DNA from: an uncultured Alphaproteobacteria bacterium
GTDB taxonomy: Bacteria; Pseudomonadota; Alphaproteobacteria; MPNO01; UBA2964
Assembly: GCA_951812775.1 (NCBI GenBank)
Contig: OX638326.1
Coordinates: forward strand, 3,545,391-3,609,390
Direction of reading: 5' to 3'
Length of the DNA stretch: 64,000 bases
The notes under the pieces are model-generated. The model made no database searches. It worked only from the letters and a program-made list of their open reading frames with translations, and was not told the origin of the DNA. Both the position numbers and the translations under genes were made by a program. Of the stretch, positions 1 to 64,000 are shown in pieces; position 1 is the stretch's first letter; each line of letters opens with the position of its first letter.

Positions 1-2
1 AC

Positions 3-371
3 TTTGCAGTGCCGAAGGAAGAGCTTGTTAACAAGACCATCGAGTTGGCTCAGAAACTTATGGCGAAAAGCCCGGCAGTGCTGCGCGCAACCAAACATGC
101 GGTTCGTCAGGTACGCACGATGGACTTTGATCAGTCCTATGATTACCTGGCCGCAAAAGGGCAGGCGATCAAGGTCGGCGATGCGCAGGATTCCTATAAT
201 ACCGGGTTGAGCCAGTTCCTTGATAAGAAGGCCTACAAGCCGACCTTCGAACCTTTTGCGTTAAAGAAAGGGGCAAAGAAAGCGGCAAAGAAAGCGGCCA
301 AGAAGAAAGCCACTAAGAAACAGGCACCGGCTAAGAAGAAGGCAGCTAAGAAAACCGCCCGGCGAAAATAA
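3..371 (+). CDS. Enoyl-CoA hydratase/isomerase family protein, C-terminal part, with lysine/alanine-rich tail (partial)
   Basis: The frame is open from the window edge, so the start lies upstream. The visible 122 residues begin with the C-terminal helical region of a crotonase-fold protein (a run of the type LAQKLMAKSPAVLRATKHAV followed by SYDYLAAKGQA). In this family that region closes the active site and makes trimer contacts. From about residue 85 the protein changes to a tail of KKAAKK and AKK units ending RRK, which is not part of the crotonase fold and resembles bacterial histone-H1-like tails. The stop is TAA, followed by a terminator hairpin. The catalytic Glu residues are outside the window, so hydratase versus isomerase cannot be decided. 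Confidence 0.8.
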   Translation, partial: FAVPKEELVNKTIELAQKLMAKSPAVLRATKHAVRQVRTMDFDQSYDYLAAKGQAIKVGDAQDSYNTGLSQFLDKKAYKPTFEPFALKKGAKKAAKKAAKKKATKKQAPAKKKAAKKTARRK

Positions 372-397
372 CGTCCGGTACTAAGTGAGAATAATGG

Positions 398-425
398 AAC
401 GGCCTCTCAATTGAGGGGCCGTTTT
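398..425 (+). terminator. Intrinsic terminator after the enoyl-CoA hydratase gene
   Basis: A near-perfect hairpin has AACGGCC on the left, GGCCGTT on the right and the self-complementary CTCAATTGAG at the centre. It is followed by a short T run, 26 bp after the stop codon. It separates the chromosomal gene from the RT cassette. Confidence 0.8.
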
Positions 426-535
426 CATTTGCAACTGATGATTCTTGAATTAGAGAAGTAAATCCCTACATCTAGTGTCCACACTTCTCACCGCAGAAGT
501 CTGGGCGCGAGATACAGTGTTTTCGTTGGATTTGA

Positions 536-654
536 GAGTGACAGGCGCCGATCAAGGGGTCGAGTTGCTCGATTTTCCGGTCTCGGTGCAAATGCATGAC
601 CGTTTCGCGGTACGTCAGGAACACTTCCTGAAGTGCATGCGCAGTGGATACAGC
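536..654 (+). repeat. 119-bp direct repeat, copy 1 (upstream of RT)
   Basis: Identical to 911-1029 except for one base (T at 645, C at 1020). It contains three potential hairpins: TCGAG-TTG-CTCGA (560-572), CGGTC...GACCG (580-604 region), and TCAGGAA-CAC-TTCCTGA (615-631). The sequence on both sides of the repeat differs between copies. Copy 1 lies upstream of the putative promoter at 791-819. Confidence 0.95.
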
Positions 655-790
655 TTTGTTCCAGGTCGGACAAATTCGGGGCCTCCGTACCCAATAAACG
701 TTGAGGAGGTTATGAGGCATTTTATCGAGACGGGTCGGGCTGCGGTCGTGAGAATGGCGCGAACATTGCGTGTTGAGTACATAATAATAG

Positions 791-819
791 TTGTATTCGC
801 GGCTCTAGCGTGTTATAAT
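791..819 (+). promoter_or_regulatory. Sigma-70-like promoter for the RT leader and RT gene
   Basis: TTGTAT (791-796), a 17-bp spacer and TATAAT (814-819) form a near-consensus promoter. A start near 826 would give a leader of about 250 nt before the RT start codon. The leader would include repeat copy 2 and all its hairpins. Confidence 0.65.
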
Positions 820-825
820 GTGTTA

Positions 826-1079
826 GGGCTTGGTGGTTTCGAATTTCGATTGAAGGCAAAAGTCACTGTCGAAGTCGAAAGCAGTTCTGTCGCTTCCGAT
901 AATACTTCCGGAGTGACAGGCGCCGATCAAGGGGTCGAGTTGCTCGATTTTCCGGTCTCGGTGCAAATGCATGACCGTTTCGCGGTACGTCAGGAACACT
1001 TCCTGAAGTGCATGCGCAGCGGATACAGCCCAGTTCTCAGTGCAGGGTACATTTTCAATGAGCCTGAGAAAGAGAGAAA
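826..1079 (+). ncRNA. Candidate structured leader RNA of the RT cassette
   Basis: The segment lies between the predicted transcription start and the RT start codon. It holds repeat copy 2 (911-1029) with hairpins at 935-947 and 990-1006. Many RT-based systems (retrons, DRT2, DRT9) carry a non-coding RNA just 5' of the RT gene that serves as template or primer. The position, promoter and structure fit that layout. No retron-type msr/msd with flanking inverted repeats was found, so the RNA type is unknown. Confidence 0.4.
911..1029 (+). repeat. 119-bp direct repeat, copy 2 (in the RT leader)
   Basis: Second copy of the element at 536-654, offset by exactly 375 bp, with a single T/C difference. 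It ends 50 bp before the RT start codon. The one mismatch is not at an adenine, unlike the template/variable repeats of diversity-generating retroelements. Confidence 0.95.
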
Positions 1080-2300
1080 ATGTCCGATGCTAACTACCCA
1101 CGTCCTGTAAAATTAGCGTCAATCGACAAAATCAGATCTGTTTGGTCGGAATCGCGAGACTCTTTGCGCATTTCTTCGACTCCAGGAGTAGATGGTAAAA
1201 CGCTAAAAAATTTCCGGAATCACCTTGATCGTAACCTTCGAAACATTAGCAAGCTGTTGATTTCGGGAGACTACGAATTTAGTAGTCTGAAAGCTATTCC
1301 ACTTGAAAAAGATGACGGCTCTTATCGCATTATTTGCGTTCCGACCGTTGCGGATAAACTTGTACAGCGTTGGTTATGTTGGTGTTTGATTTCGGGTCAT
1401 CATGATAAGCTCGCTGTTCGAAACCAAGTCAGTTACGGTTTTATTCAAGGGAGTCAACGGGGCGTAAAAGCGGCGTTAAAGAAAGCTCGAAATCTGCGGT
1501 CGAGCTATCCCTATGCGTTAAAATCCGACATTCAATCATTCTTTGATAGAATTGACAGAAACCAATTGCGAACTCGTTTGGAGAAACGATTAGGGAATGC
1601 GAGCGTAATTCCCTACCTGTCCGCTGCGATCGGTTGCGAGATCGATCTATCTGAACCAGGGGTGCAATCAGTGACTACAAACCAAGGTATTCAAAAAGGA
1701 ATTGGATTAAGGCAGGGTATGCCAATTTCACCCCTACTATCCAACTTTGTACTCAAAGACTTTGATCGATACTTCGAAAAAGTGGGTGCAAAACTGATCA
1801 GGTATGCGGACGATTTCGTGATATTTTCTAGAACTCCTGAGGAATGCGTAGAGTATTTTCACAAAGCTAAAATGATTTTAGAAAAACTAGGGCATCAAAT
1901 CCCAGAAATCGGTGCCAATAGCAAATCTGCAATTTATGAGCCCCAAGAATCGGTAGAGTTTTTAGGCTGTAGCATCGCCCTAAAAACAAATGAAAGAGAC
2001 TATGAGGTTTTGGTGCCGCAGAAAGCATTCAAATCAGTTAAAACGGAGCTGAAAAAATTTTCTGATTTTGATGAGATGTACAAGACCCACGAGCGGCTTA
2101 CAGAAACAATTGCAAAAATAAATGCTAAAGCCAAAGGAATTTCTAACGCTTATCGTTTTGCGAAGGACCATCAAGCATTGCAAGCTCATATTGCGAACTG
2201 TCAGCAGTCTGCGTTAGCAAATTTGATCAATGGAATTTTCGGTATTGATGCTGTCGATAAACTTAATACCCGCCAAAAATCTTTTCTCGGAATTGAATAG
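1080..2300 (+). CDS. Reverse transcriptase (RNA-directed DNA polymerase), group II/UG-like, stand-alone
   Basis: A 406-residue RT domain protein. Visible motifs in order: PGVDGKT (35-41), a fingers strand with RIICVPTVADKLVQ (83-96), palm motif A SDIQSFFDRID with Asp150, GLRQGMPISPLLSN (209-222), the catalytic YADD (242-245), FLGCSI (294-299), then a helical thumb-like region with KGISNAYRF (352-360). There is no HNH endonuclease or maturase tail and no retron VTG motif. The overall pattern is closest to group II-intron-like and unknown-group (UG/DRT) RTs. The start is ATG with a weak purine-rich site (AAAGAGAG). The gene is clearly AT-richer than its neighbours, which suggests acquisition. 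It ends 11 bp from a convergent chromosomal gene. Function is inferred to be phage defence or a retroelement; the subgroup is unassigned. Confidence 0.9.
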   Translation: MSDANYPRPVKLASIDKIRSVWSESRDSLRISSTPGVDGKTLKNFRNHLDRNLRNISKLLISGDYEFSSLKAIPLEKDDGSYRIICVPTVADKLVQRWLCWCLISGHHDKLAVRNQVSYGFIQGSQRGVKAALKKARNLRSSYPYALKSDIQSFFDRIDRNQLRTRLEKRLGNASVIPYLSAAIGCEIDLSEPGVQSVTTNQGIQKGIGLRQGMPISPLLSNFVLKDFDRYFEKVGAKLIRYADDFVIFSRTPEECVEYFHKAKMILEKLGHQIPEIGANSKSAIYEPQESVEFLGCSIALKTNERDYEVLVPQKAFKSVKTELKKFSDFDEMYKTHERLTETIAKINAKAKGISNAYRFAKDHQALQAHIANCQQSALANLINGIFGIDAVDKLNTRQKSFLGIE

Positions 2301-2311
2301 TAGGGGCCAGT

Positions 2312-4387
2312 TCAACGCCCAACCGTTCTTATATCGACCGCGCAAACGCCCTGGCCTTTAGGCCGGACCATCAGCGGATTGATCTCAATATCGGCAAGCC
2401 AGGTGCGGTGATCGAGGAAGAAATCACTTAGCCCTTTGATGCCAGCGATCAACGCCTCTTTATCGGCAGGCCCACTTCCGCGAAAACCGTCCAGCAATGC
2501 CGAGACGCGAAGGTCGCCCAGCATATTGTGAATATCATCTTCGCTGGCAGGCAGGAGCCGCAATGCGATATCCTTGACCAGTTCGACCATCACGCCACCG
2601 GCACCGACAATCAGCATCGGGCCATATTGAGGGTCATCGCGCGCGCCGACCAGAAGCTCAACGCCGGACACCATTTCCTGTGCGAGGAAACCGTCAATGT
2701 GGGCTTTCGGGTCAATCGCATGAAGTTTTTTCGCCATGCCTTCAGCGGCGGCCACCGCAGCGGTTTCATCGGCAATATTCAGGGCAACACCGCCGATCTC
2801 GGTTTTATGGCCGGCTTCCGGCGAAATAATTTTGAGGGCGGCAGGAAACCCGACAGTGGCTGCCGCGTCACCCGCTTTGTCGCTATTTGCGGCGCGGGCA
2901 GTTTTCGGCGCAGGCAGGCCCCTGGCTGCCAAGGCTGTTTCGAGGGCCTCGCCATCACAATTCGCTTGAGCGCCGGCCGGTGTTGGGATTTCGGGTGTGT
3001 CACGTCCGGCGCGCTCGCCAAAGAACCACAAGGCATTCATGGCCCGCACCCCGATCCGTGTTCCCTGAACAAATGGCATGTTGGTGGCCTCTTGAAACGC
3101 CAGCCCGCCCTCGGGAATTTGGTGTGGCATACGAGCGAAGGAAATCACCGGCTTGTCCGTGAACTCAACCAGCGCCTTGACCTCATCCTGGGCACCGGCA
3201 CTGCGCGCTGACCCTGGCATGTTATTGCACCAGGCAACCATGTCGACGCCGGGATCGGCAGCAAACGCCTTGCATATTTCAGCCGGGGCGGATTTACCCG
3301 AAACACCGACCGGCGCGCCGGTATCGATGGGGTTTCGAATGTGACAATCAGCCGGCACATACGGGCGGATAGCCTCAACTGTTTCCGGTGCCAGATCGGC
3401 AACTGCCGTTTTCTCCTGATCGCAATAATCATGCAGCAGGTCGACCGTGCCGCCGGAGGTCGTCATAAAGGCGACGCGCGGCCCTTTTGGCAGGCGACCC
3501 TGCTGAAAGGGCACAGTCATCTCAACCATCTCTTCCAGCGTTTCACAATTGATGATGCCGTAGCGTTCGCATACGGCTTCATAGGCGGCGTAATCGCCTG
3601 CGACCGCGCCCGAATGGGATTGCGCTGCTTCCCGCGATTTTTGCGAACGACCGGTTTTGATGGCGATGATCGGTTTGCCAGCCTTTAAGGCGCGACCGGC
3701 GGCTTTCATAAATTCGTCGGGTTTGCGAATGCCCTCGATAAACAGGCAAATCTGTTTGGTCTCCGGGTCATCAATGACGAAATTCATATAGTCGGCGAGA
3801 TCAAGGCTCAGCTCATTGCCTGACGAGATCAGATAGGAAAAGCGCAAGCCGCGTTCCTGGCCGGCCTTGGCATAGTAGCTCAACGTGCCGCCGGATTGCG
3901 TGACCAGGGCGACGGAGCCGGGTTCCAGCCCGCTGACATGCTCATGGGGGTAGCAGTAGATGTTCTCGCGAACGCCGACCAGACCCATGCAGTTAGGTCC
4001 GCAGAGCGGCACATTTATTTCAGTCAAAGCCTGCTTGAAGGCTTCACCACGTTTGATCGATTCCTTGCGCCCGCCATCGCCAAAGCCCGAGGCATAGACC
4101 ACTGCGGCCTTCAGACCATTCTCAGCGCCTTGTCTCAGCGCGCCTTCAATGAAGGGCGCGGGAATAATCATCAGGGCCAGATCGGCGGGCTCGGGCAGGG
4201 ACGCCAGATCGGGATAGCAGGGAACGCCGAAGATGTCGTCGCGCTTTGGATTTACCGGAAAGACTTTGCCGCTATAGCCCGACTTTTGCAGGTTGCCGTA
4301 TATATTGCGCGGCCAGTGTGATTTCTCTGTCGCGCCAACAATGGCGATGGTTTCGGCATTAAAAATCGCAGTCGCTGGACTGGTCAT
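2312..4387 (-). CDS. Acyl-CoA synthetase (NDP-forming), acetate-CoA ligase family
   Basis: The enzyme makes acyl-CoA from an acid, CoA and a nucleoside triphosphate through a phospho-histidine, releasing NDP. Three parts are visible: an N-terminal CoA-binding domain (about 8-135, with IAIVGATE and GPNCMG), a succinyl-CoA-ligase-like domain with SHSGAVAGD near 258-265 (the usual phospho-His loop), and a C-terminal ATP-grasp domain (about 475-690, with AALKIISPEAGHKTEIGGV). Its 691 residues are the usual length for the fused form. ATG at 4387 is preferred over an adjacent GTG because GGGAGAG lies just upstream. It is the last gene of a four-gene minus-strand operon, 40 bp after the PLP enzyme gene. 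The substrate acid is unknown. Confidence 0.85.
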   Translation of the reverse strand: MTSPATAIFNAETIAIVGATEKSHWPRNIYGNLQKSGYSGKVFPVNPKRDDIFGVPCYPDLASLPEPADLALMIIPAPFIEGALRQGAENGLKAAVVYASGFGDGGRKESIKRGEAFKQALTEINVPLCGPNCMGLVGVRENIYCYPHEHVSGLEPGSVALVTQSGGTLSYYAKAGQERGLRFSYLISSGNELSLDLADYMNFVIDDPETKQICLFIEGIRKPDEFMKAAGRALKAGKPIIAIKTGRSQKSREAAQSHSGAVAGDYAAYEAVCERYGIINCETLEEMVEMTVPFQQGRLPKGPRVAFMTTSGGTVDLLHDYCDQEKTAVADLAPETVEAIRPYVPADCHIRNPIDTGAPVGVSGKSAPAEICKAFAADPGVDMVAWCNNMPGSARSAGAQDEVKALVEFTDKPVISFARMPHQIPEGGLAFQEATNMPFVQGTRIGVRAMNALWFFGERAGRDTPEIPTPAGAQANCDGEALETALAARGLPAPKTARAANSDKAGDAAATVGFPAALKIISPEAGHKTEIGGVALNIADETAAVAAAEGMAKKLHAIDPKAHIDGFLAQEMVSGVELLVGARDDPQYGPMLIVGAGGVMVELVKDIALRLLPASEDDIHNMLGDLRVSALLDGFRGSGPADKEALIAGIKGLSDFFLDHRTWLADIEINPLMVRPKGQGVCAVDIRTVGR

Positions 4388-4427
4388 CACTCTCTCCCTG
4401 CATATCTTTTTTTGATTTTAGACTTTT

Positions 4428-5519
4428 TTACTGGACCCGGCCACGGGCAGCGATGTTCCACACATCAACAACGTCTTCGCCGCTATAGGCGATGAAGCGG
4501 TCATAGAGATTGACGGTCGTGTCGCAATGGGTCGGGACAAAAGCGACCTTGTCGCCGAGGGCTAACGGGCAGCTGCCATTCTCAAAAACCAGTTCGCTAT
4601 GTTCTTCACCGGCAAATTTGAAGCTCGCGCCCGGCAGGTTGACGGGAACCGGCGGTCCGCCATCCGAGCTTACTGCCTTTAGGCCCATATCGAGGATGCA
4701 GCGCCCGGGTTCTGGCAGTGAGATGACCGAGGCCAGCAGGGTCAGGGATTGCTCAAACGGGATTGAGTTGCCGCCGTCCCACTCGATTTCGCGGTATCGC
4801 GAATCCATAAACAGATAGCCGCCAGGCTGAAGTTCGGTCAGCCCGGCCGCTGCGGCATCAATAACGGACGTGCCGCTGCCGCCACCGGTGAGGTAGTCAA
4901 GCGGCAATCCGGCTTTGCGGATCAACTCGGCCGTGTCGGTCAGCAGACCAACGGCCTTGCGTGCGGCGACATCACGTTCCGCAAACGAGGTCGTCATCTG
5001 TATCGCCCCCTGATAGCCCTGCAGACCCTTAAAATTTAGCCAGTCGGCACTCATGACTTCATAGGCCAGATCCAGGGCGGCATCACCGGGTTGCACGCCG
5101 CAGCGTCCCTGACCGACATCAACTTCAATGACAACATCGGGGCGTACACCACAGGTCTGCGCAACGGCAGCCATCTCGGCAATATTTTCGGAATTGTCGG
5201 CGACCACGGAAATTTTCGCCTTATTGGCGATCCGCATCATGCGGGTGAGCTTTGAGATGCCGATCACCGGCGTGGTGATCAGGATATCCTTTATGTCATG
5301 TGACACCAGAACCTCGGCCTCACCAAGCTTGGCACAGCATACGCCGACAGCCCCGGCATCGATTTGCATCTTGGCGATCTCAGATGATTTATGCGCCTTG
5401 GCATGAGGGCGATAGGCAATGCCAGCCTTCTCCGCCAGCTCCTGCATCCGTTTCATGTTTCGGAGAAAGGCATCTTCTTCGATTAAAAGTACAGGGGTGT
5501 CGAGTTGGTTCAGTTTCAT
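4428..5519 (-). CDS. D-threonine aldolase / D-serine dehydratase-like PLP enzyme (alanine racemase fold)
   Basis: A 363-residue PLP-dependent protein of the fold-type III D-threonine aldolase group, which cleaves or dehydrates beta-hydroxy D-amino acids with a metal ion. RPHAKAHKS at 37-45 holds the expected PLP-binding Lys. LTGGGSGT (about 211-218) fits the phosphate-binding loop, and PTHCDTT near the C-terminus gives the His and Asp pair used for the divalent metal. The start codon overlaps the stop of the upstream amidohydrolase by 4 bp, so the two are translationally coupled. Its place after a gamma-glutamyltransferase and a hydrolase suggests breakdown of a modified amino acid. The exact substrate (D-Thr, 3-hydroxy-Asp or another) is not decided. 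Confidence 0.8.
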   Translation of the reverse strand: MKLNQLDTPVLLIEEDAFLRNMKRMQELAEKAGIAYRPHAKAHKSSEIAKMQIDAGAVGVCCAKLGEAEVLVSHDIKDILITTPVIGISKLTRMMRIANKAKISVVADNSENIAEMAAVAQTCGVRPDVVIEVDVGQGRCGVQPGDAALDLAYEVMSADWLNFKGLQGYQGAIQMTTSFAERDVAARKAVGLLTDTAELIRKAGLPLDYLTGGGSGTSVIDAAAAGLTELQPGGYLFMDSRYREIEWDGGNSIPFEQSLTLLASVISLPEPGRCILDMGLKAVSSDGGPPVPVNLPGASFKFAGEEHSELVFENGSCPLALGDKVAFVPTHCDTTVNLYDRFIAYSGEDVVDVWNIAARGRVQ

Positions 5520-7192
5520 GACGGGTGCTGCTCGACTTCGCCGGTGTCGTGGACGATCTTTCCGCCGACGATGGTCATTTCTGACGTGATGTCCTTGATG
5601 TCATTTTCGGGACAGGTCAACGGGTCCTTATCGGTAATAATTACGTCGGCCAGCCTGCCCGGTTCGAGTGTGCCTTTGATGTCCTCTTCGCCAGTAAGAT
5701 AGGCGCCATTGCGGGTCGCACAGGTCAGTGCCTGTTCCCGGGTCAATGCTTGCTCCGGTGCTATCCGGTCATCACTGAACATGTTGTAGCGGGCGATCGT
5801 TTGCCACACGGGATACCACAATGTCGTGGGTACATTATCGGTTGCCAGCGAGATCGGGATACCCGCCTCGACGACACTTTTAAGCGGCGCGATCTCGTTC
5901 TCCCGTGCTTCGCCGATCTCATCGCGGACGATGTGGCCGTACTTGTAGATATAGCGGTTGGTGTGGGAGGTCATCGCCAGCTTGAGGGTTGCCATGGTTT
6001 CAATCTGGTATTCCGTTGCGCGGTCTAAATGGCCCATTACCCAGCGTTTTTCCGCCAACGGTATGACCTTGTCGACCGCTTCAAAATGTTCCAGAAAGTC
6101 CATCCAGATTGCGTTTGCGCGGATATTGTTGCGCGCCGCCGCCGTCAGATAGTCGACTATTCCGTTCTCCGGGATACCACTGTCGTAATTGAAGCCTGAC
6201 CAGCCCGTATAGGGCGCTGATCGGTTGCGAACCAGATTGTCCGGCGTGATGCCAAAGTCCGCAAATATGCCGGCGACGGCCAGCCAGTGATCGCCATCAC
6301 CGCGCACGCCGCCGATCCAGTCTGACCATTCGGCAAAGGTGGATTCATAGCCGTCTTTATTGGCGAAATGCCATGACGGGCTATAGACCAGAGTGGCTCG
6401 AACCGACGCTGCGCCCTCTGCATTAACGGCACGATAGGCGTCGATCAATTCCTGGGCACAGCCATGTTCCTCATAGACGCTGGTGGTGCCGCCGGCATTG
6501 TAAATCGCCATCGATCGTTTGATCCCGGCGACCCGGTCATCATGACCAAAGCGCGGCATGGATCGAAAATAGGCAAGCTCGGCAATCGGTACAAAGGTGT
6601 ACTCGTGAATGATGCCGTCGAGGGCACCGTTGCCATCCGTTTCGAATTTAATGATCTCGGGCAAATCCCCGGGGTCTGAGTCCAGTCCGGCTTCTTTTAG
6701 CGCCAGTGAGTTTGCGATAGAGGTCAGCGGCTGAATATGCCGCCAATACCCCCAGATCGGTCTGATATATACCGGATTTTCCGGCGACACCCGGTCAAGC
6801 TCTTCGCGGGTTGGCCAGCGCTTCTCGGCGAGATTATCCGGAACGTCGAAATAATAGGGCGGCTCGCCAATCGGCATGGTGACGATCCAGTCGCCGGGAT
6901 CCGCCTTGGCGACCAAGGATGCAATACGCTCAAGAACATCATCGATGGATTTGCAGCCCGATAATGTCGGAAAGATCGATTTGAGGCCTTCGCGATCCAT
7001 ATGGGCATGGCCGTCAATCATGCCGGGCATGACCGTGCGGCCTCCGGCATCGATTATCGGATGATCCGCGTGATCCCTGGAAAGGGTCTCGGCGTCACCA
7101 ACCGCGGCGATCCGTTCTCCGTCGATGACAAGGGCATCATGGAGTGAAAACGCATCGTCACAGGTAACGACCTTGGCGTTACGGATTAACAT
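5516..7192 (-). CDS. Amidohydrolase family protein (YtcJ-like, amidohydrolase 3)
   Basis: A 558-residue metal-dependent hydrolase of the amidohydrolase superfamily. The N-terminal strand domain has GGRTVMPGMIDGHAHMD (about 51-67), which carries the HxH metal site. Later metal-site elements are VMGHLDRATEYQ and SLATDNVPTT, and the C-terminus returns to the small beta domain (GTLEPGRLADVIITD). YtcJ-type proteins hydrolyse amide or related bonds of small molecules in the cytoplasm. It lies 6 bp after the gamma-glutamyltransferase gene and overlaps the next gene by 4 bp, so it belongs to the same operon. The substrate is unknown. Confidence 0.8.
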   Translation of the reverse strand: MLIRNAKVVTCDDAFSLHDALVIDGERIAAVGDAETLSRDHADHPIIDAGGRTVMPGMIDGHAHMDREGLKSIFPTLSGCKSIDDVLERIASLVAKADPGDWIVTMPIGEPPYYFDVPDNLAEKRWPTREELDRVSPENPVYIRPIWGYWRHIQPLTSIANSLALKEAGLDSDPGDLPEIIKFETDGNGALDGIIHEYTFVPIAELAYFRSMPRFGHDDRVAGIKRSMAIYNAGGTTSVYEEHGCAQELIDAYRAVNAEGAASVRATLVYSPSWHFANKDGYESTFAEWSDWIGGVRGDGDHWLAVAGIFADFGITPDNLVRNRSAPYTGWSGFNYDSGIPENGIVDYLTAAARNNIRANAIWMDFLEHFEAVDKVIPLAEKRWVMGHLDRATEYQIETMATLKLAMTSHTNRYIYKYGHIVRDEIGEARENEIAPLKSVVEAGIPISLATDNVPTTLWYPVWQTIARYNMFSDDRIAPEQALTREQALTCATRNGAYLTGEEDIKGTLEPGRLADVIITDKDPLTCPENDIKDITSEMTIVGGKIVHDTGEVEQHPS

Positions 7193-7198
7193 GCCGCG

Positions 7199-8785
7199 CT
7201 ACCAGCCAGCCGCATAGGCCTCGCGCCGATGATCGGCGGCACCGACCAAGACGCCGTTATCGAGAATTTCGAGACATTTGGAAGATCCAAAATAGGAGGC
7301 CCCGGATGCCCTGCCGATCTCGAAGCCGCGGGCGGTCAACGCATTGCCAACCTCGTCCGGGAACTCGTCATCAATCAGAATATTGGCCGTGCCATCGATC
7401 GACCAGCGCGGTGCCTCAATGGCAGCTGAAAGCTCCATGCCGCGTTCGATCATATTGGTGAGCATCTGGACATTGGAGATCGTCTGCGCCGGTCCACCCG
7501 GTGTCGTCAGCTGGTATTTCACCTTGCCGTTCTTGAAGGCCATCACCGGGTTCAGCGTATGGCTCGGCTTCTTGCCCGGTGCAACGACGTTACAATGCTC
7601 AGGATCGGTGACAAAGCCGGTCATGCGATTATTGAGCAGGATACCGGTGCCGGGATCGAGGAAGGCGGAGCCAAAGACGTGGAACACACTTTGCACGACC
7701 GAGATTGCGTTGCCGTCACCATCCGCCAAAGTAATGCAGCTGGTCCCGCCGACTCCGGGCCGCTGATGCTGGCCGGGGGCGGCGGCCCGGACGGCGGCCT
7801 GCAGCTTGCTGGTCATTTGTCCGCCCAGCAGCTCGTCAATCGGGGCGGGGTGTACGGCAGGATCACAGATATAGGGGATGCCTTCATCAAACGCTGCCCG
7901 CGCTGCCGCCATCAGATAGGCCAACCGGTCCTCATCGGGGCCGGTAAAGGCCTCCTGCGGCAGGCCCTTGATGGCGTTGAGCTGCATCAGCATCAGCACG
8001 CCGTAGGAGTTGGGTGGCATGACATGGACATCAAGGTTGCGGTAATCGGTATTGATGGTATCGACCCATTCCGGCTCATAGCCTTCAAAGTCTGCGGCGG
8101 AGAGCAAGCCGCCATTCGCCTGGCAATAGTCTCCGAGTGTTTTTGCGATGCGACCTTCGTAATATACGTCGCTGCCATTTTCCGCGATGTCACGAATGGT
8201 TTCGGCCAGCGCCGGCTGTTTGACGATATCGCCCGGGTTCATCGGGACTCCACCCGGCATATAAAGGGCCGCACAGCCGGGGTCCTTGCCGACATGATCA
8301 AACAGCCGCAGTGCGCTGGTCAGGATGCGCGACACCGGATGGCCGTTCCCGGCGATATCAATGGCGTCGGCGAACAGGTCTTTCCAAGGCATTTTGCCAT
8401 GCTTTCGATGCAGTCTTTCCCAGCCGCGTACGATGCCGGGAACCGATGCAGCGTCGGGACCATGGACGGTCATGCCATCCTTGAAATATTCCGGTGTGGC
8501 ACCGGCCGGGGCATAGCCGCTGGCATTTAGCCCCTGGGTCTTCTTGGTCGCCGCGTCGTGGTGAATGATAAACGCATCACCGCCAAAGGACGTTGCATGC
8601 GGCAACACCGTACAAAGTACGGCAGAGGTCGAGATCATGGCATCGACGACCGAGCCGCCGCGTTCCAGCACGCGCAATCCCGATGTTGAAGCGAGTGAAT
8701 GGCCAGAAACAACCATCCCCCTGGTTCCGTAAACCGGTGAGCGGGGCAGTTTTACCCCAGCAAATTCATCGACCTGTCCGGCCAT
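7199..8785 (-). CDS. Gamma-glutamyltransferase family protein
   Basis: A 528-residue N-terminal-nucleophile enzyme. The family precursor cuts itself before a Thr that becomes the catalytic residue; here GVGGTSCITLADGDGNAIS places it at about Thr348. Other family elements include TSFGGDAF near 65-72 and TTPGGPAQTISNVQ in the small subunit. There is no signal peptide, so it is predicted to be cytoplasmic, unlike periplasmic Ggt. The canonical TTH after the cut site is TSC here, so acceptor use may differ from glutathione-specific enzymes. It is the first gene of the minus-strand operon, and the start is supported by the AGGAG element in the leader (8788-8796 region). It may remove a gamma-glutamyl group from a substrate passed to the downstream amidohydrolase. 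Confidence 0.85.
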   Translation of the reverse strand: MAGQVDEFAGVKLPRSPVYGTRGMVVSGHSLASTSGLRVLERGGSVVDAMISTSAVLCTVLPHATSFGGDAFIIHHDAATKKTQGLNASGYAPAGATPEYFKDGMTVHGPDAASVPGIVRGWERLHRKHGKMPWKDLFADAIDIAGNGHPVSRILTSALRLFDHVGKDPGCAALYMPGGVPMNPGDIVKQPALAETIRDIAENGSDVYYEGRIAKTLGDYCQANGGLLSAADFEGYEPEWVDTINTDYRNLDVHVMPPNSYGVLMLMQLNAIKGLPQEAFTGPDEDRLAYLMAAARAAFDEGIPYICDPAVHPAPIDELLGGQMTSKLQAAVRAAAPGQHQRPGVGGTSCITLADGDGNAISVVQSVFHVFGSAFLDPGTGILLNNRMTGFVTDPEHCNVVAPGKKPSHTLNPVMAFKNGKVKYQLTTPGGPAQTISNVQMLTNMIERGMELSAAIEAPRWSIDGTANILIDDEFPDEVGNALTARGFEIGRASGASYFGSSKCLEILDNGVLVGAADHRREAYAAGW

Positions 8786-8924
8786 GAAACTCTCCTAAAT
8801 TCAAGAAATGATGCTTTCCCCCATCATGGCCGATGGGGACTTCTTGTCAATGTGGAGCGTATTTAATTGGGTAGGAACAAAAAGCGAATTCACAGTAAAA
8901 AAGGTAGTTGAGAATGCCTCTAAA

Positions 8925-9104
8925 TTATTGACTTTTAACAAGAAACATGGTAATTGCTGACGAAGTCGTTAAAGCGCTTGCTTCAGCAATTAGCTTCAGT
9001 CCAAGCGCTTTAACGACTGCGCCTCCGTGCTTTAAAAAATGGGCGACTTTTGCCCGAAAATTCCGGAAAAATTTCTTACAAAAAAAACGGCTGTTCAGCT
9101 TCAT
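8925..9104 (-). CDS. Small basic ORF with strong RBS, unknown function
   Basis: A 59-residue frame beginning MKLNSRFFCKKFF. It is preceded by AAGGAG at ideal spacing and by a near-consensus promoter at 9151-9179. The N-terminal third is strongly basic and the rest mildly hydrophobic. No family is recognised. The two competing inverted repeats (8951-9018) lie inside its 3' half. It could be a true small protein, a leader peptide whose translation sets the hairpin choice, or a chance frame. Transcription would run toward the gamma-glutamyltransferase operon, whose start is 140 bp further on. Confidence 0.35.
   Translation of the reverse strand: MKLNSRFFCKKFFRNFRAKVAHFLKHGGAVVKALGLKLIAEASALTTSSAITMFLVKSQ
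8951..9018 (-). promoter_or_regulatory. Two mutually exclusive hairpins between the zinc operon and the gamma-glutamyltransferase operon
   Basis: A perfect 17-bp inverted repeat pairs 8964-8980 (AGTCGTTAAAGCGCTTG) with 9002-9018. A second perfect 10-bp inverted repeat pairs 8951-8960 (TAATTGCTGA) with 8983-8992. The loop of each contains an arm of the other, so only one can fold at a time. This is the geometry of an attenuator or switch. Neither stem is followed by a clear T tract, so it is not a plain terminator. Confidence 0.55.
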
Positions 9105-9129
9105 TTGGGCGCTCCTTTTTGATTTAATA

Positions 9130-9150
9130 AAGGGTGTAATTATCACCCTT
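9130..9150 (-). promoter_or_regulatory. Inverted repeat directly downstream of the small-ORF promoter (operator candidate)
   Basis: AAGGGTG and CACCCTT form a 7-bp inverted repeat around a 7-bp centre. On the minus strand it begins at the base after the -10 box, so it covers the predicted transcription start and could bind a repressor. It could also fold as a 5'-end mRNA hairpin. Confidence 0.4.
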
Positions 9151-9179
9151 ATTTTATCGTGTTTTTCGTAAAACATCAA
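9151..9179 (-). promoter_or_regulatory. Sigma-70-like promoter, minus strand
   Basis: On the minus strand TTGATG (9179-9174), a 17-bp spacer and TAAAAT (9156-9151) make a near-consensus promoter. It points at the 59-codon ORF and then the gamma-glutamyltransferase operon. Confidence 0.55.
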
Positions 9180-9248
9180 TAGAAACAAAGCATTATGAGT
9201 TACAAGACACTCGGAGTCTTTGTTCAGGCTACTAGGTTACGGTAGCTG

Positions 9249-9998
9249 TCAGCGGTTTAGTGTTGTAATCCGGGTGATGATTGTGACCGCCGCGAATGCA
9301 AGGACCAGCGTTGGTCCGGCCGGTAAATCTGCGAGGGCAGACAGGATTATGCCCGCGAGCACGGCAACAGCGCTTAGAACAAAGGCAACACCGACGGGTT
9401 TTTTTCCCATTCTGTTCACGGCAAGCGCCGGCAGGATCAGGCTGGCAAAGACCACGTAAACGCCGACCAGCTGTACCGACGCTGTCACGACGATGGCAAA
9501 AAGCACAAAGAATCCGGTACCTCCCCGCATCACCGGAAAAGCAAACCAGAGAACGAGGCCGACACCATAGATCGGCGCGAAGGCAAGAATGCGATCCCAG
9601 GACACAAACAATATCTGGCCGGAAAGAATATGCTGAACTTCCTCGCCGCCATGCGGGTGGTTGGCCAGCGCAAGGAGCACCGCGGCGGCGGCAAGGATGA
9701 AGCTGCTGCCAATAACGGCTTCCTGTTCCTGGGGCGCTTTCTTCTCAACCCAACGAAAAAAGATTGCTGCGGCGAGTGCCGCCGTCACCGCAGCAATTTG
9801 GGTCATACCCCACGAGGGGTCATGCGCCCAAAGATTAACAAGCACGACACACAGACCGGCGATCTGGGCAATGGCCAGGTCAATAAAGATGATCCCCCGT
9901 CGCAGGACTTCAATCCCCAGCGGCACATGGAGCATGGCGACCATCAACCCCGCGATCATTGCGGGCAGGACAATTTCAAGGCCTTCAAGGCCGGCCAT
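9249..9998 (-). CDS. znuB: Zinc ABC transporter permease ZnuB
   Basis: A 249-residue ABC-3 family inner-membrane permease with about seven to eight hydrophobic helices. Family elements include LRRGIIFIDLAIAQIAGLC near the N-terminus (contact with the ATPase) and VGVYVVFASLILPALAVNRMG later. It imports zinc passed on by ZnuA. ATG at 9998 is chosen because GGAGAAGG lies upstream and a longer frame would need a TTG. It overlaps the znuA end by 14 bp and is the last gene of the operon. No znuC ATPase gene is in the operon, so the energy-coupling subunit must come from elsewhere. Confidence 0.88.
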   Translation of the reverse strand: MAGLEGLEIVLPAMIAGLMVAMLHVPLGIEVLRRGIIFIDLAIAQIAGLCVVLVNLWAHDPSWGMTQIAAVTAALAAAIFFRWVEKKAPQEQEAVIGSSFILAAAAVLLALANHPHGGEEVQHILSGQILFVSWDRILAFAPIYGVGLVLWFAFPVMRGGTGFFVLFAIVVTASVQLVGVYVVFASLILPALAVNRMGKKPVGVAFVLSAVAVLAGIILSALADLPAGPTLVLAFAAVTIITRITTLNR

Positions 9999-10899
9999 TG
10001 GCCTTCTCCAGCTGTGCAAGGATATCGTCGAAGAGTTTCTTTAAGGCGCCTGGTTTGGCGTTACGCGAGACTGTAAATGGCAACACCAGCGCCGGAATAT
10101 TGGTCTTGTTCGCCAGCCAGTTTGAGGGGTCAGACTGGTCAAATGGCGTTCGCAAAATCGCTTTGGCTTTTGCTGCCGACACGGTTTTCAGAAGCCTATT
10201 GAGATGCGATACGGTCGGTGGAATACCGGGTTTGGCCTCAAGCGACCCTACTTCTTTCAGACCCAGCCAACCGATCAGATAGCTCCAGGATTTGTGATGC
10301 ACGACGACTGGCATGTTCTTTAGCTTTGCCGCGCGTATATTCCATTTTTTCATATGCATTTCCCAGCGGTTTTCAAAACTCTTTAAGTTCCGGCTGTAGA
10401 GTGCACTATTCTGCGAATCTATCACTGATAGCCGTTTCGAGAGTTCCCGCGCGAGAAGGGTCAGGTTTCTCGGATCAAGATGAACATGCGGATTCCCCTC
10501 CGGGTGGATATCACCCAGACTGCGATCAATGACGGTCGGAATTTCCCGGACGGGCACATGTTGGGCTGCCATAAGGTGTCCTGGTTTTCCCGGTCGAACA
10601 TTTGATCTGGCACCCCGTTGCATCAACAGCGGCAACCAGCCGACTTCAAGTCCGGCGCCTGCACAGATAACCAAATCGGCACGACGAATTTTTGCAATCA
10701 GGCTCGGTCGTGCCCGAACATGATGCGCGTCCTGTTTCTCATGGGTTGCAGAATAGGTAGAGACCTTGTCACCGCCAATCTCCTGCGCCAAAGCCGCCCA
10801 TTCGGGTTCGCAGGCGAAGACCCGAACGTCGGCCGTGGCTGGGGCGGGCAATGCCCACCCCAGCATCAGAATTGAGACGAAGCTTAATTTTTTTATCAT
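9985..10899 (-). CDS. znuA: Zinc-binding periplasmic protein ZnuA (cluster A-1 solute-binding protein)
   Basis: About 304 residues. The N-terminal signal peptide (IKKLSFVSILMLGWALPAPATA) directs export to the periplasm, where the protein captures zinc for ZnuB. Family elements are RVFACEPEWAALAQEIGG, the ligand region ending DAHHVRARPSLI, NPHVHLDPRN, VVVHHKSWSYLIGWLGLKEVG, and the C-terminal IPALVLPF. The long His-rich loop of E. coli ZnuA is absent. ATG at 10899 has AAGGAG just upstream and follows the porin stop by 10 bp, so it is co-transcribed with the porin. Confidence 0.88.
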   Translation of the reverse strand: MIKKLSFVSILMLGWALPAPATADVRVFACEPEWAALAQEIGGDKVSTYSATHEKQDAHHVRARPSLIAKIRRADLVICAGAGLEVGWLPLLMQRGARSNVRPGKPGHLMAAQHVPVREIPTVIDRSLGDIHPEGNPHVHLDPRNLTLLARELSKRLSVIDSQNSALYSRNLKSFENRWEMHMKKWNIRAAKLKNMPVVVHHKSWSYLIGWLGLKEVGSLEAKPGIPPTVSHLNRLLKTVSAAKAKAILRTPFDQSDPSNWLANKTNIPALVLPFTVSRNAKPGALKKLFDDILAQLEKANGRP

Positions 10900-10909
10900 G
10901 GCTCCTTCC

Positions 10910-12253
10910 TCAGAACGCATGCGCGGCATGAGCGCCAATACTCATGACATATTGCAGGATGAACTGATTGTCGTCCCGACCATCGGATAGTTCTTCCCGG
11001 TTATATTGGACCCGAATTCGACCGAATTCACTATTTGTCCAATCAGCCATGACCGACATCGTATAGGGGTCGTGCCCTGCCGAGTCGAGCGCGCTTTCCG
11101 CCAACCCTGCCGGGGTATCCGCGGCCAGCAGCTGTGAGTACCGGGCACCAACACGCCAGGCCGGTGCAAACTTATAAACGGCCTGCGCATACCAACCTTG
11201 CGAACCGTCATCGAAATTGACAGCGCCCGTTCCGGCGCCGGTGTCGTTGTAGGTACCGTCTTCACTTCTATGGAAGAACTCTGTCTGGAAAATCAGCTCC
11301 TGATTCCTGGCATTTCCGGTAGGTGCCCAGCTATAGCGAAGATCGGCAGCATAGAGGTTTGATTTGCCGACAAAGGTCACGGCGCCTTCGTTGGTGGCGC
11401 GGCTGTTCACATCACTATGAAGCGTGTACGCCCCTAACCGCCATGACTGGTTGTCGCCGATATCGCCACCAACTCGGGCATAGGCGGACCAGGCACCAAA
11501 CCCGCTGACGGAATCGCCGGCCGGGAAATCATCCCCCCGGAAGATGCCGCCACCGAATTCGATGAACATATCGGCAGGTACAACATAGGAAACCTCAATG
11601 CCATCGTCGTTAAACGACTTGTTGAGGTAAACACGATAGGGCAGCGGCCTGTCTGCGAAGTCATCGCCATGAGCATGATGCTCGTTGAGATAACCAAGGG
11701 TCCAGAAGGCACGACCCGCTTTCAGCCGGAGCCCATCTGGTAAGCCTGCATCGGGCAGTGTCTGAATATACGCTTCTTCCAGCTCGACCTTGTCCTCACC
11801 CTCTTCGCGAACAATGGCGACGGTGGAACTGGCATAGAACTTGTCATCGACATTTGCGGAGAAGTTGATCTCGGATTCATCGATGGCGAGGCCCTCTCTT
11901 CCGCGTTCACCTTCTTCGCCGACGCCAAATCCGGCAATTTCCGAACCGTCTTGCGAGAAGCTACCGGCGCGGCCATTCAGGATTATGCCAAGTGACGGGT
12001 TAAAGGAATTGTCTTTAATCGCGCGTCCGCCGCTTGCCGGGGTTACCTTCTTGCCCGCCACGGCCTTCTTCTGTTCGAGAGATTTGATTTTGTTCTCAAG
12101 CGTTGCAATTCGGCCTTCATACGCCTTTTTGAGCGTTTTAATTTCGCTGAGAATCCTACTCAGCTCTTGTTTATCTGCCGCATACAGAGGTGTAGACGCC
12201 AGAAGTACCGGAACAGCAATTGCTGCCGCGGCACGCATGTACCGTAAAGTCAT
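10910..12253 (-). CDS. Zinc-operon outer-membrane porin-like beta-barrel
   Basis: A 447-residue exported protein. It has a signal peptide (about 1-25, ending PLYAA), a short coiled coil (about 27-62, ELSRIL...LENKIKSLEQK), and then alternating amphipathic strands rich in aromatic and acidic residues that end in a terminal Phe (AHAAHAF), typical of an outer-membrane barrel. There is no TonB box or plug, so it is a porin-type channel rather than a TonB receptor. It sits between a Zur-box promoter and znuA with short gaps, which implies a role in outer-membrane zinc entry. TAAGGA precedes the ATG. Channel specificity is inferred from context only. Confidence 0.75.
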   Translation of the reverse strand: MTLRYMRAAAAIAVPVLLASTPLYAADKQELSRILSEIKTLKKAYEGRIATLENKIKSLEQKKAVAGKKVTPASGGRAIKDNSFNPSLGIILNGRAGSFSQDGSEIAGFGVGEEGERGREGLAIDESEINFSANVDDKFYASSTVAIVREEGEDKVELEEAYIQTLPDAGLPDGLRLKAGRAFWTLGYLNEHHAHGDDFADRPLPYRVYLNKSFNDDGIEVSYVVPADMFIEFGGGIFRGDDFPAGDSVSGFGAWSAYARVGGDIGDNQSWRLGAYTLHSDVNSRATNEGAVTFVGKSNLYAADLRYSWAPTGNARNQELIFQTEFFHRSEDGTYNDTGAGTGAVNFDDGSQGWYAQAVYKFAPAWRVGARYSQLLAADTPAGLAESALDSAGHDPYTMSVMADWTNSEFGRIRVQYNREELSDGRDDNQFILQYVMSIGAHAAHAF

Positions 12254-12284
12254 GATTTATTTCCTTACTATCGAAGTGAATTAG

Positions 12285-12313
12285 GCCCGCCGTTTTAGCG
12301 GGCGGGTTTTTTT
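12285..12313 (+). terminator. GC-rich hairpin plus T tract between the small gene and the porin gene
   Basis: CCCGCC (12286-12291) pairs with GGCGGG (12301-12306), followed on the plus strand by seven T. In plus orientation it looks like an intrinsic terminator, yet the operon runs on the minus strand. It may stop antisense transcription, or act as an intra-operon hairpin between the first and second genes. Confidence 0.5.
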
Positions 12314-12621
12314 GTTGAGATAGTAGGAAAGGTCGGCGGCGCCCGAATGCTGTTTGCGCAACGATTATGCTGGTTGGATACCAGATTCTGATGCCGGAGA
12401 ACCTGGCGTAAGACATCGATGTCAATCGCATGATCAAGACTGTCCGCCGTAAAACTCGGCGTGGTGTCACTGGTAAGCTGGAATACACAGGAGATGCCGT
12501 CATGTGAATGGTTCACATCGCCATGGGCAGCACTATGGCTGACGGCCATGATCTGTAATTCTGTGAGAACCACAACAAAAATTATGATCTGGCTCAGTGA
12601 AGTCGTTTTCGCCTTCACCAT
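12295..12621 (-). CDS. Small membrane-anchored, histidine-containing protein, first gene of the Zur operon
   Basis: A 108-residue protein with an N-terminal hydrophobic segment (about 9-28, SQIIIFVVVLTELQIMAVSH) that acts as signal or anchor. A His-rich stretch with HSAAHGDVNHSHDGISC follows, well suited to binding zinc. A GGAGGG site lies upstream of the ATG, and the gene starts 31 bp from the Zur palindrome. I do not recognise a named family. Its position as the first Zur-controlled gene suggests a periplasmic zinc-handling or zinc-sensing role, which is inference from context. Confidence 0.65.
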   Translation of the reverse strand: MVKAKTTSLSQIIIFVVVLTELQIMAVSHSAAHGDVNHSHDGISCVFQLTSDTTPSFTADSLDHAIDIDVLRQVLRHQNLVSNQHNRCANSIRAPPTFPTISTKKPAR

Positions 12622-12651
12622 GATTGGCGGGCCCTCCGTGAATATTCGCTA

Positions 12652-12668
12652 ATGTTATAATATAACAT
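12652..12668. promoter_or_regulatory. Zur box (zinc uptake regulator operator)
   Basis: A perfect 17-bp palindrome with core TGTTATAATATAACA, which matches the known proteobacterial Zur operator pattern. It covers the -10 region of the minus-strand promoter (TTGCAT 12681-12676, 16-bp spacer, TATAAC 12659-12654). With zinc present, Zur is expected to block the operon for the small His-containing protein, porin, ZnuA and ZnuB. The plus-strand hydrolase gene starts 113 bp away and might also be affected. Confidence 0.85.
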
Positions 12669-12780
12669 ACGATGAATGCAAACACCCTATTCAGAGAGAA
12701 ATATGCGCCTCGCCGTCCCTTGATCGTGAATTGGCGGCGGCGCATACTCCGGCAAAATTCGAAACAAGGAGGACGATGCA

Positions 12781-13593
12781 TTGGCGGTTCCAGAGCTAAA
12801 AACGGTTGATATCGGTGATGGTCGGGTTGTTTCTTATCGTGAAGCAGGCAGCGGCACACCGGTGGTCATTCTGCATGGGTTGGGTGGACGGTCGGAGAGC
12901 TGGGCGCCGCAATATGAGGCCTTGTCAGATAGTTATCGTGTCATCGGCTGGGATGCGCCGGGCTATAACGCCTCTTCGGAAATGCCTGAGGAAGAACCAT
13001 CGATCCGGGATTATACCATCGTCGCGAAACGTTTCTTTGACGCTCTCGGATTAGAGAAGTTTCATCTCGTTGGGCATTCGGTCGGGACCTGTCTGTCGGC
13101 GCTTTTCCACAAGGCGCATCCGGAACGGTTGATCAGCCTGACTCTGGCGGAAGCCGTGATTGGCAATGGGGCTGACCCAAAAGAGAAACAGGACGCGGCT
13201 ATTGCGGCGCGGATAAATGATTTTGCGGAGCTTGGACCCGAAGAGGTTGCGAAAAAGAAAACACCGAACTCGCTTTCCCCCAATGCTGACCCTGCCGTGA
13301 TCGAAGCGGCTGTTGCCTTTGCGGCCAAGGTGAAGGTTCCGGGTCATCTTAAACTCGCCGGGGCTCTTATCCGCTGCAATATATTTGATTTTGTGACGCC
13401 GCTGGCCTGTCCGGGTCTGATCATAGCCGGGTCAGACGATCGCTCGGCACCGCCGGAATTCGTCAAACGGATCGCTGATGCCTGTCCCGGTATCAATCAT
13501 CAGACGATTGACGGTATCGGTCATCAGATCGCGTTTGAAAAACCGGAAAAACTTGTCGATCTCCTGCGGGATCATTTGGGGAGTGCATCGTAA
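12781..13593 (+). CDS. Alpha/beta hydrolase
   Basis: A 270-residue alpha/beta-hydrolase-fold protein. HGLGGRSESW (about 33-42) gives the oxyanion loop, GHSVGTC (about 99-105) carries the Ser nucleophile, GSDDRSAP holds the acid region, and GIGHQIAFEKPEKL carries the catalytic His. The start is TTG at 12781, supported by AAGGAGG 8 bp upstream; a nearby ATG is out of frame. It is the first of two hydrolase genes in an operon with a 2-bp gap. Substrate unknown, probably an ester, lactone or C-C bond. Confidence 0.82.
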   Translation: MAVPELKTVDIGDGRVVSYREAGSGTPVVILHGLGGRSESWAPQYEALSDSYRVIGWDAPGYNASSEMPEEEPSIRDYTIVAKRFFDALGLEKFHLVGHSVGTCLSALFHKAHPERLISLTLAEAVIGNGADPKEKQDAAIAARINDFAELGPEEVAKKKTPNSLSPNADPAVIEAAVAFAAKVKVPGHLKLAGALIRCNIFDFVTPLACPGLIIAGSDDRSAPPEFVKRIADACPGINHQTIDGIGHQIAFEKPEKLVDLLRDHLGSAS

Positions 13594-13595
13594 CC

Positions 13596-14777
13596 ATGGA
13601 TGGTTCAACATCAGTTCGGAAAGTTCTCTCGGGTCTTACCGGTGATGACTTGCTCATCAAACTCGATTGGGATGAATGGCTCGACGTCAACGCCCCCTAT
13701 GAAGAGGTTGCGTTCAGCCAGAAAGACGTCTTCACGCGTTTTAACCGCAACGGCTATGACTGGGATATCCAGGGCATTCTCTACACACCGTCGCAAGAGA
13801 TCGATGCCAATATTGCCATTGTGATGTTCCATGGCGGGGCAGGAAGCTCCTACGGCAAGGACACCACGCCGGATGGGAGACCCGGCTTGCCGCGGGTGTT
13901 GGCGTCACAGGGTTTTACGGTTCTCAACCTGACCTATCCCGGACATTACCCGCCGGGCGGTATCTGGAAAGAAAGCGTTGCAGATCGCCAGCCCCGGTAT
14001 CTGCTTGATGAAAAGCTTTCCGATGAGGAGATTTATGACCGCAACCTGAAATGCACGTTCAATGTGATCCTCCAGGGGTCGGCTCAGCTCGTTGACGAGC
14101 ATTTGGCGGGGCGCAAAATTCTGGCGCATGGTCATTCGACCGGTGGCCCCATGGCGGCGCATCTGTATCGTTTCACCAGCAAGACGACCGTGATCGGAAT
14201 TCTCGGCTGGGGCAGCGGCGGCCCCGATGGCTGGCGCAAGGAATGGCGGGATACCACCGGTGCCGAAGATGATGGGCGCAAGGGCATTGATGAAATGTCC
14301 AAGCGCTCGGTCGAGGCCTTTGCCAAGGCAGGTTATGTCAGTGATCCCGAACTATGCCCGTGGGGCGGGGCGGAAGGGTTTGTCAAATGGGCAGAACCCG
14401 TCCGTTCTCAAATGAAGACAGGACTGTGCGACAATCAGCATATGGTGGTACCGGAACTGCTCGAGCAATATCCGCCGATCACCGGCCTGCCGCGTGACGA
14501 ATATTTTGATCATCTGGCCGATCCTGATCCCGAGTGGCTGAAATCCATCAATGTGCTGTTGATGGTGGGCGGCGACGATAAAGGACACTGGGTTGCCGGG
14601 GAAAAAGAAGAAGACAAGCGCGAAGTCTTTATGGGTCGGAAATACGAGGCGGCCGGCACCCGTGTGCATGTCGTCTTTGTGCCGAAATACGGTCATTACG
14701 GCATGATGGAAATGTACAACGAAAGAATTGCCTATACGTGGCTGTGGGCCATTAAGGAGGGTTATTTTTCGGGATAA
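13596..14777 (+). CDS. Alpha/beta hydrolase family protein
   Basis: A 393-residue cytoplasmic protein with a serine-hydrolase core. VMFHGGAGSSYG (about 72-83) fits the oxyanion strand, AHGHSTGGPMAAHL (about 174-187) carries the nucleophile elbow GHSTG, and VPKYGHYGMMEMYN near the C-terminus supplies the His. It starts 2 bp after the preceding hydrolase stop, so translation is coupled. The insertion between the elbow and the His (about residues 205-330) is larger than in typical small hydrolases and probably forms a lid. Substrate unknown. Confidence 0.75.
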   Translation: MDGSTSVRKVLSGLTGDDLLIKLDWDEWLDVNAPYEEVAFSQKDVFTRFNRNGYDWDIQGILYTPSQEIDANIAIVMFHGGAGSSYGKDTTPDGRPGLPRVLASQGFTVLNLTYPGHYPPGGIWKESVADRQPRYLLDEKLSDEEIYDRNLKCTFNVILQGSAQLVDEHLAGRKILAHGHSTGGPMAAHLYRFTSKTTVIGILGWGSGGPDGWRKEWRDTTGAEDDGRKGIDEMSKRSVEAFAKAGYVSDPELCPWGGAEGFVKWAEPVRSQMKTGLCDNQHMVVPELLEQYPPITGLPRDEYFDHLADPDPEWLKSINVLLMVGGDDKGHWVAGEKEEDKREVFMGRKYEAAGTRVHVVFVPKYGHYGMMEMYNERIAYTWLWAIKEGYFSG

Positions 14778-14847
14778 TGATATATCGCCTGAAACTTTTT
14801 TATCGCATGAGTTGCATAATCATCTAACCTGATACATCATTTTTAGT

Positions 14848-15618
14848 ATGTATTTGATGTACGTAGATGAAAGTGGTGATACTGGCTTAGTGAATTCACC
14901 AACGAGATATTTCACATTGAGCGGAATTGTATTTCATGAGTTCCAATGGAACGAATGTCTTGCTCAGTTGGTCGAATTCAGAAAACGCATGAGAGTGAAA
15001 TTCGGTCTTCTCATGCGTGAGGAAATTCACGCCGGTGTAATGTTTTCTAAACCTGGTCCACTTGCACGAATTCCTAGAAACGATCATTTAACTATCGTTC
15101 GACATTTTCTCGATGAGATCGCATCGTTACCTCAAATTAATATTATTAACGTTGTTGTGGATAAAAGTACTAAACCCGTTGGATACAACGTCTTCGAAAT
15201 GTCTTGGCGAACGCTGATCCAAAGATTTGAAAATACGCTCGGATATCAAAATTTTCCGGGTTCACCAAACGATGATGATCAAGGGATGGTATTCTGTGAC
15301 GAGACAGATCAATCGGCTTTGAGAAACCTATACCGGAGGATGCGCGTTTATAATCCAGTTTCAAATATACAATTGGAGTATGGCGCAGGGTATAGACAAC
15401 TCCCGCTTTCAAAAATTGTCGAAGACCCAAATCTCCGAACTTCACATCATTCCTGTTTTGTTCAATGTGCAGATGCAGCTGCTTTTGCCCTATATCAATT
15501 GCAGGCTCCTTCAAAATATATTCGCAATAAGGGCGCCAGAAACTACTTCAATCGCCTAGATGGAGTTCTATGCAAACTGGCGGCGAGAACAGATCCACAA
15601 GGGATTGTTCGCATATAA
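14848..15618 (+). CDS. DUF3800 domain-containing protein
   Basis: A 256-residue protein of the DUF3800 family. The hallmark N-terminal YVDESGDTG is present at about 5-13. Other family acidic positions appear in LMREEIHA, NVVVDKSTK, VFCDETDQ and the C-terminal FVQCADAAAFALY. The fold is thought to be RNase H-like, and members often sit on phage, mobile or defence islands, but no activity is firmly assigned. Base composition is AT-richer than flanking genes, which suggests acquisition. It stands alone, with about 70 bp to the upstream hydrolase and convergent genes downstream. Confidence 0.82.
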   Translation: MYLMYVDESGDTGLVNSPTRYFTLSGIVFHEFQWNECLAQLVEFRKRMRVKFGLLMREEIHAGVMFSKPGPLARIPRNDHLTIVRHFLDEIASLPQINIINVVVDKSTKPVGYNVFEMSWRTLIQRFENTLGYQNFPGSPNDDDQGMVFCDETDQSALRNLYRRMRVYNPVSNIQLEYGAGYRQLPLSKIVEDPNLRTSHHSCFVQCADAAAFALYQLQAPSKYIRNKGARNYFNRLDGVLCKLAARTDPQGIVRI

Positions 15619-15641
15619 AAAGGAGAGGCGTGAGCCTCTCC
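15617..15641 (-). terminator. Intrinsic terminator for the minus-strand M20 operon
   Basis: A perfect 8-bp stem (GGAGAGGC/GCCTCTCC) around GTGA is followed on the minus strand by five T. It lies 155 bp after the stop of the small membrane protein gene and just past the DUF3800 stop. Confidence 0.6.
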
Positions 15642-15795
15642 CGGAGGAATCCTACTGGCCAGTCAAGCTGGCGGCCAGATTCAACTCTAGGTTATGAAAT
15701 TTACGATTTATGTCAAGGTAAAATATTAATGAGTCTAATCAATCGTTTATTTGATATTTGAAAGAAATTGATTCGTTTGAACTGGTCTTCACGTC

Positions 15796-16089
15796 CTAGA
15801 TTTCGTCCTCGATAGAGGGGTGGCGGCGGCGCGGTCGTAACAGCCGCAACATTATTGCGGCGACGATACCGCCGGCAAAAACCGGCATCCACCAGGGTGC
15901 TTCGTCACGAAAGAAAAAGATCGCAATGGCGACAAGGATACCGGTTGCGATGGAAACCTTCGGAGCATGGCGGAAAAGCGGATGGTCAATTTTGATGTCG
16001 GTCAGATCTTCCGCGGGATTTTCCCATTCCGCAGACTCCGGATAGGTCTTGGGCAGCCCTTGCCGTTTGTGCTTCTCCTCGCCGGGCAT
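15796..16089 (-). CDS. Small membrane protein with two predicted helices
   Basis: A 97-residue protein. The first half is hydrophilic; then come two hydrophobic segments (about 45-62, KVSIATGILVAIAIFFF, and 66-84, APWWMPVFAGGIVAAIMLRLL), ending in an arginine-rich tail. No family is recognised. The ATG overlaps the upstream M20 stop by one base (TGATG), so the two genes are coupled. It may support or localise the M20 enzyme, but this is only context. Confidence 0.6.
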   Translation of the reverse strand: MPGEEKHKRQGLPKTYPESAEWENPAEDLTDIKIDHPLFRHAPKVSIATGILVAIAIFFFRDEAPWWMPVFAGGIVAAIMLRLLRPRRRHPSIEDEI

Positions 16090-17267
16090 CAAGCGGCGCC
16101 CTTCGCAAGGCGCATCTCGGCAAGCCGTGCCCAGTAACTCGCCCCAATCGGCAGCACCTCGTCATTAAAATCATATTGCGGGTTATGCAGATAACAGCCG
16201 CCTTCGCCGGGACCGTTGCCGACCCAGATATAACAGCCGGGGTTTTCGTTCAGCATGAAGGAGAAGTCCTCAGCCCCCATTTTCGGCGGCAGGTCCGTCA
16301 GGACATTTTCCTGGCCGACTATATCGGCAGCGACCCGTGCGGCGTAATCGCTTTCGGTGACGGTATTCACGGTCGCGGGATAACCGCGCATATAGGTAAC
16401 CTCACCCGTCATGCCGAAAGCCGCGGCAACACCATCTGTGAGCTGCCTGATGGCCGTTTCAGCAATATCCTGCACTTCGGTCTTGAAGGATCGGACAGTG
16501 CCTTTCAGGGTGATTTCTTCCGGGATGATATTGTAGGTCTCACCAGCATGTATCTGCGTAATCGACAGCACCACGGATTCCATCGGATCCATTGACCGGC
16601 TCGACACGGTTTGAAGGGCCGTGACCAATTGCGACGCGGCGACCATGACATCGGTTCCCTGATGTGGGAAGGCCGCATGGGTGCCTTTACCTTTTAAAGT
16701 GATATCGATGGTATCCGCCGCGGCCATGGCGGGGCCGGGGCAAACCGCGAAGGTGCCGACATCCTGTCCCGGAAAATTATGCATGCCCCAGACGGTTTCG
16801 CAGGGGAATTTCTCGAACAGCCCATCCTTGACCATTTCCCGCCCGCCACCGGCAAATTCTTCGGCGGGCTGGAAAATAAAATGGACAGTGCCGGCGAAAT
16901 TCCGTGTTTCCGCCAGATACTTTGCTGCCCCGAGGAGCATGGTGGTATGTCCGTCATGACCACAGGCATGCATCTTGCCGGGGTTTGTCGAAGCGTGGTC
17001 ATGCGTTGCGGTTTCCTCAATATCCAGCGCGTCCATATCGGCCCGCAATCCAATCGCCGGCCCGTCGCCATGGTTGCCTTTGAGCGTTCCGACGACGCCG
17101 GTTTGCGCCAGACCCCGATCAATCTCTATCCCGAACCCTGTCAGTTTTTCAGCGACAAAGGCTGCGGTCTGATGCTCTTCAAAGGCCGTTTCCGGGTGCG
17201 CGTGAATGTGACGCCGCCACTCCGTAAGCTCGTTATGAAACTCTGCAATGCGATTGATAATCGGCAT
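16089..17267 (-). CDS. M20 family metallo-amidohydrolase (hippurate hydrolase-like)
   Basis: A 392-residue M20D peptidase-family enzyme that removes acyl groups from amino acids or related amides. Visible landmarks are RRHIHAHPETAFEE (18-31), GLRADMDALDIEE, the metal-site HACGHDGHTTMLLG (about 100-113, with the M20D Cys-His pair) and PAEEFAGGG (about 133-141) carrying the catalytic Glu. KGKGTHAAFPHQG belongs to the dimerisation lid. The length fits single-gene amidohydrolases. It is transcribed divergently from the acyl-CoA dehydrogenase operon across a 195-bp gap. Confidence 0.88.
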   Translation of the reverse strand: MPIINRIAEFHNELTEWRRHIHAHPETAFEEHQTAAFVAEKLTGFGIEIDRGLAQTGVVGTLKGNHGDGPAIGLRADMDALDIEETATHDHASTNPGKMHACGHDGHTTMLLGAAKYLAETRNFAGTVHFIFQPAEEFAGGGREMVKDGLFEKFPCETVWGMHNFPGQDVGTFAVCPGPAMAAADTIDITLKGKGTHAAFPHQGTDVMVAASQLVTALQTVSSRSMDPMESVVLSITQIHAGETYNIIPEEITLKGTVRSFKTEVQDIAETAIRQLTDGVAAAFGMTGEVTYMRGYPATVNTVTESDYAARVAADIVGQENVLTDLPPKMGAEDFSFMLNENPGCYIWVGNGPGEGGCYLHNPQYDFNDEVLPIGASYWARLAEMRLAKGAA

Positions 17268-17462
17268 AATGGTCTTCTCCCTGATTGGTTGAGAGGGTTC
17301 CGCGCCGCGCGATCAGAGTCAAGGTTCTATGAGCCACATTGTCACGAAAACCCGCCCGTGCTTCCAATTTATGGGTGACGGGCCGGCTCCGGAACAAAGC
17401 TCTGGCCTTGCGGCAAAGCGAGGTTCCTGTAAAACCTTCGGCTTGGACAAAATGAGGATTTT

Positions 17463-18617
17463 ATGGCTGAGATGTATGAAGATATCCGCGACGCCGTTGC
17501 CAAGTTATGTGCGGATTTTCCCGGTGAGTACTGGCAGGAAACGGATCGCGAACGCGCTTACCCGACAGAGTTCGTGAAGGCGCTCACCGAAAACGGTTAT
17601 CTGTCCGTTTTGATCCCGGAAGAGTTCGGCGGCAGCGGGCTGGGCATCACGGCCGCTGCCGCCATTATGGAAGAGATCCACAAGTCAGGCTGCAACGGTG
17701 CGGCCTGCCATGCCCAGATGTATACGATGGGCGCTGTTCTGCGCCACGGCTCGGATGAACAGAAACAGCAATATTTGCCAAAAATTGCGACCGGTGAATT
17801 GCGGTTGCAGGCTTTTGGCGTGACCGAACCGACCAGCGGTACCGATACGTTGAGCCTGCGGACGACCGCTGTGAAGGAAGGCAATGACTCCTATATCGTA
17901 AATGGCCAGAAGATCTGGACCTCCCGGGCGGAGCATTCTGATCTGATGCTTTTGCTGGCTCGGACCACACCGCGCGATGAAGTAAAAAAGCGGACCGATG
18001 GTCTGTCAGTGTTTCTGGTTGATATGCGCGAGGCGCTGGGGAACGGGCTGGAGATCAAACCGATCCGCACCATGATCAATCATGCGACGACAGAAATCTT
18101 TTTCGACAATCTGAAAATTCCCGCCGATAGCCTGATCGGCGAGGAAGGCAAAGGCTTCCGCTACATTCTCAGCGGCATGAATGCCGAACGTATTTTGATT
18201 GGCTCCGAATGTATTGGCGATGCCCGCTGGTTTATTGAGAAAGCCAGCGGTTATGCCCGCGATCGATCAGTATTTGGCAAACCTATCGGCCGGAATCAGG
18301 GCATTCAGTTTCCGATCGCTGAGAGCTATGCCCAAACCGAGGCAGCTGATCTGATGGTCAAGCGGGCAGCGGAGCTTTACGAAGCAGGCGAACCATGTGG
18401 CCCCGAGGCCAATATGGCGAAATATCTTGCGGCTGAAGCGTCCTGGAAAGCTGCCGACATGTGTATGCAAACGCATGGTGGTTTTGCCTTTGCCGAAGAG
18501 TTTGATGTTGAACGCAAGTTCCGCGAAACCCGGCTCTATCGCATCGCCCCGATTTCGACCAATCTGATACTGAGTTTCCTGGCAGAACATGTTCTTGATC
18601 TGCCCCGGTCGTATTAA
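17463..18617 (+). CDS. Acyl-CoA dehydrogenase
   Basis: A 384-residue FAD flavoprotein with the usual three-part acyl-CoA dehydrogenase layout. Landmarks are LIPEEFGGSGLG (about 48-59), the FAD region FGVTEPTSGTDT (about 118-129), YIVNGQKIWTSRAEHSD (about 141-157) and GRNQGIQFPIAES (about 276-288). At the C-terminus the usual EGT catalytic-Glu segment is replaced by RIAPISTNLIL and the protein ends LPRSY, as in a known large subfamily whose base lies elsewhere. It opens a tightly spaced operon with a CoA-transferase and a hydratase, which together fit activation, desaturation and hydration of a small dicarboxylic or branched acid. Confidence 0.88.
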   Translation: MAEMYEDIRDAVAKLCADFPGEYWQETDRERAYPTEFVKALTENGYLSVLIPEEFGGSGLGITAAAAIMEEIHKSGCNGAACHAQMYTMGAVLRHGSDEQKQQYLPKIATGELRLQAFGVTEPTSGTDTLSLRTTAVKEGNDSYIVNGQKIWTSRAEHSDLMLLLARTTPRDEVKKRTDGLSVFLVDMREALGNGLEIKPIRTMINHATTEIFFDNLKIPADSLIGEEGKGFRYILSGMNAERILIGSECIGDARWFIEKASGYARDRSVFGKPIGRNQGIQFPIAESYAQTEAADLMVKRAAELYEAGEPCGPEANMAKYLAAEASWKAADMCMQTHGGFAFAEEFDVERKFRETRLYRIAPISTNLILSFLAEHVLDLPRSY

Positions 18618-18631
18618 AAGGCGATTGGCGA

Positions 18632-19753
18632 ATGGGTAACCCACTCGACGGAGTCCTCGTCGTCTCCCTGGAACAGGCGGTCGCGGCCCCTTATTGCTCT
18701 TCAAGGCTCGCGGATGCCGGGGCCCGGGTCATCAAGATAGAAAGACCGGAAGGCGACTTTGCCCGTGGCTATGACAGTGTCGTGCATGGGGAAAGCGCTT
18801 ATTTTGTCTGGCTCAATCGCGGAAAGGAATCATTGGTCCTCAATATCAAGGACGAGGAGGACGCCGCGCTGTTACGGAATATTCTGGGCAAAGCAGATGT
18901 GTTTATCCAGAATCTGGCGCCAGGTGCGGCGGCACGGGCGGGTCTGGGGTCAGATGATTTACGGGCAAAAAATCCGCGCCTGATCACGGTTGATATTTCC
19001 GGCTATGGCGAGGAAGGACCCTATGCCGATATGAAAGCCTATGATCTGCTGGTGCAGGCAGAGACCGGCTTGTCCTCCGTCACCGGCAGGCCCGAAGGAC
19101 CGGGGCGTGTCGGCGTGTCGGCCTGCGATATTTCCTGCGGGATGTATAGCTATATGGCAGTATTGGAAGCGCTTATCGAACGCGATCAGACGGGCGAAGG
19201 CAGTGCAATCCGCACGTCACTGTTTCAAGGTATGGCGGACTGGATGAATGTCCCGCTGCTGACCTACGATTACGCCGAGAAAATTCCGCAGCGTGTCGGG
19301 CTTAACCATCCTTCAATCGCTCCCTACGGGGCTTACCCGACACAGGACGGCGGTGAAATTTTGATTTCGATCCAGAATGAACGGGAGTTCGTTCGGCTGG
19401 CGGGCGAGGTATTGCAGCGTCCCGATATGCCCGAAGATGAAAAATTCTGTAGCAATGAGGCGCGTTGCGCCAACCGGCCCGCGCTTGATGACATTATTAT
19501 TGGGGCCTTTACCAGCGTTGCACGATCCGAGCTCACAAAGCGGCTTCGTGATGCCCAAATTGCCTTTGGGGAAATCAATGATGTCGCTGGCCTGTCTGCC
19601 CACCCTGCATTGCGGCGGGTGCAGGTCGATAGCCCAACGGGGCCCGTCGCGATGGCCGCCCCGCCAGCAACCGTGAACGGCAAGGCGCGCGACCTTGGCC
19701 CGGTGCCCGGCATTGGCGACCACACCGATCAAATTCGCAAGGAGTTTTCCTGA
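18632..19753 (+). CDS. CaiB/BaiF family (class III) CoA-transferase
   Basis: A 373-residue family III CoA-transferase, moving CoA between carboxylic acids through an aspartyl-CoA intermediate. Landmarks: PLDGVLVVSLEQAVAAPYCSS at the start, LVLNIKDEED, VFIQNLAPGAAARAGLG, LITVDISGYGEEGPYADMKAYD (about 112-133), and SACDISCGMY (about 163-172) carrying the expected catalytic Asp. It lies 14 bp after the acyl-CoA dehydrogenase and overlaps the next start by one base. Likely partners are the acid substrate and succinyl- or another acyl-CoA; which acid is not visible. Confidence 0.88.
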   Translation: MGNPLDGVLVVSLEQAVAAPYCSSRLADAGARVIKIERPEGDFARGYDSVVHGESAYFVWLNRGKESLVLNIKDEEDAALLRNILGKADVFIQNLAPGAAARAGLGSDDLRAKNPRLITVDISGYGEEGPYADMKAYDLLVQAETGLSSVTGRPEGPGRVGVSACDISCGMYSYMAVLEALIERDQTGEGSAIRTSLFQGMADWMNVPLLTYDYAEKIPQRVGLNHPSIAPYGAYPTQDGGEILISIQNEREFVRLAGEVLQRPDMPEDEKFCSNEARCANRPALDDIIIGAFTSVARSELTKRLRDAQIAFGEINDVAGLSAHPALRRVQVDSPTGPVAMAAPPATVNGKARDLGPVPGIGDHTDQIRKEFS

Positions 19754-20592
19754 TGAGCGATGAATATGATGCCTGGATCGGCAAACAATCTTCGATTGAA
19801 GCGCTGGTAACGGCCTATCAGGCTGATGCGCTGACCGCGACCCTGGATCGTGATGATGCGCCCTATAAGGACGGCGATGCAATCCCGCCGGGCTGGCATC
19901 TGTTTTATATCCGGGAAGTTGTGAAGTTGCGCGATACCGCCGAGGACGGTCATCCCAAGCGCGGTGATTTTTTGCCGCCCATCGATTTGCCGCGGCGTAT
20001 GTGGGCGGGAACCCAGGCAACCTATCACAAGCCCGTCCATGTCGGTGAGACGATCCGCAATGTCACCACGATCGAATCTGTGACACCGAAAACGGGCAAG
20101 ACCGGGAACCTCGTTTTTCTCAAACTGAAGCATGAAATTTCCGGTGAGGATGGTGTGGCGACAACCGAAATGCAGGATGTCGTGTATCGGGAAGAAGCAA
20201 AGCCCGGCGCGGTTGCGCCGGAGCCGCCGCCGGCACCCGGTGAGGCCGTCTGGAAACGCTCGATACACCCGTCACCGGTTCTGCTGTTCCGCTACTCCGC
20301 CCTTACGATGAACAGTCACCGTATTCATTACGACCGCACCTATGTGACAGAGGTGGAGAAATATCCCGGCCTGTTGGTCCATGGCCCGCTGACATTTACG
20401 CTGTTGCTTGATCTGTTCCGACGCGAAATGCCGGACACGACGCTTAAGACTTTTTCGGTGCGTGCCGTGTCGCCGATATATGACACGCATGATTTTACCG
20501 TTGAAGGCGCGCCCGGCGATGCGGGAGAAGCAATGCTCTGGGCGCTCAATAATGAGGGCCGATTGGCAATGTCGGCACAGGCGACTTACTGA
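19753..20592 (+). CDS. FAS1-like / MaoC double hot-dog dehydratase (mesaconyl-CoA hydratase-like)
   Basis: A 279-residue enzyme with an N-terminal FAS1-like hot-dog domain (about 20-140, including WHLFYIREV and RRMWAGTQATYHKPVHVGE) and a C-terminal MaoC-like domain with FRYSALTMNSHRIHYDR (about 179-195) and YPGLLVHGPLT. The latter holds the usual Asn/His hydratase pair. Related proteins hydrate mesaconyl-C4-CoA or similar enoyl-CoAs. The gene is coupled to the CoA-transferase by a one-base overlap, so the three genes likely act in sequence: activate, desaturate, hydrate. Citramalate, mesaconate or methylsuccinate metabolism is a reasonable guess only. Confidence 0.8.
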   Translation: MSDEYDAWIGKQSSIEALVTAYQADALTATLDRDDAPYKDGDAIPPGWHLFYIREVVKLRDTAEDGHPKRGDFLPPIDLPRRMWAGTQATYHKPVHVGETIRNVTTIESVTPKTGKTGNLVFLKLKHEISGEDGVATTEMQDVVYREEAKPGAVAPEPPPAPGEAVWKRSIHPSPVLLFRYSALTMNSHRIHYDRTYVTEVEKYPGLLVHGPLTFTLLLDLFRREMPDTTLKTFSVRAVSPIYDTHDFTVEGAPGDAGEAMLWALNNEGRLAMSAQATY

Positions 20593-20742
20593 CGATAATA
20601 TTGCCGCGCAATTTGCGGCCTGAGCTTCTGAAAGGCGGCGACAACATAAATCGGGCGATGGCGGGCAACATTGATCTTCTCGACGCCTGGACGAGCGACG
20701 AGGAAGAATCCGCAAGCGCCGTGCCGGAGCGGTAAACAAAGC

Positions 20743-20764
20743 GTTAAAGAAAGGGTTTTTTAAC
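20743..20764. terminator. AT-rich hairpin between convergent operons
   Basis: GTTAAA and TTTAAC flank a run of A then T and form a hairpin directly after the minus-strand stop at 20767, inside the short gap between two convergent genes. It probably acts as a terminator in one or both directions, but the stem is weak. Confidence 0.4.
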
Positions 20765-20766
20765 CG

Positions 20767-21657
20767 TTAATCGGGGAGCAGGTCGTCGCGACCGATACCA
20801 GATAGCGTGTCGATGACGGCGGTAATGTCATCGGTCATTTTGGCCATGCCATCATTTCTCTTGATCGCGGCTTCATCCATGTAGAGCGCCCGGTTGATTT
20901 CAATCTGCAGCGCGTGTCGCCCTTGCTGAGGATGACCGTAATGGCGTGTCGTAAAGCCACCGGCAAAAGGCTTGTTACGTGACACCTGATAGCCGCGCGC
21001 AGCGAAGACAGATTCAACTATACTGATCACTGCTTCATTGCAGGCGCCTGCAAAACAGTCGCCGAGGACGATGTCTGCGCGGCGGCGGCCGGCATCGGGG
21101 TCATGCGGACCGCCGACGGAAGGCATTGAATGACAGTCAACCAGGAGATAGCAGCCGAAGTCCCGTCCGGTCTGGCCCAGGAGATCACGCAACTCCCGGT
21201 GATAGGGGCGGTAATTGGCGTTGATGCGGTCGGCCGCCTCCGCAAATCGCAGCTTCTTGCCATAAATTTCCTGGCCCGAGCTGACGAGTCTTGCAATGGT
21301 GCCGAGCCCGGCATGAACACGGCTTGACTGGGTGTTTGCGTAATCCGGCAGGGCGTCTTCAAACATGCCCGGATCAAGCTCGAAAGGCTCGCGATTGGGA
21401 TCGATATAGGCCCGGGGAAACAACGCCCGGAGCAATGGCATGCCGTGATCCGGCGCTGCGGAAAACAACTCATCCACGAAGGAATCTTCAGACCGGCGCA
21501 AGGCAGGGAGATCAAGCGGCGAACTGGCAACAAACTCTGCCGGATAATCTGTCCCGCTGTGAGGTGACGCAAAGATAACAGGCGCGCTTTGCTGTGCCGG
21601 GGCCAGTACCTCTAACGGATCGTCGGTACCGGACTCGTTTTTGAATTGTTTCGCCAT
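20767..21657 (-). CDS. N-formylglutamate amidohydrolase family protein
   Basis: A 296-residue zinc-type amidohydrolase family member. Landmarks: VIFASPHSGTDYP (about 28-40), LRRSEDSFVDELFSAA, RAYIDPNREPFELD (about 83-96), LVDCHSMPS (about 172-180), and HALQIEINRALYMDE. Family enzymes release formate from N-formylglutamate in histidine breakdown, though many alphaproteobacterial members have no hut genes nearby, as here. It is divergent from the decayed cpdR and tRNA-Val. The start ATG at 21657 is the only good one. Confidence 0.85.
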   Translation of the reverse strand: MAKQFKNESGTDDPLEVLAPAQQSAPVIFASPHSGTDYPAEFVASSPLDLPALRRSEDSFVDELFSAAPDHGMPLLRALFPRAYIDPNREPFELDPGMFEDALPDYANTQSSRVHAGLGTIARLVSSGQEIYGKKLRFAEAADRINANYRPYHRELRDLLGQTGRDFGCYLLVDCHSMPSVGGPHDPDAGRRRADIVLGDCFAGACNEAVISIVESVFAARGYQVSRNKPFAGGFTTRHYGHPQQGRHALQIEINRALYMDEAAIKRNDGMAKMTDDITAVIDTLSGIGRDDLLPD

Positions 21658-21865
21658 GGTCGAGATTTACCCGTTTGCAGCGCCCCTGTCATCAATTTGC
21701 ATTGCGCATAATGTCACGCCATAGTCCCGCCGCACCGGGGAGAGGGAAATTCCTGCGTTGCGCCGGCAATGAATACCCCGCCGCTGATTAACGTTTCGCA
21801 AGGAAAGCCCTGCTATGCTCTTCCCTTGTTCTCCCGGGCGTCAGTATGGTTGCGCGGGATTGTAG

Positions 21866-22069
21866 TATTCGGGCTTTGTGATTGGGATTGAGCTGGCGCG
21901 GCGCGGCGGTGATGGGATTCCGGGTTTGAAAGTGCTGTTTATTACCGGGTTTGCCGCCATCGCCCTGCATGCCAAACGGGCTGAGCCGACCAATGATACG
22001 CGGGTCTTGTCCAAGCCCTTTCATCTCAAGGATCTGGTTGGCGAAGTGGATAAAATCCTCGCCGCCTGA
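21866..22069 (+). pseudogene. cpdR: CpdR-like response regulator, N-terminal half missing
   Basis: The frame encodes GIELARR, then LKVLFITGFAAIAL and RVLSKPFHLKDLVGEVDKILAA. This matches the second half of the CpdR receiver domain, which controls ClpXP proteolysis in the alphaproteobacterial cell cycle. An in-frame TAG at 21863-21865 closes the frame, and no trace of the first half (acidic pocket and phospho-acceptor Asp) is visible upstream to 21658. Only a GTG at 21878 could start it. The remaining piece lacks the phosphorylation site, so it is judged a remnant; another cpdR elsewhere in the genome is likely. Confidence 0.7.
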
Positions 22070-22177
22070 TCGCGATCTCCCCAAGGTAACCCGCCTTGCA
22101 AAGCGACACGCTTTCTGTATAAAACACGCCTTCGTTCGGCAGCCCCCGCAACGCTGCCGGATCGCAAAATGGATATA

Positions 22178-22252
22178 GGGCGCATAGCTCAGCGGGAGAG
22201 CACTACGTTGACATCGTAGGGGTCGCTGGTTCAATCCCAGCTGCGCCCACCA
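22178..22252 (+). tRNA. tRNA-Val (anticodon GAC)
   Basis: A 75-nt cloverleaf. The acceptor stem GGGCGCA pairs with TGCGCCC, the D arm is GCTCAGCGGGAGAGC, the anticodon stem CTACG/CGTAG encloses loop TTGACAT with GAC at 22210-22212, and the T arm carries GGTTCAATCC. CCA is encoded, followed by a T run at 22254-22258. AT-richer accessory DNA begins immediately 3' of it, as is common at tRNA integration sites. Confidence 0.95.
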
Positions 22253-22568
22253 TTTTTTAATTGATTTTCAATTAGTTATAAGCTGAGAGACTTTTATTGG
22301 GGTGCATCCGAAGGGTTTTGGACACCCATTGGACACCTATGTGAGTGTTTTGGATTGCGAGTCTGTCGGTTTTCAATGCGGTCATGGTCCCAAAATTGAA
22401 CTTGGCGGCAATGCGTACCGTAGAATGATTTTGTCAATGTAATCGAGGGGCGGCCGTTAACTTGATACTGCTATCGTCACATTTCCTAATGGAAAAGGGG
22501 GGAGTGACAAGGTGACTTCTTGAGGCTAAAACTGTCACTATAGCCAGGATATTTAACGAGGGATTTGG
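22253..22568. other. Non-coding stretch between tRNA-Val and the lipoprotein gene
   Basis: No credible gene. It has a pair of TTGGACACC direct repeats (22318-22326 and 22329-22337) and a 7-bp inverted repeat AGTGACA/TGTCACT (22503-22509, 22533-22539) upstream of the lipoprotein gene. The position directly 3' of a tRNA fits the left edge of an integrated island, but no integrase is present. Confidence 0.4.
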
Positions 22569-23207
22569 ATGAGAATTTTAATCGCTTTCGCTTTTACGGC
22601 GATCCTTGCCGGGTGTGCCGACACAAATGTGACCAGTGTTTCAAATCTGAGCGTCAGACAGGACCAACCCTTTAAGAGGTTGTTGATTTCAGCGACAAAA
22701 ATGCCACTCGACGAAGCTCTGGCTGTTGAGAAGGCGTTGGCCAAAAAACTCAACGCCTCGGGAACCTTCGCGATCCGGAAAATGGCGGTCTTGCCTCCAA
22801 CTGAGAAATATACGAATGCACAAGTCGCTAAAGTTATGCGGTCATATAATTTAGATGGCATCTTGATCATTTCGCTTGGGAACAAATCCACTCAAGTAAA
22901 TTATGTTCCTCCGACTTACCATCCAGGCACCAGCACCGGCACGGTGAAATTTATTGGGAACACCGCATACGTAAATACGTCTACGACACCCGGCTATACC
23001 ACCGGCGGATATTCTATCAGCAAGCCACAGGCGTTGTACTCAGCCTCGCTTTATGACTATCGCTCAGGAAAACGGGTTTGGCTCGCTACAGGTAAAAGCC
23101 GTGGAAATGCGTTTGCCGATTACAAAGACCTCGGCGCATCAATGGCGACAGAAACGGTTGATAAACTGATCAGTGACCGCGCTATTGTTAAACGGCTGAA
23201 AAAGTAG
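22569..23207 (+). CDS. Predicted lipoprotein, unknown function
   Basis: A 212-residue protein with a lipoprotein signal: ILIAFAFTAILAGC gives a lipobox with Cys16, so it should be membrane-anchored on the periplasmic side. The mature part has FKRLLISATKMPLDEALAVEKALAKKL (a DUF4136-like start in style), a low-complexity Gly/Thr/Pro/Tyr insert at about 115-150, then LYDYRSGKRVWLATGKSRGNAFADYKD. This layout resembles periplasmic proteins that mark their own small-molecule or envelope state, but no exact family is recognised. AT-richer than core genes. It stands alone on the plus strand. Confidence 0.7.
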   Translation: MRILIAFAFTAILAGCADTNVTSVSNLSVRQDQPFKRLLISATKMPLDEALAVEKALAKKLNASGTFAIRKMAVLPPTEKYTNAQVAKVMRSYNLDGILIISLGNKSTQVNYVPPTYHPGTSTGTVKFIGNTAYVNTSTTPGYTTGGYSISKPQALYSASLYDYRSGKRVWLATGKSRGNAFADYKDLGASMATETVDKLISDRAIVKRLKK

Positions 23208-23499
23208 CGCTTTAATTTTGAATCAGAAATGGCCAGGCCCTGGGTGTTTCCGGGCAGCGTTTTGAGCGATCCGTCGAAAAATTTCTCTTCGCCCTCCAAT
23301 GCGCCCTACTTGCACAGGTCAACCAACCCGATACGCCGAAAACGGTGATAAATGATAGGACGCGAAATCTTCCGAGTCCAGTAAGTACATATTCCGCGGA
23401 AAATACGCGTGGGATCGCTCCATCTATTTTTCTGATGAGGTATCCACTCGCATAAGTTGAGAGGGCAGCAGGCATGAAGAAGTTTCTCCCCGCAAACTA

Positions 23500-24135
23500 T
23501 TGCCGAAATTTGATATTTTCGTGTGCTCACAATCAGTTCATGTAACCTTATCTCAAGTTAAACAGGACGACCTCGACAAGAACGGAGTTGTGTTCTCAGA
23601 GAGCCTCGAACCCGATCGAGGATTAGCCGAAATTGCTTGCCGGACTGGAAAATCCTGGTCCGGAGTGAAAGACCCTGTGGTCCATACGATCAGCCCTAAA
23701 GAACGATCAGCATCCACACCAAATAGGTACAGTGAAAATTTCGGACTTGGGGCCTTTCCGTTGCATACCGATTTATCCCATTGGCGTAATCCCTCGCGAT
23801 ATTTAGCACTCCGTTGTAAAGTCGGTGCTTCCGACATAGCGACGCTGCTGCTTGATGGGCAATCGATTATTGAGAAATGCGGCAAATCCATTCTGTCGAA
23901 AGCCCTTGTCCAGCCACGGAGGCCGGTGCAGGGCGTAATTCCATTGTTGAGACTATATCTTCAGGTTGAAGGAACATCGGGCATGTTACGTTGGGATTCT
24001 CTCTTTATTACACCGGCAAGTAAGAATGGGCGTTCGGGCTATGAGCTTCTTGAGATGGAACGGCGGATGATTGAGCGAGATAAACAGGGGCCGCGTCATG
24101 GGAAAATCAAAGCATCCAACCAAGAAGACGTTTAA
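23500..24135 (+). CDS. TauD-like Fe(II)/2-oxoglutarate oxygenase, possibly N-terminally truncated
   Basis: The open frame runs from 23461 and offers only TTG at 23500 as a start. Within its 211 residues, GAFPLHTDLSHWRNPSRYLALRC (about 84-106) carries an HxD iron motif in the setting typical of TauD/clavaminate-synthase-like proteins. LRWDSLFITPAS later fits the end of that fold. The second iron-binding His and the cofactor Arg are not obvious. It may be a short, atypical member or a decaying gene. It lies in the AT-richer stretch between tRNA-Val and the truncated SDR, away from the other TauD genes of this window and unlike them in sequence. Confidence 0.5.
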   Translation: MPKFDIFVCSQSVHVTLSQVKQDDLDKNGVVFSESLEPDRGLAEIACRTGKSWSGVKDPVVHTISPKERSASTPNRYSENFGLGAFPLHTDLSHWRNPSRYLALRCKVGASDIATLLLDGQSIIEKCGKSILSKALVQPRRPVQGVIPLLRLYLQVEGTSGMLRWDSLFITPASKNGRSGYELLEMERRMIERDKQGPRHGKIKASNQEDV

Positions 24136-24334
24136 GGGTTTGTTACCTATAGCTTTTAGTTGAATAGTCACCACTTTGGTGGGTGATTAATCCCTTTTGG
24201 AAATCAGCGCTCCAACTCACCCCCGTACTTCCAACGGGCACGGCAACGGCCAGGCAAAAAGTGGCGCATATGGGTTTTACAAGCATTGGCAATTATTCAT
24301 TCCAACTGGTCAACATGAATGGCAGCTTTGATAT

Positions 24335-24805
24335 TTAGCGCTGCCGCCCCTTGAGGATTTCATTGGATAACGTCGTGGTAAGTTGGTTGATATTCTCGCG
24401 AAGGTACTGCTGAAACCTGTTTTTATGGGTGGCAGCTATGTAACTTAGCAAGGCCGATATGATTATTCCCGGCGTCTTATCGGCGAGGGATTCAAGACGG
24501 CCTAATGCAAGGAGATAGCTGCCAACACATGTATATTTAGAATCAGCAAACCCGTTCACTTCGATGACTAGGGTGTGCGGACGTCCCTTAGGTTTTTCCA
24601 CCACTTTGATTCCTGACCGTCGCAAGATCAGCTCGGCTTCAACCTTCAACAGATCGGGCTGTGGGAGACAGCCGTCTTTCACATTATCTTCTAAAACCAC
24701 TCTTATCGCGCCGACCTTCGGTAGCTGATCCTTACTCAAATAATCCGCCGATGCGGGATGTGCGGCTATCAATATCAGCACAGCTATACGAACAAGTTTT
24801 CTCAT
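24335..24805 (-). CDS. Secreted protein, unknown function
   Basis: A 156-residue protein with a signal peptide (RKLVRIAVLILIAAHPASA) and a mature region of about 135 residues. It contains GAIRVVLEDNVKDGCLPQPDLLKVEAE, IKVVEKPKGRPHTLVIEVNGF and a hydrophobic stretch near LALGRLESLADKTPGIIISALLSYIA. Two Cys (in DGCLP and YTCVG) could form a disulfide. No family is recognised. ATG at 24805 is preferred for the signal peptide; a GTG at 24826 is an alternative. It is convergent with the TauD-like gene. Confidence 0.55.
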   Translation of the reverse strand: MRKLVRIAVLILIAAHPASADYLSKDQLPKVGAIRVVLEDNVKDGCLPQPDLLKVEAELILRRSGIKVVEKPKGRPHTLVIEVNGFADSKYTCVGSYLLALGRLESLADKTPGIIISALLSYIAATHKNRFQQYLRENINQLTTTLSNEILKGRQR

Positions 24806-24826
24806 TTTTTTCTTCACCGGAACCAC

Positions 24827-25169
24827 TCCCGCGCCAGTCTCTTGCTTCCGCGATTTAGGCCACGGTCAGACAGCTCGTGGCAATCATCAAACGTTTCACA
24901 GGAATAGTTTGGCACAATTACGGTGTGATTGGAAGTCGTCGTACAGATATCTCACAATCCGGTTGCTGTCTAACTAACCCTGTTATCAGCCTACGGTTCT
25001 TCCGTCCTGATCGCGGGGGCAGAAGTTTCGCGCGCCCTTGGTCATTCCGTTCGATTTGCGATCGGAACCAAAATCCGGATACGCATAACTCACGCCTTCT
25101 CCCTTATCAAGGGAGGGCTCTGAAAATCTGACTCAATAAGCTCAAGCATGCATCCATCGAGATTCGGCT
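24827..25169. other. Non-coding accessory stretch
   Basis: No supportable gene, RNA or clear repeat. It is probably part of the junction between the tRNA-linked accessory stretch and the truncated SDR. Confidence 0.3.
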
Positions 25170-25658
25170 TCAAACCCGACCATTCTTATCACCTCCGCAA
25201 CGGAAAGGTCGCAAAGAATGGTTGGAACAAACGAAGATTGGGGAGCTGTTCAGGAAGAAACGAGCAGCGTATGACAGGTTGATCACGCGTCCCGCTTTAC
25301 CCAGCTTCGGCAAGAGCCGTTTGGTCAAAAGACAGGGTGCGATTGTATTGACCATAAATCGGATATCGTCGCCATCCGGCGTTTGAGAACCGGGTGTAAA
25401 TATCCCCGCATCGAGCGTTGGGTGCTTATTCGCAACTTTTGTGGCGAGAGCTTCGACGTCAGGCAGGTGTGATAGGTCAGCGGTGTAGCTTTCGGTTTGC
25501 CCCTCACCGGGTAGATCGGCTAAAGCCTTCTCCGCGGCTTCCAGCTTGGACGGGTTGCGACCGTGCAGGAGTACATGGTGGCCGTCTGCTACAAGCATCT
25601 TCGCTGTTTCCAGCCCGATGCCATCTGTTGCGCCCGTAAGAAGAATTGTTTTTTGCAT
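25170..25658 (-). pseudogene. Short-chain dehydrogenase/reductase, 3' end lost
   Basis: The first 140 residues are a normal SDR: TGATDGIGLETAKML (8-22, NAD(P)-binding GxxxGxG), LLHGRNPSKLEAAEKAL, TADLSHLPDVEALA, and FMVNTIAPCLLTKRLLPKL. After RVINLSYAARF similarity stops, and the frame ends about 20 residues later in unrelated sequence. The catalytic Tyr-x3-Lys and the substrate-binding half are gone, and 162 residues is far below the usual 240-330. The breakpoint near 25240 coincides with the edge of the accessory stretch. ATG at 25658 follows the NTF2-like gene by 7 bp. Confidence 0.7.
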
Positions 25659-25665
25659 TTGAATT

Positions 25666-26058
25666 CTAAACTTTAAAACTTGCCGTTGTTGTTTTTCCAC
25701 CCACTTCGGGGGCGACCGTTTCGGTGGTGTCCCAATGCTCCACGAGCTTGCCGTTCGCGGCCCTGAACAGATCATAAAAGGCCGAGTGAACACCATCGAA
25801 CTCCCCTTCGCTAACGCAAAGTATGAAACTCCCCTCCGCGAGAACGCGATGGATGCGTTGGTAGGTAATTAGTTTTTGACCGGTCTTCGTTTCCTGTAAG
25901 GCATCCCGGAGGGCGGCGATACCATCTGTAAGGTGGGGGTTATGTTTGATGAAGCTGTTTTTATTAACAAATTCCGGAAGCCGGTCGGGCTGACCCTTAA
26001 CAAGCACGGTCTCGACAAAAGACCGCACCAGGGCGCGTATCCGGTCTTTCTTGGTCAC
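25666..26058 (-). CDS. NTF2-like / SnoaL-like protein
   Basis: About 130 residues with a nuclear-transport-factor-2-type cone fold, as in polyketide cyclases and small isomerases. Landmarks: ALVRSFVETVLVKGQPDRLPEFVNKNSFIKHNPHLTDG, then LITYQRIHRVLAEGSFILCVSEGEFDG, and AFYDLFRAANGKLVEHWDTTE. A GTG at 26058 gives the cleanest N-terminus; a longer frame would overlap the upstream MetE-like gene. It forms an operon with the upstream MetE-like gene and the truncated SDR. Substrate unknown. Confidence 0.65.
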   Translation of the reverse strand: MTKKDRIRALVRSFVETVLVKGQPDRLPEFVNKNSFIKHNPHLTDGIAALRDALQETKTGQKLITYQRIHRVLAEGSFILCVSEGEFDGVHSAFYDLFRAANGKLVEHWDTTETVAPEVGGKTTTASFKV

Positions 26059-26089
26059 AATGATCTTGTTGAGACCGACACTCGGTCGT

Positions 26090-27226
26090 CTACTGATCCA
26101 CGCCGCCCCAGATTTCGGTTGCAAGGTCGACGATCATGCCGAGCTTATCGAACTGCTCCTGTTCGGTAATGATGTTGCCGATCGCGTTCGACGAAAAGCC
26201 ACATTGCGGTGACAGGCAGAGCTGATTGATGTCGACATATTTCGAGGCTTCCTCAATACGCTGTTTCAGCTCATCGCGGCTTTCCATCTCACCGCGCTTG
26301 GTTGTCACCAGCCCGAGGACGATCTTCTTGTTGCCTTTGGGCAGGTAGCGCAGCGGCTCAAACCCGCCTGACCGGTCATCATCATATTCGAGGAAGAACC
26401 CGTCGACCTCGGTCAGGTTAAACAGGTGATCGGCAATCGGCTCATAATCGCCCTCGGCAAACCACAGGCTCCGCGCATTGCCGCGGCAGAGATGAACACA
26501 GGCCGCCATATCGTCCGGCCGTTCCCCGATACAATCATTGATCAGGGCCGCATAGGTGCGTGGCAGCTCATCCGGATCTTCGCCACGGTCGCGGGCATCC
26601 TGGCGCATCTTTGAATCGCAGAGATAGGCGAGGTTGGTGTCGTCGAACTGAATATATTTACAGCCCGCATCGGCCAGCAGCTTGATCTCCTGCCGGTACA
26701 GGGTGGACAGATCGGCAAAGAAGTCCTCCATTTCCGGATAGGCGTCCTTGCTGATCGCATCGCGCCCGCCCCGGAAATGCGTCATGGTGGGCGAGGGCAT
26801 GGTTACTTTCGGTGTCGCGCCGTCACCGGCGACCGAAGCGAGGTATTTATAGTTCTCAACGCCGATGCCTTCGTCCGGCAATTGCATCCGTTCGGTGATC
26901 TCGACTGTCAGCGGCACCGCCTTCTCGCCACCGGCCTTGGTCTTTTCGCCCTGGGCAAAGGCGCTTTTCAGGGTGAAGTTGGTCTCAATACCGCTGATCC
27001 GGTTGATGAAATCGAAATGAAAGCTCTCGCGGCGGAATTCACCGTCGGTAACCGATTTGACGCCGACCGCCTGTTCTTTTTTGACGATCTCGGCGATGCA
27101 TTCGTCCTCATAGCCACGGAGGTCGCCATCGGAAATCTTGTCCTCTTTCCACTCTTCGCGTTTTTCGAGAAGCGTGTCCGGGCGCAACAGGCTGCCGACA
27201 TGATCGGCGCGAAAGGGTCCCTTCAT
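26090..27226 (-). CDS. MetE C-terminal-like methyltransferase (methionine synthase II family, cobalamin-independent)
   Basis: A 378-residue single-domain protein related to the catalytic half of cobalamin-independent methionine synthase. It opens FRADHVGSLLRP, continues with GVKSVTDGEFRRESFHFDF (about 53-71) and CKYIQFDDTNLAYLCD (about 190-205), and has zinc-ligand positions in AACVHLCRGN and NQLCLSPQCGFSSN. Full-length MetE is about 750 residues, so this is the short form, which often acts on substrates other than the polyglutamylated folate. ATG at 27226 has GGAGAG upstream. The methyl donor is unknown. Confidence 0.82.
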   Translation of the reverse strand: MKGPFRADHVGSLLRPDTLLEKREEWKEDKISDGDLRGYEDECIAEIVKKEQAVGVKSVTDGEFRRESFHFDFINRISGIETNFTLKSAFAQGEKTKAGGEKAVPLTVEITERMQLPDEGIGVENYKYLASVAGDGATPKVTMPSPTMTHFRGGRDAISKDAYPEMEDFFADLSTLYRQEIKLLADAGCKYIQFDDTNLAYLCDSKMRQDARDRGEDPDELPRTYAALINDCIGERPDDMAACVHLCRGNARSLWFAEGDYEPIADHLFNLTEVDGFFLEYDDDRSGGFEPLRYLPKGNKKIVLGLVTTKRGEMESRDELKQRIEEASKYVDINQLCLSPQCGFSSNAIGNIITEQEQFDKLGMIVDLATEIWGGVDQ

Positions 27227-27396
27227 TGAAAACTCTCCGTGATAAGAATTGCTATCGCCTGAGAATAACATGTCGCCCTGCAAACACAAAGGACGGCGCA
27301 TTTATGGTTAATATCGATCTAAAATTTCGTGTTTAAAAATTCTCATTTTTCGGTAACAATGCCTGCGGGTCGGCGTGACGTGTTTCGGTTACGCAT

Positions 27397-27819
27397 ATGG
27401 TTCGGTTGCTAAAATTATTTAGTCTTGCAAGCGTACTTGCCCTGTTTGCAGGTGCGGTGTTGTCACATGCCACGCTGCTTGGTCCAACGCCGTCCCTGTC
27501 TGTTGCCGATAGTCCCTGGGCGAGTACGTCGTTTTCCTGTTTCCATCTTGAGGATTTTGAGGATGGCCCCTTATTCAGCCTGATCATTCTGGTCATCGAT
27601 ATTTTTGCCATTTACAAAATTCTAACCAGCTCTGCGGAAACCGTTAAAAAGATCATCCGGGTACCGGTTGTCATCCTGCTGCCATTGATTGGTGCAATTC
27701 TCTGGTGGTTTATGGGGCCCAAACAAAACAAGGTCTCCTGTTCAAAAAAACGGCGGTTTCTCGGGGCCGCCGTTTTTGGTTCCCTACCTTTCCAAACCTG
27801 CTCGATCTCAATAAGTTAG
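27397..27819 (+). CDS. PLDc_N-type membrane protein
   Basis: A 140-residue protein with an N-terminal hydrophobic segment (about 3-24) and a PLDc_N-like pair of helices: FSLIILVIDIFAIYKIL (about 59-75) and IRVPVVILLPLIGAILWWFMGPK (about 86-108). The LIGAILWWFMGP motif is the hallmark of short cardiolipin-synthase-like N-terminal proteins. The last 30 residues are encoded across a perfect terminator hairpin, so the native C-terminus may be shorter or the frame altered near the end. Role unknown; it stands alone. Confidence 0.6.
   Translation: MVRLLKLFSLASVLALFAGAVLSHATLLGPTPSLSVADSPWASTSFSCFHLEDFEDGPLFSLIILVIDIFAIYKILTSSAETVKKIIRVPVVILLPLIGAILWWFMGPKQNKVSCSKKRRFLGAAVFGSLPFQTCSISIS
27746..27777 (+). 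terminator. Intrinsic terminator inside the 3' end of the PLDc_N gene
   Basis: AAAAACGGCGG and CCGCCGTTTTT form an 11-bp stem around a 10-nt loop, ending in five T. It lies within the annotated reading frame, 40 bp before its stop. This is unusual for a terminator and suggests either that the coding end has changed or that the transcript ends just inside the frame. Confidence 0.7.
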
Positions 27820-27846
27820 CCCGCAACTAAAAAGGGCTGAGTGGTT

Positions 27847-29490
27847 ATGACGGTTTTAGACGGGTTTGATTACATCATTGCAGGTGCCGGATCGGCGGGC
27901 TGTACGCTGGTGGGCCGGTTGTCGGAGGACCCGAGTGTAAAGGTCCTGGTGCTTGAAGCCGGGGGCTGGGATCGTGATCCGTGGATCCATATCCCGCTTG
28001 GCTGGGGGCGTATTCTGCAGCGCCGTGACCATGACTGGATGTATTTCGCCAAGCCGTCTGAAAACATGGATGGCCGCGCCATTGAATGCGCCCGTGGCAA
28101 GGTCATCGGCGGCTCCAGCGCGATCAATGCCATGGCGTACTATCACGGTCACCCGTCAGATTATGATCGCTGGGCTTCCAACGGATTGCCGGGCTGGTCC
28201 TATGCCGAGGTATTGCCCTATTTTCGCCGGTCCGAGGATTGGGAAGGCGGGGAGAATGCGTATCGCGGTGTCGGCGGCCCCCTGACTTCTCGCTATACCA
28301 CCTTTGAAGACCCGCTCTGTGAGGCGTTTCTCGAAGCCGGCAAGCAGATGGGGTTTTCCTATACCGATGATTATAACGGCGCTGACCCTGACGGGTTTGC
28401 CCGTATCCAGGCCACGCTTCGCAAGGGTCGGCGGTGGAGTGCCGCGGCGGCCTATCTGCACCCGGCCAAGAAACGACACAATCTGCGGATCGAAACCGGG
28501 GCGCTGGTTGAGAAGGTCAATTTCGACGGCACGCGTGCCACGGGCGTTACCTACAAACAGGGTGGCAAGACGGTCACCGCGACGGCCAATGCCGAGGTAT
28601 TGCTGTCGGGGGGCTCAATCAATTCGCCGCAGCTGCTGATGCTGTCGGGCATTGGTGATCCGGCGCACCTCAAGGATAAAGGTATCGAGGTTAATGCGGC
28701 GCTCGAAGGGGTTGGCCAGAACCTGTGTGATCATACCTCCTCCGCCTTTGTCTTCCGGCGTCAGGATGGCGGTCCCTTCCAGCAGAATATGCGGCTTGAC
28801 CGGGTCGGACTGTCCCTGATCCGTTCCTGTCTCGGGATGGGGGGGGTCGCCTCTGACCTGCCGTTTGGCATTACAGCCTTTGTTAAATCCCGCGACGAAG
28901 AACCGGTTCCCGATCTTCAGCTGTTATTCTGGATGGGGGCGACGACAACGGCGGCTCCGTGGCTGCCACCTTTCAAGAAAGCCTTTGCGGATTCGTTCTC
29001 GGTGCGGGCGATGCCGATGCGTCCCGAAAGCCGGGGCCATGTTTGCCTGGCTTCTGCCGATCCAAATGAAGCGCCGGAAATCCATCAGGCCTTTCTGGAG
29101 ACGGAAGAGGAATGGCGGGTCCTGCGGGCAGGCTTGAGAATGGTTCGCGACCTGGTCGGTCAGGAACCGCTATCGCCCTTTGCCAAAGAAGAGCTGATCC
29201 CCGGTGCCGATCATACGTCTGATGAGGCTATTGATGCTCATGTTCGCAAAACCATGATTACCGTCCATCACCCGGTCGGGACCTGCAAGATGGGTGGTGA
29301 TGACGACCCGCGCGCCGTTGTCGATGGCGAGATGCGGGTACGGGGTGTCGGAAACCTGCGCGTGATCGATACCTCGGTCATGCCGGATCTGATCGGCGGT
29401 GCGACCAACGCGCCGATCATCATGATGGCGGAAAAGGCCTCTGATATGATCCGCGGAAAGGCACCGCTGCCGCCGGCTGATTTAACCTAG
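27847..29490 (+). CDS. GMC family oxidoreductase (choline dehydrogenase-like)
   Basis: A 547-residue FAD-dependent alcohol oxidoreductase. FDYIIAGAGSAGCTLVGRLSED at the N-terminus is the FAD-binding GxGxxG segment. ECARGKVIGGSSAINAMAYYHG (about 79-100) is the first GMC signature, and LLSGGSINSPQLLMLSGIG the second. The C-terminal MITVHHPVGTCKMG carries the catalytic His region. ATG at 27847 is favoured over GTG at 27841. It is related to the second GMC gene at 49773-51407. Substrate unknown, probably an alcohol. Confidence 0.88.
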   Translation: MTVLDGFDYIIAGAGSAGCTLVGRLSEDPSVKVLVLEAGGWDRDPWIHIPLGWGRILQRRDHDWMYFAKPSENMDGRAIECARGKVIGGSSAINAMAYYHGHPSDYDRWASNGLPGWSYAEVLPYFRRSEDWEGGENAYRGVGGPLTSRYTTFEDPLCEAFLEAGKQMGFSYTDDYNGADPDGFARIQATLRKGRRWSAAAAYLHPAKKRHNLRIETGALVEKVNFDGTRATGVTYKQGGKTVTATANAEVLLSGGSINSPQLLMLSGIGDPAHLKDKGIEVNAALEGVGQNLCDHTSSAFVFRRQDGGPFQQNMRLDRVGLSLIRSCLGMGGVASDLPFGITAFVKSRDEEPVPDLQLLFWMGATTTAAPWLPPFKKAFADSFSVRAMPMRPESRGHVCLASADPNEAPEIHQAFLETEEEWRVLRAGLRMVRDLVGQEPLSPFAKEELIPGADHTSDEAIDAHVRKTMITVHHPVGTCKMGGDDDPRAVVDGEMRVRGVGNLRVIDTSVMPDLIGGATNAPIIMMAEKASDMIRGKAPLPPADLT

Positions 29491-29921
29491 TACCAGGTCT
29501 CAAAGAACAGACAGCATTCCCGCAACCATTGGATGACGGGCGATGTCGTCTTCGCCAAGATTTACGATTGAAATATTATCCGGACGTCTTGGACGCTCTG
29601 CGACTTCTGACAGCCCCGATAGACCGGGTAACAGATCACACTGATCCGGATCACCGACAAGAACCATTGTCGTGCACAATACAAGATACACATTGCGGTG
29701 CCGAAGCCATTTACGCTGGCCTGGCCGACCGGTGTCTGAATATCATAACAGTCCAATATGACAGTTAGATGATAGAACAGCCCGTTATTTTAAAGACCTC
29801 GCGATGGGGCCAGGGAGAAATCGGCTGGCTGTTTCTAACTGATTTGACGAACAGGTAATCGCAATAGCCGGGAAATGTTTCCGGTTTCGGTAATATTCCG
29901 GTCGATTAGCCAGCGCGGTCG
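29491..29921. other. Intergenic region between convergent genes
   Basis: About 430 bp between the GMC gene and the minus-strand ferredoxin-like gene. No supportable gene or clear terminator was found, only weak short inverted repeats. Confidence 0.3.
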
Positions 29922-30233
29922 CTAATCCGTCTCAAACACCAGATCTTTGACGATGGTCCGGTTGGGCGGCGGTTCCACGGTCATGCCATCGGTGGCGAGG
30001 CACATGCAGGTGAGCTGGCGGCGGCCATTGATCATCATCGAGCAGATGCCGCAGACACCCCGGCGGCAATCCGAATTGCGAAAAGACAGCGTGCCATCAA
30101 CATTGTGATAAACATGGCGGATCGCCTGCAACACCGATAGGGGGCCATCGGATTCGATGTCATAGGCCTGTAGTCGAGGCTCTGCGTCCTTTTCGGGATC
30201 AAATCGATACAGGGTAATATTGAGTTTTTCCAT
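29922..30233 (-). CDS. Minimal 2Fe-2S protein (fumarate reductase/succinate dehydrogenase iron-sulfur N-domain only)
   Basis: A 103-residue protein equal to the plant-ferredoxin-like N-terminal domain of SdhB/FrdB. Cys56, Cys61, Cys64 and Cys76 in CRRGVCGICSMMINGRRQLTC have the spacing of the family 2Fe-2S site. It ends at VKDLVF, exactly where the second, 4Fe-4S/3Fe-4S, domain would begin in SdhB. ATG directly follows the flavoprotein stop with no gap, so the two are coupled. It likely passes electrons to or from that flavoprotein. No membrane-anchor genes are next to it. Confidence 0.8.
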   Translation of the reverse strand: MEKLNITLYRFDPEKDAEPRLQAYDIESDGPLSVLQAIRHVYHNVDGTLSFRNSDCRRGVCGICSMMINGRRQLTCMCLATDGMTVEPPPNRTIVKDLVFETD

Positions 30234-31973
30234 CTAACCGGCCTCCGCCGGGACAGGGGTATATTCCGGGCTTGGTTTGCAGTCCCTTGCCTCAAAATCA
30301 AGCACATCCCCATTCCCGGAATGGCGGATAAGAACATTCTTTAACCAGTTCTGATCATCGAGTTCAGGGTAATCCTCGCGATAATGCGCGCCGCGACTTT
30401 CGGTCCGTAGTAGGGCCGCCCCCGCCATCGCGCGGGCAAACCGGATCATCGCGGTAACCTCCAGCGCCTCGACCCAATCGTAATTCCCGACACGATTTTC
30501 TTCAGCGACTGACATGGATGGCAGCTCTTCCCGCTCCATCCGTTCGAACTCTGCAATGGTGTCGCGCAGTCCCTCCTCGTTGCGAACGACACCGACATAA
30601 TCATTCATCAGCTGTTGCAGCCGTGCCTTGATGACGTTGGGCCGGGGGCCGCTACGATCACGGCTCAGATACGCGGTTACCCGATCGGCTTCTGATGATG
30701 CGTCATCGCGATCCGGGTTTCCGGTGTTTCCCTCATTGGCAAAAGCGGCCGCTTCCGCGCCGGCGCGTTTGCCGAAGACCAGTATCTCGGTCAGGGAATT
30801 GCCGCCGATCCGCCCTGCGCCGTGCGGGCCGCCGGAGCATTCACCGACAGCGAAAAGGCCGGGCACTGTCGATTGCGACCCGGTGTCAATTTTGATGCCC
30901 CCGCAGACGTAATGGGCGGCGGCGCCAACCTCGATCGGCTTGGTCATGTCGACGCCGAATTTTTCCAGATATTTGGTTTGCGAGGGGAGCGAGTCCATGA
31001 GTGTTTCATGGGAGACTGATCCCGGATCAAAGAACGCCCCGCCATGCGGGCTGCCGCGTCCGGCGCGGACCTCACCATAGACGGCGCGGGCATATATATG
31101 GCGGGCCGGGTTATCGCTGCCCTCCGGGTCGTAATTCGACAGGAACGGCTCACCTTCGGAATTAAATAGCGGCCTGGCGCCTTTGGTCAGTAAATATTGA
31201 AACGTGAAGAGGACACCGCGAACGGTTGCAGGATGCAGCACCGCATGGCCCAGCATCAGCAGGAATTCGATATCGACCAGGTCGGCCCCTGCATTGAGGG
31301 CAAGCGCATAACCGTCACCGGTAGAATCCGGGGTGTTGCTGTGAACCGGGAAAAGTTCACCCGCGCCGCCGGTTGCCATCACAATGGCCCCGGCGCGTAT
31401 CTCGACAATTTCCCCTTTTTGAAAATCGAGGGCAATCGCGCCGCAGACGCGATCACCATCCTTAAGCAGTTTGGTAACCAGCATTTCATGTAGACGCGGT
31501 ACGTCACGCCTGTTCATTTCACGGCGCAACGCCTGCATGATCGGTGTGCCGAGGGAGTCGCCTTTTTTAATAGACCGTGGATAGGTTTGCGAGGAATCGA
31601 GCTTGCGCTGGATCAGTTTGCCATCTTCATCCCGATCAAAACGCGCACCAAAGGATTCGATATCTTCCACCGCCGCGACGGCTTCATCGCAAAAGATTCG
31701 CGCCAGTTCGGGGTCGGCGAGGCCATACCCGCCGCGAATTGTGTCGCCGTAATGAACTTCCGGATTGTCACGTGGGTCGGCATAGCCAAAAGCGACCTGA
31801 AAGCCGGTGACAGCGGTTTGCGTAAGACCACTTTTCCCGACGATACCTTTTGACAGGACCAGCACGCGGGCGCCAGCATCATGCGCCGCGACCGCTGCCC
31901 GCAATCCGCCGCCACCGCCACCGATTACCAGGACGTCGGTTGCAATTACTCTGTCGATACCATCGCTACTCAT
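30234..31973 (-). CDS. FAD-dependent fumarate reductase/succinate dehydrogenase-like flavoprotein
   Basis: A 579-residue flavoprotein of the SdhA/FrdA/AprA group. DVLVIGGGGGGLRAAVAAHDAG (about 9-30) binds FAD, IVMATGGAGELF follows, then GIKIDTGSQSTVPGLFAVGECSGG and the HGAGRIGGNSLTEILVFGKRAG block, and the C-terminal helical domain (from about 440). The covalent-FAD His found in true SdhA is replaced in GKSGLTQTAVTGFQ, so FAD is probably non-covalent. ATG at 31973 is chosen over a GTG at 31985. The stop abuts the 2Fe-2S gene. Its substrate is likely a small unsaturated or hydroxylated acid rather than succinate; that is inference. Confidence 0.8.
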   Translation of the reverse strand: MSSDGIDRVIATDVLVIGGGGGGLRAAVAAHDAGARVLVLSKGIVGKSGLTQTAVTGFQVAFGYADPRDNPEVHYGDTIRGGYGLADPELARIFCDEAVAAVEDIESFGARFDRDEDGKLIQRKLDSSQTYPRSIKKGDSLGTPIMQALRREMNRRDVPRLHEMLVTKLLKDGDRVCGAIALDFQKGEIVEIRAGAIVMATGGAGELFPVHSNTPDSTGDGYALALNAGADLVDIEFLLMLGHAVLHPATVRGVLFTFQYLLTKGARPLFNSEGEPFLSNYDPEGSDNPARHIYARAVYGEVRAGRGSPHGGAFFDPGSVSHETLMDSLPSQTKYLEKFGVDMTKPIEVGAAAHYVCGGIKIDTGSQSTVPGLFAVGECSGGPHGAGRIGGNSLTEILVFGKRAGAEAAAFANEGNTGNPDRDDASSEADRVTAYLSRDRSGPRPNVIKARLQQLMNDYVGVVRNEEGLRDTIAEFERMEREELPSMSVAEENRVGNYDWVEALEVTAMIRFARAMAGAALLRTESRGAHYREDYPELDDQNWLKNVLIRHSGNGDVLDFEARDCKPSPEYTPVPAEAG

Positions 31974-31994
31974 TCTTGGGACCACACTCGCCAG

Positions 31995-32996
31995 CTAGCT
32001 GTTTCGAACGGTCTCGACAAACAGATCGTTGACGGTGAGCGGTCGATCCATTAACCCCTGGTCATCGCAATAGCCCAGGAACGTCTCCAGATTGGCCCGG
32101 TTGGCGGCTATACCTGACGGCCAGAGGTCGGGACCCATCCGCTTTTGTTGTGCCTTGTAGATGTTGGATGTCCAGGCCAGCAGCGCATAGGCGGGATCTT
32201 GATAATATTGATAGGCAATGTCTTTTGATCGGTTCCACATATCGATCAAGGCCGTGGCAAGCTCTGGTGATTTTTCGTAGCTGTCCCGTCTCATGGCCAG
32301 AAGATGCATGACCGGGAAATAACCGTATTTTTTGAAATAGCGCTCATCTTCGGCTTCGGGATCGCTGAACAGACGCCGGATGGAGTCATCGGCCGCGGCG
32401 AGAGACTTGAGCGATCTGGCCGGAGGTTGCGGACAGATCATTGCATCGATCTCGCCCTTTACCAGCATCTCGCCGATTTCCGTTTCTTCCGGCATCCGTT
32501 GAACAGAAACACCATCGGGAAACTCGACCGGGAGCTGTTCGGGGCGCATGCAGTGCCAGTTGATATCGCGCCAGTCGACACCGTAATCCCGTTTGAGATC
32601 GCCTTTGGCGAGAACGGATAATGTGACCTGAAAGGCGGTGATGCCAACATTACGGCCCACGAGGTCCTGCGGCTTCTCAATACCTGAATTGGCATTGATG
32701 TAAATCTGGCTGGCCGAGAAATAGCGCCGCGGAAAGATCGGAATACCGACCATGGGGAAGTCCGGGTCACGCGATAGTCCTAATATGTAGGACCCGAGCG
32801 ACATTTCACAGATGTCGAATTCGAGGTCGCGCAGCATCCGGTGATGGCGGTCGAGTCCGTGCCGCCGTTCCAGTGTTTCGCCGATTTCCAGGACCTCGAG
32901 ATCAATTCCCCCGGGCGCTTCGATTTGCCCGGTAAAAAAGGGCATATGACGTTCATATAGTTCCAGCGCGATTGAGAGTTCCAACTCTGCCTCCAT
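31995..32996 (-). CDS. 4,5-dihydroxyphthalate decarboxylase-like / NMT1-like binding-fold protein
   Basis: A 333-residue protein with a periplasmic-binding-protein fold but no signal peptide. Landmarks: FDICEMSLGSYIL (about 60-72), VGIPIFPRRYFSASQIYINANSGIEKPQDLVGRNVGI (about 82-118), EIGEMLVKGEIDAMICPQPP (about 171-190), and YFPVMHLLAMRRDSYEKSPELA. Close relatives include phthalate-pathway decarboxylases and uncharacterised companions of dioxygenases. It is 21 bp from the flavoprotein start on the same strand and divergent from a TauD gene. It is paralogous to the gene at 61484. Reaction not assigned. Confidence 0.75.
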   Translation of the reverse strand: MEAELELSIALELYERHMPFFTGQIEAPGGIDLEVLEIGETLERRHGLDRHHRMLRDLEFDICEMSLGSYILGLSRDPDFPMVGIPIFPRRYFSASQIYINANSGIEKPQDLVGRNVGITAFQVTLSVLAKGDLKRDYGVDWRDINWHCMRPEQLPVEFPDGVSVQRMPEETEIGEMLVKGEIDAMICPQPPARSLKSLAAADDSIRRLFSDPEAEDERYFKKYGYFPVMHLLAMRRDSYEKSPELATALIDMWNRSKDIAYQYYQDPAYALLAWTSNIYKAQQKRMGPDLWPSGIAANRANLETFLGYCDDQGLMDRPLTVNDLFVETVRNS

Positions 32997-33117
32997 GATT
33001 TCTGAGAGGACAGGATGCGATGCGGTTTGACGCCTGTAAAGGTCGTGTCGGACAAGCCTGCTATGTATCGACCGGTAATCAGGCTAGAATTCCGGAAAGA
33101 AAATGGGGGATGCAGGC

Positions 33118-33987
33118 ATGAAAAACCAGGTTATCACCGTCAGCCCAATGTCAGCCTATACGGGCGCGGAGATTTCTGGCGTCGATCTCACAAAGCCGCT
33201 CAGCGACCAGGCCCGCAGCGAAATTCGTCAGGCGATAAACGAGTGGGGTGCAGTCTTTTTCCGGGAGCAGGAGCTGACACCCGCTCAACAGCTGGCTTTT
33301 GCGCGCCAGTTTGGGACAACGGAAGAAGACACCCATGTTTCAAATATGACGGGTGTTGATGGTCTTCCGGACGTGAAAGAAGTCGTTCGTGAAGCAGATG
33401 AGGTGCGCAATATCGGCGGATTTTGGCATATGGATCAGTCTTTCTATGACCTCCCCAGCTGTTTCTCCGTCCTCTATGCGCGAGAGCTGCCGCCGAATGG
33501 CGGTGACACAATGTTTTCGCATCTGAGCGCCGCCTATGACGCCTTGTCGACTGCTCTGGAGAAATTGTCGGGTGTTCACGTCAGGGCGCACGCTGATAGC
33601 GCTGCAATCAACGCCGCAGCATCGGGTTTGAGCTTTGAATATTATGTCGAAAGCCGAAAACGGTTTGGAGGAATAGAGGCGACCCATCCCATCGTCGCGA
33701 TGCATCCTGAATCTGGCCGCAAGGTTCTGTATTTCAGCCCGGTCTATACGGATCGTTTTGATGGCTGGACGCGGGATGAAAGCCTGCCCCTGATGAAATA
33801 CTTAACCGGCATCCTGGGAAAACCGGAACATACCTGCCGGTTTCGTTGGCAAGAAGGCTCCATGGCAATGTGGGATAACCGCGCGGTCGTACACTATGCG
33901 CTTGATGATTACACCGGCCATCGCCGCCTGATGCACCGGGTTACTGTTAATGGACCCTGGCTCGAACCGTGTCCGAAAACGACTTAG
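33118..33987 (+). CDS. TauD/TfdA family Fe(II)/2-oxoglutarate dioxygenase
   Basis: A 289-residue non-haem iron dioxygenase of the taurine/2,4-D dioxygenase group. GAEISGVDLTKPL opens the fold. The iron facial triad is His104 and Asp106 in FWHMDQSF plus the late His in RAVVHYALDDYTG, and RRLMHRVTV provides the 2-oxoglutarate Arg. The start at 33118 has GGGGGA upstream; an ATG at 33103 is an alternative. It is divergent from the dihydroxyphthalate-decarboxylase-like gene and overlaps the ppx-like stop by 4 bp, convergently. Substrate unknown. Confidence 0.85.
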   Translation: MKNQVITVSPMSAYTGAEISGVDLTKPLSDQARSEIRQAINEWGAVFFREQELTPAQQLAFARQFGTTEEDTHVSNMTGVDGLPDVKEVVREADEVRNIGGFWHMDQSFYDLPSCFSVLYARELPPNGGDTMFSHLSAAYDALSTALEKLSGVHVRAHADSAAINAAASGLSFEYYVESRKRFGGIEATHPIVAMHPESGRKVLYFSPVYTDRFDGWTRDESLPLMKYLTGILGKPEHTCRFRWQEGSMAMWDNRAVVHYALDDYTGHRRLMHRVTVNGPWLEPCPKTT

Positions 33988-34919
33988 GCGCTTGCGAGTA
34001 CTTTCTTGGAAACCCTTGCAGGTTTCGCTGCGGCAAAGTCCTTGGCTGCGGCGTGGCAGCCATCCATCAGGCCACGTGTTGAAAATGTGACCTTGCTCGC
34101 GTCGCTCGCTTTGATAAGACATTTCATAATGCGCGCTGCGACGATTGCCGAACTCAACTCGTGGTTTCCGGCAATCACTTCTTTGCTGACTTTTTTCGCA
34201 AACTTACGGGCCTTCTTCGCATTCAACCGGTAGCCTTCAATGACACGGGGTCTTGCAGTGTCGGCGGCATGGATACGGGCAAGTTTACGCCAGCCACCAC
34301 CGGACAGGTAAATTGGCAGGTCTTTGCCATGGCTTATCCAATCGATTTTTGAGAGCTCCTTATTGACGATATCGTCTAGACTCTTCACCTCGTGATGGGC
34401 TTTTTCTGTCAGCCGAATGTGGCCCAGCGGCAAGCTGACGGTGCGAATAACTTTGCGTTTACGCATTTCGGCGGTTTCGAGACTGCCGCCACCAAGATCC
34501 GCGATGAGGCCATTTGCCGGTGCAGTTTCCGAAAGACCGGAAATAATGCCACGTGCACACAATGTCGCTTCTTGATCTCCACTTAAAATATGGACAGGAA
34601 AGCCAAATTGTTTTTCAAGTCGTTTCGCGAATTTCTTACCATCGCGCGCTTCTCGTACTGCGGAAGTCGCAACCAGTTCAATTGCATTTACACGATGAAG
34701 TGTGGCGAGAGCCGTATATCCCGCGATCGTTTCCATCGCGAGCTTGATACCTCGTGCAGATAAGTTTCCACTCTTATCCAATCCCTCTGCCAAACGGCAA
34801 CGTGTCTTGAGACTTACGATACGGTGGTGATGGGGGGACGGCGCAGAATAAATTGCCAGTCGAACGGTATTAGAACCGATATCGATAACCGCGTGACGGT
34901 TAGTTTTTGACTTTGACAT
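33984..34919 (-). CDS. ppx: Ppx/GppA family exopolyphosphatase (short form)
   Basis: A 311-residue ASKHA-fold phosphatase that degrades polyphosphate or pppGpp. AVIDIGSNTVRLAIYS (10-25) is the first phosphate loop, ELVATSAVREARDGK follows, and LIADLGGGSLE (about 137-147) is the second loop. YLSGGGWRKLARIH completes the core. E. coli Ppx and GppA are near 500 residues; the C-terminal HD-like domain is absent here, as in many alphaproteobacterial members. It sits 105 bp downstream of ppk on the same strand, matching the usual polyphosphate pairing. Confidence 0.85.
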   Translation of the reverse strand: MSKSKTNRHAVIDIGSNTVRLAIYSAPSPHHHRIVSLKTRCRLAEGLDKSGNLSARGIKLAMETIAGYTALATLHRVNAIELVATSAVREARDGKKFAKRLEKQFGFPVHILSGDQEATLCARGIISGLSETAPANGLIADLGGGSLETAEMRKRKVIRTVSLPLGHIRLTEKAHHEVKSLDDIVNKELSKIDWISHGKDLPIYLSGGGWRKLARIHAADTARPRVIEGYRLNAKKARKFAKKVSKEVIAGNHELSSAIVAARIMKCLIKASDASKVTFSTRGLMDGCHAAAKDFAAAKPARVSKKVLASA

Positions 34920-35024
34920 TTTTACTCACGCACAGCACTACGTATCCATTAAATATCAATAAATCCGAATCATCTATAGAAATCAGCGATTTATCTCTAA
35001 CCGCGGTAGCTCGGTGCTGCCTTT

Positions 35025-37256
35025 TTACGATGCTGACCCTCTTCCAGACAGGCTGGGGTACGTCATGAAATATTCATGTGCATTAAAAGGATGGTCACCT
35101 GGATCGGTTCGGTGATAGGCGCCCGAAGCATCCATTTCCCAGCTTTGTTCGTTGTCTTTTAAGTTCGCGATCATGATCTGATCCAGCACCTGCCGGTGAA
35201 CCGTAGGATTCTCGATGGGGAGCAATGTTTCGACCCGACGATCCAGATTGCGCGGCATAAAATCGGCTGAAGATATAAACACTTTTGCCTTGTCATGCGG
35301 CAATCCATGGCCCGCACCAAAACAGATAATACGGCTATGTTCCAGGAACCGCCCAACAATCGATTTGACGCGGATATTCTCTGACAGTCCTTTTATACCG
35401 GGCCGCAAACAACAGATGCCACGCGCGATGAGGTCGATCTGAACGCCTGCCTGGGAAGCCTTGTAGAGCGCATCGATGATGTCACCATCGACAATCGCAT
35501 TCATCTTTGCCCAGATTGCCGCTGGTTTCCCTTCTTTGGCGTGAGAGATTTCCTCATCAATCAACTTGAGAAGCCTTTTGCGAAGGGTGACCGGTGAATA
35601 GGCCAGCTTTTCCATCTTTGTCGGTCGCGCGGTACAGGTCATGTAATTAAACAGACTCGCAGCATCCCGACATAAGGATGTGTCGCAGGTAAAGAACGAC
35701 AGGTCGGTGTAAATTTTTGCGTTTATCGGATGATAGTTACCCGTTCCAAAATGGCAGTAGGTAACCAACTGCCCGGTTTCACGGCGTACAACGAGTGAAA
35801 GCTTGGCATGGGTCTTGATCTCAATGAATCCATAGACGACTTGAACACCCGCGCGTTCCATGTCGCGCGCCCAGCGGATATTGCGTTCTTCATCGAAACG
35901 CGCCTTGAGTTCGACTAGCGCAGTCACGGATTTACCGGCTTCAGCCGCCGCGATGAGCGCCCGAACAATCGGAGAATCCTCGCCGGTACGATATAGCGTC
36001 TGCTTGATTGCCACGACGGCAGGGTCCTGCGCCGCCTGGCGGACAAATTGCACCACAACGTCGAAACTCTCATACGGGTGATGGACGACGATATCTTTGG
36101 ACCGGATTGCCTTAAAGCAGTCGCCACCGAAATCGCGAATGCGTTCCGGAAAACGCGCGACATGAAAACGCGCGACATAAGGTGTAAACTTCAAGTCTGG
36201 TTTGTCGTGAATGATCAGTTCTTTGGTGTCGACGAGCCCGACAATATCCTCTTCCGAAAATACGTCGTCGCGGTCAACATTGAGCTGACGGATCAGGAAG
36301 TCCCGCAGGGCAGGTCCCATATTACGATTGATGGACAGGCGGATGACATCGCCCCGTCGGCGGCGTTTGAGGGCGCTCTCGAACACCCGTACCAGATCTT
36401 CCGCCTCGTCTTCCACTTCCAGATCGCTGTCTCGCAGGATCCGGGCCATGCCAAACTCCATGACATCAAATCGCGGAAACAATCTCTCGAAATGCATTCG
36501 GATAATCTGTTCAATCCGAATAAAGCGGGGCTGGGTGCCGGGCATCCGGACGAACCGGTCGAGCTGCGCCGGGATCGGGATCAACCCGCTAAGTTGAACA
36601 TCGTTGCGGGTCCGTGCGAGCTTGAGAACCATCGCCAATCCAAGGTTCGGCATAAAGGGAAACGGATGAGCGGGATCGACGGCAATCGGCGTGAGGACGG
36701 GAAAGATTTCTTCGGTAAAATAGGTTTCGATCCAGCTTGTTTCGGTGGTTGTTAGTTCTTCCGTTCGAAGGACTTCGATTCCTTCCTTGTCCATCTCTGC
36801 CCGTAGCTCTTTCCATGTCTGTTGCTGCTGAGCGACGAGTTGCGTTACCGATTCTTTGACAGCATCCAGTTGCTGGGCCGGCGTCAGATACTCCTTGCTA
36901 TGTGCGACGATGCCGGCAGCTACCTGGCCTTTTAGACCGGCAACCCGTACCATAAAGAATTCATCCAGATTGCTTGCGGAAATAGAGAGAAACCGTACGC
37001 GTTCCAGAATAGGATGGGCGGTATTGCTGGCCTCTTCCAGAACCCGTTGATTAAAAGCCAGCCAGGACAGCTCGCGATTTATAAACCGGTCAACCGATAT
37101 TGCCGTGATATGAAGCTCACCAGCTTCATTTGCAGCTTTGGCTTTGAGTGATTGGGTTGGTTCGGCGGTTTTAACAGGCGTTGAAACCACGGGATCAATG
37201 GTTCTCTCAGCGGATATGTCTTTGGCCGCCGCCGTCGTGTTAGTTGGAGCGTTCAT
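35025..37256 (-). CDS. ppk1: Polyphosphate kinase 1
   Basis: A 743-residue PPK1, which reversibly polymerises the gamma-phosphate of ATP into polyphosphate. After a divergent N-terminal extension of about 50 residues, the conserved [19 protein letters not shown] opens the N domain. Core landmarks include [29 protein letters not shown] (about 407-418), [16 protein letters not shown], and [23 protein letters not shown], which bears the catalytic His region. The C-domain has [21 protein letters not shown]. Length is normal. Phosphate-starvation or stringent control would be usual, but no Pho box was identified. Confidence 0.92.
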
Positions 37257-37396
37257 GGCGGTTGAATAACAGCCGCATATGACTCTTATATTTCAGAAAT
37301 ATGACAATATTGTTTCGAAAAGGACGCAGAGGCCTATTCTCGTTTGCCTGAGAGTTTGGCGGTTCAAGATTGAAACGTTATTTCGCGTTTTATTGT

Positions 37397-38359
37397 CTAC
37401 TCCGCCGCGGCTCTAACCGTTTCGCCGCCATATTTCGTCCGTAGTTTCTGCCATTTCTCGGCGCGGGCTTTCATGTCGACATCCACCGTTTCGGGGATTT
37501 CGACAAAGGGCGGGCGCAGCGGGCCGGGGTCGCAATAGCCGGCATAGCGAATGGCGATTTTTGCGGCTGTTTCGCGCCACGAAAAGTTGGGCTTTGCATC
37601 GAGCATGACCGGTGAGATATCGAAATAGATCTCTTTTGCCAAGTCGGTGTTGCCGGTTGTGACGGCGTTATAGAGCGCAATAACGGGTTCGGGCCCCATC
37701 CAGCTATCGATCGACCAGAACCCTTCCGCGCCGAGTTCGTGGAACGGATGGAACTGCATAGTGTTACAGAACACGGAAATATGGCCGTCGATGATCTCTT
37801 TGAGTTTCATGAATTCCAGCGTGTCGCGATGGCTGTCCTTCATGCCGATGATGTTGGGTTGCTTGACCAGCTCTTCGAAGGCCGGGACGGATAGTTTGAC
37901 GTTATGCAGGGCCGGATTGTGATAGAGCATAATGCCGAGCTTGGGGAAGCGTTCAGCGATGTCCCGGTAAAACCCGACGGCGTTTTCGATGGTTGACGGG
38001 AAATAGAATGGCACCCCGACCAGCACGCCGTAAGCGCCGATCTCCTGCGCAAATTCCAGGCGTTTTAGGACTTCGCGGGAGTTGAGCGCGGTGCAGCCAA
38101 CGAACATCGGCACGCGATTGTCGTTAATCTCGACCGCGGCCCGGTTCAGCGTTTGCCATTCTTCCCAAAGCAGGGTGTGAAACTCGCCAAAGCTGCCGCA
38201 GGTCGATATCGCGCCGGGCCCATCATCAATCATTTTGTTGAGGGCGGTGGAAAGCCGATCGAGATCGATGGTCTCGGTTGCATCGATAGAGGCGCCGTCG
38301 TCCGTTGTGAACGCCGGCATCATCGCCATAAAGCCCTTGAGATCGCTGCTGCTCACCAT
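37397..38359 (-). CDS. DHDPS/NAL-family aldolase, hydratase-aldolase-like
   Basis: A 320-residue class I aldolase family protein. STCGSFGEFHTLLWEEW (about 50-66) resembles the GTFGE...WEEW region of trans-o-hydroxybenzylidenepyruvate hydratase-aldolases. IMLYHNPALH carries the Tyr, and NIIGMKDSHRDTLEF carries the Schiff-base Lys. Members of that subgroup cleave aromatic-ring degradation intermediates to pyruvate and an aldehyde. ATG at 38359 has AGGAGAG upstream. It is divergent from a TauD gene across an 87-bp gap, which suits a shared degradation role. The exact substrate is unknown. Confidence 0.8.
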   Translation of the reverse strand: MVSSSDLKGFMAMMPAFTTDDGASIDATETIDLDRLSTALNKMIDDGPGAISTCGSFGEFHTLLWEEWQTLNRAAVEINDNRVPMFVGCTALNSREVLKRLEFAQEIGAYGVLVGVPFYFPSTIENAVGFYRDIAERFPKLGIMLYHNPALHNVKLSVPAFEELVKQPNIIGMKDSHRDTLEFMKLKEIIDGHISVFCNTMQFHPFHELGAEGFWSIDSWMGPEPVIALYNAVTTGNTDLAKEIYFDISPVMLDAKPNFSWRETAAKIAIRYAGYCDPGPLRPPFVEIPETVDVDMKARAEKWQKLRTKYGGETVRAAAE

Positions 38360-38446
38360 CGTTTCTCTCCTGATGAATTTCTGCAATTATTATAGGCCTA
38401 TTGGCAAACTTGCGTCAGTAGCGTTTGCAGGAGGTGGAGAATAGAC

Positions 38447-39310
38447 ATGTCGATGACCATTTCGCCTTATCCGACGGCTCTCGGTGCCGAAGTTACCGGT
38501 GTGCAGTTGTCGGCGGGCTGCGACGATGAGCTGATTGCATCGATCAAGGCTGCCTTGCACGAACATCTGGTGCTGGTCATCCGTGACCAGGACCTGTCGC
38601 CGGGTGAACAGGTCGCCTTTAGCGAACGGTTTGGGGAGCTGGTGGTACGGGTATCCGGCGAGTTTCTGCATCCTGATTATCCGCCGGTCCTGATCCTGTC
38701 GAACCGGGTTGTTGATGGGAAATCCGAGGGCGCCACCGATGCCTATGCCGGGTCGCACTGGCATTCCGATCTGACCTATGCCGAAAAGCCGAGCTTTGGC
38801 TCGATGCTGTATGCGTTGGAGGTGGCAGAAGAGGGTGGTGATACCGCCTGGGCAAATATGTATGCTGCCTATGATGCCCTGCCCGAAGAGACCAGAAAAC
38901 GGATCGATGGGCTCAAGGCGATCCATGTACGGGACCGCCGACGGAATCCACGCGCGGGTATTTTCGAGGATTTCGATCGCGACGTGAACAAATATTACGA
39001 CATCAAGGTGCTGGATTCAGTTCACCCGATGGTGCGGACGCATCCGGTGACCGGGCGCAAGGCGCTCTATGTGTCACCTCGTTTTACCGTCGTCGTCGAT
39101 GGGGTGGATGACGCGGAGGGACAACCACTGTTGGATGAGCTGTTTGAGCATCAGAAGAAGCCTGAATTTATTTTCCAGCATAAATGGCGGGTTGGTGATC
39201 TGGTGTTCTGGGATAACAGCGCAACAATCCATTTTGCCTGTGGTGGAATCAAACCACTTGGCGTCCGCAAGCTGCACCGGACGTCCATTGCCGGGGACGT
39301 GCCTTTCTAG
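38447..39310 (+). CDS. TauD/TfdA family Fe(II)/2-oxoglutarate dioxygenase
   Basis: A 287-residue dioxygenase. GAEVTGVQLS opens the fold, His106 and Asp108 in HWHSDLTY begin the iron triad, ATIHFA near the end gives the last His, and RKLHRTSI the 2-oxoglutarate Arg. It has GGAGG upstream of the ATG. It differs clearly from the tandem trio at 58.8-61.5 kb, so it is not a recent copy of them. It is divergent from the hydratase-aldolase-like gene; together they suggest a catabolic step such as oxidative ether cleavage or decarboxylation, not proven here. Confidence 0.85.
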   Translation: MSMTISPYPTALGAEVTGVQLSAGCDDELIASIKAALHEHLVLVIRDQDLSPGEQVAFSERFGELVVRVSGEFLHPDYPPVLILSNRVVDGKSEGATDAYAGSHWHSDLTYAEKPSFGSMLYALEVAEEGGDTAWANMYAAYDALPEETRKRIDGLKAIHVRDRRRNPRAGIFEDFDRDVNKYYDIKVLDSVHPMVRTHPVTGRKALYVSPRFTVVVDGVDDAEGQPLLDELFEHQKKPEFIFQHKWRVGDLVFWDNSATIHFACGGIKPLGVRKLHRTSIAGDVPF

Positions 39311-39330
39311 GGGCTAAAGCTAGCTACTCG

Positions 39331-39382
39331 GCGCGCCCAAAGGCCCGTGGTGGTCAGCGCGCCCAAAGGTCCGTGGTGGTAG
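39331..39382 (+). repeat. 26-bp tandem duplication
   Basis: Two head-to-tail copies of a 26-bp unit beginning GCGCGCCCAAAGG, with one internal C-to-T change and differing last two bases. It lies between the TauD gene and the LLM oxidoreductase gene. It is probably a slippage product; no coding role is evident. Confidence 0.85.
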
Positions 39383-39480
39383 TCCAATCTTTGCCAGCGG
39401 TGGCTATAGAAACCAGCCACCAAAACGGCTATTCATTGAAATCTGTTAATTTCCAATGCTGCAGGAGTATGTAAGCCATC

Positions 39481-40536
39481 ATGGAATTCGGCCTTTTTTC
39501 GAACGGTTTCCGCCCCCACACAACTGCTGCGAAGACTTATCAGGATGATATTGATGAGATCGTGCTGGCTGACCAGCTCGGCTTTCGCGACGTTTTTATC
39601 AGCGAACATCATGGCGAGCCGCCTTACATAAATCGGGTCGATACCATCCCCGCCCCGGAATTCATGATGTGCAAGCTGGCGGCTCTGACCAAGACCATCC
39701 GCATGGGTGCAGCGGTAAAGCTTTTTCACCTGCACCACCCGCTTGATGTCGCTGTACAGGCGGCGACCATCGAAAATCTGGTCGGGAAAGGACGTTTTAT
39801 CTTTGGTTTCGGCTCGGGCTTTCCCCACCCGCAATTTGCCGAGGCCCGCGGCCTTTCTCACGAGGACCGCCATGAGCGGATGCGTGAATCGCTCGACGTC
39901 ATATTGAGATGCTGGGCCGAAGATGAACCATTTGATGTTGATGGCAAACACTGGCAAGGCAAGAATTTGGTCGCTTTGCCCAAGCCACTTTCGCGCCCGC
40001 ATATGCCGATGGCGACCGCATCTGATACGCCGGAAACGATCAGGCTCGCCGCCGAACGCGGCTATGCGCTGCTCTGCGCCTTCTTTGAAACGGAAGAGAT
40101 GTTGCGCGGTAAGGCAGATCTGTATGAGGAGGCGGGCAAGAAAGCCGGTCATACCGACCCGCGCAAAATGGTTGCCGGCTCGCGGGCAGTCTATATCGCT
40201 GACTCGGAAAAGGAAGCGCTGGAGCATTTGCGCCCCGCCGTAACGCATGAGGTTGGATTCCAGGCCGAGCGTGGTTTTTTGACGATGCTGAAGCGGGTTT
40301 ATGGTGTTGAGGTCCCCAACAGCGAACAGGCGCTTGATGCGCTGGTCGAGGCGGGCATTTATGTACTCGGCGACCCCGATACGGTGGCTAAAAAAATCCG
40401 TTCCTACTATGAAGGCTGCGGCGGGTTCGGCACCTTTCTGCTGGTCGGCGGCAAGAACTGGACGACAAAGGAAAATCGTGCCCGCTCCATGCAGCGCTTT
40501 ATGGACGAGGTCGCACCGCAACTCGACGATCTGTGA
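39481..40536 (+). CDS. LLM class flavin-dependent oxidoreductase
   Basis: A 351-residue luciferase-like monooxygenase-fold protein (FMN or F420 type). Landmarks: MEFGLFSNGF at the start, DIDEIVLADQLGFRDVFISEHHG (about 22-44), RMGAAVKLFHLHHPLDVAVQAATIENLVGKGRFIFGFGSG (about 76-115), and VLGDPDTVAKKIRSYYEGCGGFGTFLL near the end. These enzymes oxygenate small organic substrates using reduced flavin from a partner reductase. AGGAG lies 13 bp before the ATG. It is followed by a GFA-family gene on the same strand. Confidence 0.85.
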   Translation: MEFGLFSNGFRPHTTAAKTYQDDIDEIVLADQLGFRDVFISEHHGEPPYINRVDTIPAPEFMMCKLAALTKTIRMGAAVKLFHLHHPLDVAVQAATIENLVGKGRFIFGFGSGFPHPQFAEARGLSHEDRHERMRESLDVILRCWAEDEPFDVDGKHWQGKNLVALPKPLSRPHMPMATASDTPETIRLAAERGYALLCAFFETEEMLRGKADLYEEAGKKAGHTDPRKMVAGSRAVYIADSEKEALEHLRPAVTHEVGFQAERGFLTMLKRVYGVEVPNSEQALDALVEAGIYVLGDPDTVAKKIRSYYEGCGGFGTFLLVGGKNWTTKENRARSMQRFMDEVAPQLDDL

Positions 40537-40581
40537 GCGATTAAGATTGGAGAAGATTTGATTTGACGGAGGTGAAAGACC

Positions 40582-40995
40582 ATGGCGACACATACAGGCG
40601 GATGTTTGTGCGGCGCAATTCGGTATGAAGTGACGGGGGAGCCGGTTCGCGCCGCACAGTGTCATTGTGATGAGTGCCGCCGGGCGACCGGGTCGAGCTT
40701 CGCGACCGTCGTCTTTTTTAAGGAAGAAGATGTCAAGGTAACTCAGGGAACGCCAAAGCAGTTCTTCCATCCGGCGGATAGCGGCAACACCATGACAAAG
40801 GAGTTCTGCGACAATTGTGGTTCCCAGGTTTTGGGCGCCGGGTCGGGCAGCCCCGGTATCCGGAGCGTCAGGGTAGGCTCTCTTGATGATGCCAGTTTCG
40901 TAAAGCCGCAAATGGATATCTATACCGGCAAGGCCTTGCCGTTTACGAAATTGTCGGACGAGACCGAACATTTTGAGGCTGGTCGGCCCCGTTAG
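40582..40995 (+). CDS. GFA family protein (CENP-V/GFA zinc-binding fold)
   Basis: A 137-residue protein of the glutathione-dependent-formaldehyde-activating (Gfa) fold. Zinc ligands are seen in GGCLCGAIRYEV, AAQCHCDECRRATGSSF and FCDNCGSQVLG. Most members do not activate formaldehyde, and their function is unsettled. GGAGGTGAAAGACC precedes the ATG. It sits 45 bp after the LLM oxidoreductase gene, likely in one transcript. Confidence 0.85.
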   Translation: MATHTGGCLCGAIRYEVTGEPVRAAQCHCDECRRATGSSFATVVFFKEEDVKVTQGTPKQFFHPADSGNTMTKEFCDNCGSQVLGAGSGSPGIRSVRVGSLDDASFVKPQMDIYTGKALPFTKLSDETEHFEAGRPR

Positions 40996-41119
40996 GTCCC
41001 GTCGCCAGAAAACAGCGCCAACGCTTCCAGTGGAAATTGGAGAGCTGCAGTAGACCACCCCGGAAAACGGTCTAAAATCTTTTCCAACACTTTATTCAAA
41101 AACTTGGGAGGCTTTTGGC

Positions 41120-42190
41120 ATGGCTGTTCACTTTAATAACGTGCATGAGATGTTGCTCATGGCGCGGCGCAATCTGAGTCAGGATAACTGGGACTATATC
41201 AACGGCGCTGCGGAGACCGAGACCAGCCTGCGGCGCAACCGCATGTCGATTGATAGTCTCGCCTTCAGGCCCCGTGTTTGCCGTGATGTGCGCAAGATAG
41301 ATATGAGCACGACGTTCCTGGGCGATAAAATTCGTATCCCGGTGTTGCTGGCGCCAATGGGCAGTATTCATCGCTGGACACCGAAGGGTGCCGTAGAGGT
41401 TGATATCGCGGCGGAAGAGTTTGGCACGATCAATTTTATCAGCACGGTAACCGAGCCGAGCCTTGAAGAGATTGCTGCGAACAGCCCGCATCCAAAGTCC
41501 TTCCAGATTTATGTGCGGGGAGACGACGACTGGATCAAGGCGTTGGCGAAGCGCGCCGTTGATGCGGGGTATAAATCGATAACCCTAACGGTCGACTCGT
41601 CATTTTATGGCAATCGCGAACGGTTGAGCCCGACCCAGATGGCGCTGCGCAATGTACCTGAACGTGATTTCCAGAAAGGCATTACCTGGGACACCGTCAA
41701 GATGGTGCAGGATACGATTGGCGACGTCCCCTTTATCGTAAAAGGCATCATGACCGGTGAAGACGCTGCGATTGCTGCCGAGCATGAAGTTGATTGCGTT
41801 TATATTTCCAACCATGGCGGCCGTCAGATGGACCATGTTTACGGCAATATCGATACCTTGCCGGAGATCGTCGCAGCCGTGGATGGCCGGTGTGAGGTCA
41901 TTATTGATGGTGGATTTACCCGCGCTGGCGACATGATCAAAGCGATTGCCCTCGGGGCAGATGCGGTAGCAATTGGTCGTCTGCAGGCCTGGGCGCTAGG
42001 GGCTGGTGAGGCGGAAGGGCTGGTGAAATGTCTCGAATTGCTGGAGATCGAAATTGAACGCACGATGGGTCTGTTGGGCGTCACCAATCTGGATCAGCTT
42101 GACCCGTCTTATGTCGGGCCGGCCATGCCGGTGCGCCTGCCACATGAGCATAGTGCCTTTCCACATCTTCCAGATGGCAGAATCCCCTGA
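41120..42190 (+). CDS. FMN-dependent alpha-hydroxy acid dehydrogenase/oxidase
   Basis: A 356-residue TIM-barrel flavoprotein of the lactate/glycolate/mandelate group. IPVLLAPMGSIHRWTPKGAVEVDIAAEEFGTINFISTVTEPSLEEIA spans the early FMN contacts. ITLTVDSSFYGNRERL follows. The active-site HGGRQMD is intact in VYISNHGGRQMDHVYGNIDTLPEI (about 234-257), and IDGGFTRAGDMIKAIALGADAVAIGR gives the C-terminal FMN-phosphate site. It oxidises an (S)-2-hydroxy acid to a keto acid. The precise acid is unknown. Confidence 0.88.
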   Translation: MAVHFNNVHEMLLMARRNLSQDNWDYINGAAETETSLRRNRMSIDSLAFRPRVCRDVRKIDMSTTFLGDKIRIPVLLAPMGSIHRWTPKGAVEVDIAAEEFGTINFISTVTEPSLEEIAANSPHPKSFQIYVRGDDDWIKALAKRAVDAGYKSITLTVDSSFYGNRERLSPTQMALRNVPERDFQKGITWDTVKMVQDTIGDVPFIVKGIMTGEDAAIAAEHEVDCVYISNHGGRQMDHVYGNIDTLPEIVAAVDGRCEVIIDGGFTRAGDMIKAIALGADAVAIGRLQAWALGAGEAEGLVKCLELLEIEIERTMGLLGVTNLDQLDPSYVGPAMPVRLPHEHSAFPHLPDGRIP

Positions 42191-42236
42191 TATGGACTAA
42201 AATCACACAACAAAAACGCGGTTAAGGGAGTGCGAA

Positions 42237-43460
42237 ATGGAACTACCAAGTAGCGATAAGTTCTATTCAATGAGCGTTGAGTCGATGGACACCAGCAAGC
42301 TGCTGAAGAATGCAGCGCGCCAGCGCGACGCCAGAAAATTTGACACATTTCCAATTATCGATTGCGACTCCCATCATTATGAGAGCGAGTCGGCGGCCGA
42401 AATTATCGAGTTCCTGGATGATCCGGTCATTAAACAACTCGCTGAAAGTGAAAAATCCCGCGGCAAACCCGCTGGTATTTTTGGCGGTGGCAGGATCGGC
42501 TATCAGGATCGTGGTGGCCGTATTACGCGATATCCCTTGCGGCGGACAGAACAAACCCCCGGCGATGGTGAACATCGGACATCCCACATTACCCATCGTT
42601 GGATGGATGCGATGGGCGTTGATTATACCTGCCTTTTCCCGGGTCCCATGCTGGGGCTTGGATTGCATCCGGAAGCCGAAATCGAATATCGGCTGGCCAA
42701 AGCGTATAATCGCTGGCTGGTCGAGACAGTGTTGCCTAACTCACCACGCATCAAGGCGTTGATCTGTTTGCCCTTTAATCATCATCGCGGCGCGTATGAG
42801 ATTATTGAGGAGTTCGGCGATCATAAGGCTGTTGCTGGTTTCTGTGTAGCGTCGGTGCGCGATACCGCAGTGCATTACGACGATTTGATGAAGTGTTATT
42901 CGCTGATGGAAGAGATCGGCAAACCGCTTTCCTTCCATTCCGGGACAAACTGGAGCGGATCGCATTTGCGTCATTCCAGCCGGTTTATCGCAGTTCATTC
43001 GCTGTCCTTCCCCTGGTATGTGATGGTTCACATCGCCAACTGGGTGACCAACGGATTGAATGAACGATTCCCCAAACTAAAAGTCATTTGGGCGGAAGGT
43101 GGCCTTGCCTGGATACCCTTCCTGATGCAGCGGCTCGATCATGAATACATGATGCGCACATCAGAAGCCGCGGGTCTAAAGAAGCTACCGTCCGAATATA
43201 TGAAAGACATGTATTACAGCACGCAACCTTGCGAGGCGATGCACCCGGAACAGCTTGAACATACTTTTGAGCTGATCGATGCGGAGAATACCTTGCTCTA
43301 CGCATCCGATTATCCGCATTGGGATATGGATGTGCCGAGCGTAATCTATGATTTGCCGTTTCTCGATGAAAAACAGAAACGGAAGATTCTGGCGGAAAAT
43401 TCGGCGGAGGTTTTTGATATCGATTACAGTGATCGATATCCTGATTACAAACCGCTCTGA
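42237..43460 (+). CDS. Amidohydrolase family protein (ACMSD-like metal-dependent hydrolase)
   Basis: A 407-residue TIM-barrel hydrolase of the amidohydrolase_2 group. DCDSHHYESES (about 42-52) stands in place of the usual HxH metal site. HSGTNWSG, WYVMVHIANW, WAEGGLAWIPFLMQRLDHEY (about 281-300) and the C-terminal LLYASDYPHWDMD (about 362-374, the catalytic Asp) are all present. Family members decarboxylate or hydrolyse aromatic and dicarboxylic acids. It follows the hydroxy acid dehydrogenase by 46 bp in one operon and is closed by a strong terminator. Confidence 0.82.
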   Translation: MELPSSDKFYSMSVESMDTSKLLKNAARQRDARKFDTFPIIDCDSHHYESESAAEIIEFLDDPVIKQLAESEKSRGKPAGIFGGGRIGYQDRGGRITRYPLRRTEQTPGDGEHRTSHITHRWMDAMGVDYTCLFPGPMLGLGLHPEAEIEYRLAKAYNRWLVETVLPNSPRIKALICLPFNHHRGAYEIIEEFGDHKAVAGFCVASVRDTAVHYDDLMKCYSLMEEIGKPLSFHSGTNWSGSHLRHSSRFIAVHSLSFPWYVMVHIANWVTNGLNERFPKLKVIWAEGGLAWIPFLMQRLDHEYMMRTSEAAGLKKLPSEYMKDMYYSTQPCEAMHPEQLEHTFELIDAENTLLYASDYPHWDMDVPSVIYDLPFLDEKQKRKILAENSAEVFDIDYSDRYPDYKPL

Positions 43461-43480
43461 AAATCATCAATCGGTCATAA

Positions 43481-43508
43481 AAAAAGGGCGCTGGTTGGCG
43501 CCCTTTTT
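43481..43508. terminator. Strong bidirectional terminator
   Basis: AAAAAGGGCGC and GCGCCCTTTTT form an 11-bp stem around a 6-nt loop. T runs follow on both strands, so it can end both the plus-strand amidohydrolase operon and the minus-strand solute-binding protein gene. Confidence 0.9.
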
Positions 43509-43530
43509 CGTTAAACCTAGTGGTTGTTCT

Positions 43531-44565
43531 CTATTTAAAACCCGCCAGACCACGCAATTTCTTGACGAGTTTAGGGTCAGCCGACAGTGCACGTTCAACG
43601 GCTTTCTGCACGAACTCACCGCTCGCACCATCAACCATGCTGTGCTTGTTATAGGCATCTTTGATAAAGGCCTCGTCTTTGAGCATTTTGCTAAACGCTG
43701 TGCGAAGTGCCTTTACACGGGCCTTCGGCACACCTGGTGGCATGGAAAGACCCCAGCCTACGGGTGAACCCAATTCCAACAAGGTCGCCATTTTCCGCTC
43801 TTCTTCGTTCCGTGCGAAATCGATAAGCAGCGGAACATGCGGCAGATCAGGTGCTTTCTTGAGACCGGTTTGCAAAATGATGTCGACTTTCTTTTGCTTC
43901 AACCATTCCGGCTTTTTAGCCTTAAGGCTGAACCACGCGCCGATCCGAGCATGAACCTCACCACTTTCCATGGCCTTGTACATGTTGGCGGCACCGCGAT
44001 AGCCCTTAACCAGCTTAAGCTTCATGCCGGCCCATTCGCGAAGCGCGGCCCCTTCAAGATAGGAATGCGAGGAGACACCTGAGTTGGCCAGGATCACTTC
44101 TTTCTTGGTGGCGTCCTGCCATTTGCGGATGCCGCGCTTGTGCCACACCATGAACACGGCTGAATAAGGCATCATTCGGCCAAGATAGTTAAACTTGGCA
44201 GCGTCATATTTAAGACGTTTAGGCCGCAGAACCTGTGCGACGGCTGTGTCTTTGGAAAGTTCTGCCATATAGCTGCCGTCTTTAGGAGCGGCAGAATACA
44301 TATAGTTGGCAGCCTTACTGCCACCCGCCCCGGAGCGATGCGTCACGATGATATTTGGATTGCCGGGAATATGTTTCCCAATATGGCGCGACATGATGCG
44401 GCCATTAAGCCCATACATGCCACCGGCCCCAAAAGCGACGACCAGTGTCACGGTTTTGCCTTTATAGAAATCGGCGACAGCGTCCGCCTGTGCGGTGGAA
44501 AATGTCATCGGTAGGGCCGCAAGTAGAGTCGCGGATACCACTATCTTAGCTTGTCTTATATCCAT
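43531..44565 (-). CDS. Tripartite tricarboxylate transporter substrate-binding protein (Bug family)
   Basis: A 344-residue exported solute-binding protein. The signal peptide (about 1-28) ends FSTAQADA. TVTLVVAFGAGGMYGLNGRIMSRHIGKHIPGNPNIIV and SGAGGSKAANYMY are Bug-family hallmarks, and the C-terminus has WGLSMPPGVPKARVKALRTAF. It delivers small carboxylic acids to TctAB membrane proteins, but no tctA or tctB gene is in this window, so it is an orphan binding protein here. Its start region abuts the protease pseudogene. Confidence 0.85.
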   Translation of the reverse strand: MDIRQAKIVVSATLLAALPMTFSTAQADAVADFYKGKTVTLVVAFGAGGMYGLNGRIMSRHIGKHIPGNPNIIVTHRSGAGGSKAANYMYSAAPKDGSYMAELSKDTAVAQVLRPKRLKYDAAKFNYLGRMMPYSAVFMVWHKRGIRKWQDATKKEVILANSGVSSHSYLEGAALREWAGMKLKLVKGYRGAANMYKAMESGEVHARIGAWFSLKAKKPEWLKQKKVDIILQTGLKKAPDLPHVPLLIDFARNEEERKMATLLELGSPVGWGLSMPPGVPKARVKALRTAFSKMLKDEAFIKDAYNKHSMVDGASGEFVQKAVERALSADPKLVKKLRGLAGFK

Positions 44566-44628
44566 GTTTCCCTCCCAGGAAGTTTGTCTTACGTAGAAGA
44601 TAAACTATTGTTGTTATCTGGATATTCT

Positions 44629-45623
44629 ATGGTCATAGTTCGTAATTCGGCAACAGTAGCAGTTCTGGTTTGTCTAATGGTGTGGTTTAGACGTTTATTG
44701 ATTCTATTTGGGGTCGGCGTTGCGTCGGTTTTGGGTCCGGTTTCCGCGGTTTTTGCAGGCCCAGCCCAGCAGCAGATCGCCCAATCATTCAGCTCGGTAT
44801 GGTGCCTTGATGAATCCCGGAACCATGTTCGTAAGACGCCTGCCTGGCGCTGTAAGGGCAAAGTCGTCAGTGCAGAAGAAGCAAATCGCATCAAGGTCTC
44901 TCGCTTTCAGCGGATCAAACGGCGCGTAAATGCACCGAAGCAGAAACTTTTTCCGGGGAAGCGTCAGCGGGGGTCAGGCTCCGGATTCTTTGTGACCAAA
45001 CTCGGTCATGTTCTGACCAATGGGCACGTTATAAGGAGCTGTAAGGCCTATAGCGTCACGCCGTCAGGTGGTCGTGCAATTGCAGCAAAATTGATCGCTA
45101 AAGATAGCAGCAAAATTGATCGCTAAAGATAAAGGTCTTGATCTGGCGCTTCTTAAAGTAAGGCGTGCGCCTGGAAGTATCGCCAAATTTAGGGAGCCGC
45201 TCGATTTACTGCCGACCGAACTGATCGCTCGCTGTCATTGGCTATCCCTTGCATGCCCGCGTCACCATTAAGCCGGTTCTGGAGATTGGCCATATGTTTT
45301 ATGGTCGTCTCAAAGCAACGCGATCTGACAGATTCACCATGAAAATAGACGTTCGCCGTGGCAATTCCGGTGGTCCGGTACTGGATGCGGCGGGTCAGAT
45401 CATCGGGGTCGTTGTCGCGACGGTGAACACCCCCGGCGTCTATGCGGCGACCGGTAAGTATGTCGATGATGTCGGGATCGGTATCCGGCAGCTGACAGCA
45501 TTAGACTTTTTGAAAAAGCATAAAGTTAAGGCCGAAAAGACTCCGCCTGGTACACCATTGACCGAAGCCGCGCTCCTTAAAAAAGGCACTGGCTTTGTGG
45601 CTCAGATCGGGTGCTGGAAATAG
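44629..45623 (+). pseudogene. Trypsin-like serine protease, broken by frameshifts
   Basis: The pieces read as one secreted trypsin-fold protein. A hydrophobic N-terminal segment (FRRLLILFGVGVASVLGP...FAGPAQQ) is followed by GSGFFVTKLGHVLTNGHVI (catalytic His), then KGLDLALLKV (catalytic Asp, other frame), IGYPLHARVTIKP, and VRRGNSGGPVLDAAGQIIG (catalytic Ser). A 25-bp tandem duplication at 45082-45131 shifts the frame after the His part. A second disruption near 45225-45235 separates the Asp part from the Ser part and puts a TGA in the last frame. All three catalytic residues survive, so inactivation looks recent. Confidence 0.75.
45082..45131 (+). repeat. 25-bp perfect tandem duplication in the protease pseudogene
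   Basis: The unit 45082-45106 is repeated exactly at 45107-45131. Twenty-five is not a multiple of three, so the extra copy shifts the reading frame. Removing one copy rejoins AAKLIAKD to KGLDLALLKV. Confidence 0.95.
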
Positions 45624-45635
45624 GGTGTTTTCTTC

Positions 45636-46079
45636 CTAACCTTTCGGGTCGTACATAACCAGCCCGTCAATTTTATCCGTATCTTCCGCCCGACCACGCA
45701 ATTCTAGCGTGTTTCTATCCGGGTCTCTCACAAACACAGAGACATGGCCATCCTGGCCAAACATAACGGGCCCCTGCGTTATTTCGATCCCTGCGTCTTT
45801 TAAACAATGGATTGTCTCGATAATGGATGAAACCCGCAGCGCGATGTGGGTGTGCCCTGGATATTTCGTTTCTATATCCATGAGGATGTTGTGATCGCCT
45901 TCGGGATTATTGGCATTGATAATCAGATTGATCTCAACGCCAGCCGCGTTGCGGATAATGGCGACTTCGTCAAAGCTCGTCTCATGAATAAGCTCGAAGC
46001 CAAAATGTCTGTAAAACTCCAGCGCGCGCTTGCGGTCGCGCACTCTTATGCCGACATGGTCTACCTGCTCAATATTCAT
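45636..46079 (-). CDS. VOC family protein (glyoxalase/bleomycin-resistance fold)
   Basis: A 147-residue vicinal-oxygen-chelate protein with the paired beta-alpha-beta-beta-beta module. IEQVDHVGIRVRDRKRALEFYRHFGFEL holds the first metal-side His, VEINLI the next strand, GHTHIALRV the second His, and VFVRDPDRNTLELRG the Glu. It could be a dioxygenase, isomerase or binding protein. It is convergent with the protease pseudogene at a 12-bp gap. Function not assigned further. Confidence 0.8.
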   Translation of the reverse strand: MNIEQVDHVGIRVRDRKRALEFYRHFGFELIHETSFDEVAIIRNAAGVEINLIINANNPEGDHNILMDIETKYPGHTHIALRVSSIIETIHCLKDAGIEITQGPVMFGQDGHVSVFVRDPDRNTLELRGRAEDTDKIDGLVMYDPKG

Positions 46080-46222
46080 TGTCTTTGATAACTCTGTTTA
46101 TATTTGCCGCTGATACGGTATCTTAAGGACGAGGTAGGGTGAACCCTGGGAAATTTCAACTGGTCTGAACCCTACGCCATTGAGAAGATGCCAACAGTAT
46201 CAATTTTTGTCTTTATCGCGTT

Positions 46223-47035
46223 ATGAAAAACCCAAAAATCCCGCGCATCAAGGTTCCCAAGAAAGGACTTATTCCGCCACCGGCGATAAATCTTGCACGC
46301 GAGAAATACGAGGAAGCGGGTGTTCTCATCCTCGATGGTATTTTGCCGGCGGGCTATATCGATCAAATGCGCGAGTCCTTTTTGATCGAATATGAAAAAC
46401 GGGTTCGCGAAAGGAATCTCCGATACAAGAGCGATGTCGGCGACAAGCGCATTATGTTGTCGGTCGATGTAGAAGGCGTCTTTAACCAGCAACGGTTTTA
46501 TGCAAACCGCCATGCCTATCCGGTTTTGTCTCGCCTGTTGGGCAATGAAATGATCATCAATGCCTTTAATGCGGTGACTTCCCTACCGGGTTCGAATATC
46601 CAACATTTGCATGCTGATCATCCGGAACTCTTCTGGGATGCCAAGCTGGATGACGTGATGCCGCCATTTTGTGTCTCGATGGCAATTCCGCTGGTGGATC
46701 TTAACGCTGATACCGGGACCACGCGATATTATCCTGGCAGCCAGAAACGGACGGACGATACGTCACCCAAAACACCCTATTTTGATCCTGACGTGCCCAA
46801 GAGTTCTGCAATTCTGTTCGATAGCCGAATACGGCACCGGGGGCTCGCCAACAAATCAGATGGGCCACGCCCCGTGCTGTATATGATTTATGCACGACCC
46901 TGGTTTCGAGATTACGTGAATTATGATTTCGATCAGGCGTTGCGCATCACGCGCAAGGAATTCGATAAGGTGCGGCCTAAATATCAGCATCTGTTTGATT
47001 GGCTGATGGTCAAGGCGCGCAAAAAGAAAAAATAG
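46223..47035 (+). CDS. Phytanoyl-CoA dioxygenase (PhyH) family protein
   Basis: A 270-residue Fe(II)/2-oxoglutarate oxygenase of the PhyH type. YEEAGVLILDGILPAGYIDQMRESF is the usual opening. The iron pair is in QHLHADHPELFWD (about 129-141), MAIPLVDLNADTGTTRYYPGSQK follows, and DSRIRHRGLANKS carries the third ligand His. The C-terminus is lysine-rich. It is a different oxygenase subfamily from the TauD genes nearby. Substrate unknown. Confidence 0.82.
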   Translation: MKNPKIPRIKVPKKGLIPPPAINLAREKYEEAGVLILDGILPAGYIDQMRESFLIEYEKRVRERNLRYKSDVGDKRIMLSVDVEGVFNQQRFYANRHAYPVLSRLLGNEMIINAFNAVTSLPGSNIQHLHADHPELFWDAKLDDVMPPFCVSMAIPLVDLNADTGTTRYYPGSQKRTDDTSPKTPYFDPDVPKSSAILFDSRIRHRGLANKSDGPRPVLYMIYARPWFRDYVNYDFDQALRITRKEFDKVRPKYQHLFDWLMVKARKKKK

Positions 47036-48217
47036 CTATTCGCCGGAGGCCGCCTTTGGCGTTGCTGCAGGTGGCTGGTTCGGTTCATAGGTAGTGAGGT
47101 TGCTGGGCCGTCCTCCCGTGTCCCGCGGGATTCCGCCATCCACTGTTTTAGCCTGGATTTGGTCCCATTCACTTTTGAATGTTGTGTTGTGTCCCTGGAA
47201 GTGCGGAATGACATAGCGTGCGAACATTTCCATGAAACGTTCCCATTTATGACGATCAGTCCATTCCGGACTATGTAGCAACAGACCGCCAAACCCGCCG
47301 GTTTCTTCCATCTTGGCTTCGAGCCAGGCAATCGCATCATCCGGTGTTCCGATCACCCAGTCGCGCCTGTCGGCGCAGCTCTCCGGGGTAAACTCTGAAA
47401 ATGGCTGCCCTTCGTACTCAGCGTAATGCCCACGAAGGCCGATGGCTGAAAAATATTCAGCCTCGCGCATGATACCGTCGCGTACCTCGTCCCAAGCTTG
47501 CTCGACGGTGTCCGCGACATACATATAGGTGGCGATGCGCCAGTTATCGCGATCTGCAACGCGCCCTGCATCACGGGCGCCTTTTTCAACAATCTCCCAG
47601 TTTTTCTTGGCGTCAGGCCGTTTTTTTCCGGTGGGCGACATCCAGATCATGTTGTTGCGGCCGATCATTTCAAGGTTGGCCGGCGTTGCTGCTGATGGCA
47701 TGGCGAGCGGCAGGCGCGGTTGCTGGAACGACCGCAGCTGGAGCTGCATATCGTCGAACTGCCAGAATTCACCGTGATGGCTGACCGGCTCGACAGATTC
47801 CAGCAGCCTGACAATGACGTCGACCGCCTCATGCAGCATCGGATAAAGCGCTGCCTCTTCCATATTGAAGAGCATTTTGTCGGTGACCAGGCTGCACGGT
47901 CCAACCCCCAGTATCGCGCGACCGCGTGTCAGGTGGTCGAGGAATGCCATCCGTTCGGCGAGATAAAACGGGTGATGAAAGGGCGCGCTGAAAACGGAGG
48001 TTCCGAGCCTGATACGGTGTGCCTTGGCTGCGGCCATTGAAAGTGCCATTTCCGGTGCGGGCATGGTTTCCCAGCCACCGGAGTGATGTTCGCCGATAAA
48101 GGCTTCGTCAAAGCCCAGCTCATCCGCCAAATGAATGAGCCCGATGTCCCGCTGAAAGGCGAGGGCAGGGTTATCCTTGGGATGATGACAAGGCATCATG
48201 AACAGGGAAAATTTCAT
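47036..48217 (-). CDS. LLM class flavin-dependent oxidoreductase
   Basis: A 393-residue luciferase-like protein. FSLFMMPCHHPKDNPALAFQRDIGLIHLADELGFDEAFIGEHHSGG at the N-terminus and LGTSVFSAPFHHPFYLAERMAFLDHLTRGRAILGVGPCSL are typical of limonene-type and alkanal-type LLM monooxygenases. ATG at 48217 with GGAGAG upstream is preferred over a longer start. It abuts the convergent PhyH gene. It is a distant paralogue of the LLM gene at 39481. Reduced flavin is needed from another gene. Confidence 0.85.
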   Translation of the reverse strand: MKFSLFMMPCHHPKDNPALAFQRDIGLIHLADELGFDEAFIGEHHSGGWETMPAPEMALSMAAAKAHRIRLGTSVFSAPFHHPFYLAERMAFLDHLTRGRAILGVGPCSLVTDKMLFNMEEAALYPMLHEAVDVIVRLLESVEPVSHHGEFWQFDDMQLQLRSFQQPRLPLAMPSAATPANLEMIGRNNMIWMSPTGKKRPDAKKNWEIVEKGARDAGRVADRDNWRIATYMYVADTVEQAWDEVRDGIMREAEYFSAIGLRGHYAEYEGQPFSEFTPESCADRRDWVIGTPDDAIAWLEAKMEETGGFGGLLLHSPEWTDRHKWERFMEMFARYVIPHFQGHNTTFKSEWDQIQAKTVDGGIPRDTGGRPSNLTTYEPNQPPAATPKAASGE

Positions 48218-48372
48218 CGGATTATCTCTCCGTCGCCTTCGGGCGACACAACCGTCATCTATGGGTTGATATTGTGCACATGGACGGCGGTTTGCGCTAC
48301 CCATGATCGGAACCGGCTCGCAGGGGGGGTCACGGGCTGGACAGGATGTCTGGCGCTCCTTAGCTTCTCGAA

Positions 48373-49776
48373 ATGGCTGACGAGTTTAAATCCCAGATTG
48401 GTTTGATCGGGCTTGGCACGATGGGGAGTGCCTTGGCAGAAGCCCTGGCACGGGTCGGGTTTGATGTTCACGCTGTAGAACCAATGGCACAAGGGGACGT
48501 CAATGCCCCGGAAAACACCGCTATAGAACCTGATGTTGCAACGATGGTGGGTGCGTTAGCCCTGCCACGCCGGATTCTGTTGATGGTAACGGCTGGAGAT
48601 CCGGTCGATAGCGTAATTGATCAGCTGGCGCCTTTGCTGGAGCCCGGCGATGTCATTATCGATGGGGGTAATTCAAATTTTGTCGATACCGAACGTCGTT
48701 CTAATAAACTAGATGCCGCAGGTTTGGGCTTTTTAGGAACAGGCATTTCCGGTGGGGAAGAAGGCGCGCGCCACGGGGCGTCGGTTATGGCGGGAGGCAC
48801 AACAGAAAGTTTTCGTGCCGCTCGCGATGTCCTCGAAGCTATTGCTGCAAGGAATAATGGCGATGTTTGTTGCGTCCATGTCGGCTTTGGCGGTGCCGGC
48901 CATTTCGTCAAGATGGTCCATAACGGCATCGAGTACGGTCTTATGCAGGCGATTGGGGAAGCGCATCTTTTGCTCCGGCAGGGTCTGCGACTAACCCAGG
49001 CAGAGTGTGGTTCCATATTTCAATATTGGCAAAAGACCGCGCTGCAATCCTTTCTGATTGATATTACCGCTGAGATTTTATGCAAGGTGGATGATGAAAC
49101 TGGAAACCCCCTAATCGATTTTGTTGATGACGCGGCGGAGCAGACCGGCACGGGTCGTTGGATGGTCAGCGAAGCAATGGCTCTTGGCGTGCCAGTTCCC
49201 GGCATTGCTGAAGCGGTTGCGGCCCGTAGCCTGTCAGGAAGTCGTGGAACCCGGCAGGCAATCGATAAGACGGTGCCGGAGATCAGCGAGGATATTGCTC
49301 TGTCGGTGGATAATATTCGCGATGCCCTGTTGGCGACATTTCTGTGTTGTTACGCGCAAGGTTTTGCGGTTCTCACCGCAGGCGCGGAGAAGTACGGCTG
49401 GCCACATCGTGAGGAGGAGATTGCCCGCATCTGGCAGGGGGGCTGTATTATTCGGGCTGACTTTTTAAAAATGATAGAGGAGGGGTATCAAGAGCATCCC
49501 GACCTATCTCATCTGTTCGCTCATGATGAGATCGCGAACCTCGTCAGCGGAGCCACGCCGGGGTGGCGAACGGCTGTTACCAGCGCTATTAGCGCCGGGC
49601 TCGCCATTCCGACTATGGCGTCGGCCCTGACGTATCTGGATGCCCTGAAAACGGACCGGTTGTGGACGGCCCTGACCCAGGCGCAACGTGATGCCTTTGG
49701 AGCACACAGCTATCGCCGGACTGATCGCGAAGGATCGTTCCACAGCGACTGGATGGCTGATAGCGAAAAAGACTAA
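48373..49776 (+). CDS. gnd: 6-phosphogluconate dehydrogenase (decarboxylating)
   Basis: A 467-residue enzyme of the oxidative pentose phosphate pathway, turning 6-phosphogluconate into ribulose-5-phosphate with NADP. IGLIGLGTMGSALAEALARVG (9-29) is the NADP-binding turn, LLMVTAGDPVDSVIDQL and VIIDGGNSNF follow, then GTGISGGEEGARHGASVMAGG, GHFVKMVHNGIEYGLMQ (about 176-192, with catalytic Lys) and the helical C-domain. Length matches the long form. It ends with a 4-bp convergent overlap with the GMC gene. Confidence 0.93.
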   Translation: MADEFKSQIGLIGLGTMGSALAEALARVGFDVHAVEPMAQGDVNAPENTAIEPDVATMVGALALPRRILLMVTAGDPVDSVIDQLAPLLEPGDVIIDGGNSNFVDTERRSNKLDAAGLGFLGTGISGGEEGARHGASVMAGGTTESFRAARDVLEAIAARNNGDVCCVHVGFGGAGHFVKMVHNGIEYGLMQAIGEAHLLLRQGLRLTQAECGSIFQYWQKTALQSFLIDITAEILCKVDDETGNPLIDFVDDAAEQTGTGRWMVSEAMALGVPVPGIAEAVAARSLSGSRGTRQAIDKTVPEISEDIALSVDNIRDALLATFLCCYAQGFAVLTAGAEKYGWPHREEEIARIWQGGCIIRADFLKMIEEGYQEHPDLSHLFAHDEIANLVSGATPGWRTAVTSAISAGLAIPTMASALTYLDALKTDRLWTALTQAQRDAFGAHSYRRTDREGSFHSDWMADSEKD

Positions 49777-51407
49777 GCGTCTTCCAAGGCTGGCAAAGGA
49801 TCGACACCTTTAATCAAATCGGATGCCTTCTCTGCGATCATCAGCACAGCAGCGTTGATGTTACCGGAGACAAGGTCGGGCATTGCGGCAGCGTCAACAA
49901 CGCGCAGGTTCTCAACACCTCGGACTTTGAGTTCCGGATCCAGCACAGCTTCCTCGCCGGTCCCCATCGGACAGGTACAGGATGGGTGATGTGCCGTAAC
50001 AGTTGTCCGCCGGATCCAGTCATCGATTTGATCATCCGTTTTAACGTCAGCACCCGGGGCAACTTCAACACCCCGCCATTGATCAAGGGCGGGTTGGTTC
50101 ATGATGTCCCGGATACGTTTTACGCCATCGCGTAATATGGGCAGATCGTTGGGGCTAGAGAAGAAATTCTGGATAATCCGCGGATTATCGCGTGGATCAG
50201 ATGACCGCAACAGCACCTCGCCCCGGCTTTCGGGGTGGAGCAGAACCGGGCGCATGCCGAAACCGTCGGTGTAAGCTTTTTTGATGCTGGGGAACCACAG
50301 GTGTGCGCCAGGAGCGGCGCCGCGGAACATCAGCTGGATATCAGGGACCACCGACTCCGGCCGTGTTTTTATAAAGCCGTGCAGCCCGCCGGGCAAGACG
50401 GTGGCCGGACCACTCTTGAAGAAATAGGCACGCAACATAGCGAGCGCCATACGGTCAAACCGCATCAGGTCACGAAACTGGCCATGATTGGGGCGCGTGT
50501 AATGCACCAGGCAGGCCATGTGATCCTGCAGGTTCTTGCCTACGCCCTTAAGATCGACGATCGGCTCAATGCCGACGTCCTTCAAATGGTCGGCCGGGCC
50601 GATGCCGGACAGCATCAGGAGTTGTGGCGACCCAAAGACACCGCCTGACAGCAACACTTCGCGGTCAGCGTACGCCTGAACCATTTTGCCTTTTTGCGAA
50701 TATTCAACGCCAACTGCTTTGGTACCTTCCATGATAATTTTGGTGGCGTAAGCGTTTTTGGCGATGGTCAGGTTCGGGCGCGATCTTGCCGGATGCAGAT
50801 AGGCGACTGCTGCAGAACAGCGTTCGCCACCGCGCTGTGTGGATTGCGAGGTTCCGATCCCTTCAGAATCGCCGCCATTATAATCGTCCGTCAGCTTGTA
50901 GCCAGCGTCGACACAAGCCTTTTTCCAGTCTTCGAGCAATGGGTCATCATTTTTCGCCCATTGCGTCCGCATCGGGCCCCCCTTGCCGCGATAGTCGTTT
51001 TCTTCGCCTTCCCAGTCTTCGCCACGCTTCATGTAGGGCAAAATGTTGGCGTAGGACCAGCCGACGGCGCCTTTTTGCGCCCAGCGGTCATAATCACCGC
51101 GGTGGCCGCGAACATAGGCCATGACGTTGATTGAGCTGGAGCCACCAATAACTTTACCGCGCATGGCTTCGATCTCACGGCCATTGACGTTGTCGTCTGG
51201 TTCCGCGTCGAAGCCCCAGTCATGCATACGATGCTCATGCATCTTGCCCATGCCGAGTGGTATCTGGATCAACGGGTCTTTGTCACTGCCACCTGCTTCG
51301 AGGATCAGTACATTGACGGTCGGATATTCACTCAGCCGGCCCGCTAAAATACAGCCCGCCGATCCAGCACCTACGATGATATAGTCATAATTTTTGCCGT
51401 TACTCAT
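49773..51407 (-). CDS. GMC family oxidoreductase (choline dehydrogenase-like)
   Basis: A 544-residue FAD flavoprotein. YDYIIVGAGSAGCILAGRLSEYP is the FAD site, EAMRGKVIGGSSSINVMAYVRGHRGDYDRWAQKG (about 79-112) is the GMC signature 1 region, LLSGGVFGSPQLLMLSGIGPADHLKD signature 2, and TAHHPSCTCPMG has the catalytic His. ATG at 51407 is favoured over an upstream GTG. It is clearly related to the GMC gene at 27847, so the genome keeps at least two such alcohol oxidoreductases. Confidence 0.88.
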   Translation of the reverse strand: MSNGKNYDYIIVGAGSAGCILAGRLSEYPTVNVLILEAGGSDKDPLIQIPLGMGKMHEHRMHDWGFDAEPDDNVNGREIEAMRGKVIGGSSSINVMAYVRGHRGDYDRWAQKGAVGWSYANILPYMKRGEDWEGEENDYRGKGGPMRTQWAKNDDPLLEDWKKACVDAGYKLTDDYNGGDSEGIGTSQSTQRGGERCSAAVAYLHPARSRPNLTIAKNAYATKIIMEGTKAVGVEYSQKGKMVQAYADREVLLSGGVFGSPQLLMLSGIGPADHLKDVGIEPIVDLKGVGKNLQDHMACLVHYTRPNHGQFRDLMRFDRMALAMLRAYFFKSGPATVLPGGLHGFIKTRPESVVPDIQLMFRGAAPGAHLWFPSIKKAYTDGFGMRPVLLHPESRGEVLLRSSDPRDNPRIIQNFFSSPNDLPILRDGVKRIRDIMNQPALDQWRGVEVAPGADVKTDDQIDDWIRRTTVTAHHPSCTCPMGTGEEAVLDPELKVRGVENLRVVDAAAMPDLVSGNINAAVLMIAEKASDLIKGVDPLPALEDA

Positions 51408-51570
51408 CCCCACATCCTCTGTCTTTTATTCTCATAATTCGGTCATAGTCGATAGCGTCTGTGTACACCGAAGCCGGGCCGCCGGAAACCCCCACGCTTC
51501 TCTCTTCCGAGCCGTTGACAGCGGCGCTTTGGTTACGCAATCTGGCGCCTAACACAGGGAGAAATCAAAG

Positions 51571-52977
51571 ATGCCGTATACACTCAGGTCTTTTCTGGAG
51601 AACATTGATAACCGCATTCTGAACATTCACGATGAGGTCGATCCGATTAATCAGATTGGCTATCTCTGTTCGGAAAGCCGTCATCCACTCATGTTCCATA
51701 ATCTTGAAGGATTTGAGGACTGGCGGCTTACGGATATTTTGATCAAGGACCGGAAAGGGCAAGCGGCGGCGCTTGGGCTGGAGAAGGACAATGAGGTTTG
51801 TCCGTTTCTCGCCAAACAAATGGCAGCGGGCAGCGGTAAGTCGGTTATGGTCGATGACGGGCCGGTTAAGGAAGTAAAGCTGATTGGCAAGGATGCTGAT
51901 CTCCGGAAATTACCAATTCCGATCCATAGTCATGGCGATGCCGGACGTTACCTTGGCTCAGGCGTGACGATTACACGTGATCCCGAAACTGGCATTCGCA
52001 ATGAATCGATCCTGCGTGTCCAGCTTACGGATGATCCACATAAGGCGCCGTTCTGGATGGCGGCGCGGCATAACTATCAGCACTATCTAAAATATGTGGA
52101 AATGGACAAACCGATGCCGATGGCCTTCGCGATTGGGCTGCATCCTGTCTATGAAATCATGTCCAACTGGTCAGGCACTCATAAGGATTTTGATGAGCTG
52201 GAATATGCCGCCGGTGTGCTTGGCGAAGATGTCGAGATGGTCAAATGCGAAACGATTGATCTCGAAGTTCCGGCCCATGCCGAGGTGGTGATTGAAGGAA
52301 CCGTCCATCCCACCGAGCGGATGATGGAAGGACCGTTTGGGGAATTTACCAATTTTGGCTTCGGCGCAGAGGGCCCAGCCCCGGTCTTTACCTGTTCAGC
52401 GATCACCCATCGCAAAGACCCGATATTCCGCCATATGCAGGCGACCTGGTTTACTGATCACCAACCGCTGATCACCCTGCCGATGGAAGCGACCTATTAT
52501 AATCGACTGCGCGACACACAGGGTAATACCAACGTGCTCGATGTGTTTGTGCCACCTTGGGCATCGCAATTCCTGATGATCGTGCAAGTGGAGGCGAAAT
52601 GGGATGGCCAGGTCAACGATATGCTGATGGCGGCGCTGTCTGGCCCCAATCTGCATGTCAAAACGGTGATCGCCGTCGATGAAGACGTGGATATCTACAA
52701 TGCTGAAAACGTTCTGTGGGCGATGACTACGCGGGTTGATCCAGCGCAGCATGTTAAAATTCAGCCTGGCTCGCGTTTACATCCGCTGGATGCCGTCATC
52801 CCGGAAGTTGGTGACGAGTACACCGTGATGCGCATCGGCGGCAAGATGGGTATCGATGCCACCAAGCCGCCAACGTGGCGCGCCAAAGAGCGTGAAAAAT
52901 TCCAGCGCGTTGATCCAATGGGCAAGGGTGATGATGCAATCGCCAAACTGCTCGAAATGGTTCGCCAGCCGAGCTAG
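51571..52977 (+). CDS. UbiD family decarboxylase
   Basis: A 468-residue prenylated-FMN-dependent decarboxylase family member, reversibly decarboxylating aromatic or alpha,beta-unsaturated acids. IPIHSHGDAGRYLGSGVTITRDPETGIRNES (about 114-145) includes prFMN contacts, and EGPFGEFTNFGFGAEGPAPVF (about 252-272) carries the catalytic Glu-Arg-Glu region. AGTAT-type gaps seen in inactive forms are absent. A UbiX-type prFMN synthase gene is not in the window. GGGAGAAATC precedes the ATG. It is the first gene of an operon with TauD and a decayed molybdenum hydroxylase. Confidence 0.88.
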   Translation: MPYTLRSFLENIDNRILNIHDEVDPINQIGYLCSESRHPLMFHNLEGFEDWRLTDILIKDRKGQAAALGLEKDNEVCPFLAKQMAAGSGKSVMVDDGPVKEVKLIGKDADLRKLPIPIHSHGDAGRYLGSGVTITRDPETGIRNESILRVQLTDDPHKAPFWMAARHNYQHYLKYVEMDKPMPMAFAIGLHPVYEIMSNWSGTHKDFDELEYAAGVLGEDVEMVKCETIDLEVPAHAEVVIEGTVHPTERMMEGPFGEFTNFGFGAEGPAPVFTCSAITHRKDPIFRHMQATWFTDHQPLITLPMEATYYNRLRDTQGNTNVLDVFVPPWASQFLMIVQVEAKWDGQVNDMLMAALSGPNLHVKTVIAVDEDVDIYNAENVLWAMTTRVDPAQHVKIQPGSRLHPLDAVIPEVGDEYTVMRIGGKMGIDATKPPTWRAKEREKFQRVDPMGKGDDAIAKLLEMVRQPS

Positions 52978-52988
52978 GAGGTTTCGCG

Positions 52989-53849
52989 ATGACAACGGAC
53001 ACAGTCCCTTTTCAAATCGAAAAGCTGACGCCGCACATCGGCGCGGAAATCAAGGGTATTGATCTGAATCAGGAGCAGGATGCCGAGACGATGGCGGCGC
53101 TCAAACAGGCCTGGCTCGACAATATTGTTCTACTGTTTCGCGGACAGGAATTGACCCAAGAAGCCCAGCTGCGAGCGACCGAGTTTTTCGGGGAAATCGG
53201 CTATTTGGCGCGCCCTGCGAATGAATATCCCGTCGGCTATGACAAGCTGTTGCCCAACGTCATGTTGATTTCCAATATTCGCGAAAACGGTGAGCCGATT
53301 GGTGCGTTGCCTGATGGCGAGATGATGTTTCATCATGACATGCTGCATGCCGATGTGCCGCACAAAGGGACGATGCTGTATTCCATGGAAATTCCCAGCC
53401 ATGGCGGTCACACGTTATTTGCCAGCGGCTATGCCGCTTATGACACGCTGCCCGACGAAATTCGTGAACCGTTAGAAGGTCGGACGGCCAAACATCATTA
53501 CAATTATGGTTCGACCCAGAAAGGTGATGATAGAGGTACGGTGGCTTTTTCTGATTCCGAACACCCTGTGTTTCGCACGCATGAAGAAACGGGCCGCAAG
53601 GCAATCTATGTTAATCGCCTTATGACGGAACAAGTTGTGGGCCTGCCAAAAGACCGAAGTGATCAGCTTTTGGAAGCGCTTTTTGATCATTCGGAAAAAC
53701 CAGAATTCGTTTATGAGCATATCTGGAATGTTGGCGATGTTCTGTTATGGGATAATCGCTGTTCATCGCATGCACGGACGGACTTTCCGGATGGCGAGAG
53801 GCGCCTGATGCACCGCACCACCATAGAAGGTGACACCAAACCCTACTGA
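52989..53849 (+). CDS. TauD/TfdA family Fe(II)/2-oxoglutarate dioxygenase
   Basis: A 286-residue dioxygenase. GAEIKGIDLNQEQ opens the fold, His115 and Asp117 in MMFHHDMLH begin the iron triad, NRCSSHARTDFPDGERRLMHRTTI contains the last His and the 2-oxoglutarate Arg. Its NIRENGEPIGALPDGEMMFH segment matches the trio at 58.8-61.5 kb closely, so it belongs to the same subfamily. GGAGG lies before the ATG, 11 bp after the UbiD stop. It probably acts in the same pathway as UbiD. Confidence 0.87.
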   Translation: MTTDTVPFQIEKLTPHIGAEIKGIDLNQEQDAETMAALKQAWLDNIVLLFRGQELTQEAQLRATEFFGEIGYLARPANEYPVGYDKLLPNVMLISNIRENGEPIGALPDGEMMFHHDMLHADVPHKGTMLYSMEIPSHGGHTLFASGYAAYDTLPDEIREPLEGRTAKHHYNYGSTQKGDDRGTVAFSDSEHPVFRTHEETGRKAIYVNRLMTEQVVGLPKDRSDQLLEALFDHSEKPEFVYEHIWNVGDVLLWDNRCSSHARTDFPDGERRLMHRTTIEGDTKPY

Positions 53850-53877
53850 TCGGGGGGAGCGTCAGATTGCTGACCGC

Positions 53878-56129
53878 ATGTTTGAAAACCCGTTTGGAAT
53901 TGGACAGCCCGTCCGCCGTAAGGAAGATCATCGGCTCCTAACAGGCGCAGGGCGTTACACAGACGACATCTCGGTCCCCGGTCAACTTTTTGGGTACGTC
54001 ATCCGCAGCCCACACGCGCATGCGATGCTTGGGACCATCGATACTGATGCCGCCAGTAAAACGCTGGGCGTGGCTGCGGTTTTGACAGCGGCGGACTATG
54101 AGTGTTCCATGGCCCACATTTTCCGCTGGTGCGCGACAAGGTACGACATCTCGGCGAGCCGGTCGCCTTTGTGATCGCGGAAACTGAAGCGCAAGCCATC
54201 GAGGCGGCGGATCTTATCTCTATCGAATTTAGACCATTGGATGCTGTCACTGATGTTCGTCGCGCGGTAACGGATACGGCGCCACAGCTTTGGGCGGAGG
54301 CGCCAGGCAATATATGTTTTGACTCAGAACTCGGGGACCGGGTGGCAGTCGAACAGGCCTTCTCGGACGCGGATTACAAGGTTTCTTTGGATTTAACTAA
54401 TAATCGGGTGACGGCGGTTTCGATGGAGCCGCGCGGCGCCATCGGTATTTATGACATAGAGCGCGATCACTACACGCTAATCGCTGGCAGCCAGGGGTCG
54501 CATCGGATCAAGGACCCGCTGGTCGCCTTGCTTGGCTGCAATCCTGAACAGGTGCGCGTTGTGTGTGAGGATGTCGGTGGCGGGTTCGGGATGCGTAACT
54601 GGTTGTTTCCTGAGCTGGCGTTGGTCGTATGGGCGGCCAAACGCTGCGGGCGCCCGGTCAAATGGATTTCAACACGGTCAGAAGCCTTTCTGAGCGATAT
54701 GCAGGCGCGTGATCTTGCGACGATGGCAGAACTTGCGCTTGATAAGAACGGAAAATTTATGGCCGTTCGGGTCGATCATCTTGGCAATGTCGGAGCACAT
54801 ACAATGTCCTTCGTCCCGCTCGCCAATGGTGTCCGTCTCGTTAGCAGTATCTATGACATTCCCTATGCTTATGTTCGGGTCCGTGGCGTCATGACCAATA
54901 CGTTGTCGACGGGCCCTTACAGGGGGGCAGGGCGCCCCGAGGCAATGTTCAATATCGAACGGTTGATTGATGAGGCGGCGGCGCAAACGGGTCTGGATCG
55001 TATTGAGCTACGACGTCAGAATCTGATTCCATAGGACAAGCTGCCTTATCTCAATCCTGTTGAATTGACCTATGAGTGCGGCGCATTTGTTGAGAATTTA
55101 GAGTCTTCTGTCGCGTTGGCGGATTGGCAAGGGTTCGCAAAGCGCCAGGAAGCATCCCAACGGTGCGGGTTGCTGCGTGGCATTGGTGTGTCGAACTACG
55201 TAGAGACACCGGTCGGGTTTCCCCGCGAAGTTTGTGACATCACGATCGATCCTGCAGGGCGGGTGATCGTTGGAGTCGGGACGCATAGTCACGGGCAGGG
55301 ACATGAGACAAGCTTCGCGCAGGTTATTGCCGAGAAGCTTTCAGTAGATTTTGATCATGTAGAAATCGTGTTTGGGGACACAGATATTGTGCCGGACGGC
55401 GGTGGCACCCATTCCAACCGTTCTATGCGCATTGCTGGTACGCTGATGGTACAGGGCTGCGAGACGATCATTGAACAAGGTCGTGCGTTGGCCGCTAACA
55501 TGCTTGAAGCGTCAGTCGGCGATATTGAATATCGCGCCGGGGTGTTTGTGGTTAGCGGCACTGATCGCGAGATCAGCCTGTTCGATCTTGCCGTCATGGC
55601 GGAGAAAACGGGGACACCCTTGATCGCAAATGAGCGGTTCCAGGGGCGCATTCCGGCTTACCCGACAGGGTGCGCGGTGGCGGAAGTTGAGATTGATCCT
55701 GAAACCGGTGTTGTGACGATTTGTAACCGGGCGGCGATTGATGATGTCGGGCGGGTTATAAACCCAATGATCGTCGAGGGGCAGACGCATGGTGGCATTG
55801 CGCAGGGCATCGGTCAGGCGCTGCTGGAAGACATTGCCTATGATGATGAGTCCGGCCAACTCAGAGGAGGATCCTTCCTGGATTATTGCATGCCGCGCGC
55901 TGACGATTTGCCGTATTTTCAGGCGGAAACAGTCGACAATGCGCCGACAAAAGGGAATCCTCTGGGTGTAAAAGGTGGTGGTGGAGGCGGTACAACGCCC
56001 GCGCCCGCAGCGTTGATCAATGCGATCATCGATGCATTACGACCGCTTGGTGTAGAGGATATAAAAATGCCCGCCACACCGTTTCGGGTCTGGCAGGCCA
56101 TTCAGAGTGCAAACGCCCGTTCGCGCTAA
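53878..56129 (+). pseudogene. Xanthine dehydrogenase-family molybdenum hydroxylase large subunit, decayed
   Basis: Three pieces make one CoxL/XdhB-type molybdopterin subunit of about 750 residues. They begin FENPFGIGQPVRRKEDHRLLTGAGRYTDD, and later show EDVGGGFGMRNWLFPELALVVWAAK, SIYDIPYAYVRVRGVMTNTLSTGPYRGAGRPEA, and VGTHSHGQGHETSFAQVIAEKL. The frame shifts near 54090-54110. A TAG at 55032-55034 interrupts LIP-DKLPYLNP. The active-site segment that should read KGxGEGGT is KGGGGGGTT, so the catalytic Glu is lost. No small or medium subunit gene is adjacent. Confidence 0.8.
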
Positions 56130-56932
56130 CTCCCGAATATCTGCTGTACACCCTTGAAGATGAGGATAGCGGCGCCAGCAAGCAGAAGGATTTGCAGGGC
56201 AAAATAAAATCGTTGGCTGCTGGAAACCTTAAACGTATGGGCGCCCAGCCATGTTGCCAGAAAAACAAGCGGCGCAAGAATCAGACCTTCGGTAATAAGC
56301 GTAGGTGTAATGAGACCAGCGGTGGTCAGCGCGAAGGCCCGCATAAACATCGTCATGGCGGACAACATTACATTTGTGCCACGCAGAGCTTCCGGCGTCG
56401 GACAGGCATGTTTCAGATAAACGACCAGAAAGTAAAAAGCCCCGGCACCACTCAGCCCACCCATTGTTCCGCCAATCACGGAAAATGATCCAGTCAGGCC
56501 TTTTGATCTTATATCGACGCGGGAGAGCAGCTTTTCAACAAGTTTGAAGGCGTCCATCAGGATGATCAGGACGATCAATGAACCGAGGATAATCTGTAGA
56601 GTAAGCCCGGACAGCACCGTAAAGACCCAGGTGCCCAAAAGGGTTCCCACCGTCATGCCAATGATAAGGGGTTTTGTGACCTGCCAGTCCGCTGTTCTAA
56701 AACCCGATGGCAAGAGATGCAGTTGAGCAACAATCGTTGTCATCAACGCCAGAAGAATTGCGTGGTGGGGGCCGAGGACAAAAGTCGTCGCGACCACAAT
56801 CGGCATGTTGGAGCCAAATCCAAAGGCGCCACGAATATAGCAACCGCCAGCATGTGCCAGTGCGACTATAGCGATTGCCCACCAGCTCAGGTTCTCAAAG
56901 GGCATTGCGCCGAACGGAAGCGATTCAAACAT
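56126..56932 (-). CDS. TauE/SafE (TSUP) family membrane transporter
   Basis: A 268-residue inner-membrane protein with about seven to eight helices in two similar halves. GAFGFGSNMPIVVAT (about 34-48) and GGTMGGLSGAGAFYFLVVYLKH (about 154-175) are the paired G-rich helix starts of the TSUP family, which exports or imports sulfite, sulfonates or small organic acids. It converges on the molybdenum-hydroxylase pseudogene with a 4-bp overlap. Two palindromes with an ACTAGT-type core lie upstream, possibly sites for the MarR regulator encoded next. Confidence 0.8.
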   Translation of the reverse strand: MFESLPFGAMPFENLSWWAIAIVALAHAGGCYIRGAFGFGSNMPIVVATTFVLGPHHAILLALMTTIVAQLHLLPSGFRTADWQVTKPLIIGMTVGTLLGTWVFTVLSGLTLQIILGSLIVLIILMDAFKLVEKLLSRVDIRSKGLTGSFSVIGGTMGGLSGAGAFYFLVVYLKHACPTPEALRGTNVMLSAMTMFMRAFALTTAGLITPTLITEGLILAPLVFLATWLGAHTFKVSSSQRFYFALQILLLAGAAILIFKGVQQIFGS

Positions 56933-56954
56933 GCAGGGAAAAGCTCAAATAATC

Positions 56955-56967
56955 CAACTACTAGTTG
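56955..56967. promoter_or_regulatory. Palindrome upstream of the TSUP gene (regulator site candidate)
   Basis: CAACTA-C-TAGTTG is a perfect inverted repeat 22 bp before the start of the TSUP gene. It shares a TACTAGT core with the palindrome at 57054-57065. Neighbouring MarR protein is the obvious candidate binder, which is inference. Confidence 0.4.
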
Positions 56968-57053
56968 TGTGTGATTTGTATCATAGGATTGCTTGTGCGC
57001 AAAATAGGCGCCTCGCGATTACTTTTGCGCGAAATTATCAGAAACTGGTCAGA

Positions 57054-57065
57054 AATACTAGTATT
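57054..57065. promoter_or_regulatory. Second palindrome upstream of the TSUP gene
   Basis: AATACTAGTATT is a perfect 12-bp palindrome about 120 bp before the TSUP start, in AT-rich DNA. With the first site it makes a plausible pair of regulator sites. Confidence 0.4.
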
Positions 57066-57158
57066 AAGGGATTGTTCCCTTTTTGTACTCAAAATTTAGC
57101 GAAAATTGCAATTTTAAGAGGAGTTTTCCGCTATATTTAAATGCCGAATCAACGGACT

Positions 57159-57605
57159 CTATTTATCCATAACTGTGGCCTGCGCAATCAGCTTGTCGAG
57201 AGATTTGTGCAAACTGCCGAGCTCGCGCCGCGTCAGACAAGACACCAACGTCTGATATCGCTCATTGGCAACCGGCAGTATTTTTTCATAGAGCTTGTCA
57301 CCGGTTTCAGTAAGGGACAGGCGAAAACTACGGCGGTCCTCCGGATTGCGTTTGCGCTGAATATTGCCGGCTTTTTCCTGGCGCTGAATGGCGCGGCTGA
57401 TCGCCATCTTGTCCATGGCCCAGCGTTCCGTAATTTCTGTCGCCGTTGATCCTGGATAACGTGCAAGAGTCAATATAACCCGCCATTCCGGGACAGTAAT
57501 GTCCAGGTCATCAAGATGGTCGCTATAAGCACCACCGATAAGATTGGCGAGGATGTGAATGGCTGACAGTATATCGTCAGCGGATTTAATCGTGTCACGC
57601 GGCAT
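57159..57605 (-). CDS. MarR family transcriptional regulator
   Basis: A 148-residue winged-helix regulator. DITVPEWRVILTLARYPGSTATEITERWAMDKMAISRAIQRQEKAGNIQRKRNPEDRRSFRLSLTETG is the complete MarR DNA-binding core (about 35-102). The DRRS at the wing is standard. Ligand is unknown; these proteins usually respond to aromatic acids or similar and control adjacent genes. It is 27 bp after the ornithine-cyclodeaminase-like gene in the same direction. ATG at 57605 is chosen; a TTG at 57623 is possible. Confidence 0.85.
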   Translation of the reverse strand: MPRDTIKSADDILSAIHILANLIGGAYSDHLDDLDITVPEWRVILTLARYPGSTATEITERWAMDKMAISRAIQRQEKAGNIQRKRNPEDRRSFRLSLTETGDKLYEKILPVANERYQTLVSCLTRRELGSLHKSLDKLIAQATVMDK

Positions 57606-57632
57606 GGTGGGCTTTTGTTCCAATCTGAATAC

Positions 57633-58727
57633 TTACTGAGTGCCAGGGACCGGAATATCCATTTCGGTTCCCCGGCCTTCTTCCTTGGCACGGTCAAAGA
57701 CGATTTTGGCGAGCGCCATGTCTGCCGCGGCTGTTCCGTTATTATTGAAGTGATAGGTGATTTGTTCATCCGATGTTCGGCCCGGATGCGCGCCAGTCAA
57801 GATCGATCCCAAGGACAGGACATCGTCTTCCGTGATGATGCCTTGCTGGATCGGATCGTAGAGACCGGCCTGCTTTTCTTGGGTCACAGAATCTACATGG
57901 TTGACCGCGATGACATCCGCGCGGCGTACCGTCTCGTCATCATTCTCACGGCGCCCGCTTTTGAGCCAGCCGCCTTCAACCAGCGCACTGTTTGAGCCAA
58001 CCACGGTGACAACATGCTGACCAGGTTCAAGCAGAGACCCATCAAACACTGGCACGTTGGAATCCGTCGCTGAGATAACAACGTCGGAGTCCTTTATGAC
58101 CTCCTCAGGCGTTTCGACCGGAACAACTTCCTTGCCGATCATCGGGGCCATTTTTTCGCAGAATGCCACGCGGTTTTCCGGGGTCCGGCTATAAACTTTG
58201 ACTTTTTCGATATCACGGACAGCATCGATAGCGAGGATCTTGTTCACCGCCTGGCCACCAGAGCCAAACAGACCAAACACTTTTGCATCCTTGCGGGCCA
58301 GCGCATCGACGCCAACACCGGTGGTTGCACCGGTTCTGAACGCCATGATGCTGGTGAAGCCTGTGCGTTCGTCAAAAATCTCGCCCATCATCATGCCGTC
58401 GAGCTTCGCTGTTTCGGAATTCCACAGCAGATAAACGGGGTGTTCGCGATAGGGATAAGACTGATTGCTGCCTTCATGGGAGACCATTTCACCGCGGGTC
58501 AGCGACCCGATCACGCCGAGACCGGGAATACCGCCGGGAAAGTTGGATACTCGGACGCCGTCAGGGGAATGCACCCGTCGCCTCGGCGCATTGCCGATTG
58601 GGAACTCGTCGGCTTCTTTGTAGCCTTGCGCGATGGCCGCCACCGCTTCCTCCATATTGATCAGCCCCTTGATTTCATCGGGCCCCAGTATGGTGATTGC
58701 ATTACGATTTGGTCGGTCCACAGCCAT
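57633..58727 (-). CDS. Ornithine cyclodeaminase/mu-crystallin family protein
   Basis: A 364-residue NAD(P)-binding protein. The N-terminal substrate part includes AVAAIAQGYKEADE and FTSIMAFRTGATTGVGVDALARKDAKVFGLFGSGGQA (about 122-158), where GLFGSGGQA is the dinucleotide-binding turn. EKVKVYSRTPENRVAFCEKM and DVVISATDSNVPVFDG continue the Rossmann domain. Family members deaminate or reduce small amino acids or imines. It is divergent from the TauD trio and upstream of marR. Substrate unknown. Confidence 0.85.
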   Translation of the reverse strand: MAVDRPNRNAITILGPDEIKGLINMEEAVAAIAQGYKEADEFPIGNAPRRRVHSPDGVRVSNFPGGIPGLGVIGSLTRGEMVSHEGSNQSYPYREHPVYLLWNSETAKLDGMMMGEIFDERTGFTSIMAFRTGATTGVGVDALARKDAKVFGLFGSGGQAVNKILAIDAVRDIEKVKVYSRTPENRVAFCEKMAPMIGKEVVPVETPEEVIKDSDVVISATDSNVPVFDGSLLEPGQHVVTVVGSNSALVEGGWLKSGRRENDDETVRRADVIAVNHVDSVTQEKQAGLYDPIQQGIITEDDVLSLGSILTGAHPGRTSDEQITYHFNNNGTAAADMALAKIVFDRAKEEGRGTEMDIPVPGTQ

Positions 58728-58852
58728 TGATCTAATCCCTGCTTTAGGTTGTTTGTTCGTTTATGAGCGCATCCTATTTGTGCGCCGCCTCACAGGCAAG
58801 CCGGGGGGGCCAATCTTTGAAGAAACAATCAAACTGGCCTATAATTCCCTTT

Positions 58853-59737
58853 ATGACGGGTTCCGGGAAAATAAATATCGAACCACTTGCGGCGCCAACT
58901 GGCGCGCGGGTCACAGGTGTTAAAATCGGCACCGGGCTCAGTGAGGCTGAATACGCTGCGATCCATCAGGCGTGGCTGGATCATCAGGTGCTGGTTTTTC
59001 CTGACCAGGATATGACCGAAGCGGATCAAATTGCCTTTACCAAACATTGGGGCGATATGCCGATCCGCAAACGCTATGCGGGGCGTCGGGAAGAAAGTCG
59101 TCGCAGCCATGAATCCATCATGCTGATCAGTAATATCCGCGAGAATGGTGAGCCTATCGGCTCGCTGCCAGACGGCGATATGATGTTTCATTCCGATGGG
59201 CAGTATGATGAACACCCCTATCGTTACACCATGCTCTATGCGCTGGAAGTGCCGTCTTCAGGGGGCAACACCTTGTTTGCCAACCTCTATAAGGCCTATG
59301 AAACCCTTACCCCCGATTTGAAAAACCGGTTGGCAGATGTCGAGGCGCAGCATGGCTATTATGCCGGGCGTCATGTAACACCGGAAATTCTCAAGACGCT
59401 GGGAATTGAACGGGTCGCCGATAATTGGGCCCATCCTATTTTTACCGCCCATGAAGAAACCGGGCGGCCTGTACTATATGTCAGCCGGTTGCTGACTCAG
59501 GGAATTCGTGGTTTGCTGGAAGAGGAGGGTAATGACATCCTCGATCAATTGCTGGATCATGTGGAACGCGATGATCTGGTGTATGAACATGTCTGGTCAC
59601 CGGGCGATTTTGTGATCTGGGATAATCGTTGTTTGAATCATGCGCGAACGGATTTCCCGGGGGGCGAACGCCGGTTGTTGCGGCGAACTACCGTACAGGG
59701 TGTTAGGCCTGAGGCGGCGTTTGCAACAGCTGCCTGA
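58853..59737 (+). CDS. TauD/TfdA family dioxygenase, first of a tandem trio
   Basis: A 294-residue Fe(II)/2-oxoglutarate dioxygenase. INIEPLAAPTGARVTGVKIG opens the fold, His113 and Asp115 in MMFHSDGQYDEHPYRYTMLYALE begin the triad, and NRCLNHARTDFPGGERRLLRRTTV has the last His and 2-oxoglutarate Arg. ATG at 58853 fits the family N-terminus; a start at 58763 would add about 30 residues without similarity. The ribosome site is weak. It is followed 19 bp later by its nearest paralogue. Confidence 0.86.
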   Translation: MTGSGKINIEPLAAPTGARVTGVKIGTGLSEAEYAAIHQAWLDHQVLVFPDQDMTEADQIAFTKHWGDMPIRKRYAGRREESRRSHESIMLISNIRENGEPIGSLPDGDMMFHSDGQYDEHPYRYTMLYALEVPSSGGNTLFANLYKAYETLTPDLKNRLADVEAQHGYYAGRHVTPEILKTLGIERVADNWAHPIFTAHEETGRPVLYVSRLLTQGIRGLLEEEGNDILDQLLDHVERDDLVYEHVWSPGDFVIWDNRCLNHARTDFPGGERRLLRRTTVQGVRPEAAFATAA

Positions 59738-59756
59738 CCGAGAAAAGGAGAGAGCC

Positions 59757-60608
59757 ATGCAAATTGAAAAGCTTACCGATGTCGTTGGGGCGCGGATCAC
59801 CGGTCTCGATCTCTCACAGGAACTCGATTCCGAAACCCACGCAAAATTGCATCAGGCATGGCTGGATCATCAGGTGCTGGTCATTCCGGAACAGGATTTT
59901 ACGCAGGAGGAACAGATCCGTTTCGCGCGCAGTTGGGGTGAATTTCCCAAGCGCGAGCGCTATGAAAAACGCGCTGAGAAAGACACGGCCGATAAATCAA
60001 TTATGCTGGTCAGCAATATTCGCGAGAATGGTAAACTCATCGGTTCCCTGCCGGATGGCGAGATGATGTTCCATACCGATGGCGCCTATGATGAGCATCC
60101 CTACAACTACACGATGCTGTTTGCCCTGGAATTGCCGAGCACCGGCGGCAACACTTTGTTTGCCAATATGTATGCGGCCTATGAGGCGCTGCCCGATGAG
60201 CTGAAGAGTAAGCTCGCCAACTGCACGGCGCATCATGGCTACTATTCCGGCACCGTTCAGCGCGATCAGCCGGTCGGGCATTTCAATGGCGAGTTTTCGC
60301 ACCCGGTCTTTATCGAGCACAATGAGACCGGCCGTACGGCACTGTTTATCAGCCGTCTGCTGACCCTGCGCATCAATGAGCTATCGCAGGAGGAAAGTGA
60401 TGAAATTCTGGCTTTCCTGTTCGATCATACCGAGAAACGCGAATTTATTTACGAGCATGAATGGTCTCTGGGCGATCTGGTGATGTGGGATAATCGTTGC
60501 CTCAACCATGCGCGAACCGACTTTCCACGCGAAGAACGACGCCTGTTGCGGCGCAATGTAATTCAGGGCGTGCGCCCGGAACGTGGCCGTGTCGATGTCG
60601 CGGCGTGA
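59757..60608 (+). CDS. TauD/TfdA family dioxygenase, second of a tandem trio
   Basis: A 283-residue dioxygenase. IEKLTDVVGARITGLDLSQ opens it, MMFHTDGAYDEHPYNYTMLFALELPS holds His106 and Asp108, and NRCLNHARTDFPREERRLLRRNVI the final His and Arg. AAGGAGAG lies upstream of the ATG. The strong similarity to both neighbours shows origin by tandem duplication. Confidence 0.87.
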   Translation: MQIEKLTDVVGARITGLDLSQELDSETHAKLHQAWLDHQVLVIPEQDFTQEEQIRFARSWGEFPKRERYEKRAEKDTADKSIMLVSNIRENGKLIGSLPDGEMMFHTDGAYDEHPYNYTMLFALELPSTGGNTLFANMYAAYEALPDELKSKLANCTAHHGYYSGTVQRDQPVGHFNGEFSHPVFIEHNETGRTALFISRLLTLRINELSQEESDEILAFLFDHTEKREFIYEHEWSLGDLVMWDNRCLNHARTDFPREERRLLRRNVIQGVRPERGRVDVAA

Positions 60609-60617
60609 GATGAAATC

Positions 60618-61472
60618 ATGAGTATCACCGTCGAGCCCGTTTCTGAGGCGGTTGGCGCCCGCATTACCGATATAGATCTGCGCGAAGACATGTCGCCGGA
60701 AGTTTTCAAAGCCGTGCATCAGGCCATGCTGGATCATCAGGTGTTGATCTTTCCAGGTCAGGAGATTTCTGAAGAGGACCAGATCCGTTTCACTCGCCAT
60801 TTTGGCGAACCTGGCGGGCGCAATCGAAAGGTCCCGACAGCAGAGGGGGATCGCGTCTCGCATCCCGGTATCATGCTGATCAGCAATATCCGCAAAGATG
60901 GCAAACCGATTGGTTCGCTGCCGGATGGCGAGATGATGTTCCATTCCGATGGTGCCTATGCCAAGCGCCCGTTTCGCTACACCATGCTGTTTGCCATTGA
61001 AATCCCGTCGGTCGGCGGCAACACCAAATTCGCCAATATGTATAAGGCCTATGACGCGTTGCCGGCAGCCCTCAAAACCCGCCTTGCTGATGCGCACGCA
61101 GAACAGGTTTATTACGCGGGCTCCGTACAGAAGGATAAACCGTCGGACTCTCTGACCGGCAGCCGTATTCATCCGCTGTTTACGGCCCATGAGGAACCCG
61201 GACGGACGGCCCTGTTTGCCAGCCGCTTGATCACCACACGGATCGACGGTTTGCCAGAGGCAGAAAGCGCAGAAATTCTTGAACAGATTTGCGATATCGC
61301 GGAGCGCGATGAGTTTGTCTATGAGCATGTCTGGACACCATGTGATCTGGTGATGTGGGATAATCGTTGTACCAACCACGCCCGCACTGATTTTTCGGAA
61401 GGTGAACGCAGGCTATTGCGCCGCACAACGGTTATGGGCGTTGACCCGCTGCCCGCAGCGGCAGCGGCTTAA
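60618..61472 (+). CDS. TauD/TfdA family dioxygenase, third of a tandem trio
   Basis: A 284-residue dioxygenase. EAVGARITDIDLREDM opens it, MMFHSDGAYAKRPFRYTMLFAIEIPS holds His109 and Asp111, and NRCTNHARTDFSEGERRLLRRTTV the last His and Arg. It differs from the second copy in the region after the first strand (EPGGRNRKVPTAEGDRVSHPG), so its substrate pocket may differ. It is 9 bp after the second copy and 11 bp before the dihydroxyphthalate-decarboxylase-like gene, so the four genes look co-transcribed. Confidence 0.87.
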   Translation: MSITVEPVSEAVGARITDIDLREDMSPEVFKAVHQAMLDHQVLIFPGQEISEEDQIRFTRHFGEPGGRNRKVPTAEGDRVSHPGIMLISNIRKDGKPIGSLPDGEMMFHSDGAYAKRPFRYTMLFAIEIPSVGGNTKFANMYKAYDALPAALKTRLADAHAEQVYYAGSVQKDKPSDSLTGSRIHPLFTAHEEPGRTALFASRLITTRIDGLPEAESAEILEQICDIAERDEFVYEHVWTPCDLVMWDNRCTNHARTDFSEGERRLLRRTTVMGVDPLPAAAAA

Positions 61473-61483
61473 ACGTCGATTAT

Positions 61484-62473
61484 ATGGCCGTCCTTCCCCT
61501 CTCCATTGCAACAGGCCCCTATGACCGGGTTGCCGCCTTGCGGCTCGGCGACATTGAACCTGAAGGCATCGTTCTCGACTATCATGCGCAGGTGCCGGTG
61601 CATGGCATTTTTGTCGCGATGGCGGAGCGTGAAGCCTGGGATGCGTCGGAAATGTCGCTGGCACTCTATACCGTGAAACGCGCCCGGGCGCTGGCGGGCG
61701 GTGAGCCGTTTCCGTTTACCGCGATACCGGTTTTTCCGTCGCGGGTGTTTCGCCACGGCAACATCTTTATCAACCGACAGGCCGGCATCAGCACACCAAA
61801 GGATTTAGAGGGCAAGCGCATCGGCATACAGGAATATCGCCAATCGGCGGGTATCTGGATTCGCGGCATTTTGCGCGATGAGTACGGCGTTGATACGGAA
61901 ACTATCCGGTGGGTGGAAGGCGGTGTGAACGAACCCCGCAAACCAACCGCCAGCGATATTCGCCCCGACAGAGAGGTTGATATCACCGAGTTAAAAAGGG
62001 GAAGCACGCTGAGCGAGGCACTTGCCGCAGGTGAGATCGACGCCATCATCGCGGCCCGCCAGCCGACCAGCTCAAAGACTTCTGAGGATGTCGTGCGGTT
62101 GTTTCCCGAATACCGCGACGCCGAACGCGCCTATTTCGAAAAGACCGGCATCTTCCCGATCATGCACACCCTGGTGATCCGCGATGCTGTCTATAAGGAG
62201 AACCCTTGGGTCGCCAAGAGCCTGTTCAATGCCTTTGAGGTGTCAAAGGCCAAGGCCGCCGATCTTCTTGCCTATACCGGTGCTATGGTGGTGATGACCC
62301 CGTGGCTGCACGATGCGGTCGACGAGATGAACGCCGTGTTCAACGGCGATGCCTAGCCTTACGGGCTGGAAGCCAACCGCCGTCATCTCGAGACCTTTAC
62401 ACGCTATCTGGTTGAAGAAGGATTCCTTCCGGAAGCCCCCGCCCTGGATGTGCTGTTTGTGGATGTGGGGTAG
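61484..62473 (+). pseudogene. 4,5-dihydroxyphthalate decarboxylase-like protein with in-frame amber
   Basis: The first 290 residues have ATGPYDRVAALRLGDIEPEGIVLDY, SEMSLALYTVKRARA, IPVFPSRVFRHGNIFINRQAGISTPKDLEGKRIGI, and ALAAGEIDAIIAARQPT, the layout of this family. A TAG at 62354-62356 follows GDA. The same frame then continues PYGLEANRRHLETFTRYLVEEGF to a second TAG at 62471-62473. The paralogue at 31995 has a Trp in that spot (DLWPSGIAANRANLETF), so TGG to TAG is the simplest change. The enzyme may be inactive, or shortened by about 40 residues. Confidence 0.7.
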
Positions 62474-62506
62474 GGTTTCCGCGATCCCAACCAAGGAATC
62501 TGCTCC

Positions 62507-63484
62507 ATGCCCAGCGCCAACCCCTACCGCACCTTCGATGGCATGGAGTATGCCGATATTCCCGATGAAATTTTCGACCGCACGACAAATCCGATGTTTG
62601 CCTATGACGCAATGGATGATGAGGCGCGGCTGGCGCAGTTAAAACGCGATGCGGCCTATAACAATCGCTGGGCGGTGCCGGGTCATATGGCCGATCTTGA
62701 GCGTTGGGCCGAAGAGAGCGCGGCCGTGCGGGGCTCGGTTCGTTGTGATCTCGATGTTGCTTATGGCGATGGCGAGCGCGAGAAGATCGATATCCTCTAT
62801 CCAGACCGAGAAGGTCCCGTGCCACTGATCGTGTTTTTGCACGGTGGCTACTGGATGAGCATGACCAAGGAATCTTATGCCTTTATCGGCAAGAATTTTG
62901 TCGAGGCCGGGGCGGCTTTTGCGGTCGTCGGGTTTGGCCTGTGTACGGATATCACCCTGGCTACGATGGTCGGGCAGGTTGAACGCGCGATTGAGCATCT
63001 GTGGTCGAAAGCGGATAGGCTTGGCTTTGATCGCGACCGGTTTTATCTCGCGGGGCATTCATCGGGTGGCCATCTGGCAGCGATGGTGCTGGGCGGCGGG
63101 GTTTCGGGCCAGCCCACCATACCGCCGGAGAAATTCAAAGCATCGGTCATTGTCAGCGGCCTGTTCGACCTTGCACCTATAGCGGCGACTTATATCAACA
63201 ACTATATCGCACTCGATGATGCTGGTGTCCGGCAGGTCAGCCCGTTACATCACGTGCCGCCACAATCATCCAGGATGGGTCCCCTAATTCTTGGCACCGG
63301 TGAACATGAATTGGCGGAGTATCATTTACATCAGGCGCGTTATGCCGAAGCGTGGGTCGCGAATGGTCACGAGCTGCAAATGTGCGATGCTACCAGCTAT
63401 CAGCATTTTGATGTGCCATATGATCTCGCCAATGCAGATGGCGGGCTGCATCGGGCGTTTAAGGCCCGCATCGATTTCGGTTGA
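62507..63484 (+). CDS. Alpha/beta hydrolase (arylformamidase/esterase-like)
   Basis: A 325-residue serine hydrolase. VFLHGGYWMSM (about 104-114) is the oxyanion HGG motif of the hormone-sensitive-lipase and kynurenine-formamidase-like group. FYLAGHSSGGHLAAMVL (about 180-196) has the nucleophile elbow, LGTGEHEL the acid region, and TSYQHFDVPYDL the His. It follows the dihydroxyphthalate-decarboxylase-like gene. ATG at 62507 has AAGGAATC upstream. Substrate is likely an ester or amide from the same pathway. Confidence 0.8.
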   Translation: MPSANPYRTFDGMEYADIPDEIFDRTTNPMFAYDAMDDEARLAQLKRDAAYNNRWAVPGHMADLERWAEESAAVRGSVRCDLDVAYGDGEREKIDILYPDREGPVPLIVFLHGGYWMSMTKESYAFIGKNFVEAGAAFAVVGFGLCTDITLATMVGQVERAIEHLWSKADRLGFDRDRFYLAGHSSGGHLAAMVLGGGVSGQPTIPPEKFKASVIVSGLFDLAPIAATYINNYIALDDAGVRQVSPLHHVPPQSSRMGPLILGTGEHELAEYHLHQARYAEAWVANGHELQMCDATSYQHFDVPYDLANADGGLHRAFKARIDFG

Positions 63485-63496
63485 GTGACGGTTTGA

Positions 63497-63880
63497 TCAC
63501 TCCGCCTGCGGAGGTTTCCGTTCAGCATCGACCAGCTGGATGCGCCAGCCATCGGGATCGCGCAGCTCGACGGTGGTGCGGCCGGTAACTTCGATGAGTT
63601 TTGGGCCGCGGGTGAAGGCGACGCCGTTTTTGCTCAGCGCGTCGTGGGCTTCTTCGGCGTTATCGACCTTGAGCGCGATATGGTTGATGCCGATGACCTC
63701 TTCACCGGTGGCTTCATGGATTTCGATAATCGGCTGATTGTCGCCCGGCAGTTGCAGCTCGGCCGAGCCGCCATGATGAGTGGTATGCATCAGCACGTTA
63801 AAGCCGAGCTTTTTGAAAAATTCGACATGCGCATCGACATCACAAACGATGAGCTCCATGTGATCGATTGATTTAATCAT
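63497..63880 (-). CDS. VOC family protein
   Basis: A 127-residue vicinal-oxygen-chelate protein. IKSIDHMELIVCDVDAHVEFFKKLGFNVLM starts the first module with its His, PIIEIHEATG holds a Glu, INHIALKVDNAEEAHDALSKNG begins the second module with the next His, and VELRDPDGWRIQLVD the final Glu. This ligand set is intact, so it may bind a metal. The start overlaps the stop of the upstream gene by 4 bp (ATGA). It converges on the hydrolase gene at a 12-bp gap. Confidence 0.82.
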   Translation of the reverse strand: MIKSIDHMELIVCDVDAHVEFFKKLGFNVLMHTTHHGGSAELQLPGDNQPIIEIHEATGEEVIGINHIALKVDNAEEAHDALSKNGVAFTRGPKLIEVTGRTTVELRDPDGWRIQLVDAERKPPQAE

Positions 63881-64000
63881 TTTTTATCTCCCGTTTGAGG
63901 TGTCGACGGAACCGTCGCTGCAGCAACGTTAGCCTGATCCGGGGCGGCTGGGAACTGCGACGCAATGCTGTTGAGAACGGTGTCATGTTCTACCTTCCCC
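63877..64000 (-). CDS. C-terminal end of an upstream gene, partial
   Basis: A 40-residue open frame enters from the right edge (GKVEHDTVLNSIASQFP and a Pro/Ala/Thr-rich end) and stops with TGA inside the ATGA overlap with the VOC gene, so the two are coupled. The piece is too short to assign a family. Confidence 0.6.
   Translation of the reverse strand, partial: GKVEHDTVLNSIASQFPAAPDQANVAAATVPSTPQTGDKK

Follow-up and report, generated by a model that had tools for sequence, protein, structure and literature searches.

Stand-alone bacterial reverse transcriptases preceded by repeat-bounded, stop-free units: a candidate system for RNA-templated gene assembly

Our analysis of the window, a stretch of 64,000 nt from an uncultured alphaproteobacterial genome, revealed a stand-alone reverse transcriptase (RT) gene with two near-identical direct repeats, DR1 and DR2, just upstream of it, spaced by a period of 375 nt (3 x 125). 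We estimate a probability of roughly two in three that the RT and this unit form one system, in which DR1, the middle and DR2 would act as an R-U-R template that is copied into DNA with an endless ORF, the product of which would be toxic to membranes. This reading is based upon the anatomy of the window and upon a rule that holds across the RT family: the repeat period differs from lineage to lineage, is always a multiple of three and encloses a frame that is free of stops.

The positions of the features are listed in Table 1. The chromosomal copy of the open frame closes after DR2, and the hydrophobic segment within it has a mean Kyte-Doolittle value of 2.22 over 19 residues, compared to 0.57-0.64 in the other frames. 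The preliminary description of this DNA had reported the sigma-70-like promoter, which outscored 200 of 200 dinucleotide shuffles of the scanned stretch, but had missed the repeat pair, and the promoter in fact lies within the repeat-bounded unit; a further promoter-like site, which precedes DR1, has a weak score in the window. A hairpin leader of about 250 nt had also been proposed. Strong structure was indeed found, as 536-1079 folds at -211.8 kcal/mol (z -5.3, with none of 100 shuffles equal), but a simple non-coding RNA does not describe a stretch that holds DR2 and part of an open frame. Similarly, a 5' RNA template of the DRT2 type was the right kind of idea, although the template that we propose is the stop-free unit from ~536 rather than a plain leader from 826.

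The cassette is an acquired insertion. Four genomes of the same genus (G001, G002, G003 and G007) lack it, matching the window up to 354-425 and resuming from 2314-2331 with short gaps between, which places the empty site at ~425/2322. The cassette is also AT-richer than its surroundings, as had been described (GC 0.39-0.47 vs 0.55-0.61). At its upstream edge, 396-432 gave a weak match to the Rfam family ctRNA_p42d (26 bits vs a gathering score of 50), and this stretch is apparently the terminator hairpin of the upstream gene.

Table 1. Positions of the features of the RT cassette in the window
Feature	Position	Strand	Details
Inserted cassette, approximate limits	426..2321	+	Empty site in four same-genus genomes; GC dip
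Open frame through DR1, middle and DR2	454..1110	+	211 codons from first possible start at 475
DR1, direct repeat copy 1, proposed 5' 'R'	536..661	+	126 nt, 97% identical to DR2
Middle of unit (proposed 'U')	662..910	+	Stop-free in unit frame; holds SD-start, transmembrane segment and promoter
Shine-Dalgarno (SD)-like AGGAGG (704-709) and ATG (712-714)	704..714	+	In stop-free frame; 2-nt spacing, which is short
Stretch coding hydrophobic, transmembrane-like segment of unit frame	781..837	+	Kyte-Doolittle
Sigma-70-like promoter TTGTAT-N17-TATAAT	791..819	+	791-796/814-819; p=0.005
DR2, direct repeat copy 2, proposed 3' 'R'	911..1036	+	126 nt, 97% identical to DR1
Reverse transcriptase, RT and thumb, YADD	1080..2300	+	406 aa; Pfam RVT_1, AlphaFold2, fold comparison

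The RT itself was as first described, a protein with the catalytic motif YADD (Pfam RVT_1, E 2e-24) in which a Pfam search found no maturase (GIIM), HNH or further domain. AlphaFold2, run on an input alignment from which rows from plasmid records were left out, predicted a complete RT and thumb fold with a mean pLDDT of 92.5, and the closest solved folds were the group II-type RTs G2L4 and GsI-IIC (Z 29-30). However, a group II intron, the alternative named at that stage, was rejected: GIIM is absent, no intron RNA was matched in 1-12000 of the window (Rfam, E<=1) and TIGR04416 scores 176 bits against a cut-off of 300. A likeness to retrons had also been suggested and was not sustained, as the retron RT models reported by the profile search score far below their cut-offs (St85, 81 bits vs 235; Ec67, 31 bits vs 450) and Rfam gave no msr/msd match. 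The best named PADLOC class was UG17/DRT10, at 133 bits.

Relatives of this RT were found by two routes. A tblastn search of plasmids recovered RTs of Acinetobacter and Acetobacter with 30-33% identity, and a scan of genomes and viral contigs based on a five-row alignment found further relatives where a single-sequence search of genome and viral contigs had found nothing. The layout, though with unrelated repeat sequences, is shared by relatives from Proteobacteria of the alpha, beta and gamma classes, from plasmids and from viral contigs. A repeat search of every locus identified 34 loci, the window included, in which a repeat pair precedes the RT; they fall into 23 RT clusters at 60% identity. 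The repeats are 75-166 nt long (54 nt in one case at a contig edge) and end shortly before the RT; the four Acinetobacter loci inspected (L044-L047, of which L044 and L045 are near-copies) carry repeats of 126-129 nt, spaced by 378-399 nt, directly upstream of it. Within a locus the copies are 93-100% identical, while among loci they have diverged, so that the two copies appear to evolve in concert. Most of the mismatches between copies fall within the initial 40% of the repeat, and the remainder is nearly always identical.

An RT phylogeny, a check proposed earlier, placed the protein outside the groups sampled: the family forms a single clade (SH-aLRT 99) apart from the sampled group II RTs, the three DGR-like outgroup loci (L099-L101) and two UG17/DRT10 RTs. 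Repeat pairs are present on most branches of this clade, whereas the repeat search found none in the relatives L043, L050 and L114. L043, on an Acetobacter pasteurianus plasmid, has beside its RT a very long microsatellite-like run (5850-6450) that translates as DRTGQDRTGQ and so on. Solo copies of the repeat occur in L064-L066, L078, L079 and L089, and more weakly in L053 and L060; the flanks of the L079 copy resemble the outer flanks of the L075 repeats, as after recombination between repeats. In L086 and L087 the RTs are 68% identical in amino acids, while the repeats are 95% and the middles 91% identical. From this comparison, RTs and units seem to be exchanged, and the two can differ in history.

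The central regularity of the family is the reading frame. Periods in the 23 RT clusters were 291, 336, 339, 342, 345, 363, 366, 369, 375, 378, 381, 384, 387, 399, 402, 408, 420, 423 and 441 nt, and a viral locus fetched after the others as a small hold-out of one (L143) added a stop-free period of 453. All 20 distinct periods (291-453 nt) are therefore multiples of three, which would occur by chance with a probability of ~3e-10 if they were independent. When the period is closed upon itself, each of the 24 cluster representatives has one sense frame without a stop, compared to 3.0 predicted by shuffles and 5 on the antisense strand; both statistics treat RT clusters as independent. The exception seen among individual loci was L057, with one stop in the unit frame. 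In the DGR-like outgroup loci, the repeat spacings of 557, 566 and 556 are not multiples of three. As the period differs among lineages, many changes must each have preserved the frame. In the chromosome this frame ends soon after DR2, and usually also soon before DR1, so that the joining of units would be what makes the closed frame meaningful.

The content of the unit is also shared. In nearly all loci the stop-free frame codes for a hydrophobic, transmembrane-like segment (only weak in L080). Of 26 loci, 17 have an in-frame SD-start near the beginning of the middle, compared to 11 for the other two frames together, and a sigma-70-like promoter is enriched further along the middle (Fisher p 9e-6 for the 26 loci), although in some loci these signals fall short of significance. 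A second such site directly precedes DR1 in some loci (Fisher p 0.02 over the family). Since the inner promoter lies beyond the SD-start, it is directed into DR2 and the RT in the chromosome and could reach the SD-start only where units are joined. Codon-position bias between related units is weak, which indicates that conservation bears more on the frame and its hydrophobicity than on the exact protein, and Pfam gave no family above its cut-off for the unit ORFs. In two subclades, the repeat RNA showed no more than modest covariation.

A period of 3n with a stop-free frame is the pattern that one would predict for an RT that jumps from repeat to repeat while copying a terminally redundant R-U-R RNA. 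A transcript that starts at DR1 or close to it and extends through DR2 would have redundant ends of this kind. The RT would copy DR2 and the middle up to DR1, leaving a cDNA end complementary to the repeat, and this end could anneal to DR2 of its own or another RNA, where synthesis would resume to give a (DR-middle)n cDNA or a circle. In the double-stranded product, the promoter in each middle would come to lie ahead of the next unit's SD-ATG, and the stop-free period would become an endless ORF for a protein of repeated transmembrane and soluble segments. Such a product would probably be membrane-toxic and may halt growth when phage triggers the system, as in abortive defence. The toxicity and the anti-phage role are suggested by analogy with DRT2 and by gene context: the neighbouring genes include restriction-modification and DarT-like ones, and L098, a contig of phage type, carries genes for terminase and DNA methylase. 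In the surroundings of 14 relatives, of which ten were scanned, no conserved partner gene appeared among the large ORFs. If the RT does copy the unit into DNA, a new membrane-protein gene would be made on demand, probably as a means of stopping viruses.

The same observations could be read without joined units. The strongest competitor, which we regard as unlikely, is that the chromosomal ORF is itself the gene and codes for a small membrane protein that is duplicated internally, while the RT only copies one repeat onto the other or does something unrelated. In favour of this, the chromosomal frame has no stop across the two repeats, and an in-frame internal duplication would likewise give multiples of three. 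However, the repeats are nearly identical in DNA at every locus though their sequences differ among loci; constraint at the protein level is weak; a stop often closes the frame shortly before DR1, which often leaves the first repeat with no start of its own; and the order of inner promoter and SD-start fits joined units. Less probable still is a switch at the DNA level: the repeats would recombine, the unit would be cut out, and the RT or the ORF would be switched on or off as a result. The existence of solo-repeat alleles speaks for such a switch, but it needs neither a 3n period nor a stop-free frame, no recombinase gene linked to the cassette was found in the window, and chance recombination also takes place between repeats of 75-166 nt, so that the solo copies may be products of decay. 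We consider it very improbable that the family represents diversity-generating retroelements (DGRs), or degenerate group II introns or retrons, with the repeats as TR/VR or intron remains: the RT is group II-like and two similar repeats lie near it, but the mismatches between repeat copies show no adenine bias in the family-wide spectrum, motif 4 reads RQGMPISP, the RT lies outside the branch that holds the DGR-like loci, and the intron domain, RNA and profile score are wanting as described above.

Part of the repeat also occurs elsewhere in the genome. A 30-nt piece identical to 583-612 of the window lies in an mscS-like gene (C1:3036867-3036896), flanked by two copies of a 36-nt target duplication (C1:3036831-3036932, corresponding to L004:1465-1566), and a stop breaks the mscS-like frame. 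A 36-nt duplication with a 30-nt insert matches a repeat and a spacer of type II-C in length, and judged by size the insertion looks like an off-target CRISPR spacer integration of this type. Five isolated 37-nt duplications with inserts of 33-36 nt, the repeat size of type II-B, were found at C1:3094452, 1670650, 2350818, 2444365 and 2588717 (L202, L221, L240, L245 and L252) in a scan that covered 2.0 Mb of 4.15 Mb, partly masked. Four of the five inserts match elsewhere in the chromosome, including rpoC-like and msrA-like genes, which suggests that self-derived off-target spacer integration is common in this genome and leaves the 30-nt piece a weak candidate for a captured cDNA. The genome's second RT gene is split by one of these insertions, of 37+36 nt, near C1:2444365 (L002/L245). 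The genome also carries a type II-C-like CRISPR remnant (L040:8913-13528) with cas1, a cas9 that seems to be frameshifted and one repeat-like sequence of 36 nt, with no array nearby; a II-B system with a Csx12-type Cas9, cas1, cas2, cas4 and 50-odd repeats (L039); and a third array, with cas1 (L038).

Among known systems, DRT2 is the nearest in design. To our knowledge, it was the first known gene built from non-coding RNA. The 'neo' system of DRT2 has a 120-nt unit joined by ACA-directed jumping and an RT of 425 aa (PMC12039810, PMC11100668). The system proposed here would share a similar RT size (406 aa), a template RNA upstream, a stop-free 3n unit, and a promoter and ORF meant to meet only in repeated units. 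In contrast, its RT belongs to another clade (41 bits with NCBIfam Drt2 against a cut-off of 390, with better matches to group II-like models; Z 20.7 with the DRT2 structure vs 30.5 with G2L4), its unit is 291-453 nt long, its joining would rely on repeats of 75-166 nt rather than on ACA trinucleotides, and its predicted product is hydrophobic. The separate clade and the different jump element would thus be new relative to gene assembly of the DRT2 type, and in the portion of the DRT literature that was covered, all of it open access, no RT was found with long direct repeats that bound a coding unit.

UG17/DRT10, an RT system with SLATT and an ncRNA that repeats 9-nt motifs (PMC12632851), resembles the present family as its best PADLOC class, in the ncRNA-templated repeat DNA that we infer and in the involvement of a membrane protein. 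This identity was nevertheless rejected, as the reference UG17 RTs, located by their adjoining SLATT_5, fall on another branch, outside the family clade (SH-aLRT 99), and score 439-460 bits with PADLOC, compared to 128-152 for the window RT family; no SLATT_5 match was found in the window's genome. G2L4 and the RTs of group II introns, the closest in fold, have a known ability to switch templates or join ends, although the present family has no GIIM/D/En domain and no intron RNA and is separate from the sampled group II RTs. LTR retroelements have R-U-R genome RNAs and leave solo LTRs, and they offer an analogy only: a terminally redundant template that permits strand transfer, repeats kept alike and solo-repeat derivatives. 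They differ in that here the RT gene lies outside the repeats and no integrase, gag or unit mobility was seen.

Taken together, the sequence comparisons lean, somewhat less firmly than for the template reading itself, towards a separate RT clade that writes genes through the LTR-like terminal redundancy of a structured RNA, yielding concatemeric or circular DNA for an endless membrane-toxic protein, and towards RNA-templated gene assembly having arisen more than once, by more than one jumping mechanism. If this is true, the building of genes from RNA is no oddity of DRT2, but extends to a second RT clade that is widespread in Proteobacteria, plasmids and viral contigs, with a much longer, repeat-bounded unit whose reading frame is kept in every lineage examined. 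The long repeats would offer a simple mechanism of strand transfer and a possible DNA-assembly tool, and would tie bacterial defence RTs to template switching of the LTR type.
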